Shown: piece by piece, positions 1 to 64,000 of the stretch
Layout of the letters: the number at the start of each line of letters is the position of its first letter
Numbering within the stretch: position 1 is the stretch's first letter
Assembly: GCF_000143965.1 (NCBI RefSeq)
Contig: NC_014365.1
Span: 1,267,501 to 1,331,500 of the forward strand
Source: Desulfarculus baarsii DSM 2075
Lineage (GTDB): Bacteria > Desulfobacterota > Desulfarculia > Desulfarculales > Desulfarculaceae
Reading direction: 5' to 3'
DNA: 64,000 nt
Position numbers and translations under genes: made by a program
The notes under the pieces: model-generated
What the model was told of the DNA's origin: nothing
What the model saw: only the letters and a program-made list of their open reading frames with translations
Database searches by the model: none

Positions 1-825
1 GATGTCGGCCTGGTCGCTCTGGCCGTAGGCCGTCTGGGTGATCTGGCAGGCCCGTTCGATGATCGGCGTGAACAGATCGCTGTCGTAATTGCTGCGCACG
101 CCCTGGACTACGCCGGCGATGCGCTCCAGGCCCATGCCGGTGTCGATGCTAGGCTTGGGCAGGGGCGTGGTCTGGCCCGAGGCGTCACGGTTGTACTGCA
201 TGAACACCAGGTTCCACAGCTCCAGATAGCGATTGCAGTCGCACCCCACGGCGCAGTCAGGCCGGCCGCAGCCCATCTCCGGGCCCATGTCGATGTGGAT
301 CTCGGAACAGGGGCCACAGGGGCCGGTGTCGCCCATAGACCAGAAATTGTCTTTGTCGCCCAGGCGCACGATGCGTTCGGGACGCACGCCCACTTCGCTT
401 TGCCACAGCTCGGCCGCCTCGTCGTCGGAGTGATGCACGCTGACCCAGAGTTTTTCGGGATCGAGGCCAAAGCCCACCGTCAGCAGCTCCCAGGCGAAGG
501 TCACCGCGTCCTGCTTGAAGTAGTCGCCAAAGCTGAAGTTGCCCAGCATCTCGAAAAAGGTGTGGTGGCGCGGCGTGCGGCCGACGTTCTCCAGGTCGTT
601 GTGCTTACCCGAGGCGCGGAAGCATTTCTGGCTGGTGGCCGCCCGCGTGTAGGGGCGCTGTTCCTGGCCCAGAAAAACCTGCTTGAACTGGACCATGCCC
701 GCGTTGGTGAACAACAGCGAGGGGTCGTCCTTGGGGGCCAGGGGGCTGCTGGCCACGACCTGGTGGCCCTTGGAGGCGAAGTAGGCCAGGAATTTGCCGC
801 GAAGCTCGTTGCCGCTGAGAGCCAT
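1..825 (-). CDS. alaS: Alanine--tRNA ligase, N-terminal 275 residues (cut by window edge)
   Basis: Charges tRNA-Ala with alanine in the cytoplasm. The visible part is the class II aminoacylation core: an N-terminal [15 protein letters not shown] stretch, then [19 protein letters not shown] and [19 protein letters not shown], both hallmark AlaRS blocks, and [13 protein letters not shown] with the [16 protein letters not shown] motif near the cut. A full AlaRS has about 870 residues, so roughly 600 C-terminal residues (tRNA recognition, editing, C-Ala) lie beyond position 1. The start ATG at 825 is 9 bp after the recA stop, so it is almost certainly cotranscribed with recA. Family assignment is certain; only the missing part is unknown. 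Confidence 0.97.
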
Positions 826-834
826 GATCGTTCC

Positions 835-1929
<1,095 letters not shown>

Positions 1930-1945
1930 CTCCCGCCCCCGTGCC

Positions 1946-2512
1946 TCAGGCCAGGGGATATTCGTCGATCGGTTTATGAATGGCGCCTCGCGGCGTCAGC
2001 GTGCTTTGCACCAGCCGCGCGGCGCGGGCCTGGAAGGCCGGGCCGGACAGCTCGGCCAACGCGCCCACGGCCAGGGACAGGGCCTCCTGGGCCGAGCCGC
2101 GCCCTTGGCGCACGCGGCCGATGGTCAGATGCGGCGTGAAGGGGCGTTTTTCGCGGGGCAGGCCCGTGGCCTGGGCCAGGGCTTGATCGACCCGGCCAGC
2201 CAAGGCGGCCAAGCGCTGGGCCTGGCCGTCAATCCCCAACCATACCACGTTTGGCCGCCGCGGGCTCGGGAAGACGCCGCAGCCGCCCACGCGCAGCTCC
2301 AGCGGCCCAAAGCCGGCCGTGGCCCCGGCCAGGGCCCGGCGGACATCGCCCAGCAGGGCTTGATCCACCTCGCCCATGAATTTGAGCGTCACGTGCATGG
2401 TCGCCGCGTCGAGCCACTTCACGTCAGCCCCCGCGCCGCGCAGCCGGTCGATCACCGCCCTGGCGTGGTCCTTGACCGCCGCCGGCAGCTCAAGCGCCAC
2501 GAACAAACGCAT
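1946..2512 (-). CDS. thpR: RNA 2',3'-cyclic phosphodiesterase (LigT/ThpR family)
   Basis: 2H phosphoesterase that opens 2',3'-cyclic phosphate ends on RNA. The two diagnostic HxTx motifs are present: [10 protein letters not shown] about residue 47 and [10 protein letters not shown] about residue 128. The length of 188 residues fits the family. The N-terminus [10 protein letters not shown] is the classic start. The start overlaps the cinA stop by 23 bp and the stop is 16 bp before recA, so it is translated from the cinA-recA message. The in vivo substrate is not known for most members; a link to DNA repair is suggested only by the operon. Confidence 0.93.
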
Positions 2513-3740
2513 CGTCAGCCAGATAGCGCCGCAGCCAGTCCAAGGCGTTTTCGGCGGCCTGGGCCTTGATCATGGCCCGTCCGCCCCGGAACAGATAGCC
2601 TTGGGAACGCACGCCCTGGCTGTCGGCCAGGCCGAAAAACACCGTGCCCACGGGTTTTTCGTCGCTGCCGCCGCCGGGGCCGGCAATGCCGGTCACCGCC
2701 AGGCCCAGGTCGGCCGCCGCGCGCTGGCGGGCGCCCTGGGCCATCTCGGCGGCGCATTGGGCGCTGACCGCGCCGTGGCGCTCCAGCGAGTCGGCCGTTA
2801 CGCCCAGCAACTCTTGCTTGGCCTGGTTGGAGTAGACGATCAGGCCTCGGTCGAAGTAGTCGGAAGAGCCCGGCCGCGAGGTCAGGCGGTGGCCGATCAG
2901 CCCGCCCGTGCACGATTCGGCCACGGCCAGGCGCAGGCCTCTGGCCCGCAGGACTCGGCCCACGGCCTCTTCCAGGCCGTCATCGCCGCCGACGACATGG
3001 TCGCCCAGCAACTGGCGGGCGCGGCCCTCCAACCCGTCCAGGGCGTCTTCCATGGTCGGCCGGTCCTGACCGAGGACGCTGAGTTGCACCTGCACCTCGG
3101 GAAAGACCGGATAAAAGCCCACCGACGCGCCCGCCACGCCCTGGGCCAGGCCTTCCAGGCGCAGGCCCACCTCGGCCTCCTCCAGGCCGAAGACGCGCAG
3201 CTTGCGGCTGAGCACCGCCGCGTCGTGGCCAAAACGGCCCAACAGCGCCGGCAAGACGCTTTCATCGATGAGCCGGCGCATCTCGCGGGGCACGCCCGGC
3301 AGAAAGAACACCGGCCGGCCGTCGGGGCCGCTAAGCTTGAAGCCGGCGCAGGTGGCGCACAGAATCTCGGCGCCATCGGGCAGCCAGGCCATCTTGCGCG
3401 TCTCGGCGCGCAGCTCCAGGCCCATGGCCTGAAAGCAGCGGCGCAGGTTGGCCACCATGCGCTGGCTTTCAGTCAGGGCCAGGCCGAAGACCTCGGCGGC
3501 GGTGCGGGCGGTGATGTCGTCGTCGGTGGCCCCCAGGCCGCCGCAGCAGATGACGAAATCGGCCCGCCCCAGGGCCTGGCGCAGGGCGAAGGCGATGTCT
3601 TGGGCGTTGTCGCCGACGATGACCACCGCGCCCACGGTCAGGCCCAGGGGATGCAGCCGGCTCATGGCGTAGCGGGCGTTGCCCTCGCCGACTCGGCCGC
3701 TGATCAACTCGTCGCCTATGCAGATTATTTCGCCGCGCAT
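2490..3740 (-). CDS. cinA: CinA-family nicotinamide-nucleotide amidase
   Basis: Two-domain protein of 416 residues. The N-terminal MoaB/MogA-like domain (about 1-170) shows GDELISGRVGEGNARY and GGLGATDDDIT. The C-terminal PncC-type amidase domain (about 255-410) shows AESCTGGLIG and GIAGPGGGSDEKPVGTV. PncC hydrolyses nicotinamide mononucleotide to nicotinate mononucleotide in pyridine-nucleotide recycling; the N-terminal domain has ADP-ribose pyrophosphatase activity in studied members. It is the first gene of cinA-thpR-recA-alaS and sits behind a clear promoter at 3820-3848. Linkage of cinA to recA is also known from Gram-positive competence loci. Confidence 0.95.
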   Translation of the reverse strand: MRGEIICIGDELISGRVGEGNARYAMSRLHPLGLTVGAVVIVGDNAQDIAFALRQALGRADFVICCGGLGATDDDITARTAAEVFGLALTESQRMVANLRRCFQAMGLELRAETRKMAWLPDGAEILCATCAGFKLSGPDGRPVFFLPGVPREMRRLIDESVLPALLGRFGHDAAVLSRKLRVFGLEEAEVGLRLEGLAQGVAGASVGFYPVFPEVQVQLSVLGQDRPTMEDALDGLEGRARQLLGDHVVGGDDGLEEAVGRVLRARGLRLAVAESCTGGLIGHRLTSRPGSSDYFDRGLIVYSNQAKQELLGVTADSLERHGAVSAQCAAEMAQGARQRAAADLGLAVTGIAGPGGGSDEKPVGTVFFGLADSQGVRSQGYLFRGGRAMIKAQAAENALDWLRRYLADDAFVRGA

Positions 3741-3799
3741 GGTTGGCCCCGCAGTAGGTCGCGCAATCGCTCACAAACCGTCGCCCGAGGCGGTTGTTA

Positions 3800-3811
3800 C
3801 TGTAATGACAG
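3800..3811. promoter_or_regulatory. Short palindrome CTGT-N4-ACAG downstream of the cinA promoter
   Basis: The sequence is CTGTAATGACAG. It lies about 9-20 bp downstream of the predicted -10 box of the cinA-recA operon, where a repressor would block initiation. The arms equal those of the enterobacterial LexA box, but the spacer is 4 bp instead of 8, so a LexA assignment is only a guess. Confidence 0.35.
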
Positions 3812-3819
3812 CAGATTGC

Positions 3820-3848
3820 AGGCTAGCAGCAGTGGACCGATTTGTCAA
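3820..3848 (-). promoter_or_regulatory. Sigma-70 type promoter of cinA-thpR-recA-alaS
   Basis: On the minus strand -35 TTGACA (3843-3848), a 17-bp spacer and -10 TAGCCT (3820-3825). It reads into cinA with a leader of about 70 nt. The same -10 form recurs at several other promoters in the window. Confidence 0.65.
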
Positions 3849-3864
3849 CGATATGCGTCTGGCC

Positions 3865-4284
3865 CTAATCCTCGCCGTCGTCGGCGGCCGGCGGCGCGGG
3901 CGCGCCCACCTTGAAAAAGCTGACGCCTTCCTTGTGCAGCAGGTCTTCTTCCTGGGCCGAGGAAAATCCACGTATGTTGCGCGGTTCGGCCGCGCCATAA
4001 TGAATTTTCAGGGCCTCCTTGGCGAAGTTCGGCCCCACGTCGTCGAAATTCTCGGCCAGATAGCGTTGCAGGGCCAGGCCCAGCACGCGGGCGGCCTCCT
4101 CGTTGGAAGGCTCGCCGTGGGCGCGGCTGAGGCCGAACCTGGAAGGCACCCGGCGCACCTGGGCGTCGCCGCAGACAGGACAGAGGATCAAGCCTCGCTC
4201 CCGTTGGCTTTCCAGATCTTCCAGGCTGTCGAACCAGCCTTCAAAGCCGTGGCCGGCGCTGCATTCCAGATCGAAGACGATCAT
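3865..4284 (-). CDS. DUF1178 family protein
   Basis: Small protein of 139 residues. The N-terminus MIVFDLECSAGHGFEGWF with C8 and H12, together with C35-P-V-C38, forms a likely zinc-ribbon-like site. The C-terminal half contains the YLAENFDDVGPNFAKEALKIHYG stretch (about residues 70-92) and a short acidic tail. The pattern matches the DUF1178 (COG5319) family, whose function is unknown. The start is 24 bp after the trmI-like stop, so the two genes are probably cotranscribed. The stop is followed directly by the divergent-free promoter region of cinA. Confidence 0.82.
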   Translation of the reverse strand: MIVFDLECSAGHGFEGWFDSLEDLESQRERGLILCPVCGDAQVRRVPSRFGLSRAHGEPSNEEAARVLGLALQRYLAENFDDVGPNFAKEALKIHYGAAEPRNIRGFSSAQEEDLLHKEGVSFFKVGAPAPPAADDGED

Positions 4285-4308
4285 CGGCCCCTCCCTAGGC
4301 CAAGGATA

Positions 4309-5139
4309 TCACGCCTCGGGCTCCTGCCGCCAGTCACCCCGCCAGCGCCGCCGGCAGCAGACCACGAAACCGGTGTGGGCCTTCATCTCGTGGGCCGGCC
4401 GCACCGAGGGCTTGCGCACGTGCCAATAGCGTTGCAGCGTCTCGTAGCACACGGGCAGGCAGAAGTAAGGATCTTCGAACACGGCCTCCATCAGGTTGGC
4501 CATCTGGGGCACGGTGGGCACCCAGGCCGTCCAGACGCCACCGGGGCGCAGGGCCTGGCGGGCGGCCAGAACCATCTCCCAGGGCTCGGGCACGTCGGTG
4601 AACAGGCGGTCCCAGGCCTGTTGGGCGAAACCTTCCTGGGCCGGGTCGGCCAAAATCGGCTCCCAACGCTCCAGGGCGGCCTGGCCCAGATAGGCGGCGA
4701 TGTTTTTGCCGGTGCGGTTGAGGTGATCCTGGCGGATATCGTAGCTGACCAGGCGGCCCTCGGGGCCCAGGGCGCGCAGCAGGGTCATGGTCAGGGCCCC
4801 GTGGCCGGCGCCCACCTCCAGCACGCGCAGGCCCGGGGCCACGTCGCCCCAGACCAGCAGCATGCCCAGATCCTTGGGGTAGATCACCTGGGCCTCGCGG
4901 GGCATGTTCATGATGATCTGCTCCATGGTCGGGCGCATGACCAGGTAGCGATGCTTGTTGACCGGGATCAACTGACCCTCGCGCAGTTGGCAGAGCATCT
5001 CGCAGGACAGCTCCTCGCCGTGAAAGCGCACGGTCTCCTCGGGGGGAGGCACGATGAGCAGGCCGGCGCGGTCGCGTTCGTCGATGAGGACGAGCACCTC
5101 GCCGGGCGCGAAAGGTGGTTGGTCGTGGTCGATGATCAT
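4309..5139 (-). CDS. trmI: tRNA (adenine(58)-N1)-methyltransferase, TrmI-like
   Basis: SAM-dependent methyltransferase predicted to modify A58 in the T-loop of tRNA. An N-terminal beta domain (about 1-80) precedes a Rossmann domain with the SAM motif VLEVGAGHGALTMTLLRAL and the acidic VSYDIRQDHLNR strand. VPEPWEM corresponds to the family's conserved D-x-P-x-P-W-E region, here with the leading residues varied. 276 residues is normal. The open frame extends upstream, but the ATG at 5139 with GGGGAG 6 nt before it and the domain start make it the likely start. A promoter at 5194-5222 serves it and DUF1178. Confidence 0.88.
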   Translation of the reverse strand: MIIDHDQPPFAPGEVLVLIDERDRAGLLIVPPPEETVRFHGEELSCEMLCQLREGQLIPVNKHRYLVMRPTMEQIIMNMPREAQVIYPKDLGMLLVWGDVAPGLRVLEVGAGHGALTMTLLRALGPEGRLVSYDIRQDHLNRTGKNIAAYLGQAALERWEPILADPAQEGFAQQAWDRLFTDVPEPWEMVLAARQALRPGGVWTAWVPTVPQMANLMEAVFEDPYFCLPVCYETLQRYWHVRKPSVRPAHEMKAHTGFVVCCRRRWRGDWRQEPEA

Positions 5140-5193
5140 GACTGCTCCCCGGCGGCGCGGGGCCGCGAATGTGTTGGCGCGAACAAGTGAATG

Positions 5194-5222
5194 AATTAAC
5201 CAGATTTGGCCGGCCGGCGCAA
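5194..5222 (-). promoter_or_regulatory. Predicted promoter of the trmI-DUF1178 unit
   Basis: Minus strand -35 TTGCGC (5217-5222), 17-bp spacer, -10 TTAATT (5194-5199), about 50 bp upstream of the trmI start. A perfect 8-bp-arm hairpin (GGCGCAAA/TTTGCGCC, 5216-5236) overlaps the -35 and could be an operator or part of the glnA 3' end. Confidence 0.45.
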
Positions 5223-5269
5223 AGGGTTTTTGCGCCAAACGCCGGCAAAAGCCAACCCGGCGCGGGGCC

Positions 5270-5302
5270 AAAAAAAGCCGGGAGGCCCGAAGGCCCCCCG
5301 GC
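5270..5302 (-). terminator. Rho-independent terminator of glnA
   Basis: Minus strand stem GCCGGGGGGCC / GGCCTCCCGGC with a 4-nt loop and one G-U pair, followed by a run of seven T (complement of A 5270-5276). It starts 20 bp after the glnA stop. Confidence 0.9.
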
Positions 5303-5322
5303 GCGGGGTCCGGAAGCACAAC

Positions 5323-6654
5323 CTAGAGGATAGGCAGGTAGCGCTCCAGCTCGAAGTCGGTGACGTGCAGGCGGAAGGCGTCCCACTCGGCCTTCTTGTT
5401 CTCGATGAATTTCTCGAAGACGTGGTCGCCCAGGACTTCCTTGACGAAGGCGCTCTTTTCGGTGATGGCGATGGCCTCGCCCAGGGTCGAGGGCAGGGAG
5501 GTGATGCCGTGTTCGGCCAGCTCCTTCTTGCTCATCTCGAAGATGTCCTCTTCCACCGGCTCGGGCAGGACGTAATTTTCCTCGATGCCCTTGAGGCCGG
5601 CGGCCAGTTGCACCGCGAACGACAGGTAGGGGTTGCAGGCAGGGTCGGGGCAGCGCAGCTCGCAGCGGGTGGCCATTTCCTTGCCGGGCTTGTACATCGG
5701 CACGCGCACCAGCGCCGAACGGTTGCGGCGGGCCCAGGCCACGTAGACCGGGGCCTCGTAGCCGGGCACCAGGCGCTTGTAGCTGTTGATCCACTGGGCG
5801 ATGATCGAGCAGAACTCGGGGGCGTGCTTGAGCAGGCCGGCGATATAGGATTTGCCGGCGGCCGACAGGTTGTACTTGTCGGAGCCATCGAAGAACACGT
5901 TGCGGCCGTCTTTGAACAGCGACTGGTGGGTGTGCATGCCCGAGCCGTTTTCGCCGAAGATCGGTTTGGGCATGAAGGAGGCGTAGTAGCCGTGCTTCAT
6001 GGCGATCTCCTTGACGGTCAGGCGATAGGTCATGGCCGCGTCGGCCATCTTGAGCGACTCTTGATAGCGCAGGTCGATCTCGTGCTGGCTGGGGGCGACC
6101 TCGTGGTGGCTGTACTCGACCTTGATGCCCATGCTTTCCAGGGCGAAAATGGTGTCGCGGCGCAGGTCGCTGGCCACGTCCAGGGGGGTCAGGTCAAAGT
6201 AGCCGCCGCGGTCGAGCACTTCGGTGCCCTCGGAGTTCTTGAAGTAGAAGAACTCCAACTCGGGGCCGACGTACATGGTGTAGCCCTTGTCGGCGGCCTT
6301 TTTGAGCTGGCGCTTGAGCACGTAGCGAGGATCGCCCACGTAGGGGGTCAGGTCGGGGTTGAGCACGTCGGTGAACATGCGGGCCACCGCGCCCTTGTCG
6401 GCCGGACGCCAGGGCAGGATGGCGAAGGTGTTGGGGTCGGGCATGGCCACCATGTCCGATTCGTCGATGCGGGCGAAGCCCTGGATCGACGAGCCGTCAA
6501 AGCCCATGCCTTCTTCCATGGCCAGTTCCAACTCGGCCGGCGAGATGGCGAAACTCTTGAGCATGCCCAGAATGTCGGTGAACCACAGGCGGATGAACTT
6601 GACGTTGTTGTCGCGCACCGCTTTGAGTACTTGTTCTTTATTCATGTCGGACAT
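5323..6654 (-). CDS. glnA: Glutamine synthetase, type I (alpha subtype)
   Basis: Makes glutamine from glutamate, ammonium and ATP; the entry point of nitrogen assimilation. 443 residues. Motifs: MGFDGSSIQGF, the metal/glutamate segment GPELEFFYF, SHHEVAPSQHEID, and GSGMHTHQSLF. The region that in GSI-beta carries the NLYDLPPEE adenylylation site reads PEPVEEDIFEMSKKEL instead, and the GSI-beta insertion is missing, so this is the GSI-alpha form without the adenylylated Tyr. A strong Shine-Dalgarno AAGGAGG lies 10 nt before Met-1 (Met-4 is an alternative). It has its own sigma-54 promoter at 6765-6780 and its own terminator, downstream of amtB-glnK. Confidence 0.97.
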   Translation of the reverse strand: MSDMNKEQVLKAVRDNNVKFIRLWFTDILGMLKSFAISPAELELAMEEGMGFDGSSIQGFARIDESDMVAMPDPNTFAILPWRPADKGAVARMFTDVLNPDLTPYVGDPRYVLKRQLKKAADKGYTMYVGPELEFFYFKNSEGTEVLDRGGYFDLTPLDVASDLRRDTIFALESMGIKVEYSHHEVAPSQHEIDLRYQESLKMADAAMTYRLTVKEIAMKHGYYASFMPKPIFGENGSGMHTHQSLFKDGRNVFFDGSDKYNLSAAGKSYIAGLLKHAPEFCSIIAQWINSYKRLVPGYEAPVYVAWARRNRSALVRVPMYKPGKEMATRCELRCPDPACNPYLSFAVQLAAGLKGIEENYVLPEPVEEDIFEMSKKELAEHGITSLPSTLGEAIAITEKSAFVKEVLGDHVFEKFIENKKAEWDAFRLHVTDFELERYLPIL

Positions 6655-6764
6655 TGGTTGGATTCCTCCTTGGGTTGTTCAATTCAAGTGACGGCGTCCG
6701 GTTGCCGCGCCGCTAGGGGCGCACTCGTGGGACGCCTCGCGCTTACCTGCCTTGTCGGGTGTCT

Positions 6765-6780
6765 TGCAAAGCGCGGGCCA
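6765..6780 (-). promoter_or_regulatory. Sigma-54 promoter of glnA
   Basis: Minus strand TGGCCCG-CGCT-TTGCA, exact -24 GG and -12 GC spacing. The predicted transcription start is near 6753, giving a leader of about 100 nt. This implies activation by an NtrC/NifA-type enhancer-binding protein; one is encoded at 9844-11406. Confidence 0.8.
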
Positions 6781-6788
6781 ATAGTTTC

Positions 6789-6800
6789 GTTATGGATAAC
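6789..6800. promoter_or_regulatory. Perfect palindrome GTTAT-GG-ATAAC next to the glnA -24 box
   Basis: GTTATGGATAAC has 5-bp perfect arms and sits 9 bp upstream of the -24 element. The position would suit a repressor or an architectural protein. No known consensus is matched. Confidence 0.3.
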
Positions 6801-6865
6801 TCATTGTGAGGGCTTGGTATATCAAAAAGCAACCCCCGGCGTGACCTCCGACCGCATTACCGATT

Positions 6866-6892
6866 TGTAGGAACGCGCCCGACATTCCTACA
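6866..6892. promoter_or_regulatory. Inverted repeat TGTAGGAA-N11-TTCCTACA, candidate enhancer of glnA
   Basis: Perfect 8-bp arms (6866-6873 and 6885-6892) around an 11-bp spacer, 86-112 bp upstream of the -24 box, the usual distance of enhancer-binding-protein sites. Each arm also contains the GGAA/TTCC half-site known from methanogen NrpR operators, though with N11 instead of N6 between them. The remainder of the 418-bp gap 6655-7072 holds the sigma-54 promoter, a palindrome and a terminator-like hairpin; no gene is seen in it. Confidence 0.55.
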
Positions 6893-7002
6893 CCCCCGTA
6901 GTCCGCGGCCAGCCCGGCGGCGCGAAAAACCGTGGCCCATCTGGCGCTGATGGCCAACCCGCCAGACCGGAACGAGGCCGGCGGCGGATGGCGGGGCAAA
7001 GG

Positions 7003-7036
7003 CCGGGCGGCCGGCCTTAATCGGCCAACCGCCCGG
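7003..7036 (-). terminator. Hairpin after glnK, possible terminator
   Basis: CCGGGCGG / CCGCCCGG perfect 8-bp stem with an inner GGCC-rich loop, 37 bp after the glnK stop. There is only a short T tract behind it, so it may be an attenuator or a processing site separating amtB-glnK from glnA. Confidence 0.45.
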
Positions 7037-7072
7037 TTGTTTGGGGTTTATCTGAAACGGTCCCGCCTATTA

Positions 7073-7414
7073 TCAGCCCATAGCAGGAGGACCGGCCTCG
7101 CCCGTTCTGATGCGCATGCTTTCCTCGACGGGCAGCACGAACAGCACCCCGTCGCCAATTTGCCCGGTGCGCGCGCCCTTGACGATGGCCGCCTTGGCCG
7201 CCTCGACGAAGTTGTCGTTGACGCCGATCTCCAGGCGCACCTTCTTGATCAGGTTCACTTCCTGTTCGACGCCGCGGTAGGTCTCGCTGAAGCCCCGCTG
7301 ACGGCCCGAACCCACCACGTTGGTCACCGACATGTTGAAGATCTGCGCCTCGTAAAGGGCCTGCTTGACGTCGTTGAGCCTTTCGGGCTTGATGTAGGCT
7401 ATTATCAGCTTCAT
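7073..7414 (-). CDS. glnK: P-II nitrogen regulatory protein (GlnK type)
   Basis: Trimeric signal protein that binds ATP/ADP and 2-oxoglutarate and gates AmtB. 113 residues, MKLIIAYIKPERLNDVK start, GRQ (37-39) with the conserved Gln-39 for Mg/2-oxoglutarate binding, and the B-loop KGARTGQIGDG. The T-loop reads GFSETYRGVEQEVN: Tyr-46 is kept, but position 51, the tyrosine uridylylated by GlnD in enteric P-II, is Gln. Control by uridylylation at the canonical site is therefore not possible. It is 15 bp downstream of amtB, the standard amtB-glnK pairing, with AAGGAGG before the ATG. Confidence 0.96.
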   Translation of the reverse strand: MKLIIAYIKPERLNDVKQALYEAQIFNMSVTNVVGSGRQRGFSETYRGVEQEVNLIKKVRLEIGVNDNFVEAAKAAIVKGARTGQIGDGVLFVLPVEESMRIRTGEAGPPAMG

Positions 7415-7429
7415 GACTAGCCTCCTTAC

Positions 7430-8767
7430 CTACCTGGTAGTGAAAATCTGGAAGTCTGAATAAGCTTCCATGCCGTGTTCTTCAATATCCAGGCCGCGCA
7501 GTTCTTCTTCGAGGGAGACACGGAGCCCGACCGTACTCTTGATGATAGCAAAGACAATGGCCATGCTGATCATGGCGAAAGCCCCCACGGCGATGACGCC
7601 GGTGGCCTGCACGCCAAGCTGGGTGAAACCGCCGCCGTGCAGCAGGCCGTCATTGGCCAGGCCCAGGGCCTTCTGGCCCCAGACGCCCACGGCCAGCGTG
7701 CCGAAAGCGCCGTTGAAGGCGTGCACGGGGATGGCGCCCACCGGGTCGTCGATGTGCAGCTTGTCCAGGAGCATCACGCCCATGACCACCAGCATGCCGG
7801 CCAGGATGCCGATGACGATGCTGGCCCCGGGCGAGACCACCGCGCAAGGGGCGGTGATGGCCACCAGGCCGGCCAGCGCGCCGTTCATGCACATGGTCAG
7901 ATCGGGCTTGCCATACATCATCCACACCGTGCACATGGCCGCCAGCGCGCCGGCGGCGGCCGAGAGGTTGGTGTTGACGGTGATCAAAGAAATGGCCCCG
8001 GCGTTGGAGGCGCCGCTGGCGGCCAACTGCGAGCCGGGGTTGAAGCCGAACCAGCCGAACCACAGGATGAACACGCCAAGCGCCGCCAGCGGCACGCTAT
8101 GGCCGGCCAGCACGCGGCTCTTGCCGTCGGCGGTGTACTTGCCGTAGCGGGGGCCCAGGAACATGGTGCCCACCAGGGCGATCCAGCCGCCGGTGCTGTG
8201 GACGATGGTCGAGCCGGCAAAGTCGAAAAAGCCCATCTGCGACAACCAGCCACCGCCCCAGGTCCAGTGGCCGATGATGGGGTAAACCAAGGTGGTGATC
8301 ACCGCCGTCGACAAAATGTAGGAAGTGAACTTGGTGCGCTCGGCCATGCCGCCGCTGACGATGGTGGCCGCCGTGCCGCAGAACACCGCCTGGAAGAACC
8401 AGGAGGCCAGCAGGGGCAGGTTGCCGTCGCTCATGCCCTCCAGGGCGAAGCCGCTCAGGCCGATGAACGAGTTGCCCTCGCCGAACATGAAGCCATAGCC
8501 CACCAGGAAGAACAGGATGCTGGCCAGGGCAAAGTCCATGAAGTTCTTGGCCAGGATGTTGACCGCGTTCTTGGCCCTGGTCAGGCCCGTCTCGACCATG
8601 GCGAAGCCGGGCTGCATGAAAAATACCAGGAATGCGGCCAAGAGAACCCACATGGTGTCCATGTCGTTGACCGCCGGCGGCGCGCTCTCCTCGGCCATGA
8701 CCGCGCCGGGCAGCAGCAGCCCCAAGGTCAAAAGCTTCATCGTGTTCTTGGTGATACGCCTTAGCAT
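7430..8767 (-). CDS. amtB: Ammonium transporter AmtB
   Basis: Inner-membrane ammonium channel/transporter, 445 residues. A cleavable signal peptide (MLRRITKNTMKLLTLGLLLPGAVMAEE-like, about 25 residues) precedes eleven hydrophobic helices. Family motifs visible: FFMQPGFAMVETGLTRAKN, GGWIALVGTMFLGPR, FGWFGFNPGS and the region with DPVGAIPVHAFNGAFGTLAVG, which includes the pore histidine. AAGGAG lies 8 nt before the ATG at 8767. Upstream is the porin gene and downstream glnK; all three are predicted to be driven by the sigma-54 promoter at 9699-9714. Confidence 0.97.
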   Translation of the reverse strand: MLRRITKNTMKLLTLGLLLPGAVMAEESAPPAVNDMDTMWVLLAAFLVFFMQPGFAMVETGLTRAKNAVNILAKNFMDFALASILFFLVGYGFMFGEGNSFIGLSGFALEGMSDGNLPLLASWFFQAVFCGTAATIVSGGMAERTKFTSYILSTAVITTLVYPIIGHWTWGGGWLSQMGFFDFAGSTIVHSTGGWIALVGTMFLGPRYGKYTADGKSRVLAGHSVPLAALGVFILWFGWFGFNPGSQLAASGASNAGAISLITVNTNLSAAAGALAAMCTVWMMYGKPDLTMCMNGALAGLVAITAPCAVVSPGASIVIGILAGMLVVMGVMLLDKLHIDDPVGAIPVHAFNGAFGTLAVGVWGQKALGLANDGLLHGGGFTQLGVQATGVIAVGAFAMISMAIVFAIIKSTVGLRVSLEEELRGLDIEEHGMEAYSDFQIFTTR

Positions 8768-8788
8768 CTCAGCCGCTCCTTTTCTGCG

Positions 8789-8814
8789 AACCCGGCCCGC
8801 GCCGGGGCCGGGTT
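8789..8814. terminator. GC-rich hairpin between porin gene and amtB
   Basis: AACCCGGCCC / GGGCCGGGTT, perfect 10-bp stem, 6-nt loop, no U tract. It may partly terminate or stabilise the porin message upstream of amtB, allowing unequal expression within one operon. Confidence 0.5.
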
Positions 8815-8832
8815 TCGCGTGATGCTCCCCGC

Positions 8833-9609
8833 CTAGAAGGAAACCGACAGGGATATGCCGTAGAAGAAGTTGTTTTCCTCGGTGTAGATGGCCTTGCCCG
8901 CGTCACGGATCTCGCTGTCGACCAGGGAGGTGTAGGTGATCATGGGCTTGACGGTGAAGTACTTGCAGAAGCTGATGGGCAGCGAGGCGTAGATCGACCA
9001 GTCGGAGAAGTGGGACTCGTCCACGCCGAAGTAGCCGTTGTTATACTCGCTGTTGCCCCAGCCGATGCTGGCGCCGATGGCCGCGGCCCACGAGACCTTG
9101 CTGACGACCTCGGGCAGGTCCAGCGAGTAGTCCAGGGCGCCGCGGAAGTAGAACGAGCCGGCCAGTTCGTCCACGTCGTAGTAACAGGTCAGGCTGGGGG
9201 TGACGATCCAGTTGTAGGCCACGCCCACGTAAAGTTCGGTGGTGTCGTTGCCGCCGTTGGGGAAGGTGTAGACGATGGCGCCCACCGGGATGGATAAATC
9301 GCCCACCGGGATGGTGTAGTTGAGGGTGATGTCGATCTCGTCGACCTCGTGCTGACGGCCGTTGACGTCGGTGAATTCGTAGTCGCCCCAGACGTTGAGG
9401 CTGAAGTTGCCCACGCCCACCGTGGCCGAAGGCTGCAGCACCGGGTCGTCGACCAGGAGCATGCCGCGCCAGACGTACTTGCTGTTGAAGGTGGCGTCAA
9501 AGGTCGCCGTCACTTCCGGGCCGCTTTCCTCGGCCACGGCCAAACCAGCCCCCGCCGCCGAAACCAACAGCGCCAGGGCCAGCATCATCGCACAAACCAG
9601 CTTCTTCAT
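8833..9609 (-). CDS. Outer-membrane beta-barrel, TorF-like putative porin
   Basis: 258 residues with a signal peptide (MKKLVCAMMLALALLVSAAGAGLAVA, about 26) and an all-beta mature part ending in SLSVSF, with the C-terminal Phe required for barrel insertion. The mature N-terminus FDATFNSKYVWRGMLLVDD resembles the 'V-S-x-Y-x-F/W-R-G' start of TorF/gcw_chp-family putative porins, which are often encoded beside glnK-amtB. The frame is open further upstream, but GGAGAGAG before the ATG at 9609 and the signal peptide fix the start. It is the first gene after the sigma-54 promoter at 9699-9714; a role in passage of ammonium or small amines is inferred from context only. Confidence 0.7.
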   Translation of the reverse strand: MKKLVCAMMLALALLVSAAGAGLAVAEESGPEVTATFDATFNSKYVWRGMLLVDDPVLQPSATVGVGNFSLNVWGDYEFTDVNGRQHEVDEIDITLNYTIPVGDLSIPVGAIVYTFPNGGNDTTELYVGVAYNWIVTPSLTCYYDVDELAGSFYFRGALDYSLDLPEVVSKVSWAAAIGASIGWGNSEYNNGYFGVDESHFSDWSIYASLPISFCKYFTVKPMITYTSLVDSEIRDAGKAIYTEENNFFYGISLSVSF

Positions 9610-9698
9610 TTTCTCTCTCCTCGCATTTGGCAAATAATCTCGCTTCCAACTTTGGACGGCTTGCGTGCCGCGGCCGTCCACCCTTGGCGCATATGCAT

Positions 9699-9714
9699 GG
9701 CAACAGTTGTGCCA
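9699..9714 (-). promoter_or_regulatory. Sigma-54 promoter of porin-amtB-glnK
   Basis: Minus strand TGGCACA-ACTG-TTGCC, a near-perfect -24/-12 element. The start of transcription is expected near 9687, about 78 nt before the porin ATG. A GCATATGC palindrome (9689-9696) lies at the predicted start site. The rest of 9610-9843 contains the terminator of the activator gene and a short repeat; no gene. Confidence 0.85.
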
Positions 9715-9777
9715 AGTGGCCGCGCGAAGGTCGACCATCGCAAAAAGTGCGTTAATACGTGATGTTGGCAAAAAGAA

Positions 9778-9804
9778 GGCCGCCTGGTCGAAAACCTGGC
9801 GGCC
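9778..9804 (-). terminator. Rho-independent terminator of the NifA-like gene
   Basis: Minus strand GGCCGCCAGG / CCAGGCGGCC stem with one mismatch, 7-nt loop TTTTCGA, followed by TTCTTTTTG. It lies 40 bp after the stop of the activator gene. Confidence 0.85.
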
Positions 9805-9815
9805 GTGGAAAGGCT

Positions 9816-9827
9816 ACAAAAATGTAA
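9816..9827. repeat. ACAAAAATGTAA element, copy 1
   Basis: A 12-bp AT-rich block with an ACA-N4-TGT dyad, 16 bp beyond the activator stop. An identical copy is at 11503-11514 on the other side of the same gene. Two copies in an otherwise GC-rich sequence are suggestive of a shared binding site, but chance is not excluded. Confidence 0.3.
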
Positions 9828-9843
9828 GAACTTGTGTGGTGGC

Positions 9844-11406
<1,563 letters not shown>

Positions 11407-11502
11407 GCCCGTCTTTCCAACCTTGCGTTTTCCGTTGAGCGGCAGAACCTTGGCTTTGGTCATGATTTTATTCTATGCGGCCGGCCGTGGCCAGTTTTTG
11501 CG

Positions 11503-11514
11503 ACAAAAATGTAA
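11503..11514. repeat. ACAAAAATGTAA element, copy 2
   Basis: Identical to 9816-9827. It lies in the 130-bp gap between gltD and the NifA-like gene, about 100 bp upstream of the latter's start, consistent with an operator for that gene. No clear -35/-10 pair was seen in this gap apart from a TAGAAT hexamer near 11475. Confidence 0.3.
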
Positions 11515-11536
11515 CCTCGGCCGACCGCCGCTAGGC

Positions 11537-12985
<1,449 letters not shown>

Positions 12986-13043
12986 TTACGCCACCTGTTC
13001 GCCTTTGTCCTTGTCGCGCCGCCTTTTGCCTGGGCGCGGCCGG

Positions 13044-16000
13044 TTAGCCCAAATGCACCTGTTCGGCCTGCGTGCGCCGCGAGGCCATGTCCTCCTCGGC
13101 CATCTGCTTGAGCGCCCGGCGGTATTCCATGGGCATCACGCGCACGAACAGCGGAAGCACGCCGTCCCAGTTCTCAAGCATCCATTTGGCCTTGGGGCTG
13201 CCGGTGTATTTCAGGTGGTTTTCGATCAACTGGCGCAGCAGGGCGATGTCGGCCCGCTCGGCCAGGGGTTCGATGTCGATCATGTCCAGGTTGCAACGCA
13301 GGTCGAAATCCTGGTCCGGGTCGTAGACATAGGCGATGCCGCCGCTCATGCCGGCGGCGAAGTTGACGCCCGTGCGGCCCAGGACAACCACGCGGCCGCC
13401 GGTCATGTACTCGCAGCCGTGGTCGCCCACGCCCTCGACCACGGCCATGGCTCCGCTGTTGCGGATGGCGAAGCGCTCGCCGGCCAGGCCGGCGAAGTAG
13501 ACCTCGCCGGCGGTGGCTCCATAGAGGGCCACGTTGCCGACGATGACGTTTTTGGCCCAATCAAAAGCGGCCCCGCGCGGCGGCCGCACGACGATCTTGG
13601 CCCCGCTGAGGCCCTTGCCCACGTAGTCGTTGGTGTCGCCATCGACGATCACCGTCAGGCCCTTGGCCCCGAAGGCGGCCAGGCTCTGGCCGGCCGAACC
13701 GCGCATGTTCAAGACGATGTAGTCCTCGGGCAGGCCCTCGGCGCCGTGGCGCTTGCTGATCTCGTAGCTGAGCATGGTGCAGGCGGTGCGGTTCAGGTTG
13801 CCGATGGGCAGATCCAACTGCACGGGCTGCTTTTTCTCCAGGGCCGGCAGGCACTGGGCGATAAGCTGGCGGTCGAGGATCTTGTCGATGGCGTGGTCTT
13901 GCTCTTGCACCTTGCGCACGGCGTGGATCTTGGACTCGGGCGGCACGCTGAAGATGGCCCCGAAGTCGAGCTTGCGCGCCTTCCAGTGGCCGACGCCGTC
14001 GCGCATCCTCAGCAGGTCGGCCCGGCCGATCATCTCGTCGACGCTACGCAGGCCCAGGCTGGCCATGATCCGGCGCATCTCCTCGGCCATGAAGTAGAAG
14101 TAGTTGACCAGATATTCCGGCTTGCCCGTGAAGCGCTTGCGCAGGCGCGGATCCTGGGTGGCCACGCCCACCGGGCAGGTGTTGCTGTGGCACTTGCGCA
14201 TCATCACGCAGCCCAAAACGATCAGCGCGGCCGTGCCGAAGCCGTATTCCTCGGCCCCCAACAGGGCGGCGATGGCCAGGTCGCGGCCGGTGCGCATGGT
14301 GCCGTCGGTCTGCACCACGATGCGCCCGCGCAGGTCGTTTTTGACCAGCACCTGGTGGGTCTCGGCCAGGCCCAACTCCCAGGGCAGGCCGGCGTGCTTG
14401 ACGCTGGACAGCGGGCTGGCCCCGGTGCCGCCGTCGCCGCCGGAGATCAGCACCGCGTCGGCGTGACCCTTGGCCACGCCGGCGGCGATGGTGCCCACGC
14501 CCACCTCGCTGACCAGCTTGACGTTGATGCGGGCCAGGGGGTTGGCGTTTTTCAGGTCGAAGATGAGCTGGGCCAGGTCTTCGATGGAATAGATGTCGTG
14601 GTGGGGCGGCGGCGAGATGAGGCTGACGCCCGGGGTGGAGTTGCGGACGCTGGCGATCTCGACGTTGACCTTGTGGCCGGGCAACTGACCGCCCTCGCCG
14701 GGCTTGGCCCCCTGGGCCATCTTGATCTGGATCTCGGTGCAGTTGGCCAGGTATTCGCTGGTCACGCCGAAGCGGCCCGAGGCCACCTGCTTGGTCTGGC
14801 TGCACAGGCTGTCGCCGTTGGGCAGGGGCAGGTAGCGCTTGCGGTCCTCGCCGCCCTCGCCGCTGTTGCTGCGGCTGCCCAGGCGGTTCATGGCGATGGC
14901 CATGGCCTCGTGGGCCTCGCGGCTGATGGAGCCGAAGCTCATGGCCCCGGTGACGAAGCGCTTGACGATCTGACTGGCCGGCTCGACCGTATCGATGTCC
15001 ACGGGCGTGGCCGGGGCGAAGTCGAACAGGCTGCGCAGGGTGGTCAGCTCCTCGTCGCGCTGGTTGATCAGCCTGGCGAACTTTTCGTAGGCCTCGGGGT
15101 CGTTTTCGCGGGCGGCCTGCTGCAAGAAGCGGATGGTGTCGGGCGTCCAGGCGTGGCGCTCGCCGTCGCGGCGCAGGGCGTAGCGGCCGCCGCTGTCCAA
15201 AACCGGCGCGTCGTAGATGGCGTTGTTGAAGCCGTGCTCGTGGCGGGCGATGGCCTCCAGAGCCAGGTCTTCGATCTCCAGCCCGCCGATGCGCGAGGGC
15301 GTGGCCGTGAAGTACTTCTCGACCAGATTGCGCGAAAGCCCCAGCGCCTCGAAGATCTGCGCCCCGCGATAGGAGCGCATGGTGCTGATGCCCATCTTGG
15401 AGAGCACCTTGAGCAGGCCCTTCTTGGTGGCCAGGATGTAGTTCTCCACCGCATCCTGGATGGACATGTCCGGCGGGAAATCGCCGCTTTCGAGCATTTC
15501 GGCGATGGTTTCGAAGGCCAGGTAGGGGTTGACCGCCGTGGCGCCATAACCCAAAATCAGCGCGAAATGCATCACTTCGCGAGGCTCTCCCGATTCGACG
15601 ATGAACGACACGCTGGTGCGCAGGCCCTGGGCCACCAGGTGCTGGTTGACCGCCGAGGTGGCCAGTAGGCTGGGGATGGGCACGCGGTCGTGGCAAACGG
15701 CGCGGTCGCTGAGGATCAACACCGCGCAACCGCCGCGCACGGCCTCCTCGGCCTGGTGGCGCAGGCGCTCCAGGGCCGCGTCCACGCCGGAGGCGCCCTT
15801 GTTGAGGTCGAAGGTGATGTCCAGGGTCACGCTCTGGAATTCGCTCTGGCCGTGGGCGCGGATGTTGGCCATGTCCTCGTTGGTGAGGATGGGCGAGGCC
15901 ACCTTGAGCATGCGGGCGTGCTCGGGCGATTCGGCCAGCAGGTTGCCCTGGCGGCCGATGTAGGTGGTCAGGCTCATGACCAGCTCCTCGCGGATGGGGT

Positions 16001-17630
16001 CGATGGGCGGGTTGGTGACCTGGGCGAAGAGCTGCTTGAAATACTCGAACAGCAGCCGCGGCCGGTCGGAGAGCACGGCCAGGGGCGTGTCGTCGCCCAT
16101 GGAGCCCACCGGCTCCTTGCCGTCGCGGACCATGGGACGCAAAATCACGTCCAGATCCTCGCGGGAGTAGCCAAAGGCCCGCTGGCGGGCCAGCAGGGTC
16201 TGCTTGTCGACGCTCACCGTGCCGTTGCCGTCGAACAGGCCGCGCAGCTCCACGCGGTTGGCCGTGACCCAGCGGCGATAGGGCTTGCGCCGGCAGATGT
16301 GGGCCTTGACCTCCTCGTCGCCCAGCAGGCGGCCCTGCTCGGTGTCGACCATGATCATCTTGCCGGGGCTGAGCCGACCCTTTTTGGCGACGTTGTCGGC
16401 GGCGATGTCCAGAACGCCCACCTCCGAGGCCATGACGATGAAGCCGTCGTTGCTGACGACGTAGCGCGCCGGGCGCAGGCCGTTGCGGTCGAGGGTGGCG
16501 CAGACCCGCACGCCGTCGGTGGCCACCAGGGCGGCCGGGCCGTCCCAGGGCTCCATGAACATGGCGTGGTATTCGTAAAAGGCCCGGCGGTCGTTGCCCA
16601 TGTAGTATTTGACGCCCCAGGCCTCGGGGACCATCATCATCATGGCGTGGGGCAGGCTGCGGCCGGTGAGCACCAGAAGCTCGAGCATGTTGTCGAAACA
16701 GGCGCTGTCCGAGCCGCTTTCGATGATGATCGGCAGAATCTCGCGCAGATCCTGGCCCAGGGCCTCGTGGCTGAGGGTGCTGTAGCGGGCGCGCATGTTG
16801 TTGATGTTGCCGCGCAGGGTGTTGATCTCGCCGTTGTGGCCCAAAAAGCGAAACGGCTGGGCCAAGTCCCAGGTGGGGAAGGTGTTGGTGCTGTAGCGCT
16901 GGTGGACCACGGCCAGGGCGCTTTTCATGCTGGGGCTGGCCAGGTCGGGGTAGAACCTGGGCACCTGGTGGGCCAGCATCATGCCCTTGTAGCAGATGGT
17001 GCGGCTGCTGAGGGTGTTGATGTGGAACATGGCCACGCCATCGGCGCTGGAGGCCTTGACGCGCTTTTCCACCTTGCGGCGGATGACGAACAAGCGCAGC
17101 TCGAAGGCGTCCTGGCCCTCCTCGGGGCCGCTGATGAAGACCTGCTTGACGTCGGGACAGTTGGCCCGGGCCGTCTGGCCGACGGTGGAGCGGTCGTGGG
17201 GCACGTCGCGCCAGCCCAGAACCACGCAGTCTTTCTTGCGAGCCTCGTCCTCGAAGATCTCCATGCATTCGCGGCTGGCGAAGCGGTCGGTGGGCATGAA
17301 GACCATGCCCACGGCGTAGCGGCCCGCCGGCGGCAACTCGAAGCCCAGGCCGGCGTCGGGGCCGCGGAAAAATTCATCGGGCACCTGGAACAACAGACCC
17401 GCGCCGTCGCCGGTGTCGGGATCGCTACCCACCGCGCCGCGATGGGTCAGGTTGATCAGCACCGAGATGCCTTTGTCGATGATGTCGCGGGTTTTGGCGC
17501 CATTGATGTTGGCGACGAAACCGACGCCGCAGGCATCGTGCTCGAACGAGGGGTCGTAGAGCCCGGCCTTGGGCGGCAGTCCGCCACGCCGGGGTTGATG
17601 GCTATCGTCCTTGGGTTGTCCAGGCGTCAT
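13044..17630 (-). CDS. gltB: Glutamate synthase large subunit
   Basis: Transfers the amide nitrogen of glutamine to 2-oxoglutarate, giving two glutamates. 1528 residues, typical of bacterial GOGAT alpha subunits. A 33-residue propeptide ends before Cys-34 in HDACGVGF, the N-terminal nucleophile of the class II amidotransferase domain. The FMN/synthase domain carries KPGEGGQLPGHKVN, SPPPHHDIYSIEDLAQL and the 3Fe-4S motif CHSNTCPVGVATQDPRLRKR. The C-terminal third is the GXGXG beta-helix (NVIVGNVALYGATAGEVYFAG). AAGGA lies 11 nt before the ATG. The gap of 83 bp to the amidotransferase shows no clear promoter, so it is probably in the nadE-led operon. Confidence 0.97.
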   Translation of the reverse strand: MTPGQPKDDSHQPRRGGLPPKAGLYDPSFEHDACGVGFVANINGAKTRDIIDKGISVLINLTHRGAVGSDPDTGDGAGLLFQVPDEFFRGPDAGLGFELPPAGRYAVGMVFMPTDRFASRECMEIFEDEARKKDCVVLGWRDVPHDRSTVGQTARANCPDVKQVFISGPEEGQDAFELRLFVIRRKVEKRVKASSADGVAMFHINTLSSRTICYKGMMLAHQVPRFYPDLASPSMKSALAVVHQRYSTNTFPTWDLAQPFRFLGHNGEINTLRGNINNMRARYSTLSHEALGQDLREILPIIIESGSDSACFDNMLELLVLTGRSLPHAMMMMVPEAWGVKYYMGNDRRAFYEYHAMFMEPWDGPAALVATDGVRVCATLDRNGLRPARYVVSNDGFIVMASEVGVLDIAADNVAKKGRLSPGKMIMVDTEQGRLLGDEEVKAHICRRKPYRRWVTANRVELRGLFDGNGTVSVDKQTLLARQRAFGYSREDLDVILRPMVRDGKEPVGSMGDDTPLAVLSDRPRLLFEYFKQLFAQVTNPPIDPIREELVMSLTTYIGRQGNLLAESPEHARMLKVASPILTNEDMANIRAHGQSEFQSVTLDITFDLNKGASGVDAALERLRHQAEEAVRGGCAVLILSDRAVCHDRVPIPSLLATSAVNQHLVAQGLRTSVSFIVESGEPREVMHFALILGYGATAVNPYLAFETIAEMLESGDFPPDMSIQDAVENYILATKKGLLKVLSKMGISTMRSYRGAQIFEALGLSRNLVEKYFTATPSRIGGLEIEDLALEAIARHEHGFNNAIYDAPVLDSGGRYALRRDGERHAWTPDTIRFLQQAARENDPEAYEKFARLINQRDEELTTLRSLFDFAPATPVDIDTVEPASQIVKRFVTGAMSFGSISREAHEAMAIAMNRLGSRSNSGEGGEDRKRYLPLPNGDSLCSQTKQVASGRFGVTSEYLANCTEIQIKMAQGAKPGEGGQLPGHKVNVEIASVRNSTPGVSLISPPPHHDIYSIEDLAQLIFDLKNANPLARINVKLVSEVGVGTIAAGVAKGHADAVLISGGDGGTGASPLSSVKHAGLPWELGLAETHQVLVKNDLRGRIVVQTDGTMRTGRDLAIAALLGAEEYGFGTAALIVLGCVMMRKCHSNTCPVGVATQDPRLRKRFTGKPEYLVNYFYFMAEEMRRIMASLGLRSVDEMIGRADLLRMRDGVGHWKARKLDFGAIFSVPPESKIHAVRKVQEQDHAIDKILDRQLIAQCLPALEKKQPVQLDLPIGNLNRTACTMLSYEISKRHGAEGLPEDYIVLNMRGSAGQSLAAFGAKGLTVIVDGDTNDYVGKGLSGAKIVVRPPRGAAFDWAKNVIVGNVALYGATAGEVYFAGLAGERFAIRNSGAMAVVEGVGDHGCEYMTGGRVVVLGRTGVNFAAGMSGGIAYVYDPDQDFDLRCNLDMIDIEPLAERADIALLRQLIENHLKYTGSPKAKWMLENWDGVLPLFVRVMPMEYRRALKQMAEEDMASRRTQAEQVHLG

Positions 17631-17713
17631 CGTGCTTGCAGTCCTTAGCGCTGACCGCCGCTGCCGGCGGCGTATTTGGTTGTGTTCCGGGGCGGTTGGC
17701 GCGCCCGGCGGCC

Positions 17714-18391
17714 CTAGCGGCCCGAAAGCGCGGCCCAGAGATTGCCGTAAATCCGCTGGGCGTGCTGGTTCATTATTTTACCTTGATCGGCCCAGCCAGG
17801 CGCGATTTCCTGGCGCTGGGCCGGGTTTTCGTACCACTGGTCGACGATGGCCGCGTCGACCTCCACGTGGAATTGCAGGGCGTGGCCCCGGCCGAAGCGA
17901 AAGGCCTGGTGGGGGCAGCGCTCCGAGGCGGCCAGCAACTCCGCGCCGGCGGGGATGTGAAACATGTCGTTGTGCCACTGCAACACCCAGGGGCGCTCGT
18001 CCAGCCCGGCCAAGAGGGGATCGGCCAGGCCGGCCGGGGTCAGCTCGATCTGAAACCAGCCCACTTCCGGCCGCGGCGAACGCGTCACCGGCGCGCCCAG
18101 GGCCTTGGCCATGAGCTGGGATCCCAGGCACACGCCGAGCACCGGCCGGCCGGCCAACAGGGCCCGGCGCAGCAGGGCAGTCTCGGCGGCCAGCCAGGGG
18201 TGCTCGGCTTCGTCGTAGACGTTCATGGGCCCGCCCATGCTGACGATCAGGCCATAGCCGGCGTCGTCGGCCGGCAAGGCCTGGCCGGCGTAAAGATGGC
18301 GCACGTCCAGGGCGCAACCCTTGTCGGCCAGAAAAGCGCCCAGCGTGCCCGCCGGCTCGGCCGGATGATGCTGCAAAATCAAGACGTTCAT
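17714..18391 (-). CDS. Class I glutamine amidotransferase (GuaA-type domain protein)
   Basis: 225 residues, a stand-alone class I amidotransferase fold. The nucleophile is Cys-88 in PVLGVCLGSQLMAKALG; the catalytic His/Glu pair is in ALQFHVEVD (about residues 178-186). GGPMNVYDEAEHPWLAAE is typical of the YfeJ/GAT1_2 group of GMP-synthase-like proteins. No synthetase domain is attached, and the acceptor of the ammonia is unknown. The start overlaps the nadE stop as ATGA. It lies between two glutamine-dependent enzymes (NadE and GltB). A peptide- or gamma-glutamyl hydrolase role is possible. Confidence 0.88.
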   Translation of the reverse strand: MNVLILQHHPAEPAGTLGAFLADKGCALDVRHLYAGQALPADDAGYGLIVSMGGPMNVYDEAEHPWLAAETALLRRALLAGRPVLGVCLGSQLMAKALGAPVTRSPRPEVGWFQIELTPAGLADPLLAGLDERPWVLQWHNDMFHIPAGAELLAASERCPHQAFRFGRGHALQFHVEVDAAIVDQWYENPAQRQEIAPGWADQGKIMNQHAQRIYGNLWAALSGR

Positions 18392-20085
18392 TGACCCTCC
18401 CAGCCCGGGCGGTAGCGGTTGGTGATGGGCAGACGCCGGTCGCGGCCAAAGGCCTTGGGCGTGATCTTCACCCCCGGCGGGGCCTGGCGGCGCTTGTATT
18501 CGTTGAGATCGACCATGCGCACGACCTTGGCCACCACGTCCTTGTCGGCCAGGCCCAGGGCGGCGATCTCGTCGAGGACCATGTCCTGCTCGACATAGGC
18601 CTGCAAGATGGGGTCGAGCACGTCGTACTCGGGCAACGAGTCGGTGTCTTTCTGATCGGGGCGCAACTCGGCCGAGGGCGGTCGCTCGATGGTGCTGGCG
18701 GGGATCAGCTCGCGGCCGGCCCGTTGGTTGACCCGCCGGGCCAGGCGATAAACCAGCGTCTTGGGCACGTCCTTGATCAGGGCGAAGCCGCCGGCCATGT
18801 CGCCGTAGAGCGTGCAATAGCCCACGGCGGTCTCGCTCTTGTTGCCGGTGGTCAGCACCAGCCAGCCAAAGCGGTTGGACAGGGTCATCAGGATGGCCCC
18901 ACGGATGCGCGCTTGGAGGTTTTCGGCCTCGACGCCCAGGGGGCCTGGGCCCAGGGCCGGGCGCATCTGGTCGATAAAGACGTCGTAGACGCCCTTCAAC
19001 GGCACGGTGAGCAGCTCCACGCCCAGGTTGGCGGCCAGCAGTTGGGCGTCGGAGAGGGTCTCGCCCGAGGTGTATTGGCTGGGCATGGTCACGCCCACCA
19101 CGTTTTGGGCCCCCAGGGCGCTGACGGCCACGGCGGCGGTCAGGGCCGAATCAATGCCGCCGCTGAGGCCCAGGGTCACCTTGCCAAAGCCGTTTTTGCG
19201 CACGTAGTCGGCCAGGCCCAGGCCCAGGGCGGCCAGCACTTCGTCTTCGGTGTTTAGCTCCGGCGCGCGGGTTTGGGCGGCAATTTTGCCGCTTGGCGCG
19301 GCCGGAGCGGCCACGTGGACGATCGTCGCGCCGGGCGTGGGCCGAGGCGGCCGCGTCGGCAGTTCCAGGTCGTGGATATACAGCCCCTGAGTGAAACGCG
19401 GCGCGCAGGCGCTCAATTGGCCGTCCGGGTCGATGATCATGCTGCCGCCGTCAAAGACCAGCTCATCCTGGCCGCCGACCAGGTTGGCATAGCACATGGC
19501 CGCGCCGGAACGCCTGGCGAATCCGCCGAGGATCTCCAGGCGCTGGCCCAGCTTGCCGGCGTGAAAAGGCGAACCGGAGATGTTGATCGTCAGGCCCACG
19601 CCGGCCTGGGCCGCCACGCGCTCGACTTGGTTGCCGGCCAGCCACACGTCCTCGCAGATCGAGACCAGCACGCCAGTCCCGCCCATGTCGAGGATCAGGC
19701 ACTCGTCGCCGGCGGCGAAGTAGCGCCGCTCGTCAAAGACGCCGTAGTTGGGCAGCTCGATCTTGCGATAGACCGCCGCCACCCGGCCCTCGGCCAGCAC
19801 GGCCGCGGCGTTGCGCACCACCCCGCCCTCGGCCAGCGGAAAACCCACCACCGCCGTTACGCCCCGCGCCGCCAGGGCCAGGCGCTCCACGGCGGCCCGG
19901 GCGTCGGCCAAAAAACGCGGCTTGAGCAGCAGGTCTTCGGGGGGATAGCCGCAAACGGCCAGCTCGGGAAAGCAGACCACGCCCGCTTGGGCCTGGCGGG
20001 CCTGGGCCATGTAGTCGAGGATCATGGCCGTGTTGGCCGCCAGGTCACCCACGGTGGGGTTGATCTGGGCCTGGGCGATGCGCAA
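18388..20085 (-). CDS. nadE: Glutamine-dependent NAD(+) synthetase, TTG start
   Basis: Converts deamido-NAD to NAD using glutamine. 565 residues. The N-terminal nitrilase-type amidase has the catalytic triad Glu-41 (FPELAVCGYPPEDL), Lys-108 (YRKIELPNYGVFDE) and Cys-144 (SICEDVW). The C-terminal ATP-pyrophosphatase domain has LGLSGGIDSALTAAV and LTTGNKSETAVGYCTLYGD. No ATG fits the start: the homologous region begins RIAQAQINPTVGD, directly preceded by TTG (20083-20085) with GGGAGG 7 nt upstream. The TGA overlaps the next ATG. A promoter is at 20317-20345, leaving a leader of about 225 nt. Confidence 0.95.
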   Translation of the reverse strand: MRIAQAQINPTVGDLAANTAMILDYMAQARQAQAGVVCFPELAVCGYPPEDLLLKPRFLADARAAVERLALAARGVTAVVGFPLAEGGVVRNAAAVLAEGRVAAVYRKIELPNYGVFDERRYFAAGDECLILDMGGTGVLVSICEDVWLAGNQVERVAAQAGVGLTINISGSPFHAGKLGQRLEILGGFARRSGAAMCYANLVGGQDELVFDGGSMIIDPDGQLSACAPRFTQGLYIHDLELPTRPPRPTPGATIVHVAAPAAPSGKIAAQTRAPELNTEDEVLAALGLGLADYVRKNGFGKVTLGLSGGIDSALTAAVAVSALGAQNVVGVTMPSQYTSGETLSDAQLLAANLGVELLTVPLKGVYDVFIDQMRPALGPGPLGVEAENLQARIRGAILMTLSNRFGWLVLTTGNKSETAVGYCTLYGDMAGGFALIKDVPKTLVYRLARRVNQRAGRELIPASTIERPPSAELRPDQKDTDSLPEYDVLDPILQAYVEQDMVLDEIAALGLADKDVVAKVVRMVDLNEYKRRQAPPGVKITPKAFGRDRRLPITNRYRPGWEGQ

Positions 20086-20316
20086 AAAAACGCCTCCCGC
20101 CGGGTCGGAGCGACTGGTGGCCGGGCCGCGTCGGCCCGCGGGCGCGAAAGCCCTCCCACCGGCCTGGCTGGCCCGTGGGCCGCCTCGGTCTCCGCCCGAT
20201 GTTCCGGTTGTGGCGGCAAAAGAGGGCGACGACGCCCCCTCGAGAAATTTGTGTTGCAATCCCGCGTGATTGCCGCTTGTTTCGCCTTGACCGCGCCCAA
20301 TGCGGCAATGGCTGCA

Positions 20317-20345
20317 TTTATGCCACGTAAATGTCATTTTGTCAA
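20317..20345 (-). promoter_or_regulatory. Promoter of the nadE-amidotransferase-gltBD operon
   Basis: Minus strand -35 TTGACA (20340-20345), 17-bp spacer, -10 CATAAA (20317-20322). It diverges from the nrpR promoter; the 144 bp between the two -35 boxes carries several palindromes. The 225-bp leader down to nadE holds GC-rich sequence with no gene or known riboswitch recognised. Confidence 0.6.
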
Positions 20346-20392
20346 TAGCCCCCGCCAGTCAATGGGTCTTGGGCAAACTTGCCGTTCACTGC

Positions 20393-20406
20393 GTGCTGAT
20401 TAGCAC
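20393..20406. promoter_or_regulatory. Palindrome GTGCT-N4-AGCAC between nadE and nrpR
   Basis: GTGCTGATTAGCAC lies about 48 bp upstream of the nadE -35. It is a candidate operator for NrpR or the NifA-like activator. A further TTGGC-N8-GCCAA dyad is at 20434-20451. Confidence 0.4.
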
Positions 20407-20468
20407 AACTAACAATGACGCACAACATATAAGTTGGCGCTGGCCTGCCAAAACCGGCCCGATCAACC

Positions 20469-20482
20469 CGGCAATATTGCCG
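20469..20482. promoter_or_regulatory. Perfect 14-bp palindrome CGGCAATATTGCCG next to the nrpR promoter
   Basis: A fully symmetric site ending 7 bp before the nrpR -35 box. It is the strongest operator candidate in the divergent region and would suit autoregulation. Confidence 0.5.
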
Positions 20483-20489
20483 TTTTGGC

Positions 20490-20518
20490 TTGACAGCGCC
20501 CCTGGCGGAGGCTAGCCT
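20490..20518 (+). promoter_or_regulatory. Promoter of nrpR
   Basis: -35 TTGACA (20490-20495), 17-bp spacer, -10 TAGCCT (20513-20518), about 28 bp before the ATG at 20547. It rules out translation starts upstream of about 20525. Confidence 0.7.
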
Positions 20519-20546
20519 TGGCTGGCGTCAAGTTTGGAGTGCCGTG

Positions 20547-21536
20547 ATGGACGAAAGAAGCCGCCGCAAACTGCTCGATATCCTGCGCGTATTGGCCGAG
20601 GCCGACCGCCCCCTGGGCGGCACGCGCATCGCCCACGCCCTCAATCTGGCCGGCAAGGACATGAGCCAGCGGACGATCCGCTATTACCTCAACCTCACCG
20701 ACGCCGAGGGGCTCACCGAAAGCGTCGGCCGCCGGGGCCGCCAGCTCACCACGCGGGGCAAGGCCGAGTTGGAGAGCGCCTACGTCGTCGACAAGGTCGG
20801 CTTTGTCGCCGCCCGGGCCGACGCCCTGACCTATGGCATGAATTTCCGCCTGCGCCAGGGCAAGGGCAGCGTGGTCGTCAACATCTCCACCTTCGAGACG
20901 GCCCGGGCCGGCCACGCCATCGAGGTCATGCGCCGGGTCTATCAGGCCGGCCTGAGCATGGGCCAGCGCCTGGCCCTGGCCGGGGCCGGCGCGCGCCTGG
21001 GTCGGTTGGTCGTTCAACCAGGCGAGATGGCCGTGGCCACCATCTGTTCGATCAGCGTCAACGGCGTGCTGCTGGCCGAGGGCATCCCCACCACCAACCG
21101 TTTCGGCGGCCTGCTGCAGATGCGCGGCGGCAAACCCCAGCGCTTTTTGCAGATCATTAACTACGACGGCACCACCCTCGATCCGCTGGAGATCTTCATC
21201 AAGGGCCAGATGACCAGCGTCAGCCAGGCCGCGGCCACCGGCGACGGCGTGGTCGGGGCCAGTTTTCGCGAGATCCCCACCCAGGCCGCCGAGGCCGCCC
21301 GCCGCCTGGGCGCGCGCATGGAGCGGGCCGGCCTGGGCGGCATCTTGATGATCGGCCGGCCCGGCCAGCCCCTGCTGGAGGTGCCGGTGTCCCAGGGCCG
21401 GGTGGGCATGATCGTTTTGGGCGGGCTCAACCCCATGGCCGCCGTCGAGGAAGTGGGCGTGCCCACCGGCAACCGGGCCATGGGCACGCTGTTGCCCTTC
21501 GAAGACCTGCGCCCTTTCACCGAAGTGCTGCGCTAA
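20547..21536 (+). CDS. nrpR: NrpR-type nitrogen repressor (winged helix + DUF128)
   Basis: 329 residues. An N-terminal winged helix-turn-helix (about 1-72: RRKLLDILRVLAEADRPLGG, then SQRTIRYYLNLTDAEGLTES and a GRRGRQLTTRGKAELE wing) is followed by one DUF128/NrpR sensory domain (about 75-329) with FVAARADALTYGMNF, TICSISVNGVLLAEGIPTTN and PMAAVEEVGVPTGN. In methanogenic archaea NrpR represses glnA and nif genes and is released by 2-oxoglutarate; many archaeal forms have two such domains, this has one. GGAG lies 7 nt before the ATG. It diverges from nadE-gltBD and sits in the nitrogen cluster, so a role in nitrogen control is likely but not proven. Confidence 0.88.
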   Translation: MDERSRRKLLDILRVLAEADRPLGGTRIAHALNLAGKDMSQRTIRYYLNLTDAEGLTESVGRRGRQLTTRGKAELESAYVVDKVGFVAARADALTYGMNFRLRQGKGSVVVNISTFETARAGHAIEVMRRVYQAGLSMGQRLALAGAGARLGRLVVQPGEMAVATICSISVNGVLLAEGIPTTNRFGGLLQMRGGKPQRFLQIINYDGTTLDPLEIFIKGQMTSVSQAAATGDGVVGASFREIPTQAAEAARRLGARMERAGLGGILMIGRPGQPLLEVPVSQGRVGMIVLGGLNPMAAVEEVGVPTGNRAMGTLLPFEDLRPFTEVLR

Positions 21537-21539
21537 AGA

Positions 21540-21581
21540 GCGCGCCCGGCTGGCCTAACTCCGCGCGGCGCGTTACTTTTT
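21540..21581 (+). terminator. Terminator of nrpR
   Basis: GCGCGCC / GGCGCGT stem (7 bp, one G-U) with a 20-nt loop, followed by TACTTTTT. It begins 4 bp after the nrpR stop. The T tract abuts the next promoter. Confidence 0.5.
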
Positions 21582-21582
21582 G

Positions 21583-21611
21583 TTGACACAGCCAGCGCCA
21601 TCCCCCTAAAT
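21583..21611 (+). promoter_or_regulatory. Promoter of the outer-membrane protein gene
   Basis: -35 TTGACA (21583-21588), 17-bp spacer, -10 CTAAAT (21606-21611). The leader is about 110 nt and includes GCG-rich inverted segments; no known riboswitch recognised. Confidence 0.5.
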
Positions 21612-21727
21612 TGACGCCGTATCCCGCGTAGACCAACGTCGCGAACCAAGCGCGCCATTTTCGCGAAAGCGTGGCGTTGCGCGATGGTTCATCCGTCCGT
21701 CCGTTATCGATAAAAGGAGGCTGTTTC

Positions 21728-22564
21728 ATGCGCAAAAACACGCTGAGCGCGCTGGCCGTGATTTGGGCCTTGGCTCTCTGTTCACCCGCGGTGGTCTGGG
21801 GCCAAAGCCTGGCCGATCCGGCCGCCATGACGCCCAAGGGCCAGTTCGCTCTGGGGCTGGATTTGTCTTATCTGTTCGAGCAACAGACCGCCGACTTCGA
21901 CCTGCGCTCGGACGACTCCAACGGAGATTCCGGCTATAGCAGAAACTCCGGCAAGATCAAAAACGACCAATGCTACCTGCTGAACCTGAGCTATGGCGTC
22001 GCCGATTGGCTGAGCGTTTTCGCCCAGGCCGGCGTGGTCAATGGCGGCAAGCTCATCGAGACCAACAGAGACTACCCCGAAGAATGGGAGATCAAGCTGC
22101 GCAGCCAGTTTGTCTGGGGCGTGGGGGCCAAGGCCCGGGCCTTCAAGCTCGATAACGGCCTGGCTCTGGGCCTGGCGGCCCGCTACCTGCGCTACGACAA
22201 CCGCAAGATGGTCGACTGGCGCGACAACGTCACCGGCCGCAGCGCCGACCAAAATTGGTCCACCGACGAGGAACTGGACTATTGGCAGGCCGACCTGGCC
22301 GCCACGCTCTCCATGCCCTTTGGCCCCGTCACCCCCTACGTGGGCCTGGGCTACAGCTACTTCGAGGCCAAGGAAAGCGGTCGTTGGACCAGCAAAAGCG
22401 ATCCGAGCTACTACGCCAACTACGACGCCAAGATGAAAAGCGACAACGAGCTGCTGGCCCTGTGCGGCTTGGACGTGGCGTTGGGTCACGGTTTGTCGCT
22501 CTACGCCCAGGCCGAGTTCGTGGCCCGCACCACCGTGGGCCTGGGTCTGAACTGGTCGTTCTAG
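21728..22564 (+). CDS. Outer-membrane beta-barrel protein, function unknown
   Basis: 278 residues. Signal peptide MRKNTLSALAVIWALALCSP with cleavage near VVWGQS, then a mature part of alternating-polarity strands (LGLDLSYLFEQQTADFDLR, LLNLSYGVADWLSVFAQAGV, FVWGVGAKARAFKL, VTPYVGLGYSYFEAKESGRW, LSLYAQAEFVARTTVGLGLNWSF) ending in the terminal Phe. The N-terminal ADPAAMTPKGQFALGLD and gaps of charged loops resemble OmpA/OmpW-size eight- to ten-strand barrels. A perfect AGGAGG precedes the ATG at 21728. It is a single gene with its own promoter and terminator. Transport or structural role cannot be told from the sequence. Confidence 0.72.
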   Translation: MRKNTLSALAVIWALALCSPAVVWGQSLADPAAMTPKGQFALGLDLSYLFEQQTADFDLRSDDSNGDSGYSRNSGKIKNDQCYLLNLSYGVADWLSVFAQAGVVNGGKLIETNRDYPEEWEIKLRSQFVWGVGAKARAFKLDNGLALGLAARYLRYDNRKMVDWRDNVTGRSADQNWSTDEELDYWQADLAATLSMPFGPVTPYVGLGYSYFEAKESGRWTSKSDPSYYANYDAKMKSDNELLALCGLDVALGHGLSLYAQAEFVARTTVGLGLNWSF

Positions 22565-22588
22565 GTCGCGGCGAAAAACGAGCCTCCA

Positions 22589-22620
22589 GGCCATCGCCCC
22601 ACGGGGCGGCGGCCTTTTTT
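22589..22620 (+). terminator. Terminator of the outer-membrane protein gene
   Basis: GGCC-AT-CGCCCC / GGGGCG-GC-GGCC stem-loop followed by TTTTTT, 25 bp after the stop. Confidence 0.85.
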
Positions 22621-22636
22621 CGCGCCGCCGTGGGCC

Positions 22637-23277
22637 TCAGGCCAGGGCCTGACGCACCAGGGCCAGGATCTGCGAGGGCCGGAAGGGCTTGCTCAGGGCC
22701 GGATAGCCCAGGCGCTCGATCTCCTCGCGCAGCTCGGCGCGCACGGCGTGGGTGCCAAAAAAGCCGCTGATGAAGATGGCCTTGAGCGCGGCGTCGCGAC
22801 GGCGCAGGTGGCGGATCATCTCCACGCCGTTCATGACGGGCATGACCACGTCGGTGATGACCAACTCCGGCCGAAAGATCAGGTGCTCGCGCAGGCCCAG
22901 CGCGCCGTTGGCGGCGGTGGCCACGTGATAGCCCTCCAGGCCCAGCAGGTCGGCCAGGTTGTCCTTGAGGCCGTCCTCGTCCTCGACCACCAGCACCCGG
23001 GGGTGACCGTCGCTGGCCTGACCCCGCCGGCCCAAAAAACGCGCCAGATCGTCGTCGCTGGTCTGGTCCAGGCGGCATTTGATCTGGTTGAGGCGGACTT
23101 GGCCCTGGTTGGCGGCGTCGCTGCGGCGTCGGTGCAGGTCGGGGTGGTAGACCTTGCATAGCAGGTGATAGCTGCTGCGCACGTAGCGCACGGCGGCCTC
23201 GGAGCCCAGGTCTTGGGCGATCTCGGCGGCTTTTTCCAGCACGCCCAAAAAACGCAGGTCGTTTTCCAGGCTGTCCA

Positions 23278-23278
<1 letters not shown>
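22637..23278 (-). CDS. Response regulator with an N-terminal J-domain-like segment
   Basis: 213 residues. The C-terminal two thirds (about 90-213) is a receiver domain: acidic pair in VLVVEDEDGLKDNL, phospho-acceptor Asp in LVITDVVMPVMNGVEM, and the Lys in LSKPFRPSQIL. The N-terminal 85 residues are helical and contain VRSSYHLLCKVYHPDLHRRR, an HPD tripeptide in a DnaJ-like helix-loop-helix setting, followed by QGQVRLNQIKCRLDQ. There is no output domain. The start ATG shares one base with the ubiA stop (TGATG), so it belongs to the ubiD operon. The partner kinase is unknown; the hybrid kinase at 26368 is divergent and nearby. Confidence 0.82.
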
Positions 23279-24164
<886 letters not shown>

Positions 24165-24168
<4 letters not shown>

Positions 24169-24752
24169 CTCTGGGGTACAATATTGGGTATCACGCTGAA
24201 ATTTACACAAAGTGGCGTTGTTAATTCCCTTTGGCGGTTAGTTTCACTAAAGTATCTTGCTGTCACCGTCACGCCAGCGATGGTTGGTAAATTTTTTATA
24301 TCATCGTCGGAGTATCCAAATGTTGTAGGAAACAACACCCCGAGGCGATCATTTTCCCCATCGTAAAATTCGAAATCTAATTCTTGCTCTGGGGAAAGGG
24401 AGAATTTTTTACTAAAAAGTGTTTTGTTATATTTCGTAATATCGGGATGGTTGCATTCAAGTCCGATATCCATCGCGATAGAGTGACCTATATTTTTTAT
24501 GCGTAACATATAAATGTCTTTTCTATAATCAGATGTATTCTTGTCTGCCTTCTTCTGATATACATACATTATGAGCTTTGGATCGATCTGCGCCTCGCGG
24601 AGTCTCTTTGTTTCCGCATGCAGTTGCCGTGCAAAATAGCTGTTGACGGCGGCGGAAATAGCGCCAACAGCCGTCAAAATAACGCCTACCCAAACTTGCC
24701 AGTATGAGGATTGTTCTGCGGCAACGGTGTTGAAATTAAAGATAATATCCAT
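24165..24752 (-). CDS. Membrane-anchored hypothetical protein in an AT-rich insert
   Basis: 195 residues, not recognised. One transmembrane helix (about 15-37, WQVWVGVILTAVGAISAAV) is followed by a short basic helix (ARQLHAETKRLREAQ) and a soluble, probably beta-sandwich domain (YMLRIKNIGHSIAMDIGLEC, LDFEFYDGEND). Base composition is strikingly different: 24301-24540 has 87 G+C in 240 bases (36%) against about 66% around it, and codons are A/T-ending. It is wedged between ubiD (8 bp upstream) and ubiA (4-bp overlap). GGGGAG at the ubiD end serves as its ribosome site. It looks horizontally acquired; similar TM-plus-domain proteins are common accessory genes of unknown role. Confidence 0.75.
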
Positions 24753-24760
24753 AATCTCCC

Positions 24761-26218
24761 CTACGCCAGCCCCCACTTTTTCAGCTTGTCCAGGGCCTTT
24801 TTTTGCACCTCGGGCGTCATTTCCACGCGCTCGGGCCAGGGCCGGTGAAAGCCCTCGTCGGCGGTCTTGCGCGTGCCGTCCAGGCCCATCTTGCTGTGCA
24901 GCCAGGGCAGTTGGGCCGCGTGGTCCAGGGCGTCGGCCGGCCCCCGCGTGAACAACACGTCGCGCTGGGGGTCGATGTGGTTCAAGGCCTCCCACCAGGC
25001 CTCCTGGGGGTCTTGCACGTTGACGTGCTTGTCGACGATCACCAGCACCTTGGCGAACATCATCTGGCCCGTGCCCCACAGGGCGTTCATCACCTTGAAG
25101 GCGTGCCCCGGATATTGCTTGTCGATGGCCACGAACACCAGGTTGTGAAAAACGCCCTCGGCCGGCATGTGGTAATCGACCACCTCGGGCAGCACGGCTT
25201 GCAACAGCGGCAAAAAGATGCGCTCGGTGGCCAGGCCCAGGTAAAAATCCTCCATGGGCGGCCGGCCGACGATGGTGGCCGGATAGATGAAGTCCTTGCG
25301 GTGGGTGATGTGGGTCACGTGAAAGACGGGGTATTTGTCTTCCAGGCTGTAAAAGCCGGTGTGGTCGCCAAAGGGGCCTTCCACGCGCATGGGCTCGGCC
25401 GGATCGACATAGCCCTCGATGACTGCCTCGGCCTCGGCGGGAACCAGCAGATCGCACGAGACGGCCTTGGTCACCCGCAGGGGGCTTTCCAGCAAAAACC
25501 CCGAAAACATCAGTTCGTCAACGGCCTCGGGCAACGGCGCGCAGGCGGCGTAGGTGGTGGCCGGCGGGCCGCCCAGGGCCACGGCCACGGGAAGTTTTTG
25601 GCCCAACGCACGGGCCTTGGCCAGATGGGCCGCGCCGCCCTTGTGCCTGTGCCAATGCATGCCCGTGGTCTGGGGGCCGAACTTCTGCATGCGATACATG
25701 CCGATATTCTGGCGGCCGGTCTGCGGATCGGCGGTGATGACCTGGGGCAGGGTGATGAAGGGGCCGGCGTCGCCGGGCCAGCAGGTCAGGATGGGCAAAA
25801 TGTCCAGCGAGGCCCGCGCGCCTTCCAGGATAACCTCTTGGCAGGAGGCGTTTTTGACCTCCTTGGGCTTGAAGGCGGCTAGCTGCTTGAGCTTGGGCAG
25901 GGCGCTTCTGACCTTGGCCCACAGGCCGTCGGGGATCTCCATCTCCATCATCGCCCGGATGCGCGCGGCCACGTCCTCCAGGCGCTCGACGCCCAGGGCC
26001 GCGGCCATGCGCTGGCGCGAGCCGAACAGGTTGATGGCGATGGGCCGGCCGCCGCCCTTGGTTTTTTCGAACAACAGGGCCGGGCCGCCGGCCTTCATCA
26101 CCGGGTCGCAGAGGGCCGTCACTTCCAGGAACGGATCGACCTCCTCGGCGATGCGCCTCAGCCAGCCGCGTTTTTCCAGATCGTTGACAAACTGGCCCAT
26201 GCTTTGCGGCGCGGACAT
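24761..26218 (-). CDS. ubiD: UbiD-family decarboxylase (MqnL-like)
   Basis: Prenylated-FMN-dependent decarboxylase for an aromatic acid in quinone synthesis. 485 residues. Motifs: GGPALLFEKTKG, ITADPQTGRQNIGMYRMQ, the Arg-Glu-Asp region with EGPFGDHTGFYS, and YPATIVGRPPMEDFYLG, all standard for UbiD. The pairing with ubiA in one operon supports a decarboxylation step just before or after prenylation in the menaquinone (futalosine) pathway. Prenyl-FMN would be made by a UbiX not present here. It is the first gene of the operon, 34 bp downstream of a predicted promoter. Confidence 0.94.
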   Translation of the reverse strand: MSAPQSMGQFVNDLEKRGWLRRIAEEVDPFLEVTALCDPVMKAGGPALLFEKTKGGGRPIAINLFGSRQRMAAALGVERLEDVAARIRAMMEMEIPDGLWAKVRSALPKLKQLAAFKPKEVKNASCQEVILEGARASLDILPILTCWPGDAGPFITLPQVITADPQTGRQNIGMYRMQKFGPQTTGMHWHRHKGGAAHLAKARALGQKLPVAVALGGPPATTYAACAPLPEAVDELMFSGFLLESPLRVTKAVSCDLLVPAEAEAVIEGYVDPAEPMRVEGPFGDHTGFYSLEDKYPVFHVTHITHRKDFIYPATIVGRPPMEDFYLGLATERIFLPLLQAVLPEVVDYHMPAEGVFHNLVFVAIDKQYPGHAFKVMNALWGTGQMMFAKVLVIVDKHVNVQDPQEAWWEALNHIDPQRDVLFTRGPADALDHAAQLPWLHSKMGLDGTRKTADEGFHRPWPERVEMTPEVQKKALDKLKKWGLA

Positions 26219-26252
26219 GATTCTCCATCCGGCATAAGTTGACGATGACGTT

Positions 26253-26281
26253 ACTATAACTTAGGCTGTGGCCCGGCGCAA
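26253..26281 (-). promoter_or_regulatory. Promoter of the ubiD operon
   Basis: Minus strand -35 TTGCGC (26276-26281), 17-bp spacer, -10 TATAGT (26253-26258). Confidence 0.5.
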
Positions 26282-26304
26282 TCGGCGGCGGCGGCGCATG
26301 CGCC

Positions 26305-26333
26305 TTGACGGAAGTTGGCAAAACCGCTTACAC
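26305..26333 (+). promoter_or_regulatory. Predicted promoter of the hybrid kinase gene
   Basis: -35 TTGACG (26305-26310), 17-bp spacer, -10 TTACAC (26328-26333), 35 bp before the ATG. It diverges from the ubiD promoter. Confidence 0.4.
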
Positions 26334-26367
26334 TTCTTACAAGATATAGAATAATTGGACGCCAACG

Positions 26368-29300
26368 ATGTTCGCCAATTTGCTGTATAACGCCGTTCTG
26401 CTGTTGGCTTTGGGCTATCTATACAGCCTGATCGCGCGTCGTTGGGATGCGTCCACCATTGCCGGGCAAATCCACAAGGGCCTGCTTTTCGGCGCGGTGG
26501 CGTTGGGGGTGATGTACAACCCGGTGACGCTGTTGCCGGGGCTGGTGTTCGACACGCGCTCGGCGGTGCTTGGCGTGGCGGGGCTTTTTGGCGGCCCGCT
26601 GACGGCGGCCATCGCGGTGGTCATGGCCGCGGCCTATCGCGTCTGGTACGGCGGCTCGGGCGTTTTAACAGGCGTTTTGGTGGCTTGCCTCTCGGGGGGC
26701 ATCGGCGCGGCTTATTACCTGTGGCTGCGCCGGCGCGGCAAGTCACTGGGGACGCTGGGGCTCTACGTCTTCGGCGTGGTCGTTCACGTGGCCATGCTTT
26801 TGGGCATGCTGAGCCTGGGCTGGACGGCGGCCAAGATGGTTTTGGCCAACATCGCCGCGCCGGTGATGTTGATCTACCCGGTGGTTACGTTGCTGCTGGC
26901 CCTGCTGCTGGCCGATGGCGAAAAATACATCGAGACCGAAAAGCGCCTGGCGGCCAGTGAAAATCGCTTTCGGCTGAGCTTTGACAACGCCAACATCGGC
27001 ATGGTCATCGTCGGCGTCGATGGCCGTTTGGTGCTGGCCAACGAGCAATTCGCCGCCATGCTCGGCTACGACAAAGACGAGCTGATCGGCCTGCACTTCA
27101 ACGAGATCACCCATCCCGACGACCGCGACATCGGCAAGGATTACGTGGCCAGCACCGTGACCGGCCAGGCAGCCTCGGCCAGGTACGAAAAACGTTATCT
27201 GCGCAAGGACGGCGCGGTGGTCTGGGCGCGCGTCTCGCTGTCGTTGGTGCGCGACGCCGCCGGAAAGCCGCTGCATTTCATCTCCCACGCCCAGGATATC
27301 TCCGAAAGCAAAAAGGCCGAGGAGGCCCTGCGCGAAAGCGAATATCGCTTTCGGTATTTCGTGGAAAACGCCAATGATATCGTCTACGCCCTGTCGCCCG
27401 AGGGATCGTTCACTTACATTACGCCCAATTGGTTCGATTATTTCGGCGAGCCGGCCGAGGAGGCCCTTGGCAAGACATTCGAGCCATACGTGCACCCCGA
27501 CGACGTGGGCGCGTGCCGGGCGTTTCTGACCAAGGTGCTGGAGACCGGCCAAAAGCAATCCAGCGTGGAATACCGCGTCCAGCGCCGCGACGGATCCTGG
27601 CGCTGGCATGTGTCCAATGGCGCGCCGCTGCGCGACGCCCAGGGCGCGATCATCGGCTACGTGGGCATCGCCCGCGACGTGACCGAGAGCAAAAACACCG
27701 CCGAGGCCCTGCGCGAGGCGGCGCTACGCCTGCAAGAGGCGGTCCGGGCGGCCAACGTGGGCCTGTGGGATTGGCGCCTGGATACGGACGAGGTCTTTTA
27801 TTCATCCGAGTGGAAGCGCCAGATCGGCTTCGAGGACCACGAGATCGGCAACGATTTCGCGGAGTGGGAGAGCCGTGTCCACCCCGAGGATCTGGCGCCG
27901 ACCATGGCGTTGATCCAGCGGACGCTGGACGGCCGGGCCGCCAAGCTCCAGTTGGAGTTTCGTTTTCGGCACAAGGACGGCTCGTATCGCTGGATCATGG
28001 CCCAGGGCTCGGTGCTGCGCGACGAGGCGGGCCGGGCCACGCGCATGCTGGGCTCGCACATCGACATCACCGAGCGCAAGCAGGCCGAGGCGGCCCTGCG
28101 CGAGAGCGAACGGACCCTGCACACGCTCATGGCCAACCTGCCGGGCATGGCCTACCGTTGCCGAAATGATGAACACTGGACCATGGAGTTTGTCAGCCAG
28201 GGTTGCCTGGCCCTGACCGGCTATCGGCCCGAGGAATTGATGATCGGCGGGCGCGTGTCCTACGCCCAGGTCATCCGCCCCGAGGACCGGGAGATGGTCG
28301 CCCAGACCGTGCGGCGGGCCTTGGGGCGTCGTGAAGTGTTCGAGCTGATTTACATCATCCAGACCGCCCAGGGCGGGCAAAAGTGGGTTTGGGAGCGGGG
28401 CTGCGGTGTTTTCGGCGATGATGGTCGGCTGCTGGCCGTCGAGGGCTTCATCAGCGACATGGACGAGCTCAAGCGGACCGAGGCGGCCCTGCGCGCCAAC
28501 GAGCGGCGGCTCAGCGCCATCGTGGAGGCCATGCCCGACCCCATGGTGGTCTACGACGGCCAAGGCCGTGCCACCTATCTCAACCCGGCCTTTGGCCAGG
28601 TCTTTGGCTGGCGGCCCGAGGAACTGCTGGGCAAGGCCATCCCCTTCGTGCCCGACGACCAGAAAGAGGCGGTCGTGGCCACGATCAAAGACCTGTTCGC
28701 CCACGGCGGGCCGGTGACCATGGAGACCAAGCGCCTGACCAAGGACGGCCGCCTGCTCGACATCGTCATCAGCGCGGCCAGGGTTTTGGACGAGGCCGGC
28801 CGCGTCACGGGCATGGTCGTCAACCTCACCGACGTCACCCACACCAAGCGCCTGGAGGCCCAACTGCGCCAGGCCCAGAAAATGGAGGCCATCGGCACCC
28901 TGGCCGGCGGCATCGCCCACGATTTCAACAACATCCTCACGGCCATCTCCGGCAACGCCGAGCTGGCCCTGGACCGCGCCAGGCAGGGAGCGGCCACCCC
29001 GGCCGAGCTGGAAAAAATCCTCGGGGCCGCCGACCGCGCCAGGCGCCTGATCAAAAAGATCATGTTTTTCAGCCGCAAGGTCGAGTTCCATCCCCAGCCG
29101 TTGAACCTGAACAAAGTGGTCACCGACGCCGTTTCCATCATCGAGCGGGCCATCCCCAAGATGATCTCGGTGGAGCTGCGCCTGGAGCCCACGCCGTGGA
29201 CGATCAAGGGCGACGCCACTCAACTGGAGCAGATCATCCTCAACCTGGCCAGCAACGCCCAGGACGCCATGCAAAACGGCGGCAGGCTGATCATCGAGAC

Positions 29301-30003
29301 AGCCAACGTGTGTCTGGACGAAAAAGACGCGGCCAGCCATTTTCACATGGCCGCCGGCGATTATCTGCGCTTGACCGTCTCCGACACCGGCGTGGGCATC
29401 GACAAGCACATCCTGGAGCACATCTTCGAGCCTTTTTACACCACCAAGGAAATCGGCAAAGGCACGGGCATGGGCCTGGCCTCGGTTTATGGCGCGGTGC
29501 AAAACCACGGCGGGCATATCTATTGTTATAGCGAGCCGGGGCAAGGCACGGTGTTCAAATGCTATCTGCCGGCCATCCGCGAGGACGCCGAACGCCTCGC
29601 AGCGCCCGCTTTCGAAGTGGAGGCGATCGCCGGCGGCGCGGAGACGCTTCTGCTGGTCGATGACGAGGCGGCCCTGCGTGAGCTGAGCGGCGAGATGCTG
29701 GAGGCCGAGGGCTATCGGGTGCTGACCGCCGACAGCGGCGAGCGGGCCATCGATATCTTTCGCGACTCGGAGAGCCGCGTGGACTTGGTGGTGATGGACC
29801 TGGGCATGCCCGGCATGGGCGGCCACAAGGCCCTGAAGGAAATCCTGGCCATCGATCCCAAGGCCAAGGTGATCATCGCCAGCGGCTATCTGGCCGAGGG
29901 CCACATGCGCCAGGCCCTGGAGGCCGGCGCGGCCGGCTACGTGGCCAAGCCATATCGCCGGTTGGAGTTGCTCGCCGCCATCCGCCAGGCCCTCGACGCC
30001 TGA
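26368..30003 (+). CDS. Multi-PAS hybrid sensor histidine kinase with 5TM-Lyt membrane domain
   Basis: 1211 residues. Residues 1-180 form a five/six-helix 5TM-5TMR-Lyt type sensor (GLLFGAVALGVMYNP, LVFDTRSAVLGVAGLFGGP). Five PAS/PAC units follow (about 195-315, 320-445, 450-580, 585-710, 715-835) with repeated FRYFVENANDIVYAL-like and RDVTESK/DITERKQAEAALRESE linkers. HisKA phospho-acceptor His is near residue 851 in TLAGGIAHDFNNIL; the ATPase domain has NLASNAQDAM, DTGVGID and GKGTGMGLASVYGAV. A C-terminal receiver (about 1092-1208) has Asp in VVMDLGMPGMG and Lys in AKPYRR. An intramolecular phosphorelay is expected. The ligand is unknown. The output partner could be the receiver protein at 22637 or a distant regulator. 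Confidence 0.93.
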   Translation: MFANLLYNAVLLLALGYLYSLIARRWDASTIAGQIHKGLLFGAVALGVMYNPVTLLPGLVFDTRSAVLGVAGLFGGPLTAAIAVVMAAAYRVWYGGSGVLTGVLVACLSGGIGAAYYLWLRRRGKSLGTLGLYVFGVVVHVAMLLGMLSLGWTAAKMVLANIAAPVMLIYPVVTLLLALLLADGEKYIETEKRLAASENRFRLSFDNANIGMVIVGVDGRLVLANEQFAAMLGYDKDELIGLHFNEITHPDDRDIGKDYVASTVTGQAASARYEKRYLRKDGAVVWARVSLSLVRDAAGKPLHFISHAQDISESKKAEEALRESEYRFRYFVENANDIVYALSPEGSFTYITPNWFDYFGEPAEEALGKTFEPYVHPDDVGACRAFLTKVLETGQKQSSVEYRVQRRDGSWRWHVSNGAPLRDAQGAIIGYVGIARDVTESKNTAEALREAALRLQEAVRAANVGLWDWRLDTDEVFYSSEWKRQIGFEDHEIGNDFAEWESRVHPEDLAPTMALIQRTLDGRAAKLQLEFRFRHKDGSYRWIMAQGSVLRDEAGRATRMLGSHIDITERKQAEAALRESERTLHTLMANLPGMAYRCRNDEHWTMEFVSQGCLALTGYRPEELMIGGRVSYAQVIRPEDREMVAQTVRRALGRREVFELIYIIQTAQGGQKWVWERGCGVFGDDGRLLAVEGFISDMDELKRTEAALRANERRLSAIVEAMPDPMVVYDGQGRATYLNPAFGQVFGWRPEELLGKAIPFVPDDQKEAVVATIKDLFAHGGPVTMETKRLTKDGRLLDIVISAARVLDEAGRVTGMVVNLTDVTHTKRLEAQLRQAQKMEAIGTLAGGIAHDFNNILTAISGNAELALDRARQGAATPAELEKILGAADRARRLIKKIMFFSRKVEFHPQPLNLNKVVTDAVSIIERAIPKMISVELRLEPTPWTIKGDATQLEQIILNLASNAQDAMQNGGRLIIETANVCLDEKDAASHFHMAAGDYLRLTVSDTGVGIDKHILEHIFEPFYTTKEIGKGTGMGLASVYGAVQNHGGHIYCYSEPGQGTVFKCYLPAIREDAERLAAPAFEVEAIAGGAETLLLVDDEAALRELSGEMLEAEGYRVLTADSGERAIDIFRDSESRVDLVVMDLGMPGMGGHKALKEILAIDPKAKVIIASGYLAEGHMRQALEAGAAGYVAKPYRRLELLAAIRQALDA

Positions 30004-30020
30004 AAGGCCCGCTCGCCGCT

Positions 30021-33000
30021 TCAGAGCGCCAGGCGGGCCACGCTGCCGCGGCGGCTGGGGATGATCTCCAGCCGGGCGTCGATGCGCTCCTTCATTTCTT
30101 CGACGTGGGAGATCACGCCCACCGCGCGGCCGCCGTCGCGCAGGTCGATCAAGGCGGCCATGGCCAGGTCCAGGGCCTCGGCGTCCAGGCTGCCAAAGCC
30201 TTCATCGATGAAGATCGTCTCCAGCCGCACGCCGCCGGCATGGGCCTGGACCACCTCGGCCAGGGCCAGGGCCAGGGCCAACGAGGCCAGGAAGCTCTCG
30301 CCGCCCGAGAGGGTGCTGACCGGGCGTTGCGAGCCGTGATGGTCGTCGTCGACCATCAAGTCCAGGCCGGCGGCCTTGCGGCGGTCTTGGCGATCGACGG
30401 CGCGGCGCAGGGCGTAACGACCCCGGCTCATCCGGCCCAGGCGGCGCGAGGCCGCCTCCAGCACTTCGTCCAAAAGCGTGGCCAGCACGAAGCGCTGCAA
30501 GGTCACGCCCATGGCGTTTTGTCCGCCGGCCGCTTCGGCCACCCGGCCAATGACGCCGTGGTCTTGCTCCAAGGTGGCGACCTGGCTTGTCAAACGGCCC
30601 AACTCGTCTTGCCAGGCCCGGGCCTGGCGCAGGCGCTGGGCCAACTGACCGCCGGCGTCGATGGCCCGCTCCAGCGCTTGGGCGGCCTGGTTGGCGGCCA
30701 GCTCCAGGGCCGGCAGATCGGGTCGGCTCAGGCTGGCGGCGGCGGCTTGGGCGCGGGCCAGGCGGCCGGCGGCGGCGGCCTGGGCGGCGGCGAAATCTTG
30801 CAGGGCGCGCTGGCCCTCGGCCATGGTTTTTTCTTCCATCCGCGCGGCGGTCATTTGCGCTTCTTTGGCGAAACCGGCCAGGGCCAGGCGTCGGGCCAAC
30901 TCCGCCTGGGCCAAGGCGGCTCGCGCGGCGGCCTCTTGGGCGGCCTCTTGGGCGGCGGCTCGCGCGGCCTGGGCGGCGGCCAAATCACGCGAGGCCAAGT
31001 CGTGGGTGGTCCGGGCTCGCTCCAGGGCGCTTTCCAGGCGCGTTAATTGATCCCGCGCTTGCCGGCTGGCCTGGGCCAGGGCCCCGGGCGGGCGCAGTTG
31101 CTCGGGCGTGTTTTGCGCGCGCTCGGCGTGGAGCGCCCGTTGGGCGGCCGTTTGGCGGGCCAGGTCTTGGAAGCTGGCTTGGGCGGCCAGCAGGGCGGCT
31201 TGGGCCTGGGCCAGCGCGCCTTGAGCGGCGACCTGGGCGGCCTGCAAGGCCGGCAGGCTTTGGCCGGCTCGATCGGCCTGGGCCAGGCGCTCGTTGGCTT
31301 CGTTGGCGCGGCGAGCCAGCTCTTCGGGCGATTCTTCGGCCAAGGGCCCCAGGGCCAGGCGTAGCTCTTCTTGCCGGCGGCGCAGTTCGACCAAATCGCG
31401 GGCAGCCCGCTCGGCCTGGCGTTCACGATCGGCCAGGGCCTGGCGGGCGCGCTCCACGGTTTGTTCGGCGGCCTCGAGGGCCTTTTGATCGGGCGCGTTT
31501 GGCTCGCCCTCGGCCGGGGCTGGGTGGTTGGTCGATCCGCAGACCGGGCAGGGCGCGCCGGGCGCTAGCCCCGCGGCCAGGGCCGCGGCCTGGCCGTCGC
31601 GCCACAGGCGCAGCAACTCGTCGCGCCGAGCTTGGGCTTGGGCCAGGGCGTCCTGGGCGTCCCGGGCCTGTTGCCCGGCCCAATCGGCGGCCCGGGTCTG
31701 CCCCGGCCCTTGGGCGGCCAGCTCGGCCAAGGCCAGCGCGTCTTGACGCTGCCTGGCGGTTTGTTGGGCCAATGATTTCAGGCCATCCAACTGGCCGGCC
31801 AGGGCGCGGGCCCGCTCCAGGGCGGCGGCGGCTTGCTGGGCTTGGGCCTGGCGCGCGGCCAGGTCATCCTCGGCGGCGGTCTGGGCCTGTTGGGCGGCCT
31901 GGGCCTCTTGTTGCAGCCGAGCCAAATCGGCGGCGGCTTGCTCTAATCCGGCCACGGTTTTTTCCAGGGCAGCCAGGCCCTCCAACCGCTCGCGGGCGCT
32001 TTGGCGCTCTGCCTCGCGGGCGCGCTCGGCCTCCAGGGCCTCGCTGGCCTTTTGCAGCGCTTGGCCGGCCTTGGCTTCCAGCCCTTGGCGCAGGGCCAGC
32101 GCGTCGGCCGATTTTTGTGCGTGATCAACGGCTTGGCCGCTGTTTTGCGCCACGTCTTCCAGGGCGGCGGCGCTTTGGGCCCGCGCCAGGGCCAGGCGCA
32201 GTTGGTCCATGGCCGGGGCTTGGGCGGCCAGATCGGCGGCGGCGCTTTGGGCCTGGGCCAGTTCGTCCAGGGCGGCGGCCTGGGCTTGGGCCTGATTCAG
32301 GGCCTGACGAGCGGCTTGTTCGGCCTGGCGCAGGCGCTCCCGCGCGTCCTGGTTTTGCCGCAAGTCCTCGGCCAAGGCGTCGATGCGCGCGGCCAGGGCG
32401 TCGGCGTTTTCCGCCTCGGCCTGGGCCAGGATGTTCTGGCCGGCCTGGAGCAGTTGGCGGATTTGCTCGGCCGCGCCGCGGGCTCGCTCCTTGAGCGCCT
32501 CGGTCAGGCGCTGATAAAAGCCCGTCTGGAACAGCGTGGCCAACACCGCCTCGCGCTCGCGGGAATCGGCCATCAGCAGCCGGCGAAACTGGCCCTGGGG
32601 CAGGATCACCACCTGGCGAAACTGCTCTTGGCTAAAGCCCAGCAGCTCCTGGCAGGCCTCGCCGACCGGGGCCCAGCCGCTGGCCAAAACCTTGGCCGGG
32701 CCATCGTCCAGCCGCCAGAGGGTGGCTTCGGCCGGCTGGCGGGTGAAACCGGCGCCGCGTATTTTGGGCCGGAGGCGCTCTGGCCGACGCAGCACGCGAA
32801 ACCGCCGCTGGCCCAGGGACCACTCCAGGCAGACCTCGGTGGCGGCGTGGTCCGGCGCGAAATCGCAGCGCAAGTTTCTGGCCTCGCGTTCGCCGCCGGA
32901 GCTGGCGCCGTAGAGGGCAAAGCAGATGGCGTCAAGGATGGTCGTCTTGCCCGCGCCGGTGGGGCCCTGGATCAAAAACGGCGAGCGCCCCTCCAGCCGC

Positions 33001-33068
33001 GAAAAGTCGATCTCCTGGCGCTGGATGAATGGCCCGAAGGCCTCCAGGCAAAGGCGCTCCACGCGCAT
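30021..33068 (-). CDS. sbcC: Exonuclease subunit SbcC
   Basis: Large ATPase subunit of the SbcCD nuclease (Rad50 homologue) that processes DNA hairpins and blocked ends. 1015 residues. Walker A GPTGAGKTTILDAI is at 35-48, long Ala/Gln/Arg-rich coiled coils flank the zinc hook CPVCGS (about residue 507), and the C-terminal ATPase lobe has the signature TLSGGESFLASLALALALAE and Walker B TIFIDEGFGSLDAEAL. The ATG shares one base with the sbcD stop (TGATG), indicating coupled translation. The very Ala/Gln-rich coiled coil makes the opposite strand open over a long stretch (30587-32494); that antisense frame is not a gene. Confidence 0.96.
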   Translation of the reverse strand: MRVERLCLEAFGPFIQRQEIDFSRLEGRSPFLIQGPTGAGKTTILDAICFALYGASSGGEREARNLRCDFAPDHAATEVCLEWSLGQRRFRVLRRPERLRPKIRGAGFTRQPAEATLWRLDDGPAKVLASGWAPVGEACQELLGFSQEQFRQVVILPQGQFRRLLMADSREREAVLATLFQTGFYQRLTEALKERARGAAEQIRQLLQAGQNILAQAEAENADALAARIDALAEDLRQNQDARERLRQAEQAARQALNQAQAQAAALDELAQAQSAAADLAAQAPAMDQLRLALARAQSAAALEDVAQNSGQAVDHAQKSADALALRQGLEAKAGQALQKASEALEAERAREAERQSARERLEGLAALEKTVAGLEQAAADLARLQQEAQAAQQAQTAAEDDLAARQAQAQQAAAALERARALAGQLDGLKSLAQQTARQRQDALALAELAAQGPGQTRAADWAGQQARDAQDALAQAQARRDELLRLWRDGQAAALAAGLAPGAPCPVCGSTNHPAPAEGEPNAPDQKALEAAEQTVERARQALADRERQAERAARDLVELRRRQEELRLALGPLAEESPEELARRANEANERLAQADRAGQSLPALQAAQVAAQGALAQAQAALLAAQASFQDLARQTAAQRALHAERAQNTPEQLRPPGALAQASRQARDQLTRLESALERARTTHDLASRDLAAAQAARAAAQEAAQEAAARAALAQAELARRLALAGFAKEAQMTAARMEEKTMAEGQRALQDFAAAQAAAAGRLARAQAAAASLSRPDLPALELAANQAAQALERAIDAGGQLAQRLRQARAWQDELGRLTSQVATLEQDHGVIGRVAEAAGGQNAMGVTLQRFVLATLLDEVLEAASRRLGRMSRGRYALRRAVDRQDRRKAAGLDLMVDDDHHGSQRPVSTLSGGESFLASLALALALAEVVQAHAGGVRLETIFIDEGFGSLDAEALDLAMAALIDLRDGGRAVGVISHVEEMKERIDARLEIIPSRRGSVARLAL

Positions 33069-34207
33069 CAGTGGGCCTCCCGTTCCTGGCGGCGCAGTTG
33101 GCGGGCCTCGGCGGCAAAGGCCTCGAGCATCGCCGGAGTGGCCTCCTGGCCGGTGGTCTGGCGATAAAACGCCGCGAAGATCTGGGCGTCGTCCAGGCGG
33201 CGGGGGTCGATCTGGCCCTGGGCCGGCGCGGTCGCCAGGTGGGGGCGGGTCACCTGGAGCACGTTGGGATAGACCGCGCGCAGCCGGCCGATGGCGTCGA
33301 TGACCGGCTCGATATTTTGCAGCTCGACGCGCAGATAATCCTGGCGGCCGGTCGCGGGCGGATCGGCCAAAAGCTCCTCCAGCCGGCCGCCGATGATGCG
33401 CGCATCGCGCAGGGGTTCGATGGCGATGGCCCCAACGCCAGCCAGTCCGGCGGCGTCCAGTTCGACCAAACTCAGCGACTTGGGCTGATCGACCTCGGAA
33501 AACGAATATTTCAGCAACGAGCCGGCGTAGCGGGCGTTGACCCCGCTGACTTGCTGGGGCCGGTGCAGGTGGCCCAGGGCCACGTAGTCAAAGCCGCGAA
33601 AACGCTCCACCGCCACAGCGCCCGAGCCGCCCACCGACAGCGGCCGCTCGGAGAGGCTCTCCAGCCCGCCGGCCACGAAGGCGTGGGCCGCCAGCACCCG
33701 CCGCGCGCCGGCCGGGGCCGGGGCCAGATCGGCCAGACGGGCGGCAAAGGCCTGGTCGTGGTCGCGGGGGGCCTCGTCGGCCAAGACGGCGCGGACCACG
33801 GCCGGCTCGGCGTGGGCCAGGGCGTGGATGGCCACCGGGCCGTGGGCGTCGGACAGGATCAGCGGCGCTGGCCGGGCCTGGCAGGGGCCGAAAACATGCA
33901 GGCCGCCATGGGCCAGCAGGCGCGCGCCAAAGCCCAGGCGGCGCGGGCTGTCGTGGTTGCCGGCGATGACGATGACCAAGAGCTTGTGGCCCAGCACCAG
34001 CCGGGCCAAGGTGTCGTCCAAAAGCTCGACGGCCTCGGGCGGCGGCACGGCGCGATCGTAGACGTCGCCGGCGATGATGACGGCGTCGGGCCGCGTGTCG
34101 GCGGCGATGGCCGTCAGTTGATCCAGGGCGTGGGCCTGGTCCTCGATCAGCGGGGCCCCGTGCAGCACCCGGCCCAGGTGCCAGTCGGCGCTGTGCAGCA
34201 GGCGCAT
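33068..34207 (-). CDS. sbcD: Exonuclease subunit SbcD
   Basis: Mre11-type nuclease subunit partnering SbcC. 379 residues. Phosphoesterase motifs in order: LLHSADWHLGRVLHG at the N-terminus, IIAGDVYDRAVPP, IAGNHDSPRRLGFG, and VALGHLHRPQQV further on. The C-terminal part binds SbcC. Start at ATG 34207, which shares one base with the upstream M20 stop; the frame is open further upstream but the HSADWHLG motif normally begins at about residue 5, which fixes the start. Confidence 0.95.
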   Translation of the reverse strand: MRLLHSADWHLGRVLHGAPLIEDQAHALDQLTAIAADTRPDAVIIAGDVYDRAVPPPEAVELLDDTLARLVLGHKLLVIVIAGNHDSPRRLGFGARLLAHGGLHVFGPCQARPAPLILSDAHGPVAIHALAHAEPAVVRAVLADEAPRDHDQAFAARLADLAPAPAGARRVLAAHAFVAGGLESLSERPLSVGGSGAVAVERFRGFDYVALGHLHRPQQVSGVNARYAGSLLKYSFSEVDQPKSLSLVELDAAGLAGVGAIAIEPLRDARIIGGRLEELLADPPATGRQDYLRVELQNIEPVIDAIGRLRAVYPNVLQVTRPHLATAPAQGQIDPRRLDDAQIFAAFYRQTTGQEATPAMLEAFAAEARQLRRQEREAH

Positions 34208-35439
34208 CAGCCCTCGAAACCGGCGTAGACCAGGGCGAAGACGGCGGCGTCCTTGATCAGGCCGTCGAGGCTGATCCATTCGTCTGGCATGTGGGCGGTG
34301 TCCACGGCCGTCTGCCAGACCGCCGCGGGCAGGCCCTTTTGGCGGAAAAAGGCCGCCACCGTGCCGCCGCCGATGCCATAGGGCCTGGCCTCCAGGCCCA
34401 GCACGCGCTTGACGGCCCGGCGCAGGGCCAGCACCACCGGCGCCTCGTCGGGCGTGGCCGGCGGGGCCTGCAACTTTTGCACGATCTCGACGTCGACGGT
34501 GGCCCCGTCCTCGGCGGCGATGGCCTCGAAGACGCGCCTGATCTCGGCGATGACCTCGCCCAGGCTTATGCCCGGCAGCATGCGGCAATCGAGGTAAAAC
34601 ACGTCACGGCCGGGCACGGTGTTGATGTTTTGCACGCCGGCGTCCTTGCGCGTGGCCTGCATGGTCGAGCCGGGCGGATCGAAGCGCGGGTCGGTCTGGG
34701 GATAGCGTTCGGCGATTTCGCCCACGGCGCAGATCATGCGGGCGGCGGCGTGCAGGGCGTTGACGCCCTTGTGGGGCATACTGGCGTGGACCTGGCGGCC
34801 GCTCACCTCCACGCGCAGCCAGAGCATGGATTTTTCCACCACCTCGATGCCCGAGCCGTCCTCCAGGCCCGAATCGGGCACGATGATCAGGTCGTCGGGG
34901 CCAAACAGATCGGGCCGCGCCTCCAGCACGTGGGCCAGGCCGTGTTTGGAGCTGGTCTCCTCGTCGGAGACCAGGATCAGCCCCACGTCGCCGGCCGGCT
35001 TGATGCCCAGGTCGATGAGGGCCTTCAGGCCGATGAGCGAACTGACCAGCCCGGCGTGGTTGTCGTTGACGCCGCGGCCATAAAGCTTGTCGCCATCGAC
35101 GCGCAGGCGCCAGGGGTCGGAGCTCCACAACGCGGCGTCGCCCGGCGGCACCACGTCCAGGTGGCTAAGCACCCAGACCCGTCGCCCCGGCCCACCGGGG
35201 TAGGTCGCCGCCACGTTGGGCCGCGCGCCGCCGGCCGCCCTGGGATCGGGGGCGTCCACGCGCTGGACGGCCAGCCCCATGGCTTCCAGCCAGCCCTGGA
35301 CCAGGGCCGCCTTGGCCGCCTCGCCCTGGCCGCCGTTGTCGGGCCCCAGGGCCGGGGTGGCCACCAGCGCTCGTTGGATTTCGATGATTTCCTGGCGATA
35401 TTGTTCGACTTTTTCGATGATGAGCTGACTATTGTCCAT
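34207..35439 (-). CDS. M20-family metallohydrolase (ArgE/DapE type)
   Basis: 410 residues. Metal ligands: His in VLSHLDVVPPGDA, Asp in RGVNDNHAGLVS, Glu pair in VSDEETSSKHG, Asp in IIVPDSGLEDG and a late His in VDTAHMPDEWIS. The dimerisation domain has ASMPHKGVNALHAAARMI. The pattern is that of di-zinc M20 peptidases/deacylases; within the family the closest style is the 'M20 family metallo-hydrolase' group near DapE, but a substrate cannot be named. AAGGGAG precedes the ATG. It leads the unit with sbcD and sbcC (1-bp overlaps) and has its own promoter; the link to DNA repair is probably only positional. Confidence 0.88.
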   Translation of the reverse strand: MDNSQLIIEKVEQYRQEIIEIQRALVATPALGPDNGGQGEAAKAALVQGWLEAMGLAVQRVDAPDPRAAGGARPNVAATYPGGPGRRVWVLSHLDVVPPGDAALWSSDPWRLRVDGDKLYGRGVNDNHAGLVSSLIGLKALIDLGIKPAGDVGLILVSDEETSSKHGLAHVLEARPDLFGPDDLIIVPDSGLEDGSGIEVVEKSMLWLRVEVSGRQVHASMPHKGVNALHAAARMICAVGEIAERYPQTDPRFDPPGSTMQATRKDAGVQNINTVPGRDVFYLDCRMLPGISLGEVIAEIRRVFEAIAAEDGATVDVEIVQKLQAPPATPDEAPVVLALRRAVKRVLGLEARPYGIGGGTVAAFFRQKGLPAAVWQTAVDTAHMPDEWISLDGLIKDAAVFALVYAGFEG

Positions 35440-35482
35440 GCGATGACTCCCTTGGCGCTGGCGTGGCTTTGGCCTTCGGGTC

Positions 35483-35511
35483 AGGGTAGCGCCGGCCGGG
35501 CCGGGCGTCAA
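35483..35511 (-). promoter_or_regulatory. Promoter of the M20-sbcD-sbcC operon
   Basis: Minus strand -35 TTGACG (35506-35511), 17-bp spacer, -10 TACCCT (35483-35488). Confidence 0.6.
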
Positions 35512-35517
35512 GGCGCA

Positions 35518-35546
35518 TTGACAGGCCGCGCCAACGAGGCTAACAT
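35518..35546 (+). promoter_or_regulatory. Promoter of the 1535-residue protein gene
   Basis: -35 TTGACA (35518-35523), 17-bp spacer, -10 TAACAT (35541-35546), about 31 bp before the ATG. It is back to back with the M20 promoter: only 6 bp separate the two -35 boxes. Confidence 0.65.
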
Positions 35547-35577
35547 CACAAGTTGTATCTCTTCCGGGCGAATCGAA

Positions 35578-38500
35578 ATGACCGTGCAAAAAGGCGGCGA
35601 AAACCTACCCGCCGGGATGAAGCGGCTGACCGGGCTCTATCGCTTCATTCCGCCGGAAAGCTATCCCGAGCTGGGCATCGACCCCGAGGACGTGCCCATT
35701 GGGGCCATCGCGGCCGAGGACCATCCGCCGTTTTTGCCCGACCGCTTCGGCGGCAACGCCTATGGCCTGGGCCTCTACGAGCAAGGCCTGCTCAGCGATC
35801 ACGAGACCGCGCTGATCGAGACCCTCGACATGGACCGGCCCCAGCAGGTCCAGCAGCATTATCGCCCGCTCAACGACATCTTCAAGAGCCTGGGCCTGCT
35901 GATCCGCTACACCAGCAGGGGCGAGCCCTATTATCTGATCCCCCGCCAGTTCGTGGCCCACTTTCTGGTGGAGGTGCAGGCCATCACCGACGAGATCGAC
36001 GATTTCGTCAAGGATCTGCTGGCCCGCAAGCTGAAAGAGACCACCACCCTGGGCCTGGTCACCGCCGAGAGCGACCTGCTGCTGCCCGAGTTGCAGGCCA
36101 AAATGCCCCACATCGACATCCGCGTGCCGCGCACCCTCGAAGACATGGCCGACCTGGCCGGGCTCTGCGGTGCGGTGGTGGTGGTGGGCGACCCCCGCGA
36201 GGTGATCCTCGATCAACTTTCGCGCCAGGGCAAGCCCCTGCCCCAGACCAGGGACGACCGCGAGTCGTTCGGCCATTTCGCCGCCAGCCAGATCTACGAC
36301 ATGCTTTCGCCCGAGGGCGAGGTGCTCTGCCTGTGCGAGCAACCCCTGGCCGCCACCCGCGAGGCCATCGAGGTAAAGTTCAAGCAGCCCATCGACCTCA
36401 AACGCTTTTTGCTTTTCAGCCACGTCTATCGCACCAAGCGGCGCTACGCCTCCGAGGACGGATCGGTGCAACTGGTCAGCCGCTTCGACTTCGAGGCCTT
36501 CATCACCGGCCTTGGTCTCTACCACGAGACGGTGGAAACCCTTTTGGGCGGCCGGCCCCTGGCCGAGGTCGACGCCGCCGAAATCGACCGTCTGCCACAC
36601 CAGGATCTGCCCCTGCCGCGCGGCTCGGTGGAGCGGGTGATGGCCAAGTGGCGGCGCTGGTTCGGCACGTTTTTTCATCTGGACCGGCTGGATTCGACCC
36701 TGCCCGACGTGCAGCGCCAGGAGTGGCAGCGCCACTACGAACTCGACGGCGATCTGCCCGAGACGCTGGTGGCCCTGCAGGGCCGCCGCCGCCAGCCGCC
36801 GCTGAGCCTGGCCAGCCTGGAGAGCCAGGTGGCCTGGCGGCATCTGGCCGGCTGCCGCCGCGAACTGCTGGCCGAATATAAAAACTCGTTCGCTTACGTG
36901 CTGGGCGTGCTGGAATACCTCGATCAGGTGCGCCTGGGCAAGGTGGACGGCCTGCCCGGCCTGGAACTGAGTCGCCTGCGCAAGCCCTTTGAAAACATCG
37001 GCAAGCACCCCCAGTTCAAGGACGTGCTGCGCCTGGTGGAGCAGGCCCCCCGCCTGCGGCGCATGGAAGAGCGCCTCAACCCCGGCGGCATTCTGGGGGC
37101 GCAGACGCCGGTGCTGGAGAACCTGGCCAAGCTGTCGCTGATGGGCCTGGAAGAGGGCCCGCTGGATCAGCTCTACCTGATCGTTTTGGGCCACTCGACC
37201 ATGAGCCGCGTGACCTTCGGCAAGCTGCCCGAGCAATCGCTGCGCCCGCTGACCGATCTGGGCCGCTACCGCGACCTGGACGAGGCCATAGATATCTTGC
37301 GCTTGTATCGGCTGCTGTCGGTGGCCGAGAGCGTCTCGGCGGGCAAGCGCGGGCTGGGCCCGTTGCAGGTCGAGGAGCTGTTTCATCTTTATGATCAGGC
37401 CGTGCGCGTGGTCACCGACCCCGAGTTGGACTGGGACGTGCTGCTGGACGCCCAGATCAGCCGGTTCGGCGGCGTCCAGGCCAAAGCCACGCGCAAGATG
37501 CTCAAAATTTTCAATTTGTTCGATCATCTGGACGATTGGCAGCAGTTGGACATGGCCGGCCCCAGGCTCAAGGAAGTAATGGCCGATTTCGACCCGGACC
37601 GGTTGGAGGCCATTGGCCAGGTGGTTCAATTGCTGCGTCAGATGGGCCAATTCGTGGGCCGGCACTACGCCGCCGACTCCACGGCGCGACCCTATTTTTT
37701 CCGGGCGCTTTTGAACTCGGAGCTGCACGGCAGCGGCCGCCTGTTGCCCCAACTGGGCACCGCCGCCGGCTTCACCCTGCTGTGGATCTGCGTCAACACC
37801 AGCGAACGCCGCCTGATCAACTTCAACGCCCTGCAAAAGGCCGGCGACGGCACGGGCCTGACCCGCCGCCAGGAAAAACTGCGGTCGGCCCTGCTCAACC
37901 TGCGGGTGGACGACCTCGCGCCGGCTTGGCTCGACGGGCTCAAGGAACAGATGGCCGAAAAAGGCGAGGCCTACATTCTTGATTCAGGCCTTTATTTGAC
38001 CATCGACCGCCGCACCGGCGCGCTGACGCCCCAGTTCGTCGACGCCGAGGAAGAACTGGAGCGCCTGGAAAAAGATCTGGCCGAGGCCGAGCAAAAGGCC
38101 TTGCCCGAGGTCGGCGAACGCCGCTTGGCCGAGATGGACCGCCGGGTGGCGGCGGTGGCCAATTTCCTGCGCGCCCAACAGGGCGGCGTCATCGGCGAGG
38201 CGATGTCGTTCATGCGGCGGCGCTACGATTTTTTGTTCACCCGGCTGGAAGACTATCTGCTCGATCAGCTCTTTCACGTGGCCGTGTTCGCCGAAAATCT
38301 GGGCCGTTTGGTGCGATGTTGCCCCAACCTGGTGGGGCGGGTGCTCAGCGGCCGAGCCGGCGATTCCGAATCCGAGCGCCGCCTGGCCGCCGCCCGCAAG
38401 CTCAGCGCCCTGCATCTGCGCGACGTGGGCCAGTTCCAGGACATGGAGCTGAGCCACGAGATGGCCCGCCAGGAGTTCGGCCCGGCCACGGCCGGCATCG

Positions 38501-40185
38501 TCGGCGTCAGCCGGGGCCAATTTCAGGCCTTGGCGGCCTCGTTGGCCCAGTTGCTGCAAAAGCAGCCGGCCATGGAACGCTTGCTGATGCTGGCTGTGCT
38601 CCTGCACCAAGACGCCGCGCCCGACCAGCGCCCCGACGTCCGGCGCGTGACCCAGGTGGCCCAGCGCCTGGGCCTGGATCAAGACCAGAGCGACGACCTG
38701 CTGTTTTTGCTGGAGCACCTGGACACGCCCCGCCAGATCATCATGGGCGAGGCCTGCCTGGGCGCGCTGGAGCCGCTATTGCAGCGGCGCGACCCGCTGT
38801 TGGTCGAGGCGCTGTTTTTGCTTTCGATCATCCGCACCGCCGCCCGGAAGGAAGGCCTGCTCACCGAGGATCTGACCCAGAGCTTCGTGCGCCTGTTGGA
38901 GGGCCTGCGCCGCCTGGGCCGCGAGGGCAGGTCGGCCCGCCAGGCCCACGAGGCCCAGATCGTCGATTTCGCCAAGCAAATGGTGGCCTTCGAGCACTAC
39001 CGCGAAATCCAGGCCAACCTGGCCCCCTCGACCAGCCTGCGCAACCTGCTCGAAACCAGCAAGCTGCCGGAAAAAGACCGCGCCCAGTGGCTGGAAAAAG
39101 GCCGGCGCCAGGCCGGGCTGGACCGCCTGCTCAAACTGCGCGGCCTGCTGACCACCGACGCCCTGGATATCCTGATGCTGCGCCATCAGGTGCCGGCGCC
39201 TTATATCTACCGGCTCAAGGGCCTGCGCTCCATCGGCGTGACCCGCTTCGAGCGCGACCTCTACGAAGGCATGCGCCTTTACCGCGGCCTGGTGGCCCTG
39301 CCCGACGAGATTCAGACCCAACTCCTGGAGGCCCTCAGCGACCCGGCCCGGCCCATGCGCCTGGCCGGGCTGCGTGGCGCGGCCGAACGCCTGACCTACG
39401 CCAACCAGATCAGGCTGTTGATGCTGGGCATGGCCGCCGGCATGGCCATGCAGGGCCTCAGCCCCGGGCCGGTCAAGGTCAGCTTCGCGCCGTTGGCCAT
39501 GATCATGGAGCGGCGCTTCGAGGTGGTCAACGAGGCCATCACGGCCATCGACCCGGCCCTGCTGATCGGTCCGCGGGCCGACCTGGACATGGCCTTGGCC
39601 GCCAGCCGCAGCCTGGCCCTGCGCTACGACTATGAAAACCATCTGGTGTTGCTGGAGCTTTCGCCGGCGGCCAGCCTGGAGCGCAAGATCGAGGCCGTGC
39701 GCCTGGCCTCATCGGTCGAGGAGCTCAAGGAGCTTTACCACAACGAACTGCGCAACCTGCGCCTGACCACCCACCGCAATCTGGATTACCAGCAACGCCT
39801 GGAGGACGCCTTCGAGGAGACCCTGGGCCGCTTGGGACTTTCCATGCTCGAGCGGGTCGGCGAGGCCATGGCCAAGGAGGACGACCTGGAGCGGCTGGCG
39901 GCCATCTTCGAGTCCGCCTGGGAGGAGGGCCTGGAACTGCCCCTCGGCCGCGATCGCCAGCAGAGCCTGCGCGACCTTTTCGACATGAACGTCGAGCGGT
40001 TGCGCGGGGCGATCCTGGACCAACTGGCCCGCGAGTTGAACCAGGTCGCCGATCAACCGGCGCTGGAGGATCTGTGGGCGCGCGCCAAGGAGCGGCTGCG
40101 CGGCCAGCGGCGACATCTGGGCAAGGACTTTTTTCTGCTGGTGGCCCATCGTTTCGACCGCAGGGCCAGGGAGATCGGGGGCTGA
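35578..40185 (+). CDS. Large uncharacterised cytosolic protein (1535 residues)
   Basis: Not recognised by function. No signal peptide or clear transmembrane helix; mostly alpha-helical, rich in Leu, Arg and Glu. The N-terminal part (1-140) is unusual (GLYRFIPPESYPELGIDPED, PPFLPDRFGGNAYGLGLYEQ). Around 145-260 there is a Rossmann-like stretch (LGLVTAESDLLLPEL, AVVVVGDPREVILDQL, MLSPEGEVLCLC). Around residue 1000-1090 LLMLAVLLHQDAAPDQ, DDLLFLLEHLDTPRQ and the following helices look like the HD domain of GlnD-like proteins, but the metal-binding HD pair of LLHDIGK is replaced, so it would be inactive. The frame is open 1.3 kb further upstream over the M20 gene; the promoter 31 bp before ATG 35578 and the coding of the M20 gene show that ATG to be the start. 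Single gene, convergent with ispH. Confidence 0.85.
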   Translation: MTVQKGGENLPAGMKRLTGLYRFIPPESYPELGIDPEDVPIGAIAAEDHPPFLPDRFGGNAYGLGLYEQGLLSDHETALIETLDMDRPQQVQQHYRPLNDIFKSLGLLIRYTSRGEPYYLIPRQFVAHFLVEVQAITDEIDDFVKDLLARKLKETTTLGLVTAESDLLLPELQAKMPHIDIRVPRTLEDMADLAGLCGAVVVVGDPREVILDQLSRQGKPLPQTRDDRESFGHFAASQIYDMLSPEGEVLCLCEQPLAATREAIEVKFKQPIDLKRFLLFSHVYRTKRRYASEDGSVQLVSRFDFEAFITGLGLYHETVETLLGGRPLAEVDAAEIDRLPHQDLPLPRGSVERVMAKWRRWFGTFFHLDRLDSTLPDVQRQEWQRHYELDGDLPETLVALQGRRRQPPLSLASLESQVAWRHLAGCRRELLAEYKNSFAYVLGVLEYLDQVRLGKVDGLPGLELSRLRKPFENIGKHPQFKDVLRLVEQAPRLRRMEERLNPGGILGAQTPVLENLAKLSLMGLEEGPLDQLYLIVLGHSTMSRVTFGKLPEQSLRPLTDLGRYRDLDEAIDILRLYRLLSVAESVSAGKRGLGPLQVEELFHLYDQAVRVVTDPELDWDVLLDAQISRFGGVQAKATRKMLKIFNLFDHLDDWQQLDMAGPRLKEVMADFDPDRLEAIGQVVQLLRQMGQFVGRHYAADSTARPYFFRALLNSELHGSGRLLPQLGTAAGFTLLWICVNTSERRLINFNALQKAGDGTGLTRRQEKLRSALLNLRVDDLAPAWLDGLKEQMAEKGEAYILDSGLYLTIDRRTGALTPQFVDAEEELERLEKDLAEAEQKALPEVGERRLAEMDRRVAAVANFLRAQQGGVIGEAMSFMRRRYDFLFTRLEDYLLDQLFHVAVFAENLGRLVRCCPNLVGRVLSGRAGDSESERRLAAARKLSALHLRDVGQFQDMELSHEMARQEFGPATAGIVGVSRGQFQALAASLAQLLQKQPAMERLLMLAVLLHQDAAPDQRPDVRRVTQVAQRLGLDQDQSDDLLFLLEHLDTPRQIIMGEACLGALEPLLQRRDPLLVEALFLLSIIRTAARKEGLLTEDLTQSFVRLLEGLRRLGREGRSARQAHEAQIVDFAKQMVAFEHYREIQANLAPSTSLRNLLETSKLPEKDRAQWLEKGRRQAGLDRLLKLRGLLTTDALDILMLRHQVPAPYIYRLKGLRSIGVTRFERDLYEGMRLYRGLVALPDEIQTQLLEALSDPARPMRLAGLRGAAERLTYANQIRLLMLGMAAGMAMQGLSPGPVKVSFAPLAMIMERRFEVVNEAITAIDPALLIGPRADLDMALAASRSLALRYDYENHLVLLELSPAASLERKIEAVRLASSVEELKELYHNELRNLRLTTHRNLDYQQRLEDAFEETLGRLGLSMLERVGEAMAKEDDLERLAAIFESAWEEGLELPLGRDRQQSLRDLFDMNVERLRGAILDQLARELNQVADQPALEDLWARAKERLRGQRRHLGKDFFLLVAHRFDRRAREIGG

Positions 40186-40196
40186 GCGCCTGGGCG

Positions 40197-41036
40197 CTAC
40201 AGGGACTCCAGCACGGCCACGACTTGTTCGATGAGCCAGTTGGGCGTGCTGGCCCCGGCGGTGACGCCCACCGTGCCCAGGCCGCTGAAGCGAGCCGGAT
40301 CCAGTTCGTCCGGCGTCTCCACCCAGATCGACGGCTTGCCGCTGGCGGCGGCCACCTGGGCCAGGCGGGCGGTGTTGCCGCTGTTGCGGCCGCCGACGAC
40401 GACCATGGCGTCGACCAGGCCGGCCAGGCGGCGGGCCTCCTCCTGGCGGCGATGGGTGGCCGCGCAGATGGTGGCGTGGACCTCCACCTGCCGGAAACGG
40501 GCCTGCATGGCCGCCTGGACCTGGGCGAAGACAGCTTCGTTTTGCGTGGTCTGGGCCACTAGCACGGGGCGTTGCAACTGGGGCAGACCGGCCACCTCCT
40601 CGGCCGAGGCCACCACCTGGCCCCGCCCGCGGGCGTGACCCAGCAGCCCGCGCACCTCGGCGTGCTGGCGGTCGCCGACGATGACCACGTCCTGCCCGCC
40701 GTCGGCGGCCTTGGCGATGATTTTCTGCACGCGGCCCACGTGGGGGCAGGTGCCGTCGATGATCGGCGCGAAGCCGGCCTGGGCCAGGGCCCGCATGTCT
40801 TGAGGCGGCACGCCGTGGGCCCGGATGATCACCGTGCCGCCGGTTCCGGCCGGAGGGATCTCCTCCAGCACGGCCACGCCTTTTTGCTTTAGCGATTCGA
40901 GCACCTGGGGGTTGTGGATCAACGGGCCGTAGGTGTAGATCGCCCCTTCGTGGCGATCGGCCTCGGCCAGGGCGATATCCACCGCTCGGCGCACGCCCAT
41001 GCAAAAGCCGGCCGTCTTGGCCAACACAACTTTCAT
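40197..41036 (-). CDS. ispH: 4-hydroxy-3-methylbut-2-enyl diphosphate reductase
   Basis: Last step of the MEP isoprenoid pathway, making IPP and DMAPP with a 4Fe-4S cluster. 279 residues, the short bacterial form. The three cluster cysteines are in KTAGFCMGVRRAV (Cys-12), IDGTCPHVGRVQK and HATICAATHRRQEEA; conserved HxN (LIHNPQVLESL) and RAHGVPP are present. The start ATG at 41036 overlaps the dusB stop as ATGA, so it is the second gene of a dusB-ispH unit. It ends 11 bp from the convergent large gene. Confidence 0.96.
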   Translation of the reverse strand: MKVVLAKTAGFCMGVRRAVDIALAEADRHEGAIYTYGPLIHNPQVLESLKQKGVAVLEEIPPAGTGGTVIIRAHGVPPQDMRALAQAGFAPIIDGTCPHVGRVQKIIAKAADGGQDVVIVGDRQHAEVRGLLGHARGRGQVVASAEEVAGLPQLQRPVLVAQTTQNEAVFAQVQAAMQARFRQVEVHATICAATHRRQEEARRLAGLVDAMVVVGGRNSGNTARLAQVAAASGKPSIWVETPDELDPARFSGLGTVGVTAGASTPNWLIEQVVAVLESL

Positions 41037-42013
41037 GCCGCCTGCTCCCCTTGTCGCGCGGCCAGTTGATCGAAAAACTCCTCGCACAGCGTCAGCAGAC
41101 GGCCCAACTCGCGCTCCTGGCAGGCCAGGCGGCGGAAATCCGCCGCGCCGGGCAGGCCCTTGGCGTGCCACATCATAAACTGCTTGGCGAAATGGGCCGC
41201 CAGCTTGTCGCCGCCCAGGCTCAGGGCCAGTTCTGTGTGCTGGAGCAAGGATTGACGGCGTTGGGCCAGGCTGGCGCGTTCGACGGCGCGGCCGGCCAGC
41301 AGGTCGGCGGCTCGGCCAAAGATCCACGGATCGCCCATGGCCCCGCGCCCGATCATCACCGCCTGGCAGTTGGTCTGGCGCAGCATGCCCAAGGCGTCTT
41401 GCTCGCCGCGCACATCGCCGTTGCCGATCACCGGGACGGGGCACCAGGCGCTCAGCCGGGCGATGGCCGCCCAGTCGGCCTGACCGGCAAAGGCCTGACG
41501 GGTGGTGCGGGCGTGCAGGCAGACGGCCTTGGCCCCGGCGGCCAACAGCGGCGGGACGATGCGCTCCAGATCGTCGTCGCTCGGGCCCAGGCGCAGCTTG
41601 ACCGTGGCCGGCAGGCTGGCCGCTTGGGCCACGGCGGCCATGACCGCGGCGGCGCGGGGGATGTCTTCCAGCAGGGCCGAGCCGGCCCCCTGACGGCGCA
41701 CCTTGCGCGCCGGACAGCCCATGTTGATGTCGATCAGGTCCACCGGCATCCGGCTGGCCAAGGCGGCCGCCCGGCCCATGATCTCGGGGTCGGCCCCGAA
41801 AAGTTGCAGGGCCACGGGGCGTTCCTCGGGCAGGGTCAGGCACAGCTCCAGGGTTTTTTTGTGGCCACGGACCAGGCCCACCGCCGAGATCATCTCGGTG
41901 TAAACCAGGCCCGCGCCGCCGCGCTTGGCCATCAGGCGAAAGGCCGGGCTGCTGACCCCGGCCATGGGCGCGGCGAAAAAGGGCGATTGCAATGAAAGGC
42001 CGACAAACTGCAT
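41033..42013 (-). CDS. dusB: tRNA-dihydrouridine synthase
   Basis: FMN enzyme reducing uridines in tRNA D-loops. 326 residues. Motifs: FFAAPMAGVSSPAFRLMAK, DINMGCPARKVRRQGAGSAL with the catalytic Cys, VKLRLG, CLHARTTRQAFAGQADW and VIGNGDVRGEQDA, then GRGAMGDPWIF. The features are those of the DusB/DusA superfamily; the DusB label follows the usual bacterial default. It has its own promoter (42021-42049). Confidence 0.93.
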   Translation of the reverse strand: MQFVGLSLQSPFFAAPMAGVSSPAFRLMAKRGGAGLVYTEMISAVGLVRGHKKTLELCLTLPEERPVALQLFGADPEIMGRAAALASRMPVDLIDINMGCPARKVRRQGAGSALLEDIPRAAAVMAAVAQAASLPATVKLRLGPSDDDLERIVPPLLAAGAKAVCLHARTTRQAFAGQADWAAIARLSAWCPVPVIGNGDVRGEQDALGMLRQTNCQAVMIGRGAMGDPWIFGRAADLLAGRAVERASLAQRRQSLLQHTELALSLGGDKLAAHFAKQFMMWHAKGLPGAADFRRLACQERELGRLLTLCEEFFDQLAARQGEQAA

Positions 42014-42020
42014 GGGCCTT

Positions 42021-42049
42021 AGTCTACCTTTGGCCCCAAGGCCTGTAAA
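42021..42049 (-). promoter_or_regulatory. Promoter of dusB-ispH
   Basis: Minus strand -35 TTTACA (42044-42049), 17-bp spacer, -10 TAGACT (42021-42026); very short leader, since the dusB ATG is at 42013. Confidence 0.55.
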
Positions 42050-42058
42050 CCCGGCCCC

Positions 42059-42086
42059 TTGACAGGGCCGTGAGCGGGAATATGGT
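42059..42086 (+). promoter_or_regulatory. Predicted promoter of the radical SAM gene
   Basis: -35 TTGACA (42059-42064), 16-bp spacer, -10 TATGGT (42081-42086), 30 bp before the ATG. Confidence 0.5.
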
Positions 42087-42115
42087 TAAGGCGATCATCG
42101 GCGAAAGGAGAAGCC

Positions 42116-43063
42116 ATGAGTCTGACCAGCCGGCAAAGCGACGATCAGGCCGTGTTCGGGCCGGTGCCCAGCCGGCGCCTGGGCCTGAGCCTGGGCGTGG
42201 ACCTGCTGTGGCCCAAGACCTGCACGCTCGACTGCGTCTATTGCGAGTGCGGCCCCACCACCCAAAAGACCACCCAGCGCGGGCGTTTTCGTCCGGCCGA
42301 GGACGTCCTGGCCCAGGTGCGAAAGCGCCTGGAACAACTGGACGTCCCGCCCGATCACATCACCCTGGCCGGCAGCGGCGAGCCGACGCTGCACCTGGAT
42401 CTGGGCCTGGTCCTGCGGCGGCTGCGCGAGATGAACGCCGGACGGGTGGCCGTGCTGACCAACGGCACGCTCTGCTTTGACGAGCGGGTGCGCGACGAGC
42501 TCTGCCAGGCCGAGGTGGTGGTGCCCAGCCTGGACGCGGTCAGCCAGCGCGCCTTTCAGCAGGTCAATCGACCGGCCAAAGGCCTGTCGGCCGCGGCGAT
42601 GATCGAGGGGCTCAAGCTCTTGCGCCGCCAGTTCAAGGGCCAGTTCATCCTGGAAATCCTGCTGGTGGAGGGCCTCAACGACACTCCAGGGGAGTTGGCC
42701 GGCCTGATGGCGGCGGCCAAGGCCATCGGCCCCGACGCGGTGCAGCTAAACACCATCGTGCGGCCGCCGGCCGTGGCCGGTTTCCGGCCCGTGGACGACC
42801 AGCGCCTGGCGGACATCGCCGCCGCCTTTGACCCGCCGGCTCAGGTCATCGCCCCGCCCCGGGCCCGCGCCGTCGGCGACCACGGCCACCTGGCCCGTCA
42901 GGCGGTGGAAATGACCAGGCGTCGGCCCTGCACCATCGAAGACATCGCCGCCGCCCTGGGCCTGGCCGGCGATGCGGCGGCCGACCTGGTGGCCAGCCTG
43001 CGGGCGGCCGGCCTGATGGGCTTGGAGCGCCACGACGGCCGGGAGTACTATCGCGGCGTGTGA
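42116..43063 (+). CDS. Radical SAM protein (COG0731 type) with C-terminal winged helix
   Basis: 315 residues. The N-terminus FGPVPSRRLGLSLGVDLLWP followed by KTCTLDCVYCECG carries the CX3CX2C motif for the 4Fe-4S/SAM cluster. ITLAGSGEPTLHLDL and VAVLTNGTL are typical of the COG0731 Fe-S oxidoreductase group. The last 65 residues (RRRPCTIEDIAAALGLAGDA to HDGREYYRGV) form a winged-helix domain. The reaction is unknown; related proteins occur near wybutosine and molybdenum genes, but nothing here supports either. A good Shine-Dalgarno GAAAGGAG lies 6 nt before the ATG. Single gene with its own promoter. Confidence 0.87.
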   Translation: MSLTSRQSDDQAVFGPVPSRRLGLSLGVDLLWPKTCTLDCVYCECGPTTQKTTQRGRFRPAEDVLAQVRKRLEQLDVPPDHITLAGSGEPTLHLDLGLVLRRLREMNAGRVAVLTNGTLCFDERVRDELCQAEVVVPSLDAVSQRAFQQVNRPAKGLSAAAMIEGLKLLRRQFKGQFILEILLVEGLNDTPGELAGLMAAAKAIGPDAVQLNTIVRPPAVAGFRPVDDQRLADIAAAFDPPAQVIAPPRARAVGDHGHLARQAVEMTRRRPCTIEDIAAALGLAGDAAADLVASLRAAGLMGLERHDGREYYRGV

Positions 43064-43124
43064 CTTTTGGGCAACACGGCGGTAGGCAAAAATACCCACC
43101 GTTTTGCAGTGGTTGCCTCTTTAC

Positions 43125-43153
43125 TTGGCGCTGGTCCAGCTTAATATTACATT
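43125..43153 (+). promoter_or_regulatory. Predicted promoter of the PEP-CTERM gene
   Basis: -35 TTGGCG (43125-43130), 17-bp spacer, -10 TACATT (43148-43153). An interrupted inverted repeat GGCAAC/GTTGCC (43070-43117) just upstream may end the radical SAM transcript. Confidence 0.4.
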
Positions 43154-43212
43154 ATAGAGGACTATGAGAACTCCGCGGGCCGCAAGGGCCGCGTCGCGAA
43201 GGAGAAGAACAA

Positions 43213-43971
43213 ATGGCCAGCCGCAAGCTTTTGATAATCCTGATGGCCCTGGCCTTGTCGCTGACCATGGCCGGCGTGGCCTTGGCCAGCACCATCGATC
43301 TGGCCGGAACTGGCGCGGGGGGCAGCTTCGACGGCGTGGTGCACGGCCGCAACGACAAGTACAAGCCCAACAAGAACAACACCGGCCTGCCCGACGGCCG
43401 GGTCAACTGGGGTTCGACCAAGGAGCCGGGCTGGCTGCATCTGGGCTGGCTGGAGATGACCAGTTCCGATACGGCCGAGCTCAACGACAAGTACCTCTGG
43501 ATGGAGAACTTCAACATCTACGAGGCCACGGGCGTTGACCCCAAGGATGGCCAATCGTTCGCCCTGGGCACGGAATATTCGATCAACCAGGTATTGCAAC
43601 TGACCATCGCCGAGAGCTTCGGCAAGCATAACAGCATCAACGCCGGCGGCGACGACTTCGGCTCGCTGACCCTGACCGGGCTCAATTTTGGCTTCGACGG
43701 GACGCGGGGCGGCTCGCTGACCCTGACCGGCTTCATCACCTCGACCTACCTGGGCGATGATCCGTCGCAATTTTCGCTGACCTTGTTCGATCACGACTCG
43801 GGCGGCAACCAGATCATGAACGCCCTGAACAAGGGCAAGCCCAGCGCGCAGAACGTCAACGTCGATGGCCAGATCGTCGTGCCCAGCGCCGGCACGCCCG
43901 AGCCCACGGCCCTGCTGTTGTTGGGCTCGGCCCTGGGCCTGGCCGGGGTGCTGCGCCGTCGCCGCGCCTGA
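43213..43971 (+). CDS. PEP-CTERM sorting-domain protein
   Basis: 252 residues, exported. Signal peptide MASRKLLIILMALALSLTMA with cleavage near ALAS. The mature domain (about 27-225) is Gly/Asn/Thr-rich and beta-like, with a duplicated GSLTLTG block (GSLTLTGLNFGFDGTRGGSL region) and no known enzyme motif. The C-terminus (229-252) is a textbook PEP-CTERM tail: PEPTALLLLGSALGLAGVL followed by RRRRA. Such tails are cut by exosortase in bacteria making extracellular polysaccharide or biofilm. No exosortase or polysaccharide genes are in this window. AAGGAG before the ATG; own promoter and terminator. Confidence 0.9.
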   Translation: MASRKLLIILMALALSLTMAGVALASTIDLAGTGAGGSFDGVVHGRNDKYKPNKNNTGLPDGRVNWGSTKEPGWLHLGWLEMTSSDTAELNDKYLWMENFNIYEATGVDPKDGQSFALGTEYSINQVLQLTIAESFGKHNSINAGGDDFGSLTLTGLNFGFDGTRGGSLTLTGFITSTYLGDDPSQFSLTLFDHDSGGNQIMNALNKGKPSAQNVNVDGQIVVPSAGTPEPTALLLLGSALGLAGVLRRRRA

Positions 43972-43996
43972 GCCGCGCCGGCCATGACGAACCCAG

Positions 43997-44040
43997 CCGC
44001 TCTCGCCCCGACCGTCGGGGGCGGGGGCGGTTTGTTTTTG
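43997..44040 (+). terminator. Terminator of the PEP-CTERM gene
   Basis: CCGC-TC-TCGCCCCGA / TCGGGGGCG-GG-GGCGG hairpin followed by TTTGTTTTT. Confidence 0.8.
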
Positions 44041-44048
44041 GCGGGCGT

Positions 44049-45233
44049 TCAGGCGGCTTGCACTTGATCACGGCCCTGGTGTTTGGCCTTGTAGAGGGCG
44101 GCGTCGGCCCGTTCGATGAGGCCGTGCGGGGTGTCGTCGGGTTTCATGGCGGCCACGCCTATGCTCAGCGATGTGCGCACGGCCTGGCCGCGATAATCCA
44201 GCCGCAGGCCGCCAACGGCCTGGCGCAGCCGCTCGGCCAGGGCCAGGGCGCCTTCCAGGGTGGTTTCGGGCAGCAGCGCCGCGAACTCGTCGCCGCCCAG
44301 GCGGCCCAGCACGTCGGGCTCGCGCAGCACGGCAAGGCAGGCCTGGGCCGTTTGGCGCAGAACCAGGTCGCCGGTGGCGTGGCCGAAGGAGTCGTTGACC
44401 CGTTTGAAGTGATCGACGTCCATGACCAACACGGCCAAGGGCCGGCCGTAGCGTAGCGAGCGTTCCAACTCGGCTTGGCCCATTTCCAGAAAACGGCGGC
44501 GGTTGACCAGGCCGGTGAGGGGATCGCTGGCGGCCAGCAGGATGAGTTTTTCCTGGGCGCTGGTGATCTCTTGCTCCAGGCGCTGGCTGTTCATGACCAG
44601 AAAGATCCAGGCCCAGCTCAACTCCACCAGCACGGCCACGATCAGCACGATGGCGTTGAACACGCCCATGATGAACTGTTGTTGGGCCACCTGGCGGTCC
44701 ATGAACATGTAGCTTAGCCGGATGATCAACATCAGCGCCAGGGCCAGGAAGACCAGGGCGGCCAGGTAGTATGGGCCCTTGCCCTGGCCCGATGGTTTGG
44801 TGGCCATCAGCCAGGTCAGGCGCAGGGCGATGCAGATCATGAAGATGTTGGAGCCGGCCGTGCGCGCCAGGATATCGTTTTGGACGTGGGTGAAAAAACA
44901 GAAATAGGCCACCGCCAGCACGGGCCATAACCAAAGATTCAGGCGCTTGACGCTAGACCAGCCCAGGAAAAGTTTGGTGCCCTCCAGGCGCAGCACCGAG
45001 GTCAGCACCACCAGCACGTTGGGCAGCACGACGCCCAGCGTCGGCGGCGCGCCCAGGCCGCGGATGGTGAAGAGCAGGTAGGTGACGGCGATGGTCAGGG
45101 CGCTGGCGGCGCAGAGGCCGAAGCCGGGGTAGGTCTTGCGCACCTTCCAGAACATGATCATGGCGGCGGCCAGGAAGAAATCCACCACCGTGATGGCCAG
45201 CAAGAGCGTTTTTATATCGACGTGCAAGTCCAT
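44049..45233 (-). CDS. Membrane diguanylate cyclase
   Basis: Makes cyclic di-GMP. 394 residues. The N-terminal half (about 1-215) has six to seven hydrophobic helices without a recognised ligand domain; the GGDEF domain follows, with DPLTGLVNRRRF, the metal/substrate segment VMDVDHFKRVNDSFGH, an intact GGDEF at about 312 and the late ERADAALYKAKHQGRD. An inhibitory I-site RxxD (REPD) lies exactly five residues before GGDEF, so product inhibition is expected. The ATG at 45233 opens the first helix; upstream in-frame codons are GC-rich non-coding. It is downstream of cydB but separated by a strong terminator. The neighbouring PEP-CTERM gene is convergent. Confidence 0.93.
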   Translation of the reverse strand: MDLHVDIKTLLLAITVVDFFLAAAMIMFWKVRKTYPGFGLCAASALTIAVTYLLFTIRGLGAPPTLGVVLPNVLVVLTSVLRLEGTKLFLGWSSVKRLNLWLWPVLAVAYFCFFTHVQNDILARTAGSNIFMICIALRLTWLMATKPSGQGKGPYYLAALVFLALALMLIIRLSYMFMDRQVAQQQFIMGVFNAIVLIVAVLVELSWAWIFLVMNSQRLEQEITSAQEKLILLAASDPLTGLVNRRRFLEMGQAELERSLRYGRPLAVLVMDVDHFKRVNDSFGHATGDLVLRQTAQACLAVLREPDVLGRLGGDEFAALLPETTLEGALALAERLRQAVGGLRLDYRGQAVRTSLSIGVAAMKPDDTPHGLIERADAALYKAKHQGRDQVQAA

Positions 45234-45375
45234 GCGCCGGCCTTGACCGCGGTGCGTGTTCGTATCGCCGTCGGTGGGGCGACCGTGGCGGGTTAATCCA
45301 GCCAATATATTATTCTATTCCGTCGCCAAGCGCGCCGCCAGCCTAATTGCGCGGCCCTGCCCGGCGCGCGGCGGA

Positions 45376-45423
45376 GAAAAAGGCGGGCGGCCTTTCCCGA
45401 GTCGTTCGGGAGGGCCGCCCGCC
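45376..45423 (-). terminator. Terminator of cydAB
   Basis: Minus strand: long stem GGCGGGCGGCC-CTCCCGA / TCGGGAA-AGGCCGCCCGCC followed by TTTTT, 17 bp after the cydB stop. Confidence 0.93.
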
Positions 45424-45440
45424 GGAGTCGGGGCGTTTTG

Positions 45441-46451
45441 TTAGTAGGCCAAATGCTGATCGTCGGTGATCTTGTGGGAAAAATGCTTGTAGACCCAGGC
45501 CTGGTAGACGATGACCACCGGCACCATGACCAGGGCCACGCCCAGCATGATTTTCAGCGTCAGCGGGCTCGACGACGAATTGAACGCCGTCAGGCTGGCC
45601 GCCGGATCGATGCTGGAGGGCAGCATGTTGGGGAACAGCCCGGCCACGCCAAAGAGCGTGCAGGCGACCACCGTCAGGCACGAAAGGCCCCAGGCCTTCC
45701 ACGGCGAGCCAATGCTCAGACGCGAGAGCACCAGCCCCGCCACGGCCAGCGCCGGGATCAGCCACAGCAGCGGATGGGCCAGATAGTTGGCGTAGAGGTT
45801 GGTGGCGAACCATGTGTAGACTAAAAAGGCCACGGCCAGCAGCAAAAGCGCCACCCACAGGCCCGAGGCCGCCGTCCGGGCCCGGCGCTCCAGGTCGCCG
45901 GATGTTTTCACGGTCAGCCACAGTGCCCCGTGGTACATGAACATTACCAGGAAAAACGCGCCGCCCAGCAGGCCGTAGGGATTCAACAGCGTCAGCAGCG
46001 TGCCCTGGTAGACGCCATCGGCGTCGATGGGAATGCCCGCGAAGATGTTGGCGAAGGCCACGCCGAACAACAGCGCCGGCGCGGCGCTGCCGATGAAATG
46101 ACAAGCGTCCCACAGCCCGCGCCAAGCGGTCCCCTCGGCTTTGCCGCGGAACTCGAAAGTCACCCCGCGCAGGATCAGGGCGAACAGGATCAGCATCAGC
46201 GCCGAATAGAGCGAGCTGAACATCACCGCGTAGGTGGTGGGGAAGGCGGCGAAGGTCACGCCGCCGGCGGTGATCAGCCAGACCTCGTTGCCGTCCCAGA
46301 ACGGCCCTTGGGCGTTGTAGAGCACGCGGCGCTCGTTTTCGTCCTTGGCCAAAAAGGGCATGAGCGTCCCCACGCCGAAGTCGAAGCCATCGAGCATGAA
46401 GTAGACGGCCCACAGCACGCCCCAAAGCACAAACCAGATCGTCTCCAACAT
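45441..46451 (-). CDS. cydB: Cytochrome bd oxidase subunit II
   Basis: Membrane subunit of the bd-type quinol oxidase. 336 residues with about eight transmembrane helices. N-terminal MLETIWFVLWGVLWAVYFML then DGFDFGVG, and QGPFWDGNEVWLI are hallmark CydB blocks. It starts 4 bp after the cydA stop. It ends in a strong terminator. No cydX-like small ORF was seen between or after the two genes. Confidence 0.97.
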   Translation of the reverse strand: MLETIWFVLWGVLWAVYFMLDGFDFGVGTLMPFLAKDENERRVLYNAQGPFWDGNEVWLITAGGVTFAAFPTTYAVMFSSLYSALMLILFALILRGVTFEFRGKAEGTAWRGLWDACHFIGSAAPALLFGVAFANIFAGIPIDADGVYQGTLLTLLNPYGLLGGAFFLVMFMYHGALWLTVKTSGDLERRARTAASGLWVALLLLAVAFLVYTWFATNLYANYLAHPLLWLIPALAVAGLVLSRLSIGSPWKAWGLSCLTVVACTLFGVAGLFPNMLPSSIDPAASLTAFNSSSSPLTLKIMLGVALVMVPVVIVYQAWVYKHFSHKITDDQHLAY

Positions 46452-46455
46452 GGCT

Positions 46456-47790
46456 CTAGCCCTCCTTCCGCGCGCCGGCGGTCGCGGCGGCCATCTCCGG
46501 CCCTTGCTTGGCGTGTTTGGCCAACAGATAAAACGCCGCCGCGCCCAACAACCCGTAGACCACGATGAAGGCGGCCAGGCTGATGGCCACCTGGGAGGTG
46601 GCGATGGGACTGAAGGCCTCGGAAGTGCGCATGAGGCCCCAGACGATCCATGGCTGGCGACCGACCTCGGTGAGCATCCAGCCGGCTTCGTTGGCCAGAT
46701 AGGGCAGGGGCAACGACCAGAGCATGATCTTCAGATAAGTCGGGTTGTCGACCAGTTGCTTGCGCTTGAGCCAGCCCCACACCGTCAGGGCGATGAACAG
46801 CGCGCCCAGGCCCACCATCAGCCTAAAGCCCAGGAAGGTGGGCAACACCGGCGGTCGATCCTCGGGCGGGATGTCATTGAGGCCCACGACCTTGGCGCCA
46901 AAATCGTTGAAGGCCAAAAGCGACAGCGCCCCAGGGATGGGCAGCCACTCGACGATGTTGCCCTCGCCGCCGAGCCGGGGCACGGTGATCAGATAGATCG
47001 GGGCCGACTCCTGGGTCTGCCAGTGCGACTCCATGGCCGCCAGCTTGGAGGGCTGGACCTGGGCCACTTCCTTGCCGCCCAGGTCGCCGGTGATGGCCGC
47101 GGCCACGCTGAAGATCAGCGCGAAATTCAGGGCCAGGCGAAACGACCGGCTGAAAAATTCGACGTTTTGTCGGCGCAGCAGGTGATAGGCGCAGATGCCC
47201 ATCACGAAAAATCCGGCCAGGATATAGGCCCCGCTGAGCGTGTGCGCGAATTGCAGCACGGCGAATTTCTGCGTGGCCACGGCGATGAAGTCGTCCAACT
47301 CCGCGCGGCCGTTGCGCAGCACGTAGCCCACCGGATGCTGCATGAAGGCGTTGGCCGCGATGATCCAGTAGGCGCTGATGTTGGAGGCGGCGGCCACCAG
47401 CCAGATGGTGGCCACGTGGGCCTTGGGCGAAAGGCGCTCCCAACCGAAAACCCACACCGCGATGAAGGTCGACTCCAGAAAGAAGGCCACAGTGGCCTCC
47501 ACCGCCAACAGCGACCCGAAGATGTCGCCGACGTATTTGGAGTAGCGCGACCAGTTGGTGCCGAACTGAAACTCCAGCGTGATGCCCGTCACCACGCCGA
47601 TGGCGAAGTTGATCAGAAACAGCTTGCCCCAGAACTTGGCCATGCGCTTGTATTGTTCGTCGCCGGTTTTGACGTAAATCGTCTCCATGATGGCGACCAG
47701 GATCGATAGGCCCAACGTCAGCGGGACAAAGAGAAAATGGAAAAACGTGGCCGCGGCGAACTGCAGCCGTGAGAGCATCAACACGTCCAT
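46456..47790 (-). CDS. cydA: Cytochrome bd oxidase subunit I
   Basis: Haem-bearing subunit that oxidises quinol and reduces oxygen to water; in anaerobes it serves oxygen defence. 444 residues, about nine helices. Haem ligand His-18 in FFHFLFVPLTLG, the second His in the QFAHTLSGAYILAGF region or nearby, and GRQPWIVWGLMRTSEAFS are visible, as is ESTFIAVWVFGWERL. The Q-loop between helices 6 and 7 is short, as in the CIO-like/short-loop class. The start at 47790 is preceded by GGCGGTGCG rather than a strong Shine-Dalgarno; the frame is open upstream but lacks homology. A strong promoter is at 47926-47954. Confidence 0.97.
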   Translation of the reverse strand: MDVLMLSRLQFAAATFFHFLFVPLTLGLSILVAIMETIYVKTGDEQYKRMAKFWGKLFLINFAIGVVTGITLEFQFGTNWSRYSKYVGDIFGSLLAVEATVAFFLESTFIAVWVFGWERLSPKAHVATIWLVAAASNISAYWIIAANAFMQHPVGYVLRNGRAELDDFIAVATQKFAVLQFAHTLSGAYILAGFFVMGICAYHLLRRQNVEFFSRSFRLALNFALIFSVAAAITGDLGGKEVAQVQPSKLAAMESHWQTQESAPIYLITVPRLGGEGNIVEWLPIPGALSLLAFNDFGAKVVGLNDIPPEDRPPVLPTFLGFRLMVGLGALFIALTVWGWLKRKQLVDNPTYLKIMLWSLPLPYLANEAGWMLTEVGRQPWIVWGLMRTSEAFSPIATSQVAISLAAFIVVYGLLGAAAFYLLAKHAKQGPEMAAATAGARKEG

Positions 47791-47925
47791 ACGCACCGCC
47801 TTTTCCTCGATAATGCCCAATGGAGCCGGCCATCGCCGCGCCAGGCGATAGCCTATCGGACCATGGTTAATTGTACGCCTTTGGCTCGGCCGTCTGGCAA
47901 GCCAAAATTGGCGAAAGCAGTATTC

Positions 47926-47954
47926 ATTATCTTTATTGAATAGCTTCGCGTCAA
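47926..47954 (-). promoter_or_regulatory. Promoter of cydAB
   Basis: Minus strand -35 TTGACG (47949-47954), 17-bp spacer, -10 GATAAT (47926-47931); leader about 130 nt. A GCCAA-N2-TTGGC dyad (47901-47912) lies just after the predicted start and could be a redox or other operator. The 316-bp gap 47791-48106 contains this and the divergent promoter; no gene. Confidence 0.7.
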
Positions 47955-48014
47955 GCCCAAAAGCGCCGGCGCGGCCCAAGGCGGTCGGCATGCCCCGGCG
48001 CATCGCATATGGGC

Positions 48015-48043
48015 TTGTGCATCGACGAAGAGGGCGTTAGGCT
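48015..48043 (+). promoter_or_regulatory. Predicted promoter of the acyl-CoA dehydrogenase gene
   Basis: -35 TTGTGC (48015-48020), 17-bp spacer, -10 TAGGCT (48038-48043), about 63 bp before the ATG. Confidence 0.45.
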
Positions 48044-48106
48044 ATTCTGTTATGAACTGTTATCGTTTGCCAAGCGGCCCGCCGGCCTCGCAACAAAGGT
48101 GGTGAT

Positions 48107-49927
48107 ATGGGCGTCAATCATTTCAACCGCGACCCCCGCGACACACAGTTTCTCCTCCACGAGCATCTGGGGGTGGCCAAGCTTTTGGCCTACGAGCCCT
48201 TTGCCGATTTTTCGGTGGAGCACATCGACCAGGTGATGGCCCAGGCTCATCAGGTGGCCAACCAGTGCCTGGGCCCGGCCATGCAGGATGGCGATCGGGA
48301 AGGCTGCCAGTTTCAGGCTGGCGAGGTCAAGGTTCCGTCGGCTTTTCACGATTGCTGGCGGGCCCTGCGCCAGGGCGGCTGGCTGGCCATGGCCAACGAT
48401 CGTCGCTGGGGCGGCCTGGGCCTGCCGGCGGTGGTCTCGGGCCTGGCCAACGAATATTTCTTTGGCGCCAACATGGCCCTGAACATGTACCCCCTGCTGA
48501 CTTCGGGCAACGCCAGGCTGATCGAGGCCTTTGGAACCGAGGCCGACCGCGAGCTGTTCGTGCCCCGCATGTATTCCGGCCAATGGGCCGGCACCATGTG
48601 CCTGACCGAGCCCCTGGCCGGCTCGGACGTGGGCTGGCTGGAGACCAGCGCCACGCCCGACCCCGACTCGCCCGATAAGCGCGTCTACAAGATCAAGGGC
48701 CGCAAGCGTTTCATCTCGGCCGGCAATCACGACCTGACCGAAAACATCATCCACCTGCTGCTGGCCCGCATCGAGGGCGCGCCCCACGGCACCAAGGGCA
48801 TCAGCCTGTTCATCGTGCCCAAGATCTGGGTCGAGCCCGACGGCGCTCTGGGCCGGCCCAACGACGTGGTCTGCACCGGCATCGAGCACAAGATGGGCAT
48901 TCACGGCTCGGCCACCTGCGCGCTGCATTTCGGCGGGTCCGACCAATGCCGGGGCATCTTGCTGGGCGAGCCGCACACGGGCATGGCCAAGATGTTCCAG
49001 ATGATGAACGAGGCCAGGGTAGGCACGGGCCTGATGGGCCTGGCCTTGTCGGCCTCGGCCTACGACGCCGCCCGGACCTGGGCCAAGCGCCGCGTGCAAG
49101 GCCCGCCTTTCACCGATCGCCGGGGCCAGCGGGTCAAGATAATCAACCACGAAGACGTGCGCCGCATGCTTTTGAACATGAAGGCCGGCACCGAAGCCAT
49201 GCGGGCGCTGATCGCCAAGACTTATTATCTGATGGACGTGGCCCGCTTCGAGCCCGACGCGGCCGCGCGGCAAAAGGCCGCCGGCTTGGTCGAGCTTTAC
49301 ACGCCTCTGGTCAAGGCCTATTGCACCGACTTCGGCTTTTCGCTCACCCGCGAGGCCTTGCAGGTCTTTGGCGGGGCGGGCTATTGCAACGGCTTCCCGG
49401 CCGAGCAGTACGTGCGCGATTGCAAGATTCTGTCCATCTGGGAGGGCACCAACTATATCCAGAGCCTGGACCTGGTCGGCCGCAAGCTGGGTCTGGAGGG
49501 CGGGGCGGTGTTTCAGGGGGCGCTGGCCGACATCCAGACATTCTGCGCCGACAACGCCGGCGACGCCGACTTTGGCAAATGCTTTTCGCTGCTGAGCCGG
49601 GCCGTGGGCGTGGTGGGCTTCATGGCCGGCGGCTTCCTGAACTATCTGGGCGACGGTCGCATCGGCTTCATACCGCTTAACGCCACGGCCTTTTTGGAGT
49701 GCCTGGCCGAGGTGGTCATGGCCTCGCTCTCGCTGGAGCAGGCGCTCGTGGCCCGGCGCAAGCTGGCCACCGTCGATCCGGCCTCGGCCGACGGCCTGTT
49801 TTATCGGGGCAAGATGCACGGGGCCAGGTTCTTCTGCCAGCGGGTCTTGCCGGCGGTGTTCGCCCGCCAGATCGCCTTCGAGCAAGAGGACGCCTCGGCC
49901 CTGGAGATCCCCGAGGCCTGCTTCTGA
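48107..49927 (+). CDS. Acyl-CoA dehydrogenase, ~600-residue (DmdC/FadE-like) subtype
   Basis: FAD enzyme that introduces a double bond into an acyl-CoA. 606 residues, longer than the usual 380 because of N- and C-terminal extensions. MCLTEPLAGSDVGWLETSA is the FAD/substrate signature (about 165-183), followed by KRFISAGNHDLTENI, EHKMGIHGSATC and the C-terminal QVFGGAGYCNGFPAEQYVRD and ILSIWEGTNYIQSLDL blocks. The extended form is typical of DmdC (methylthiopropanoyl-CoA) and of AidB-like or aromatic-degradation members; the sequence alone does not pick one. AAAGGTGGT precedes the ATG. Single gene with own terminator; no CoA ligase or ETF gene nearby. Confidence 0.9.
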   Translation: MGVNHFNRDPRDTQFLLHEHLGVAKLLAYEPFADFSVEHIDQVMAQAHQVANQCLGPAMQDGDREGCQFQAGEVKVPSAFHDCWRALRQGGWLAMANDRRWGGLGLPAVVSGLANEYFFGANMALNMYPLLTSGNARLIEAFGTEADRELFVPRMYSGQWAGTMCLTEPLAGSDVGWLETSATPDPDSPDKRVYKIKGRKRFISAGNHDLTENIIHLLLARIEGAPHGTKGISLFIVPKIWVEPDGALGRPNDVVCTGIEHKMGIHGSATCALHFGGSDQCRGILLGEPHTGMAKMFQMMNEARVGTGLMGLALSASAYDAARTWAKRRVQGPPFTDRRGQRVKIINHEDVRRMLLNMKAGTEAMRALIAKTYYLMDVARFEPDAAARQKAAGLVELYTPLVKAYCTDFGFSLTREALQVFGGAGYCNGFPAEQYVRDCKILSIWEGTNYIQSLDLVGRKLGLEGGAVFQGALADIQTFCADNAGDADFGKCFSLLSRAVGVVGFMAGGFLNYLGDGRIGFIPLNATAFLECLAEVVMASLSLEQALVARRKLATVDPASADGLFYRGKMHGARFFCQRVLPAVFARQIAFEQEDASALEIPEACF

Positions 49928-49943
49928 GCCCCGCGGAAATCAG

Positions 49944-49980
49944 CGCCCCCCACGCCGCGCGGGCGGCGTGGGGGCGTTTT
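49944..49980 (+). terminator. Terminator of the acyl-CoA dehydrogenase gene
   Basis: Long stem CGCCCCCCACGCCGC / GCGGCGTGGGGGCG with a 4-nt loop and TTTT. It also lies between two convergent genes. Confidence 0.88.
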
Positions 49981-49998
49981 CGCGCCGTGGTGGGGGCG

Positions 49999-50640
49999 CT
50001 ACTTGGCCACCTTGTAGCCGGCCTTGGCCAGCCTGGCCGCCACCGGGGCCGGGTCTGGCGCCTGGGCCCGCAGATAGACGCGGTGGCCCACGCCCCGGCG
50101 TTGGCGCAGGCTGAAGACCGCCTCCACCGGCACGCCGATCTCCTCGACCAGGGCGGCGATCTTGCTCACCTCGCCCAGGCTGTTTTCCAGATCGACATTT
50201 TCGATGACCACGATGCTGTTGCCCTGGTGCGCGCCAAAGATGTGCAGCATCGCCCGAAATATTTCCGTCTCGGTGACGATGCCCACCAACTTGCCGTCCT
50301 CCACCACCGGAAAGGCCCCGATGCCCCGCACGTGACCGTCGCGCACCACGTCCATCACCGAATCCTCGGGCGAGACGGTCTCGGGGTTTTTGACCATGAT
50401 GTGGCCGACCTTGAGCTTGGCCATCAGGGCGTTCATCTCATGGCGGCTGAGGGCCTCGGCCGCCGAGGGCGAGGCGGCGATGATGTTGCGCAGGGTGATC
50501 AGGCCCTTGAGGCGGCCCTCGCCGTCGACCACCGGCAGGCGGCGCACGCGGTTTTCGGCCATGATCTTGTGGGCGGCGGTGACCTGGGTGTCCTCGCTGA
50601 CGGTGATGGGGTTGGGGCTCATCCAGTGCTTGATCTTCAT
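49999..50640 (-). CDS. CBS-pair protein with C-terminal ACT domain (AcuB-like)
   Basis: 213 residues. Two CBS motifs: MKIKHWMSPNPITVSEDTQV through RRLPVVDGEGRLKGLITLR (about 1-55) and VGHIMVKNPETVSPEDSVMD through IGAFPVVEDGKLVGIVTETE (about 77-130). The last 75 residues (IVVIENVDLENSLGEVSKIA onward) form an ACT domain. This CBS-CBS-ACT layout is that of AcuB-like proteins; CBS pairs bind adenine nucleotides and ACT domains often amino acids. The target is unknown. GGGAG lies 6 nt before the ATG and a TATAAT-type promoter is upstream. Single gene, convergent with the acyl-CoA dehydrogenase. Confidence 0.88.
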   Translation of the reverse strand: MKIKHWMSPNPITVSEDTQVTAAHKIMAENRVRRLPVVDGEGRLKGLITLRNIIAASPSAAEALSRHEMNALMAKLKVGHIMVKNPETVSPEDSVMDVVRDGHVRGIGAFPVVEDGKLVGIVTETEIFRAMLHIFGAHQGNSIVVIENVDLENSLGEVSKIAALVEEIGVPVEAVFSLRQRRGVGHRVYLRAQAPDPAPVAARLAKAGYKVAK

Positions 50641-50688
50641 CGAGCGCTCCCGTGGCGGGGGTTGGCGTTTGGCCTGATCGTTAACGTC

Positions 50689-50717
50689 ATTATAGACCAT
50701 GGCCAAGCTCGAGATAA
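50689..50717 (-). promoter_or_regulatory. Predicted promoter of the CBS-ACT gene
   Basis: Perfect -10 TATAAT on the minus strand (50689-50694); with a 17-bp spacer the -35 is a weak TTATCT (50712-50717). The divergent FkbM gene has a TATAAA at 50780-50785 with no good -35. Confidence 0.45.
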
Positions 50718-50831
50718 AGCCCGTCATCCCGGCGGCGGCGGCGCTGAAAAGCCCGCTTTTGTTTGGTCCGCCACAATGCTATAAAACGTCAGGCTCCCGG
50801 ACAGGCGGCCCGCCAGCGGAGGACGTCGGGC

Positions 50832-51743
50832 ATGACGCGCAAGATTTTCAAGTTGCTGTACAAGCTTGGGCTGCTGCGGCGTTTCGAGCAGATCGACGCC
50901 ATACATTATTTGAAGCGCCTGGCCCGCGGCAAGCACCCGGCCGACGGCGGCTATTTTTCGGAGAGGGACGCCCTACAGTTCACGCCCGGGCCGGCCCTGA
51001 AGCGGACCAGCTTTCGCGGTGCCTCGGTCTTTTTTCGCTGCGAGATGACCTACCCCCTGGAATGGAAAATCCTGCAAAGCGGCTATTTCGACCGCGACGT
51101 GCTGGAGTTGGTGGCCGACCTGGCCCGCCCCGGCCTGGCCATCGCCGACGTGGGCGGCAACGTCGGCGGCCTGGCCATCCCCTGGGCCCTGGCCCTGCCG
51201 GAGGTGGAGGTCCACTCTTTCGAGCCCAATCCCCTGGCCTTGGCGCGCTTGCGCCACAACCTGGCCCTCAACCCCGAGGCCAAGGTCCACGTGGTGGAAA
51301 AGGCCGTGGGCGAGCGCCCCGGAACGCTGGAGTTTCACGCCTTTGACGGCCAATATCTGGGCGATTCGTCGTTCGTCCAGCCGCCCAAGATCGATCATCC
51401 CGGCCGGGTCATGGCCGTGGAGGTGATCACCCTCGACGACTACTTCGAAGGCCGGCGGATTGAGCCCGGCGTGATCAAGCTCGACATCCAGGGCTACGAG
51501 GCCCAGGCCCTGGCCGGGGCCGCTCGCCTGCTTTCCCGGGCCCGGCCCTATGTTGTCTTCGAGCACGAGGACCAGAACTTCCCCCAGGCCAGTCAGGCCG
51601 CGCGGGCCAAGCAAGTCCTGGCCGATATTTTCGCCGAGCACCACTACGATGTTTATTACATCACCCGCTTCAGCCGCGACCTGTTGTTGCCGGTCGATTG
51701 GCAAAGGCCTCTGGCCGGCAACCTGCTGGCCCTGCCTCTTTGA
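50832..51743 (+). CDS. FkbM-family methyltransferase
   Basis: 303 residues. SAM motif I IADVGGNVGGLAIPWAL followed by VHSFEPNPLALARLRHNLAL is typical of FkbM methyltransferases, as are VKLDIQGYEAQALAGA and VVFEHEDQNF toward the C-terminus. The N-terminal 85 residues are a helical cap. FkbM enzymes O-methylate sugars or secondary metabolites; no polysaccharide or polyketide genes are adjacent, so the acceptor is unknown. The ATG at 50832 (GAGGAC upstream) is preferred over an open in-frame extension. Confidence 0.9.
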   Translation: MTRKIFKLLYKLGLLRRFEQIDAIHYLKRLARGKHPADGGYFSERDALQFTPGPALKRTSFRGASVFFRCEMTYPLEWKILQSGYFDRDVLELVADLARPGLAIADVGGNVGGLAIPWALALPEVEVHSFEPNPLALARLRHNLALNPEAKVHVVEKAVGERPGTLEFHAFDGQYLGDSSFVQPPKIDHPGRVMAVEVITLDDYFEGRRIEPGVIKLDIQGYEAQALAGAARLLSRARPYVVFEHEDQNFPQASQAARAKQVLADIFAEHHYDVYYITRFSRDLLLPVDWQRPLAGNLLALPL

Positions 51744-51771
51744 CGCTTGGCCCATCGGCGGCAAGCGGTTG

Positions 51772-51800
51772 TTGACGGGCCACGCCCGCCGTCCTAGACT
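51772..51800 (+). promoter_or_regulatory. Promoter of the alpha-2-macroglobulin/pbpC operon
   Basis: -35 TTGACG (51772-51777), 17-bp spacer, -10 TAGACT (51795-51800), about 43 bp before the ATG. Confidence 0.65.
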
Positions 51801-51842
51801 GACAGCAAAGACCTGCGGACGGAAACTCTCTGGAGCGCACAT

Positions 51843-54800
51843 ATGAAAAATCGTGGGATGTGGGCCAAGGCGCGCCGCGGCTCGTGGGCCGGCATGTTGC
51901 TGTTGGCCGGGCTCTGCCTGTTGGCCGGGCCGACCTGGGCCAAAATCGAAGGGCCGGCCGCCCTCAAGGTGCTGAGCCTGCTGCCAGCCGGCCAGACCGA
52001 ACGTCTGAGCCAGATCGTCGTCGTCTTCGACCAACCCATGGTCGCCCTGGGCGCGGCCAAGCAGGACGAGGCCAGCGCGCCGCTACGCCTGGAGCCCATG
52101 CCGCCGGGGGCCTTCCGCTGGCTCGACCCCCAGACCCTGGCCTATATCCTCGACAAGCCCATCGCTGGGGCCACGCGCATCAAACTCACCGTGCCGGCCG
52201 GCGCCAAAGCGCTTTCCGGGGCGGTGCTGGCCCAGGCCGTGGAGGCTTTCGCCGCCACCCCGCCGTTGACCGTGACCGAATTTGGCCCCCAGGCCGGCGA
52301 GGAACTAGGCCCCAAGCCCCAGATCAGGCTGACCATCAACCAGCCCGCCCGGTTGGAGTCGCTACGCGCGAAGCTTTCGCTGTCGGTCAATGGCCGGCCG
52401 GTGGCGGCCACGGTGGATTACGAGCCGCCGCCCCAGTGGCAAGACGGCTCCCAGGGCCTGGCCGCCTCTTATATTGTCAGCCCCGTGGAGAGTCTGCCCA
52501 TCGACGCCAAGGTCAACCTCCTGGTGGCCCCTGGCGTCATGCCGGCCGACGGCGATATGCCCTCCAGCGAGGCCTTCAGCGCCGATTACACGAGCTTTGG
52601 CGCCACGCGCCTGAATAAATGGGAGATGTCGCGGGCGGTGCTGGGCGGGCTGGATCCGGCCGCCTCGTTGACTCTGGAGTTCAACAACCCCGTCAAGATG
52701 GCCGACCTGCTGGCCAAGCTGCGCATCGAGCCGGCCCTGGAGCTGCCCACGGCCGAGCCCGAGGAGAGCGGATCGTGCTGGATCAGCCTCGATCTGCCCT
52801 TCCAGCCGGGCCAAAAATATCGCCTGACCATCGAGCCCGGCCTGACCGACGACTACGGCGCGAAAAGCCTCAAGGCCCAGAGCATCGAACTGGCCATCGG
52901 CCAGCGCAACCCGATCATGGCCCTGGGGCCAGAGATGGGCGTCATCGAGCCGCCGGGCGTGGCCCCGCTGCGCGTGCGCAACCTGGCGGCGGTGGATCTG
53001 GGCCTGCGCTTTTTCGGGCCCGAGCAGGCCGTGCCGGCCCTGGCCGCCGAACAGGAACGGCCCTGGGACGCCAAACCCAAGCCCCTGCGGGCCGGCCAGG
53101 AGGGCGTGGTCCTCAAGCGGCTCAAGATCAAGGCCCCGGCCAACCAGAGCATCTTGCGGCCGTTGGACCTGGCCGCGCTGTTGGGCCGCTCGCCCCGGGG
53201 CGGCCTGGTGCTGATGGACGCCAGGGCCACCTGGCCCGATGAAGAAGGCAAGCCCGTCGAGCGGGTGCAGCGCAGCCTGGTGCAGGTCAGCGACCTGGGT
53301 CTTTCGCTCAAGTTGGGGGCCGATGGCGGCTTGGCCTGGCTGACCAGCCTGTCGGGCGGCGGGCCCCTGGAAGGCGTGGCGCTGGAGTTGCGCGACCGCA
53401 AAAACCGCGTGCTGTGGAAAGGCCTTTCCGACGCCCAAGGCCTGGCCCAACTGCCGGCCCTGGCCCAACTCGACCCCGCGCCGGACAAAGAGCGCTCCTG
53501 GCGCGATCCGGTGGTCTACCTGCTGGCCAGACGCGGCGAGGATTTCGCCGTGCTGCCCGGCGACTGGGGCGCGGACCTGGTCTACGAGCTGCCCTATCAG
53601 GTCAACTATGTCGGCCCCCAAGGTTCGCCGCCGCTGGCCGCCCACGCCCTGGTCCAACTGCCCTTGTATCAACCCGGCCAGCAGGTGCGTTTCGTGGTCT
53701 ACGCGCGCCGCCACGCGGCCCAGGGCCTGGTCGCCGCCCATCCGCTGACGGCGCGGGTGCTGGTCAAGGATCCTTATGGCCGGATTGTTTTCGAGCAAAA
53801 GGCCGACGCCAACCCCTACGGCGCGCTGGCCTGCGAATTGAAGCTGGGCCAGGACGCCCGCCTGGGCGCGCATGCCATCTCGCTGATGGTCGGCAAGGAT
53901 GAAATCAGCGCCGGCGGCTTCCAGGTGGCCTCGTTCCGGCCGCCCGACTTCAAGGTCGAGCTGAACGCGCCGGCCGCTCACGTCGGCGCGGGGCCCCTGG
54001 GCCAGGCCCGGGTTGATGCGCAATATCTCTTTGGCGCGCCCGTGGCCGGCGGCAAGGCCCAGCTCAAGGCCGGCCAGGAGCCCACGACCTTCGCGCCCGC
54101 GCGCCTGGCCGACTACGCCGTGGGCGATCTGCCCCTGCCGGGCCAAGAGCCCAACCAGAACAAAGACCTGGGCCAGCAAGACGCCGCCCTCGACGCCAGC
54201 GGCCAGGCCAAGTTCGGCCTGCCTGCCGCCGAGCCGCTGCCGGGGCTGCCGGTCAACGTGCGCCTGGAGGCGGCGGCCAGCGACGTGGCCGGCGTCACTC
54301 ACGTGGCCGTCTCCAACGTGGTGGCCCATCCGGCCCAGTTTTATCTGGGCGTCAAGACGCCGCTTTTGGCCAGCGCCGGCGCGGCGGCCAAAATCGAGCT
54401 GCTGGCCGCCGGCGTGGATAACCAGGCTCTGGCCGCCTCCGCCGTCAGCGTCAAGGCCTATCGCCAGTGGTGGGAGACCGTGCGCGAGCGCGGCCCCGGC
54501 GGTTATTATCGCTATCTGGGCCAGGCCCGGCGACAGGAGGTCTTCAGCCAGACCCTGGACCTGGCCGCCGAGGGCGGCGGCTTTGACTTCACCCCGCCCC
54601 AGGCCGGAACCTACGTCATCGTGGCCGAGGCCAAGGACGCCGCCGGCCGCCTGAGCCGTAGCGCGTCGTATCTGTGGGCCAGCGGCCCCGGCCAGGCCGG
54701 CTGGGAGCGCTTTGACGGCCACCGCCTGGAGCTGGTCGCGCAAAACGACGACCTGGCCCCCGGCCAGTCGGCCAAGATCCTGATCAAAAACCCCTTCGCC

Positions 54801-57404
54801 AAGGCCACGGCGCTGATCAGCGTCGAGCGCCGGGGCGTGCGCCGCGTGCAGGTGCGCCAGATCGAGGGCCCGGCCCCGGTCATCGACGTGGCCGTGGAAC
54901 AGGCCGACGCGCCGGGCGTCTACGTGGGCGTGCTGCTGATTCGTGGCCGGGTGGCCGAACCGGTGCGCATGGGCGTGGATTTGGGCAAGCCCCAGGTGCG
55001 CATCGGCTACGTGGCCCTCAACGTGCGCCGGCCTGGCGGCGGCCTGGCGGCCAAAGTGAGCGTGGACGCCGAACAGGCCCGGCCTGGCCAGGAGATTCGC
55101 GCCACCGTCGAGGTCTCGCGCGATGGCGCGCCGGCCCCGGCCCAGGTGACCTTGCTGGCCGTTGACGAGCGCGTGCTCACCGCCGCCGGCGACGATAATT
55201 CCTACGACCCCAACCAGACCTTCGGCCGCATGGACGGCCTGGCCGTACTCACCGCCGACGCGCGCACCCAGGTCATCGGCAAGGTCTTGGCCTCGCAGAA
55301 AGGCGAGGGCGGGGCCGGCGGCGGCGGCCTGGGCCAGGCCGTGCGCCAGCGCTTCCATCCGGCGGTTTTTTGGCTGGCCATGGGCCAGACCGACGCTCAT
55401 GGCCGCCTGACGGCCGCTTTCCGCCTGCCCGACACCCTCACGGCCTATCGAGTGGTGGCCGTGGCCGCCGACAAGCTCGACGGTTTCGCCATGGCCAAGG
55501 CCCAGGTGCGGGCCAGCCGGCCCTTGCAGGTTTTGTCGGCCCTGCCGCGCTTTGTCACCAGCGGCGATCGGCTTCAGGCCCGCTTCGTGGTGCAGAACCT
55601 GGGGCGCGCGCCGCTGAAGGCCCGCGTCGAGCTGAAGGCCGTGGGCCTGCACATCTCCGATCCGGCCGCTCAGGAGCTTGATCTGCCGCCCGGCGGCGGC
55701 GGTCGGACCGTGGGCTTCTGGGTCACGGCCGAGCGGCCGGGCACGGCCGTTTTGGACGTGCGGGCCAGCGCCGGTGACGAGCTTGACGCGGCGCGCTATT
55801 CGCTTGCGGTCAACCCCCGCGCGGCCCTGGTCACCACCGCGGCCTCCGGGGCGCTTCGGCCCGATGGCGGGCAAAAGAGCGCGGCCACGCCCCTGGAGCT
55901 GCCCGTCGGCGCGCGGCCCGGCCGGGGCGGCCTGGTGGTGAACCTGGCCCCGTCCCTGGCCCCGGCCATGGCCCGGCCCACGCAAATGCTGGTGGAATAT
56001 CCCTTTGATTGCTGGGAGCAGCGTCTGAGTCGCGCCGCGGCCAGGGCCCTGCGCCTGGGCGAAGGCCCGGCCCTGGGCCTGACCCCGGCCCCCGACGACC
56101 TGGCCGCCGTCCAAGCCACCATGGCCCTGGCCATGGATTATCAAACGTCATCGGGTGGTTTTGCCTATTGGCGGGGCCAGGACAGCGCCGAGTTGTTCCT
56201 CAGCGCCTACACCCTGTTGGCCGACGGCCAGATCGCCCAGGCCGGACCCAAGCTCGGCGATGACGAGCGCAAGCGCCTGATCGAGTATCTGCGCCAGACC
56301 CTCAACGAACGCCGGCCCGGCCAACGCCGCGACTTCTATTACGCCACCAGCGAGGCCCTGGCCATCTGGGCCCTGGCCAGCGCTGGCCAGAACGCCCGCG
56401 CGGCCCTGGAGTCGGCCCTGACCCGTCTGGACGGCCTGGGGCCCTTTGGCCTGGCCGCTCTGATCCAGGCCGCCGCCGCCGGCAAGACGCCGGGCGCGCT
56501 GGAGACGTTGCTGGCCCGGCTGGAGCCCCTGGCCGACGTCACGGCCACCGAGGCTCACTTCACCACCATCAACCCCGAGGGCATGAAGCTGGCGCTGGGC
56601 TCGACCCTGCGCGACAACGCCGCCGTGCTCTGGGCCCTCTGCGCGGCTCGGCCCGATCACCCGCTCGCGGCCAAGCTGGCCCGCTGGGTGGCCGGCCGCC
56701 TGGCCGATCAAGAGAGCATCTCCACCCAAGAGGCTGTCTTTGGCCTGTGGGCCTTGCGGGCCTATCTGCGGCAGGCCGGCGCGCAAGGCGGCCCGCTGAA
56801 CGTGGCCGTCAGCCTGGCCGGCCGCGAGCTGCTCCAGGGCGGCTTTGCCGACGGCCGGCAAGGGCCGCTGACGGCGCGGATGGTGCGCGATCTGCTTGCG
56901 CCGGGCCAGCGCCAAGAGCTTGTCGTCTCGGCCAAGGGCCAAGGGGCGCTGTTCTGGACGGCCCGCCTGGCCTACGAGCCCGGGGGCAACCCGAACAAGC
57001 CGATCAACGCCGGGCTGCGCCTGGCCCGCTTCCTCAGCGCGCCCGACGGCGGCGAGCCGCCCTGGCGCCTGACCCAGCGGGTGGAGTGCTTCATCACCGT
57101 CGCCGTCAGCCAGACCCGCCACCACGTGGCGGTGGAGGTTCCCTATCCGGCCGGCCTGGAGCCCGAGCGCGCGGCCTTCGCCGCCCAGGACGACGCGGGG
57201 GCCTGGCCCTGGCTGTGGCGCGAGCTGTGCAAGGACGGGCTGTTGCTTTACGCTCCCCAGCTCAATCCGGGGGTGTATTCTTATCGCTTCGTGCTGCGGG
57301 CGGTGGCCCCGGGCTCGTTTGTGATGCGGCCGGCCAGGGCCGAGGAGATGTACGCGCCCGAGGTCTTTGGCCAGACGGCCGAGGAGACGGTGGAGGTGCG
57401 GTGA
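51843..57404 (+). CDS. Bacterial alpha-2-macroglobulin (YfhM-like)
   Basis: Periplasmic protease trap of 1853 residues. An N-terminal signal peptide (hydrophobic 17-30, cleavage near TWAK) lacks a proper lipobox (LAGLC), so it is probably soluble or anchored otherwise, unlike the lipoprotein YfhM of E. coli. Macroglobulin domains fill about 40-1300. The thioester site is present as EYPFDCWEQRLSRAA with Cys-1390 and Gln-1393 (C-x-E-Q), so covalent capture of proteases is expected. The alpha/alpha toroid (about 1390-1650) follows, then the receptor-like domain with HVAVEVPYPAGLEPE and YSYRFVLRAVAPGSF. The stop overlaps pbpC by 4 bp (GTGA), the conserved gene pairing. Confidence 0.94.
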   Translation: MKNRGMWAKARRGSWAGMLLLAGLCLLAGPTWAKIEGPAALKVLSLLPAGQTERLSQIVVVFDQPMVALGAAKQDEASAPLRLEPMPPGAFRWLDPQTLAYILDKPIAGATRIKLTVPAGAKALSGAVLAQAVEAFAATPPLTVTEFGPQAGEELGPKPQIRLTINQPARLESLRAKLSLSVNGRPVAATVDYEPPPQWQDGSQGLAASYIVSPVESLPIDAKVNLLVAPGVMPADGDMPSSEAFSADYTSFGATRLNKWEMSRAVLGGLDPAASLTLEFNNPVKMADLLAKLRIEPALELPTAEPEESGSCWISLDLPFQPGQKYRLTIEPGLTDDYGAKSLKAQSIELAIGQRNPIMALGPEMGVIEPPGVAPLRVRNLAAVDLGLRFFGPEQAVPALAAEQERPWDAKPKPLRAGQEGVVLKRLKIKAPANQSILRPLDLAALLGRSPRGGLVLMDARATWPDEEGKPVERVQRSLVQVSDLGLSLKLGADGGLAWLTSLSGGGPLEGVALELRDRKNRVLWKGLSDAQGLAQLPALAQLDPAPDKERSWRDPVVYLLARRGEDFAVLPGDWGADLVYELPYQVNYVGPQGSPPLAAHALVQLPLYQPGQQVRFVVYARRHAAQGLVAAHPLTARVLVKDPYGRIVFEQKADANPYGALACELKLGQDARLGAHAISLMVGKDEISAGGFQVASFRPPDFKVELNAPAAHVGAGPLGQARVDAQYLFGAPVAGGKAQLKAGQEPTTFAPARLADYAVGDLPLPGQEPNQNKDLGQQDAALDASGQAKFGLPAAEPLPGLPVNVRLEAAASDVAGVTHVAVSNVVAHPAQFYLGVKTPLLASAGAAAKIELLAAGVDNQALAASAVSVKAYRQWWETVRERGPGGYYRYLGQARRQEVFSQTLDLAAEGGGFDFTPPQAGTYVIVAEAKDAAGRLSRSASYLWASGPGQAGWERFDGHRLELVAQNDDLAPGQSAKILIKNPFAKATALISVERRGVRRVQVRQIEGPAPVIDVAVEQADAPGVYVGVLLIRGRVAEPVRMGVDLGKPQVRIGYVALNVRRPGGGLAAKVSVDAEQARPGQEIRATVEVSRDGAPAPAQVTLLAVDERVLTAAGDDNSYDPNQTFGRMDGLAVLTADARTQVIGKVLASQKGEGGAGGGGLGQAVRQRFHPAVFWLAMGQTDAHGRLTAAFRLPDTLTAYRVVAVAADKLDGFAMAKAQVRASRPLQVLSALPRFVTSGDRLQARFVVQNLGRAPLKARVELKAVGLHISDPAAQELDLPPGGGGRTVGFWVTAERPGTAVLDVRASAGDELDAARYSLAVNPRAALVTTAASGALRPDGGQKSAATPLELPVGARPGRGGLVVNLAPSLAPAMARPTQMLVEYPFDCWEQRLSRAAARALRLGEGPALGLTPAPDDLAAVQATMALAMDYQTSSGGFAYWRGQDSAELFLSAYTLLADGQIAQAGPKLGDDERKRLIEYLRQTLNERRPGQRRDFYYATSEALAIWALASAGQNARAALESALTRLDGLGPFGLAALIQAAAAGKTPGALETLLARLEPLADVTATEAHFTTINPEGMKLALGSTLRDNAAVLWALCAARPDHPLAAKLARWVAGRLADQESISTQEAVFGLWALRAYLRQAGAQGGPLNVAVSLAGRELLQGGFADGRQGPLTARMVRDLLAPGQRQELVVSAKGQGALFWTARLAYEPGGNPNKPINAGLRLARFLSAPDGGEPPWRLTQRVECFITVAVSQTRHHVAVEVPYPAGLEPERAAFAAQDDAGAWPWLWRELCKDGLLLYAPQLNPGVYSYRFVLRAVAPGSFVMRPARAEEMYAPEVFGQTAEETVEVR

Positions 57405-59611
57405 AAAAGCGCCTGATCGGCCTGGCGCTGGCCACGGCGCTTCTGCCGCTGGCCCTGTGGGGCGTGATCGCGCTGTGGCCGGGCCAGCTTCCGGCCGAGG
57501 GCTACGGCCCGGCCAAGGATCGCTTGATCCTGGCCGCCGATGGCCAGATCCTCGCCCAGTTGGCCAACCCGCTGACGCGCCAGGGGCCGTGGACGCCGAC
57601 GTCCGAGATCACGCCGCTGTTGCGCGCGGCGCTGATCGCCGCAGAGGATCGCCGTTTTTACGCCCACCCCGGCGTGGACCCCCTGGCCCTGGGCCGGGCC
57701 GCCTGGCAGTGGCTGCGCGCCGGTCGGGTGGTCTCGGGCGGCTCGACGATCAGCATGCAGTTGGCCCGCCTGCTGCGGCCCCAGCGCCGTACGCTGGCGG
57801 CCAAGCTGGATGAGGCGGCCACGGCCCTGTGGCTGGAGGCCCGCCTGGGCAAGGACGAGATCCTGGGCCAATACCTCAACCGCGCGCCCTTTGGCGGGCC
57901 GCTGGTGGGCGTGGGCGCGGCCAGCCGCCTGCTCTTGGGCAAGGCCCCCCAACGCCTGGCCCCCCACGAGGCGGCGCTATTGGCCGCTCTGCCCAAAAAT
58001 CCATCGGGCCTTTTGGCCAAAAGCCAGCGCCCCAGGCTGAAAGCCCGCCGCGACGCCATCTTGCGGGCCATGGCCCAGGCCGGAGTGTTGGACCGCGCCG
58101 CGCTCGCTCGCGCCCTGGCCGCGCCGGTGGAGGTCGGCGCGCCGCCGCCCCGGCCCAGCGCGCCCCACTTCGCCAGGGCCCTGGCCCGTCGCCTGCCGCC
58201 CGACGCGCCGGCGGCCACGCCCACGTTCATCGACCCGGAGCTGCAAGCGGCCCTGAGCGCCTTGGCCGCCGAGCACGTCCGCCAGGGCCGCGAGCTTGGC
58301 ATGCGCCAGGCCGCCATTCTGGTGTTGCGCAACAGCGACCGCGCCGTGCTGGCCTGGGTCGGTTCGGCCGATTGGCAAGACCCCAATGCCGGCCAGGTCG
58401 ATGGCGTCTTGGCCCCGCGCCAGCCGGGCAGCGCCCTCAAGCCCTTCATCTACGCCTTGGCCCTGGAGCGCGGCCACACCCTGGCCGAGCGCCTGGCCGA
58501 CGAGCCCTTGGGCCTGGCCACGGCCGGCGGCGTTTTTCGTCCGGTGGATTATGACGGCCGCCACCGCGGCATGGTCAGCTTGCGGGTGGCGTTGGCCAGC
58601 TCGTTGAACTTGCCGGCGCTACGCCTGGTGGACAAGCTGGGCCAGCCACGAGTGTTGGCCGGCCTGCGCGGGCTGGGGTTGGCCCTGCCCCGCGCGGCCG
58701 ATCACTATGGCCTGGGCCTGGCCCTGGGCAACGGCGAGGTCTCGCTGCTCGATCTGACCGTCGCCTACGCCGCCTTGGCCGCGGGCGGCCGCTGGGCCCC
58801 GGCGCGGCTGTGGCCCGGCCAGGCGCCGGCCGTCGAGCGCCAGGCCCTGGACCCGGCGGCCTGCCGGCTGATCGCCGACGTCCTGGCCGACGATCAGGCC
58901 CGGGCCCTGGGTTTTGGCCGGCACAGTCTGCTGGAGCTGCCTTTTCCGGCGGCGGTCAAGACCGGCACCAGCCAGCATTTTCGCGATAACTGGTGCCTGG
59001 GCTTCACCGCCGATTACACCGTGGGCGTGTGGGTGGGCGATTTCGCGGGCCGGCCGATGCGGGGCGTCAGCGGCCTGAGCGGGGCCGGGCCGCTGTGGCG
59101 CAAGGCGATGATGTTTTTGCATCGCCGCGCGCCGGGCGCGTTGCCGCCGTGGCCGCCGGGCGTGCGCAGGCTGCGCGTCCGCGCCGATTCGGGCCAACTG
59201 GCCGGGCCGGACTGCCAGCGGACGGTCGAGGAATACTTCATGGCCGGCTTTGGCCCGGCCGGCCGTCGCTCGCCGGGCCACCAGGCGTCCGACGCCACGC
59301 CGCAGCCCGGTCTGGAGTTGGTGCGGCCCACCCACGGGGCCGTTTACGCCCTGGACCCGGACCTGCCGGCGGGCTTGCAGGTCTTGGCCTGCCAGGCCAA
59401 GGCCCCCGGCCCGGTGAGCGCCGCGCGTTGGCTGTTGGACGGCCAAGAGCTGCCCGCCGAGGGTGATCCGTTGCATCGCCGCGCGCCGCTGCGCCCCGGT
59501 CGCCACGTGTTGGAGCTTGTGGTCAGCGGGCCGTGGGGCCGGGCCACGGCGCGGGCGGCCTTTGACGTGCTGCCCCGGCCGCCGGCCAGCGCGGCGGGCC
59601 AGGCCCTTTGA
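57401..59611 (+). CDS. pbpC: Penicillin-binding protein 1C
   Basis: Class A peptidoglycan synthase, inner membrane with a periplasmic body. 736 residues, GTG start overlapping the upstream TGA. One N-terminal membrane anchor (about 5-28) is followed by the glycosyltransferase domain (IAAEDRRFYAHPGVDPLALG, GGSTISMQLARLL) and the transpeptidase domain with Ser-344 in PGSALKPF, SSLN and KTGTS. A C-terminal BiPBP_C beta domain (about 645-728) completes the PbpC type. In E. coli pbpC is likewise paired with the alpha-2-macroglobulin gene; together they are thought to guard breaches of the cell envelope. No terminator is seen after it; the cysE promoter overlaps the stop. Confidence 0.96.
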   Translation: MKKRLIGLALATALLPLALWGVIALWPGQLPAEGYGPAKDRLILAADGQILAQLANPLTRQGPWTPTSEITPLLRAALIAAEDRRFYAHPGVDPLALGRAAWQWLRAGRVVSGGSTISMQLARLLRPQRRTLAAKLDEAATALWLEARLGKDEILGQYLNRAPFGGPLVGVGAASRLLLGKAPQRLAPHEAALLAALPKNPSGLLAKSQRPRLKARRDAILRAMAQAGVLDRAALARALAAPVEVGAPPPRPSAPHFARALARRLPPDAPAATPTFIDPELQAALSALAAEHVRQGRELGMRQAAILVLRNSDRAVLAWVGSADWQDPNAGQVDGVLAPRQPGSALKPFIYALALERGHTLAERLADEPLGLATAGGVFRPVDYDGRHRGMVSLRVALASSLNLPALRLVDKLGQPRVLAGLRGLGLALPRAADHYGLGLALGNGEVSLLDLTVAYAALAAGGRWAPARLWPGQAPAVERQALDPAACRLIADVLADDQARALGFGRHSLLELPFPAAVKTGTSQHFRDNWCLGFTADYTVGVWVGDFAGRPMRGVSGLSGAGPLWRKAMMFLHRRAPGALPPWPPGVRRLRVRADSGQLAGPDCQRTVEEYFMAGFGPAGRRSPGHQASDATPQPGLELVRPTHGAVYALDPDLPAGLQVLACQAKAPGPVSAARWLLDGQELPAEGDPLHRRAPLRPGRHVLELVVSGPWGRATARAAFDVLPRPPASAAGQAL

Positions 59612-59636
59612 CCGGGGCCGGCCGCTGGTGTAGCCT
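59608..59636 (+). promoter_or_regulatory. Promoter of the cysE operon
   Basis: -35 TTGACC (59608-59613, overlapping the pbpC stop), 17-bp spacer, -10 TAGCCT (59631-59636), about 37 bp before the ATG at 59673. Confidence 0.6.
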
Positions 59637-59672
59637 GAAACCATCGCCCACGCCAAGTCAGGAGCATTGGCC

Positions 59673-60635
59673 ATGAAGATACATCTGCCAGGGGCCGTTG
59701 AAGCGACGTGCCAGTGGGACGAGGAACAATCGGCCAGCATGGTCGAACGCCTGCCCCGTATCGTGCGGCGGCTGGTGGCCACCTGTGGCACGGAGCGCTG
59801 TTACGAGCACGTCAGTTCGGCCCCCCTGCCCAAGCGCCAGGCCGTGGTCGAGATCGTAAACCTCGGCCGGCGCATCATCTTTCCCGGCTATTTCGAGGAC
59901 GGCCCCCTGGACCGGGTCAACCTGGAGTATCATCTGGGCCAGGAGACGGTGCGGCTCTATGAACTGCTGGCCGAACAGATCTCGCGGGCGGTGCGCCACG
60001 AGTGCCTGCGGCAAGACCTGGAGTGCACCCACTGCCGCCAGCGCGGCGACGAGGCGGCCTATTGGTTCATCGAGCAACTGCCGGCGCTGCGCGAGCTGCT
60101 GGCCGAGGACGTGCGCGCCGCCCTGGAAGGCGACCCGGCCACGTCCTCGCCCGATGAAGTGATTTTCAGCTATCCGGGCCTGTTGGCCATCACCGTCTAT
60201 CGTCTGGCCCACGCCCTGCTGCATCTGGACGTGCCCATGCTGCCGCGCATGATGACCGAGCACGCCCACAGCCGCACGGGCATCGACATCCACCCGGCCG
60301 CCGAGATCGGCCGGCGCTTTTTCATGGACCACGGCACGGGCGTGGTCATCGGCGGCACGGCGGTGATCGGCGACGGCGTGCGCGTCTATCAGGGCGTGAC
60401 CCTGGGCGCGCTGAGCCTGCCCCGCGATCAGGTCGAGCGGCTAAAAAGCCAAAAGCGTCACCCCACCATCGGCGACGACGTGGTAATTTACGCCGGGGCC
60501 ACCATTCTCGGCGGCGACACCGTGGTCGGGGCGCGTTCGGTGATCGGCGGCAATGTCTGGCTGACCAGATCGGTGCCGCCCGACACCAGGGTGATCATGG
60601 CCGAGCCCGAGCTTCGCTACATCGGCCCCAAATGA
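59673..60635 (+). CDS. cysE: Serine O-acetyltransferase (EpsC type)
   Basis: Makes O-acetylserine from serine and acetyl-CoA for cysteine synthesis. 320 residues. The N-terminal 190 residues are helical (longer than in E. coli CysE, typical of the EpsC group); the left-handed beta-helix begins at THE catalytic segment [20 protein letters not shown], then [20 protein letters not shown] and [20 protein letters not shown] hexapeptide repeats. GGAG lies 8 nt before ATG 59673; a TTG 6 bp earlier would be too close to it. The next gene, cysK, uses its product. Confidence 0.94.
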
Positions 60636-60670
60636 CCGCGGCCGCCAACAGCCGCATCGCAGGAGCGTCA

Positions 60671-61597
60671 ATGGGCGTGTTGTCCCAAGTTAGCCAGGCC
60701 GTCGGCCGCACGCCGCTGGTGGCCATCGACGGGTCGCTTTTCCCGGGGACAAGGGCCAGGGTGCTGGCCAAGCTGGAGTATCAAAACCCCCTGGGCAGCG
60801 TCAAGGATCGCATCGCCCTGGCCATGATCGAGGCGGCCGAGGCCGCGGGATCGATCGGGCCGGGGTCGCTGGTGGTCGAGCCCACCAGCGGCAACACGGG
60901 CATCGGCCTGGCCATGGTCTGCGCGCTGAAAAAAATGCGCCTGAAGCTTTGCATGCCCGAGACCATGAGCGTCGAGCGCCGCAAGCTGCTGGTTCACCTG
61001 GGCGCCGAGCTGGTGCTGACGCCAGGGGCGCTGGGCATGAACGGCGCGGTGGACGAGGCCCGGCGCATCGTGGCCCAAAACCCCGGGGCCCACATGCCCA
61101 ACCAGTTCGCCAACCCGGCCAACCCGGCCGCCCATCGCCAGACCACCGGCCCCGAGATCTGGGCCGACACCGACGGCCAGGTCGATATCTTCGTGGCCGG
61201 CGTGGGCACCGGCGGCACCATCACCGGCGTCAGCCAGGCCCTCAAGGCCCGCAAGCCCGACCTGTGGTCGGTGGCCGTGGAGCCGGCCCAATCGCCGGTG
61301 CTGGCCGGCGGCCAGGCCGGGCCGCACCTGATCCAGGGCATCGGCGCGGGCTTCGTGCCGCCGGTGCTGGAGCGCTCGCTCATCGACGAGGTCATCGCCG
61401 TCGACGGCGAGGACGCCCTGACTGTCGCCCGCCTGCTGGCCGCCCGCCAGGGCCTGCTCTGCGGCATATCCTCCGGGGCCAACGTCTGGGCGGCCATGGA
61501 CCTGGCCGCCCGGCCCGAGCACGCCGGCAAGACCATCGTCACCGTCTTGCCCAGCACCGGCGAGCGCTATCTCAGCACCAGGCTGTTTACGGATTGA
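60671..61597 (+). CDS. cysK: Cysteine synthase (O-acetylserine sulfhydrylase)
   Basis: PLP enzyme forming cysteine from O-acetylserine and sulfide. 308 residues. PLP lysine is Lys-45 in [29 protein letters not shown] and [14 protein letters not shown] bind phosphate, and [11 protein letters not shown] is near the C-terminus. AGGAG lies 5 nt before ATG 60671; an in-frame ATG at 60632 overlapping the cysE stop is less likely because it has no ribosome site and adds a non-conserved leader. The C-terminal region ends YLSTRLFTD, close to the usual YLST-x-LF end. Confidence 0.96.
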
Positions 61598-61636
61598 CGC
61601 GCCGCGCGCGCCGCGCGCGACCACACGGGAGTGACC

Positions 61637-62227
61637 ATGAAAACCATTTTCGCCCGCGCCACGACCTTCTGCCTGCTCATCGCCGCCGCCATGGCCCTGA
61701 GCGCCTGCGGCGGCCAGGCCGCCCGCGACTACTACGCCGATTATTACACCCAGCAGCTCGACACCTATCCCAACACCATGCTCACCTACGACACCGGCCT
61801 GAGCCAGTGGAGCTTCAACGACGACGTCTTCGACGTGACCATCACCCTGGAGGAAGACCAGGACTACGCCTTCAACATCGTTTTGCATAACACCTCCGAC
61901 GGGCCCCTGGTCATCGACTGGAACCGCGTCTTCTATGTCGACATCAACGGCCAGACGCACCACGCCATCCACAACGGCGTGGATTATTTCAGCCCCATGG
62001 CCGCCCAGCATCCCACCGCGCTGGCCGCCGGCGCGACCCTGCGCGACCTGGTGCGACCGGCCAACCTGGTCGAGGAAGACGGCGCGGTGCGTTTCGCGCC
62101 GCCCAGCGGCAACGATATCGCCGCCTGGGGCGATTGGCCCGCCGAGGTCACCTTGCTGATCCCGGTGCACAGCGAGTTCGGCGAGAAGGTCTATCGTTTC
62201 CCGCTGGACGTGAGCCAGCCCTACTAG
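61637..62227 (+). CDS. Putative lipoprotein, function unknown
   Basis: 196 residues. Lipoprotein signal peptide with lipobox LSAC (MALSACGG; Cys near residue 23). The mature domain (about 30-196) is beta-rich: WSFNDDVFDVTITLEEDQDY, FNIVLHNTSDGPLVIDWNRV, FYVDINGQTHHAIHNGVDYF, LLIPVHSEFGEKVYRFPLDV. This looks like an immunoglobulin-like or DUF-type periplasmic domain with no enzymatic signature. It follows cysK by 39 bp, so it may be cotranscribed, but the functional link is unknown. ATG 61637 preferred over GTG 61631 because the GGGAG is then at a better distance. Confidence 0.7.
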   Translation: MKTIFARATTFCLLIAAAMALSACGGQAARDYYADYYTQQLDTYPNTMLTYDTGLSQWSFNDDVFDVTITLEEDQDYAFNIVLHNTSDGPLVIDWNRVFYVDINGQTHHAIHNGVDYFSPMAAQHPTALAAGATLRDLVRPANLVEEDGAVRFAPPSGNDIAAWGDWPAEVTLLIPVHSEFGEKVYRFPLDVSQPY

Positions 62228-62244
62228 AGCCGCTGGCCGTGACC

Positions 62245-62922
62245 ATGGAGATCGACATCGTCTCGCCGGCCGATGATCTGGAGTCGCTGGACGGCGTGGT
62301 GGTGGTGCTGGATATCTTTCGCGCGTCCAACACCATCCTGGCCCTGCTGGCGGCCGGGGCGGGCAGGGTCTTTCTGGTGAATGAACTGGACGCGGCCCGC
62401 CGCCTGAAGGCCGCCAGGCCCCGGGCGGCCCTGCTGGGCGAGCGCGGCGGGCTGCCGCCAGCCGACTTTGACGGCGGCAACTCGCCGGCCCAGGCCGCCC
62501 GGCTCACGCGGCCGGGCCGGGAGGTCATCCTGACCACCTCGGCCGGCACCAAGGCCATCCACCGCCTGGGCGGCGCGGCGCGGGTGTTTTATGGCGCCTT
62601 TGCCGGGGCCGCCGCCTTGGCGCGGGCCATCGAGGAGTGTGCGCCACGGCGGGTGAGCCTGCTGGCCATGGGCCTGGAGGCCCGCCAGCCCGCCGACGAG
62701 GACGACGCGGCGGCCTGGTTCCTGGCCCAGCGCCTGCGCGGCCAGCGACCCGATTTCGCCGCCATCCGCCGCCGGCTGCTGGACTGCCCCGGCGCGCGGC
62801 GTTTGCGCCGCCTGGGCCAGGCCGACGACCTGGAGTTCTGCCTGAGCCTGGACAGCCAGGCCATCGTTCCGCTGGCGCGTTTTGGCCAGCCCGCGCCCTG
62901 GGCCGAGGCCTACCGCCCCTGA
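62245..62922 (+). CDS. comB: 2-phosphosulfolactate phosphatase (ComB family)
   Basis: 225 residues. ComB hydrolyses 2-phosphosulfolactate in sulfolactate/coenzyme M synthesis; bacterial homologues are common but less well studied. Motifs: VVVVLDIFRASNTILALLAAG at the N-terminus, FDGGNSPAQAARL and VILTTSAGTKAIHRL (AG-T-K substrate region), then GAFAGAAALARAI. The start is ATG 62245 (MEIDIVSP); GTG 62239 is possible. It lies 17 bp after the lipoprotein gene in the cysE-cysK direction, tying it to sulfur metabolism by position only. comA and comC are not present here, so the pathway is unproven. Confidence 0.85.
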   Translation: MEIDIVSPADDLESLDGVVVVLDIFRASNTILALLAAGAGRVFLVNELDAARRLKAARPRAALLGERGGLPPADFDGGNSPAQAARLTRPGREVILTTSAGTKAIHRLGGAARVFYGAFAGAAALARAIEECAPRRVSLLAMGLEARQPADEDDAAAWFLAQRLRGQRPDFAAIRRRLLDCPGARRLRRLGQADDLEFCLSLDSQAIVPLARFGQPAPWAEAYRP

Positions 62923-62926
62923 CCCG

Positions 62927-64000
62927 TCAGCCGGCCAGCAGGCCGCGCACGCTGTCGATGACGTAGGCCGCGTCGTCGTCGGTCATGTCGGGGAACAGGG
63001 GCAGGCTGATCTGGCCGTCGTAGACGCGCTCGGTGGCGGGCAGATCGCCCCGTTTATAACCGAAATTCTGCTGATAATACGGATGGATGTGCACGGGAAT
63101 ATAGTGCACGCCCGCGCCGATGTTGCGCTGGGCCAGGGCGGCGATCATCGCTGTTTTGTCCAGGGGCGCGCCGGGCTCCAGGCAGATGGCGTAGAGGTGC
63201 CGGGCGTGGACGCCACGGCCCAGATCCTGGCAGACGCTCAGGTTCGTCAGGCCGCTCAGGCCCTGGTCGTAGATGGCGGCGAGCTGGCGGCGGCGCTGGT
63301 TGAAGCCCTCGACCTTGGCCAGTTGATGCAGGCCCAGCGAGGCGGCGATGTCGGTCATGTTGAACTTGAAGCCCAGCTCCACCACCGGCTGCCACCACGA
63401 ACCGCCCTTGGCGTAGCGCTTCCAGGCGTCCTTGCTCAGGCCGTGCATGCCCAGCACGCGCAGCTTGTCGGCCAGGGCTTGATCGCGGCAGATCAGCATG
63501 CCGCCCTCGGCGGTGGTCATGTTCTTGTTGGCGTAGAACGAAAAGCAGCCCACGTCGCCGATGAGGCCCAGGTGGCGGCCCTGGTAGGTGGAGCCCACGC
63601 AGTGGGCCGCGTCCTCGATGACCTTCAGGCCATATTTTTGGGCCAGCTCCATCAGCGGGGCCATGTCGGCGGCCTGGCCGGCGTAGTGCACCGGAATCAT
63701 CGCCCGCAGCCGGCCGCCCTCGGGGCCGACCATCAGGCCGGCGGCGTCCTTTTTGTAGCGCGTTTCGATGAAGCGCTCCAGCCAAACTGGGTCCATGGTC
63801 CAGGCCTGGGGGTCGATCTCGCAGAGCACCGGCCGGGCCCCCTGATGCGCCACCACCGCCGCCGTGGAGACCCAGGTGAAGCTGGGGACCAGCACGTCGT
63901 CGCCGGGGCCCAGGCCAAGTGCGGCCACGGCCAGTTGCAGCGCCGAGGTGCCCGAGTTGCAGGCCACGGCGTGGGGCGCGCCGCAAAAAGCGGCGAACGC
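62927..64000 (-). CDS. DegT/DnrJ/EryC1-type aminotransferase (N-terminus cut by window edge)
   Basis: PLP-dependent sugar aminotransferase of the family that builds amino sugars for lipopolysaccharide or glycoproteins. 357 residues are visible; the frame runs off the edge upstream of AFCGAPHAVACNSGTSALQ, so about 40-50 residues are missing. Features: ACNSGTSALQLAVAAL, GDDVLVPSFTWVSTAAVV, VIEDAAHCVGSTYQGRHLG, the PLP lysine in CFSFYANKNMTTAEGGM, and GVHYIPVHIHPYYQQ. It is convergent with comB (4 bp between stops). No other sugar genes are visible. Confidence 0.93.
   Translation of the reverse strand, partial: AFAAFCGAPHAVACNSGTSALQLAVAALGLGPGDDVLVPSFTWVSTAAVVAHQGARPVLCEIDPQAWTMDPVWLERFIETRYKKDAAGLMVGPEGGRLRAMIPVHYAGQAADMAPLMELAQKYGLKVIEDAAHCVGSTYQGRHLGLIGDVGCFSFYANKNMTTAEGGMLICRDQALADKLRVLGMHGLSKDAWKRYAKGGSWWQPVVELGFKFNMTDIAASLGLHQLAKVEGFNQRRRQLAAIYDQGLSGLTNLSVCQDLGRGVHARHLYAICLEPGAPLDKTAMIAALAQRNIGAGVHYIPVHIHPYYQQNFGYKRGDLPATERVYDGQISLPLFPDMTDDDAAYVIDSVRGLLAG

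Follow-up and report, generated by a model that had tools for sequence, protein, structure and literature searches.

A bacterial NrpR with a single regulatory domain in Desulfarculus baarsii and a candidate operator code at genes of glutamate synthesis

The 329-residue product of nrpR in Desulfarculus baarsii DSM 2075 is an ordinary bacterial NrpR, and the best reading of its surroundings is that it probably acts as a 2-oxoglutarate-relieved repressor of glutamate synthesis that binds GGCAA-N2/N3-TTGCC dyads. Its single regulatory domain is the usual bacterial form. What is new, and makes a stronger result than the gene itself, is a predicted operator code, a two-site module and a glutamate-synthase target that can all be read from the DNA. 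Nearly all descriptions of NrpR come from methanogens, and a search of the open literature brought up no paper on the NrpR regulon of a bacterium. With operators that can be read and a target that is defined, nitrogen control becomes directly testable in many anaerobes, among them sulfate reducers, Nitrospirota and Dehalococcoidia, and a one-domain NrpR offers a simple system for learning how the domain responds to 2-oxoglutarate when neither a partner nor TBP is present. The features of the 64,000-nucleotide stretch analysed (hereafter ‘the window’) are collected in Table 1.

Table 1. Features of the nrpR region and the neighbouring nitrogen cluster (positions in the window)
Feature	Position	Strand	Basis
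nrpR, NrpR with a single NRD, 329 aa	20547..21536	+	Pfam HTH_12 and PF01995; AF2 pLDDT 91.3; Foldseek 3nek
Winged helix, aa 11-75, recognition-helix stretch SQRTIRYYL	20577..20771	+	HTH_12, E 2.3e-16
NrpR regulatory domain (NRD), aa 84-322	20796..21512	+	PF01995
Putative N2 operator at nrpR promoter, GGCAATATTGCC within the 14-bp palindrome CGGCAATATTGCCG	20469..20482		family conservation
Predicted nrpR promoter, TTGACA (20490-20495), 17 nt, TAGCCT (20513-20518)	20490..20518	+	sequence; geometry in ~15 relatives
Predicted divergent nadE promoter, TTGACA (20345-20340), 17 nt, CATAAA (20322-20317)	20317..20345	-	conserved in family members
Putative degenerate N3 operator GGCAATGGCTGCA, 2 mismatches, abutting nadE -10 box	20304..20316		intact GGCAA-N3-TTGCC there in relatives
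Second exact N2 operator (putative), GGCAAACTTGCC	20372..20383		sequence match
Third exact N2 site, of uncertain function, within nadE	19279..19290		sequence match
nadE, glutamine-dependent NAD synthetase	18388..20085	-	Pfam
Class-I glutamine amidotransferase (GATase)	17714..18391	-	Pfam
gltB, glutamate synthase large subunit	13044..17630	-	NCBIfam equivalog, 1780 bits
gltD, glutamate synthase small subunit	11537..12985	-	TIGR01317, 650 bits
nifA, sigma-54 activator	9844..11463	-	TIGR01817 equivalog, 566.8 bits, cutoff 528.9
Sigma-54-type -24/-12 site TGGCACAACTGTTGCC, before OMP-amtB-glnB	9699..9714	-	pattern match
amtB	7430..8767	-	Pfam
glnB (P-II)	7073..7414	-	Pfam
Sigma-54-type site TGGCCCGCGCTTTGCA, before glnA	6765..6780	-	pattern match
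glnA	5323..6654	-	Pfam

A preliminary description of this DNA had taken the ORF for an NrpR lying beside a perfect palindrome; both the ORF and the palindrome are real, and the identity of the protein is borne out by its domains and predicted fold. The ORF opens with ATG and encodes an N-terminal winged helix (HTH_12, 59.9 bits against a cutoff of 21.4), followed by an NRD that aligns with positions 1-237 of the 238 of NRD1_2/PF01995 (265.5 bits against a cutoff of 25, E 5e-79) and is the only match to that profile in the 3.66 Mb genome. The archaeal counterpart of the recognition-helix stretch reads ERAVRYHL. The closest solved structure by sequence is Methanocaldococcus jannaschii MJ0159 (3nek, E 1e-23), whose construct corresponds to the second regulatory domain (NRD2) of the two-domain protein (100% to the ORF of locus L166). 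The AlphaFold model superimposes on it with a TM score of 0.88 by target length and an rmsd of 2.2 (Foldseek). The next fold match, UPF0317/DUF1445 (2pif), is weak (E 1e-5, TM 0.37-0.46).

The same description had presented the protein as a minimal, single-domain NrpR; the single NRD stands, the oddity does not, since all 142 bacterial ORFs recovered have one NRD. They come from about ten phyla (Nitrospirota, Desulfobacterota and relatives, Chloroflexota, Actinomycetota, Verrucomicrobiota, Armatimonadota, Dictyoglomota, Margulisbacteria and others). NrpR is present in 78 of the 394 genomes of the Desulfobacterota-phylum set, and no relatives were found among viral contigs. In a tree of 63 bacterial and Methanococcal NRDs, a branch with an SH-aLRT support of 96 sets the bacterial domains apart, and Methanococcal NRD1 and NRD2 form other branches (support 100 and 98). 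A profile built from bacterial NRDs only scores archaeal NRD2 (mean 136 bits) above NRD1 (mean 114 bits). Eleven residues are common to bacteria and NRD2 only (including R199, N295 and G208), eight to bacteria and NRD1 only (including T223, G234 and E302), and two to NRD1 and NRD2 while absent in bacteria. This distribution fits a bacterial NRD near the pre-duplication state, with Methanococci as the archaeal sample, because the bacterial domain holds residues that are split between NRD1 and NRD2 there.

The residues also bear on the ligand. The D. baarsii protein keeps the invariant archaeal-NRD residues N112, T165, C167, D212, R241, G292 and G293, as well as two residues, R199 and N295, that NRD2 alone keeps on the archaeal side. 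The suggestion that its response to 2-oxoglutarate differs from the archaeal one finds no support in this pattern or elsewhere in the analysis. That the NRD might instead sense another nitrogen or redox metabolite, such as glutamate, glutamine or an NAD precursor, would agree with nadE being the direct neighbour of nrpR and with the weak resemblance to UPF0317, but the retained residues and the nature of the targets, which are glutamate synthesis genes, make such a ligand improbable.

The palindrome CGGCAATATTGCCG ends 64 bp before the nrpR ATG. Taken alone it is only mildly unlikely, as shuffling the 209-bp gap yields a perfect 14-bp palindrome 1.3% of the time, and the window holds 11 perfect palindromes of at least 14 bp; its significance comes from its conservation in relatives and its recurrence at a second target. 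On these grounds CGGCAATATTGCCG is assigned to a putative operator code, GGCAA-N2/N3-TTGCC, that is kept next to nrpR across the family. A dyad, exact or with at most one mismatch, lies upstream of nrpR in 20 of 22 family or class loci (L001-L022), and the upstream DNA of 22 related nrpR loci (8.1 kb) contains 17 N2, 14 N3 and 5 N4 dyads, as against none in 72.7 kb of flanks. Within the genome, GGCAANNTTGCC (GGCAA-N2-TTGCC) occurs at 15 sites, three of them beside nrpR, versus one for the reversed control; genome scans allowing one mismatch are too noisy to use (276 matches versus 72 in the control). The arrangement relative to promoters also recurs. In about 15 relatives, the N2 dyad ends 8-10 nt before the nrpR -35 box, with its centre near -51, and relatives carry an N3 dyad ~162 bp from N2, directly after the -10 box of the promoter divergent from nrpR; in the window, the centre of the degenerate N3 lies 165.5 bp from that of N2. 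Conservation and promoter geometry thus back the view that an operator-like palindrome marks the promoter of nrpR itself. Palindromic operators at nitrogen-assimilation promoters, as expected of the NrpR family, can be recognized here by sequence conservation only.

Several further observations concern the dyads and their setting. Exact dyads in coding sequence (L023, L028 and L036) or in a prophage-like region (L032) are probably chance occurrences or repeats, and three tandem copies of GGCAAATTTGCC in a prophage, beside an integrase (L033, 1501-1641), are probably unrelated repeats. In one genus (L010, L011, L015, L017 and L019-L021), nadE is replaced as the gene divergent from nrpR, with the same N3 site; the replacement pair, named by eye, resembles MetV/heterodisulfide-reductase-linked proteins. 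The search for dyads ahead of nrpR in Methanococci yielded no clear motif.

The second target, which the preliminary description had passed over together with the neighbouring nadE-gltBD-nifA-amtB-glnB-glnA cluster, is a gene not linked to nrpR that encodes a glutamate-synthase-like protein with an FMN domain (locus L026; Pfam Glu_synthase). In this genome it carries an exact N2 dyad in its leader, plus an N2 at -272 and an N3 at -108, each with one mismatch. Orthologues in NrpR-positive relatives are 82-85% identical and have a similarly spaced dyad pair. With this genome included, the pair is found in 11 of 12 readable promoters of NrpR-positive genomes (one of the 11 is N2 plus N4, and several include a single mismatch), the twelfth, where the gene start is called short, having N2 alone. 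At these promoters N3 lies ~23-24 nt after TTGACA, directly against the -10 box. In the leader it is followed at once by a conserved stretch, for example AGTAAAACTAATAT (L220-L231). A genome-wide search of 22 genomes for the two-site pattern gave 20 matches, of which none fell in the four NrpR-negative genomes of the set; the reversed control had no match. The spacing is 162.5 or 163.5 bp in 12 of the 20. Many of the genomes are close kin, so the 20 matches are not independent events, although the two loci, the nrpR/nadE intergenic region and the glutamate-synthase gene, are; the twentieth match (L246), inside the purF reading frame, was set aside.

That the GGCAA dyads serve some other regulator, with nrpR as a bystander, is very unlikely. 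Such a view would account for the absence of GGCAA dyads upstream of nrpR in most of the Nitrospirota loci examined (L073-L147), but not for their presence right beside nrpR in almost every close relative, nor for the lack of the pair at the glutamate-synthase gene in all seven relatives without NrpR, which have only a 50-53% form of that gene; moreover, GGCAA-N4-TTGCC stands at nrpR in some loci of Actinomycetota, Chloroflexota and Syntrophales. In Nitrospirota, nrpR often lies between a glutamate-synthase gene and glnB-glnA, and two weak candidate operators were noted there, ACAA-N4-TTGT, between the -35 and -10 boxes of an upstream promoter, and TTCC-N9-GGAA.

In the mechanism that we propose, NrpR would dimerize and, as a winged-helix dimer, bind GGCAA-N2/N3-TTGCC dyads at two places, in the gap that separates nrpR from the divergent nadE-GATase-gltBD-nifA genes and at the promoter of the unlinked glutamate-synthase-like (FMN) gene. 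A site abutting the -10 box is a classic repressor position. When nitrogen is plentiful, NrpR at N3 would block the start of transcription from there; N2, ~162 bp away, would belong to the same module and, beside nrpR, would also mark an autoregulated promoter. Under nitrogen shortage, 2-oxoglutarate would rise, bind the single NRD and release the repressor. Direct block of RNA polymerase by one protein would be the simplest model, because TBP is, to our knowledge, absent from bacteria and no second NRD protein is encoded in this genome. A simple DNA loop between N2 and N3 was not adopted, since 162.5 bp makes ~15.5 turns of 10.5 bp rather than a whole number of them, which renders simple looping doubtful. 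In methanogens, binding of 2-oxoglutarate makes NrpR leave its operator (PMC11957540).

Other observations count against this reading: on the nrpR side the N2 dyad is placed upstream of the -35 box, where activators can also bind; the N3 of the window is itself degenerate; and no dyad was found at amtB, glnB and glnA of the window or at nifH. The first of these invites an alternative in which NrpR is an activator or dual regulator, aiding RNA polymerase from N2 at nrpR and repressing from N3 elsewhere. This is unlikely despite the conserved placement of N2, since N3 abuts the -10 box at both the glutamate-synthase and the nrpR-divergent promoters, a second nrpR dyad falls between -35 and -10 in two loci (L005 and L009), and the characterized archaeal relatives are repressors (PMC11957540, PMC4902934).

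The repressor reading has a wider, more speculative extension. The genes divergent from nrpR run nadE-GATase-gltB-gltD-nifA-OMP-amtB-glnB-glnA (5323-20085, minus strand). Only two sigma-54-type sites were found in the window, both on the right strand and in the gaps before OMP-amtB-glnB and glnA; their count is no more than chance over the window, so that position is the argument. Elsewhere in the genome (L216, near 503360), a nif operon comprises nifH, two P-II-like genes and a nifD-like gene, in the order known from methanogens, and a sigma-54-type site, TGGCACGGCCCATGCT, precedes nifH. Among 75 named bacterial loci from several phyla, 38 have glnA, glnB, amtB or the same glutamate-synthase gene within 4 kb of nrpR. 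A cascade from NrpR through NifA to sigma-54 is possible. The full proposal, a pre-duplication-like NRD with a two-spacer, ~162-bp module forming a glutamate-synthesis switch, and NrpR at the head of a nifA-containing operon, above a NifA/sigma-54 cascade running amtB-glnB, glnA and nif, is tentative; if true, it would place an archaeal-type 2-oxoglutarate repressor above a bacterial NifA/sigma-54 cascade.

Among characterized systems, NrpR of Methanococci (Methanococcus maripaludis, and MJ0159 of M. jannaschii) shares with the D. baarsii protein the HTH_12 domain, the NRD fold and, as predicted here, a palindromic operator and nitrogen-assimilation targets, but has two fused NRDs per ORF (27 of 27) where there is one here. 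The targets also differ: NrpR of M. maripaludis represses nif and glnA (PMC9765008, PMC4902934), whereas the dyads described here lie at glutamate synthase, nrpR and nadE, with none at nifH or glnA. NrpRI and NrpRII of Methanosarcina likewise include a same-family DNA-binding protein over nitrogen genes; in that pair DNA is bound by NrpRI, for which NrpRII contacts TBP (PMC3960522), whereas the D. baarsii gene, the sole one with PF01995, has no partner with a second NRD. Some members of the phylum carry two convergent nrpR paralogues ~3 kb apart (loci L038-L044; genomes G206, G263, G318, G349 and G411), possibly a bacterial counterpart of the two-protein system. The nearest parallels are the other bacterial HTH_12-NRD proteins (Nitrospirota, Chloroflexota, Actinomycetota and others), which have the same architecture with a single NRD and whose genes often adjoin glutamate synthase, glnB or glnA; they differ in that some have a 4-bp dyad spacer and that Nitrospirota apparently use another operator.
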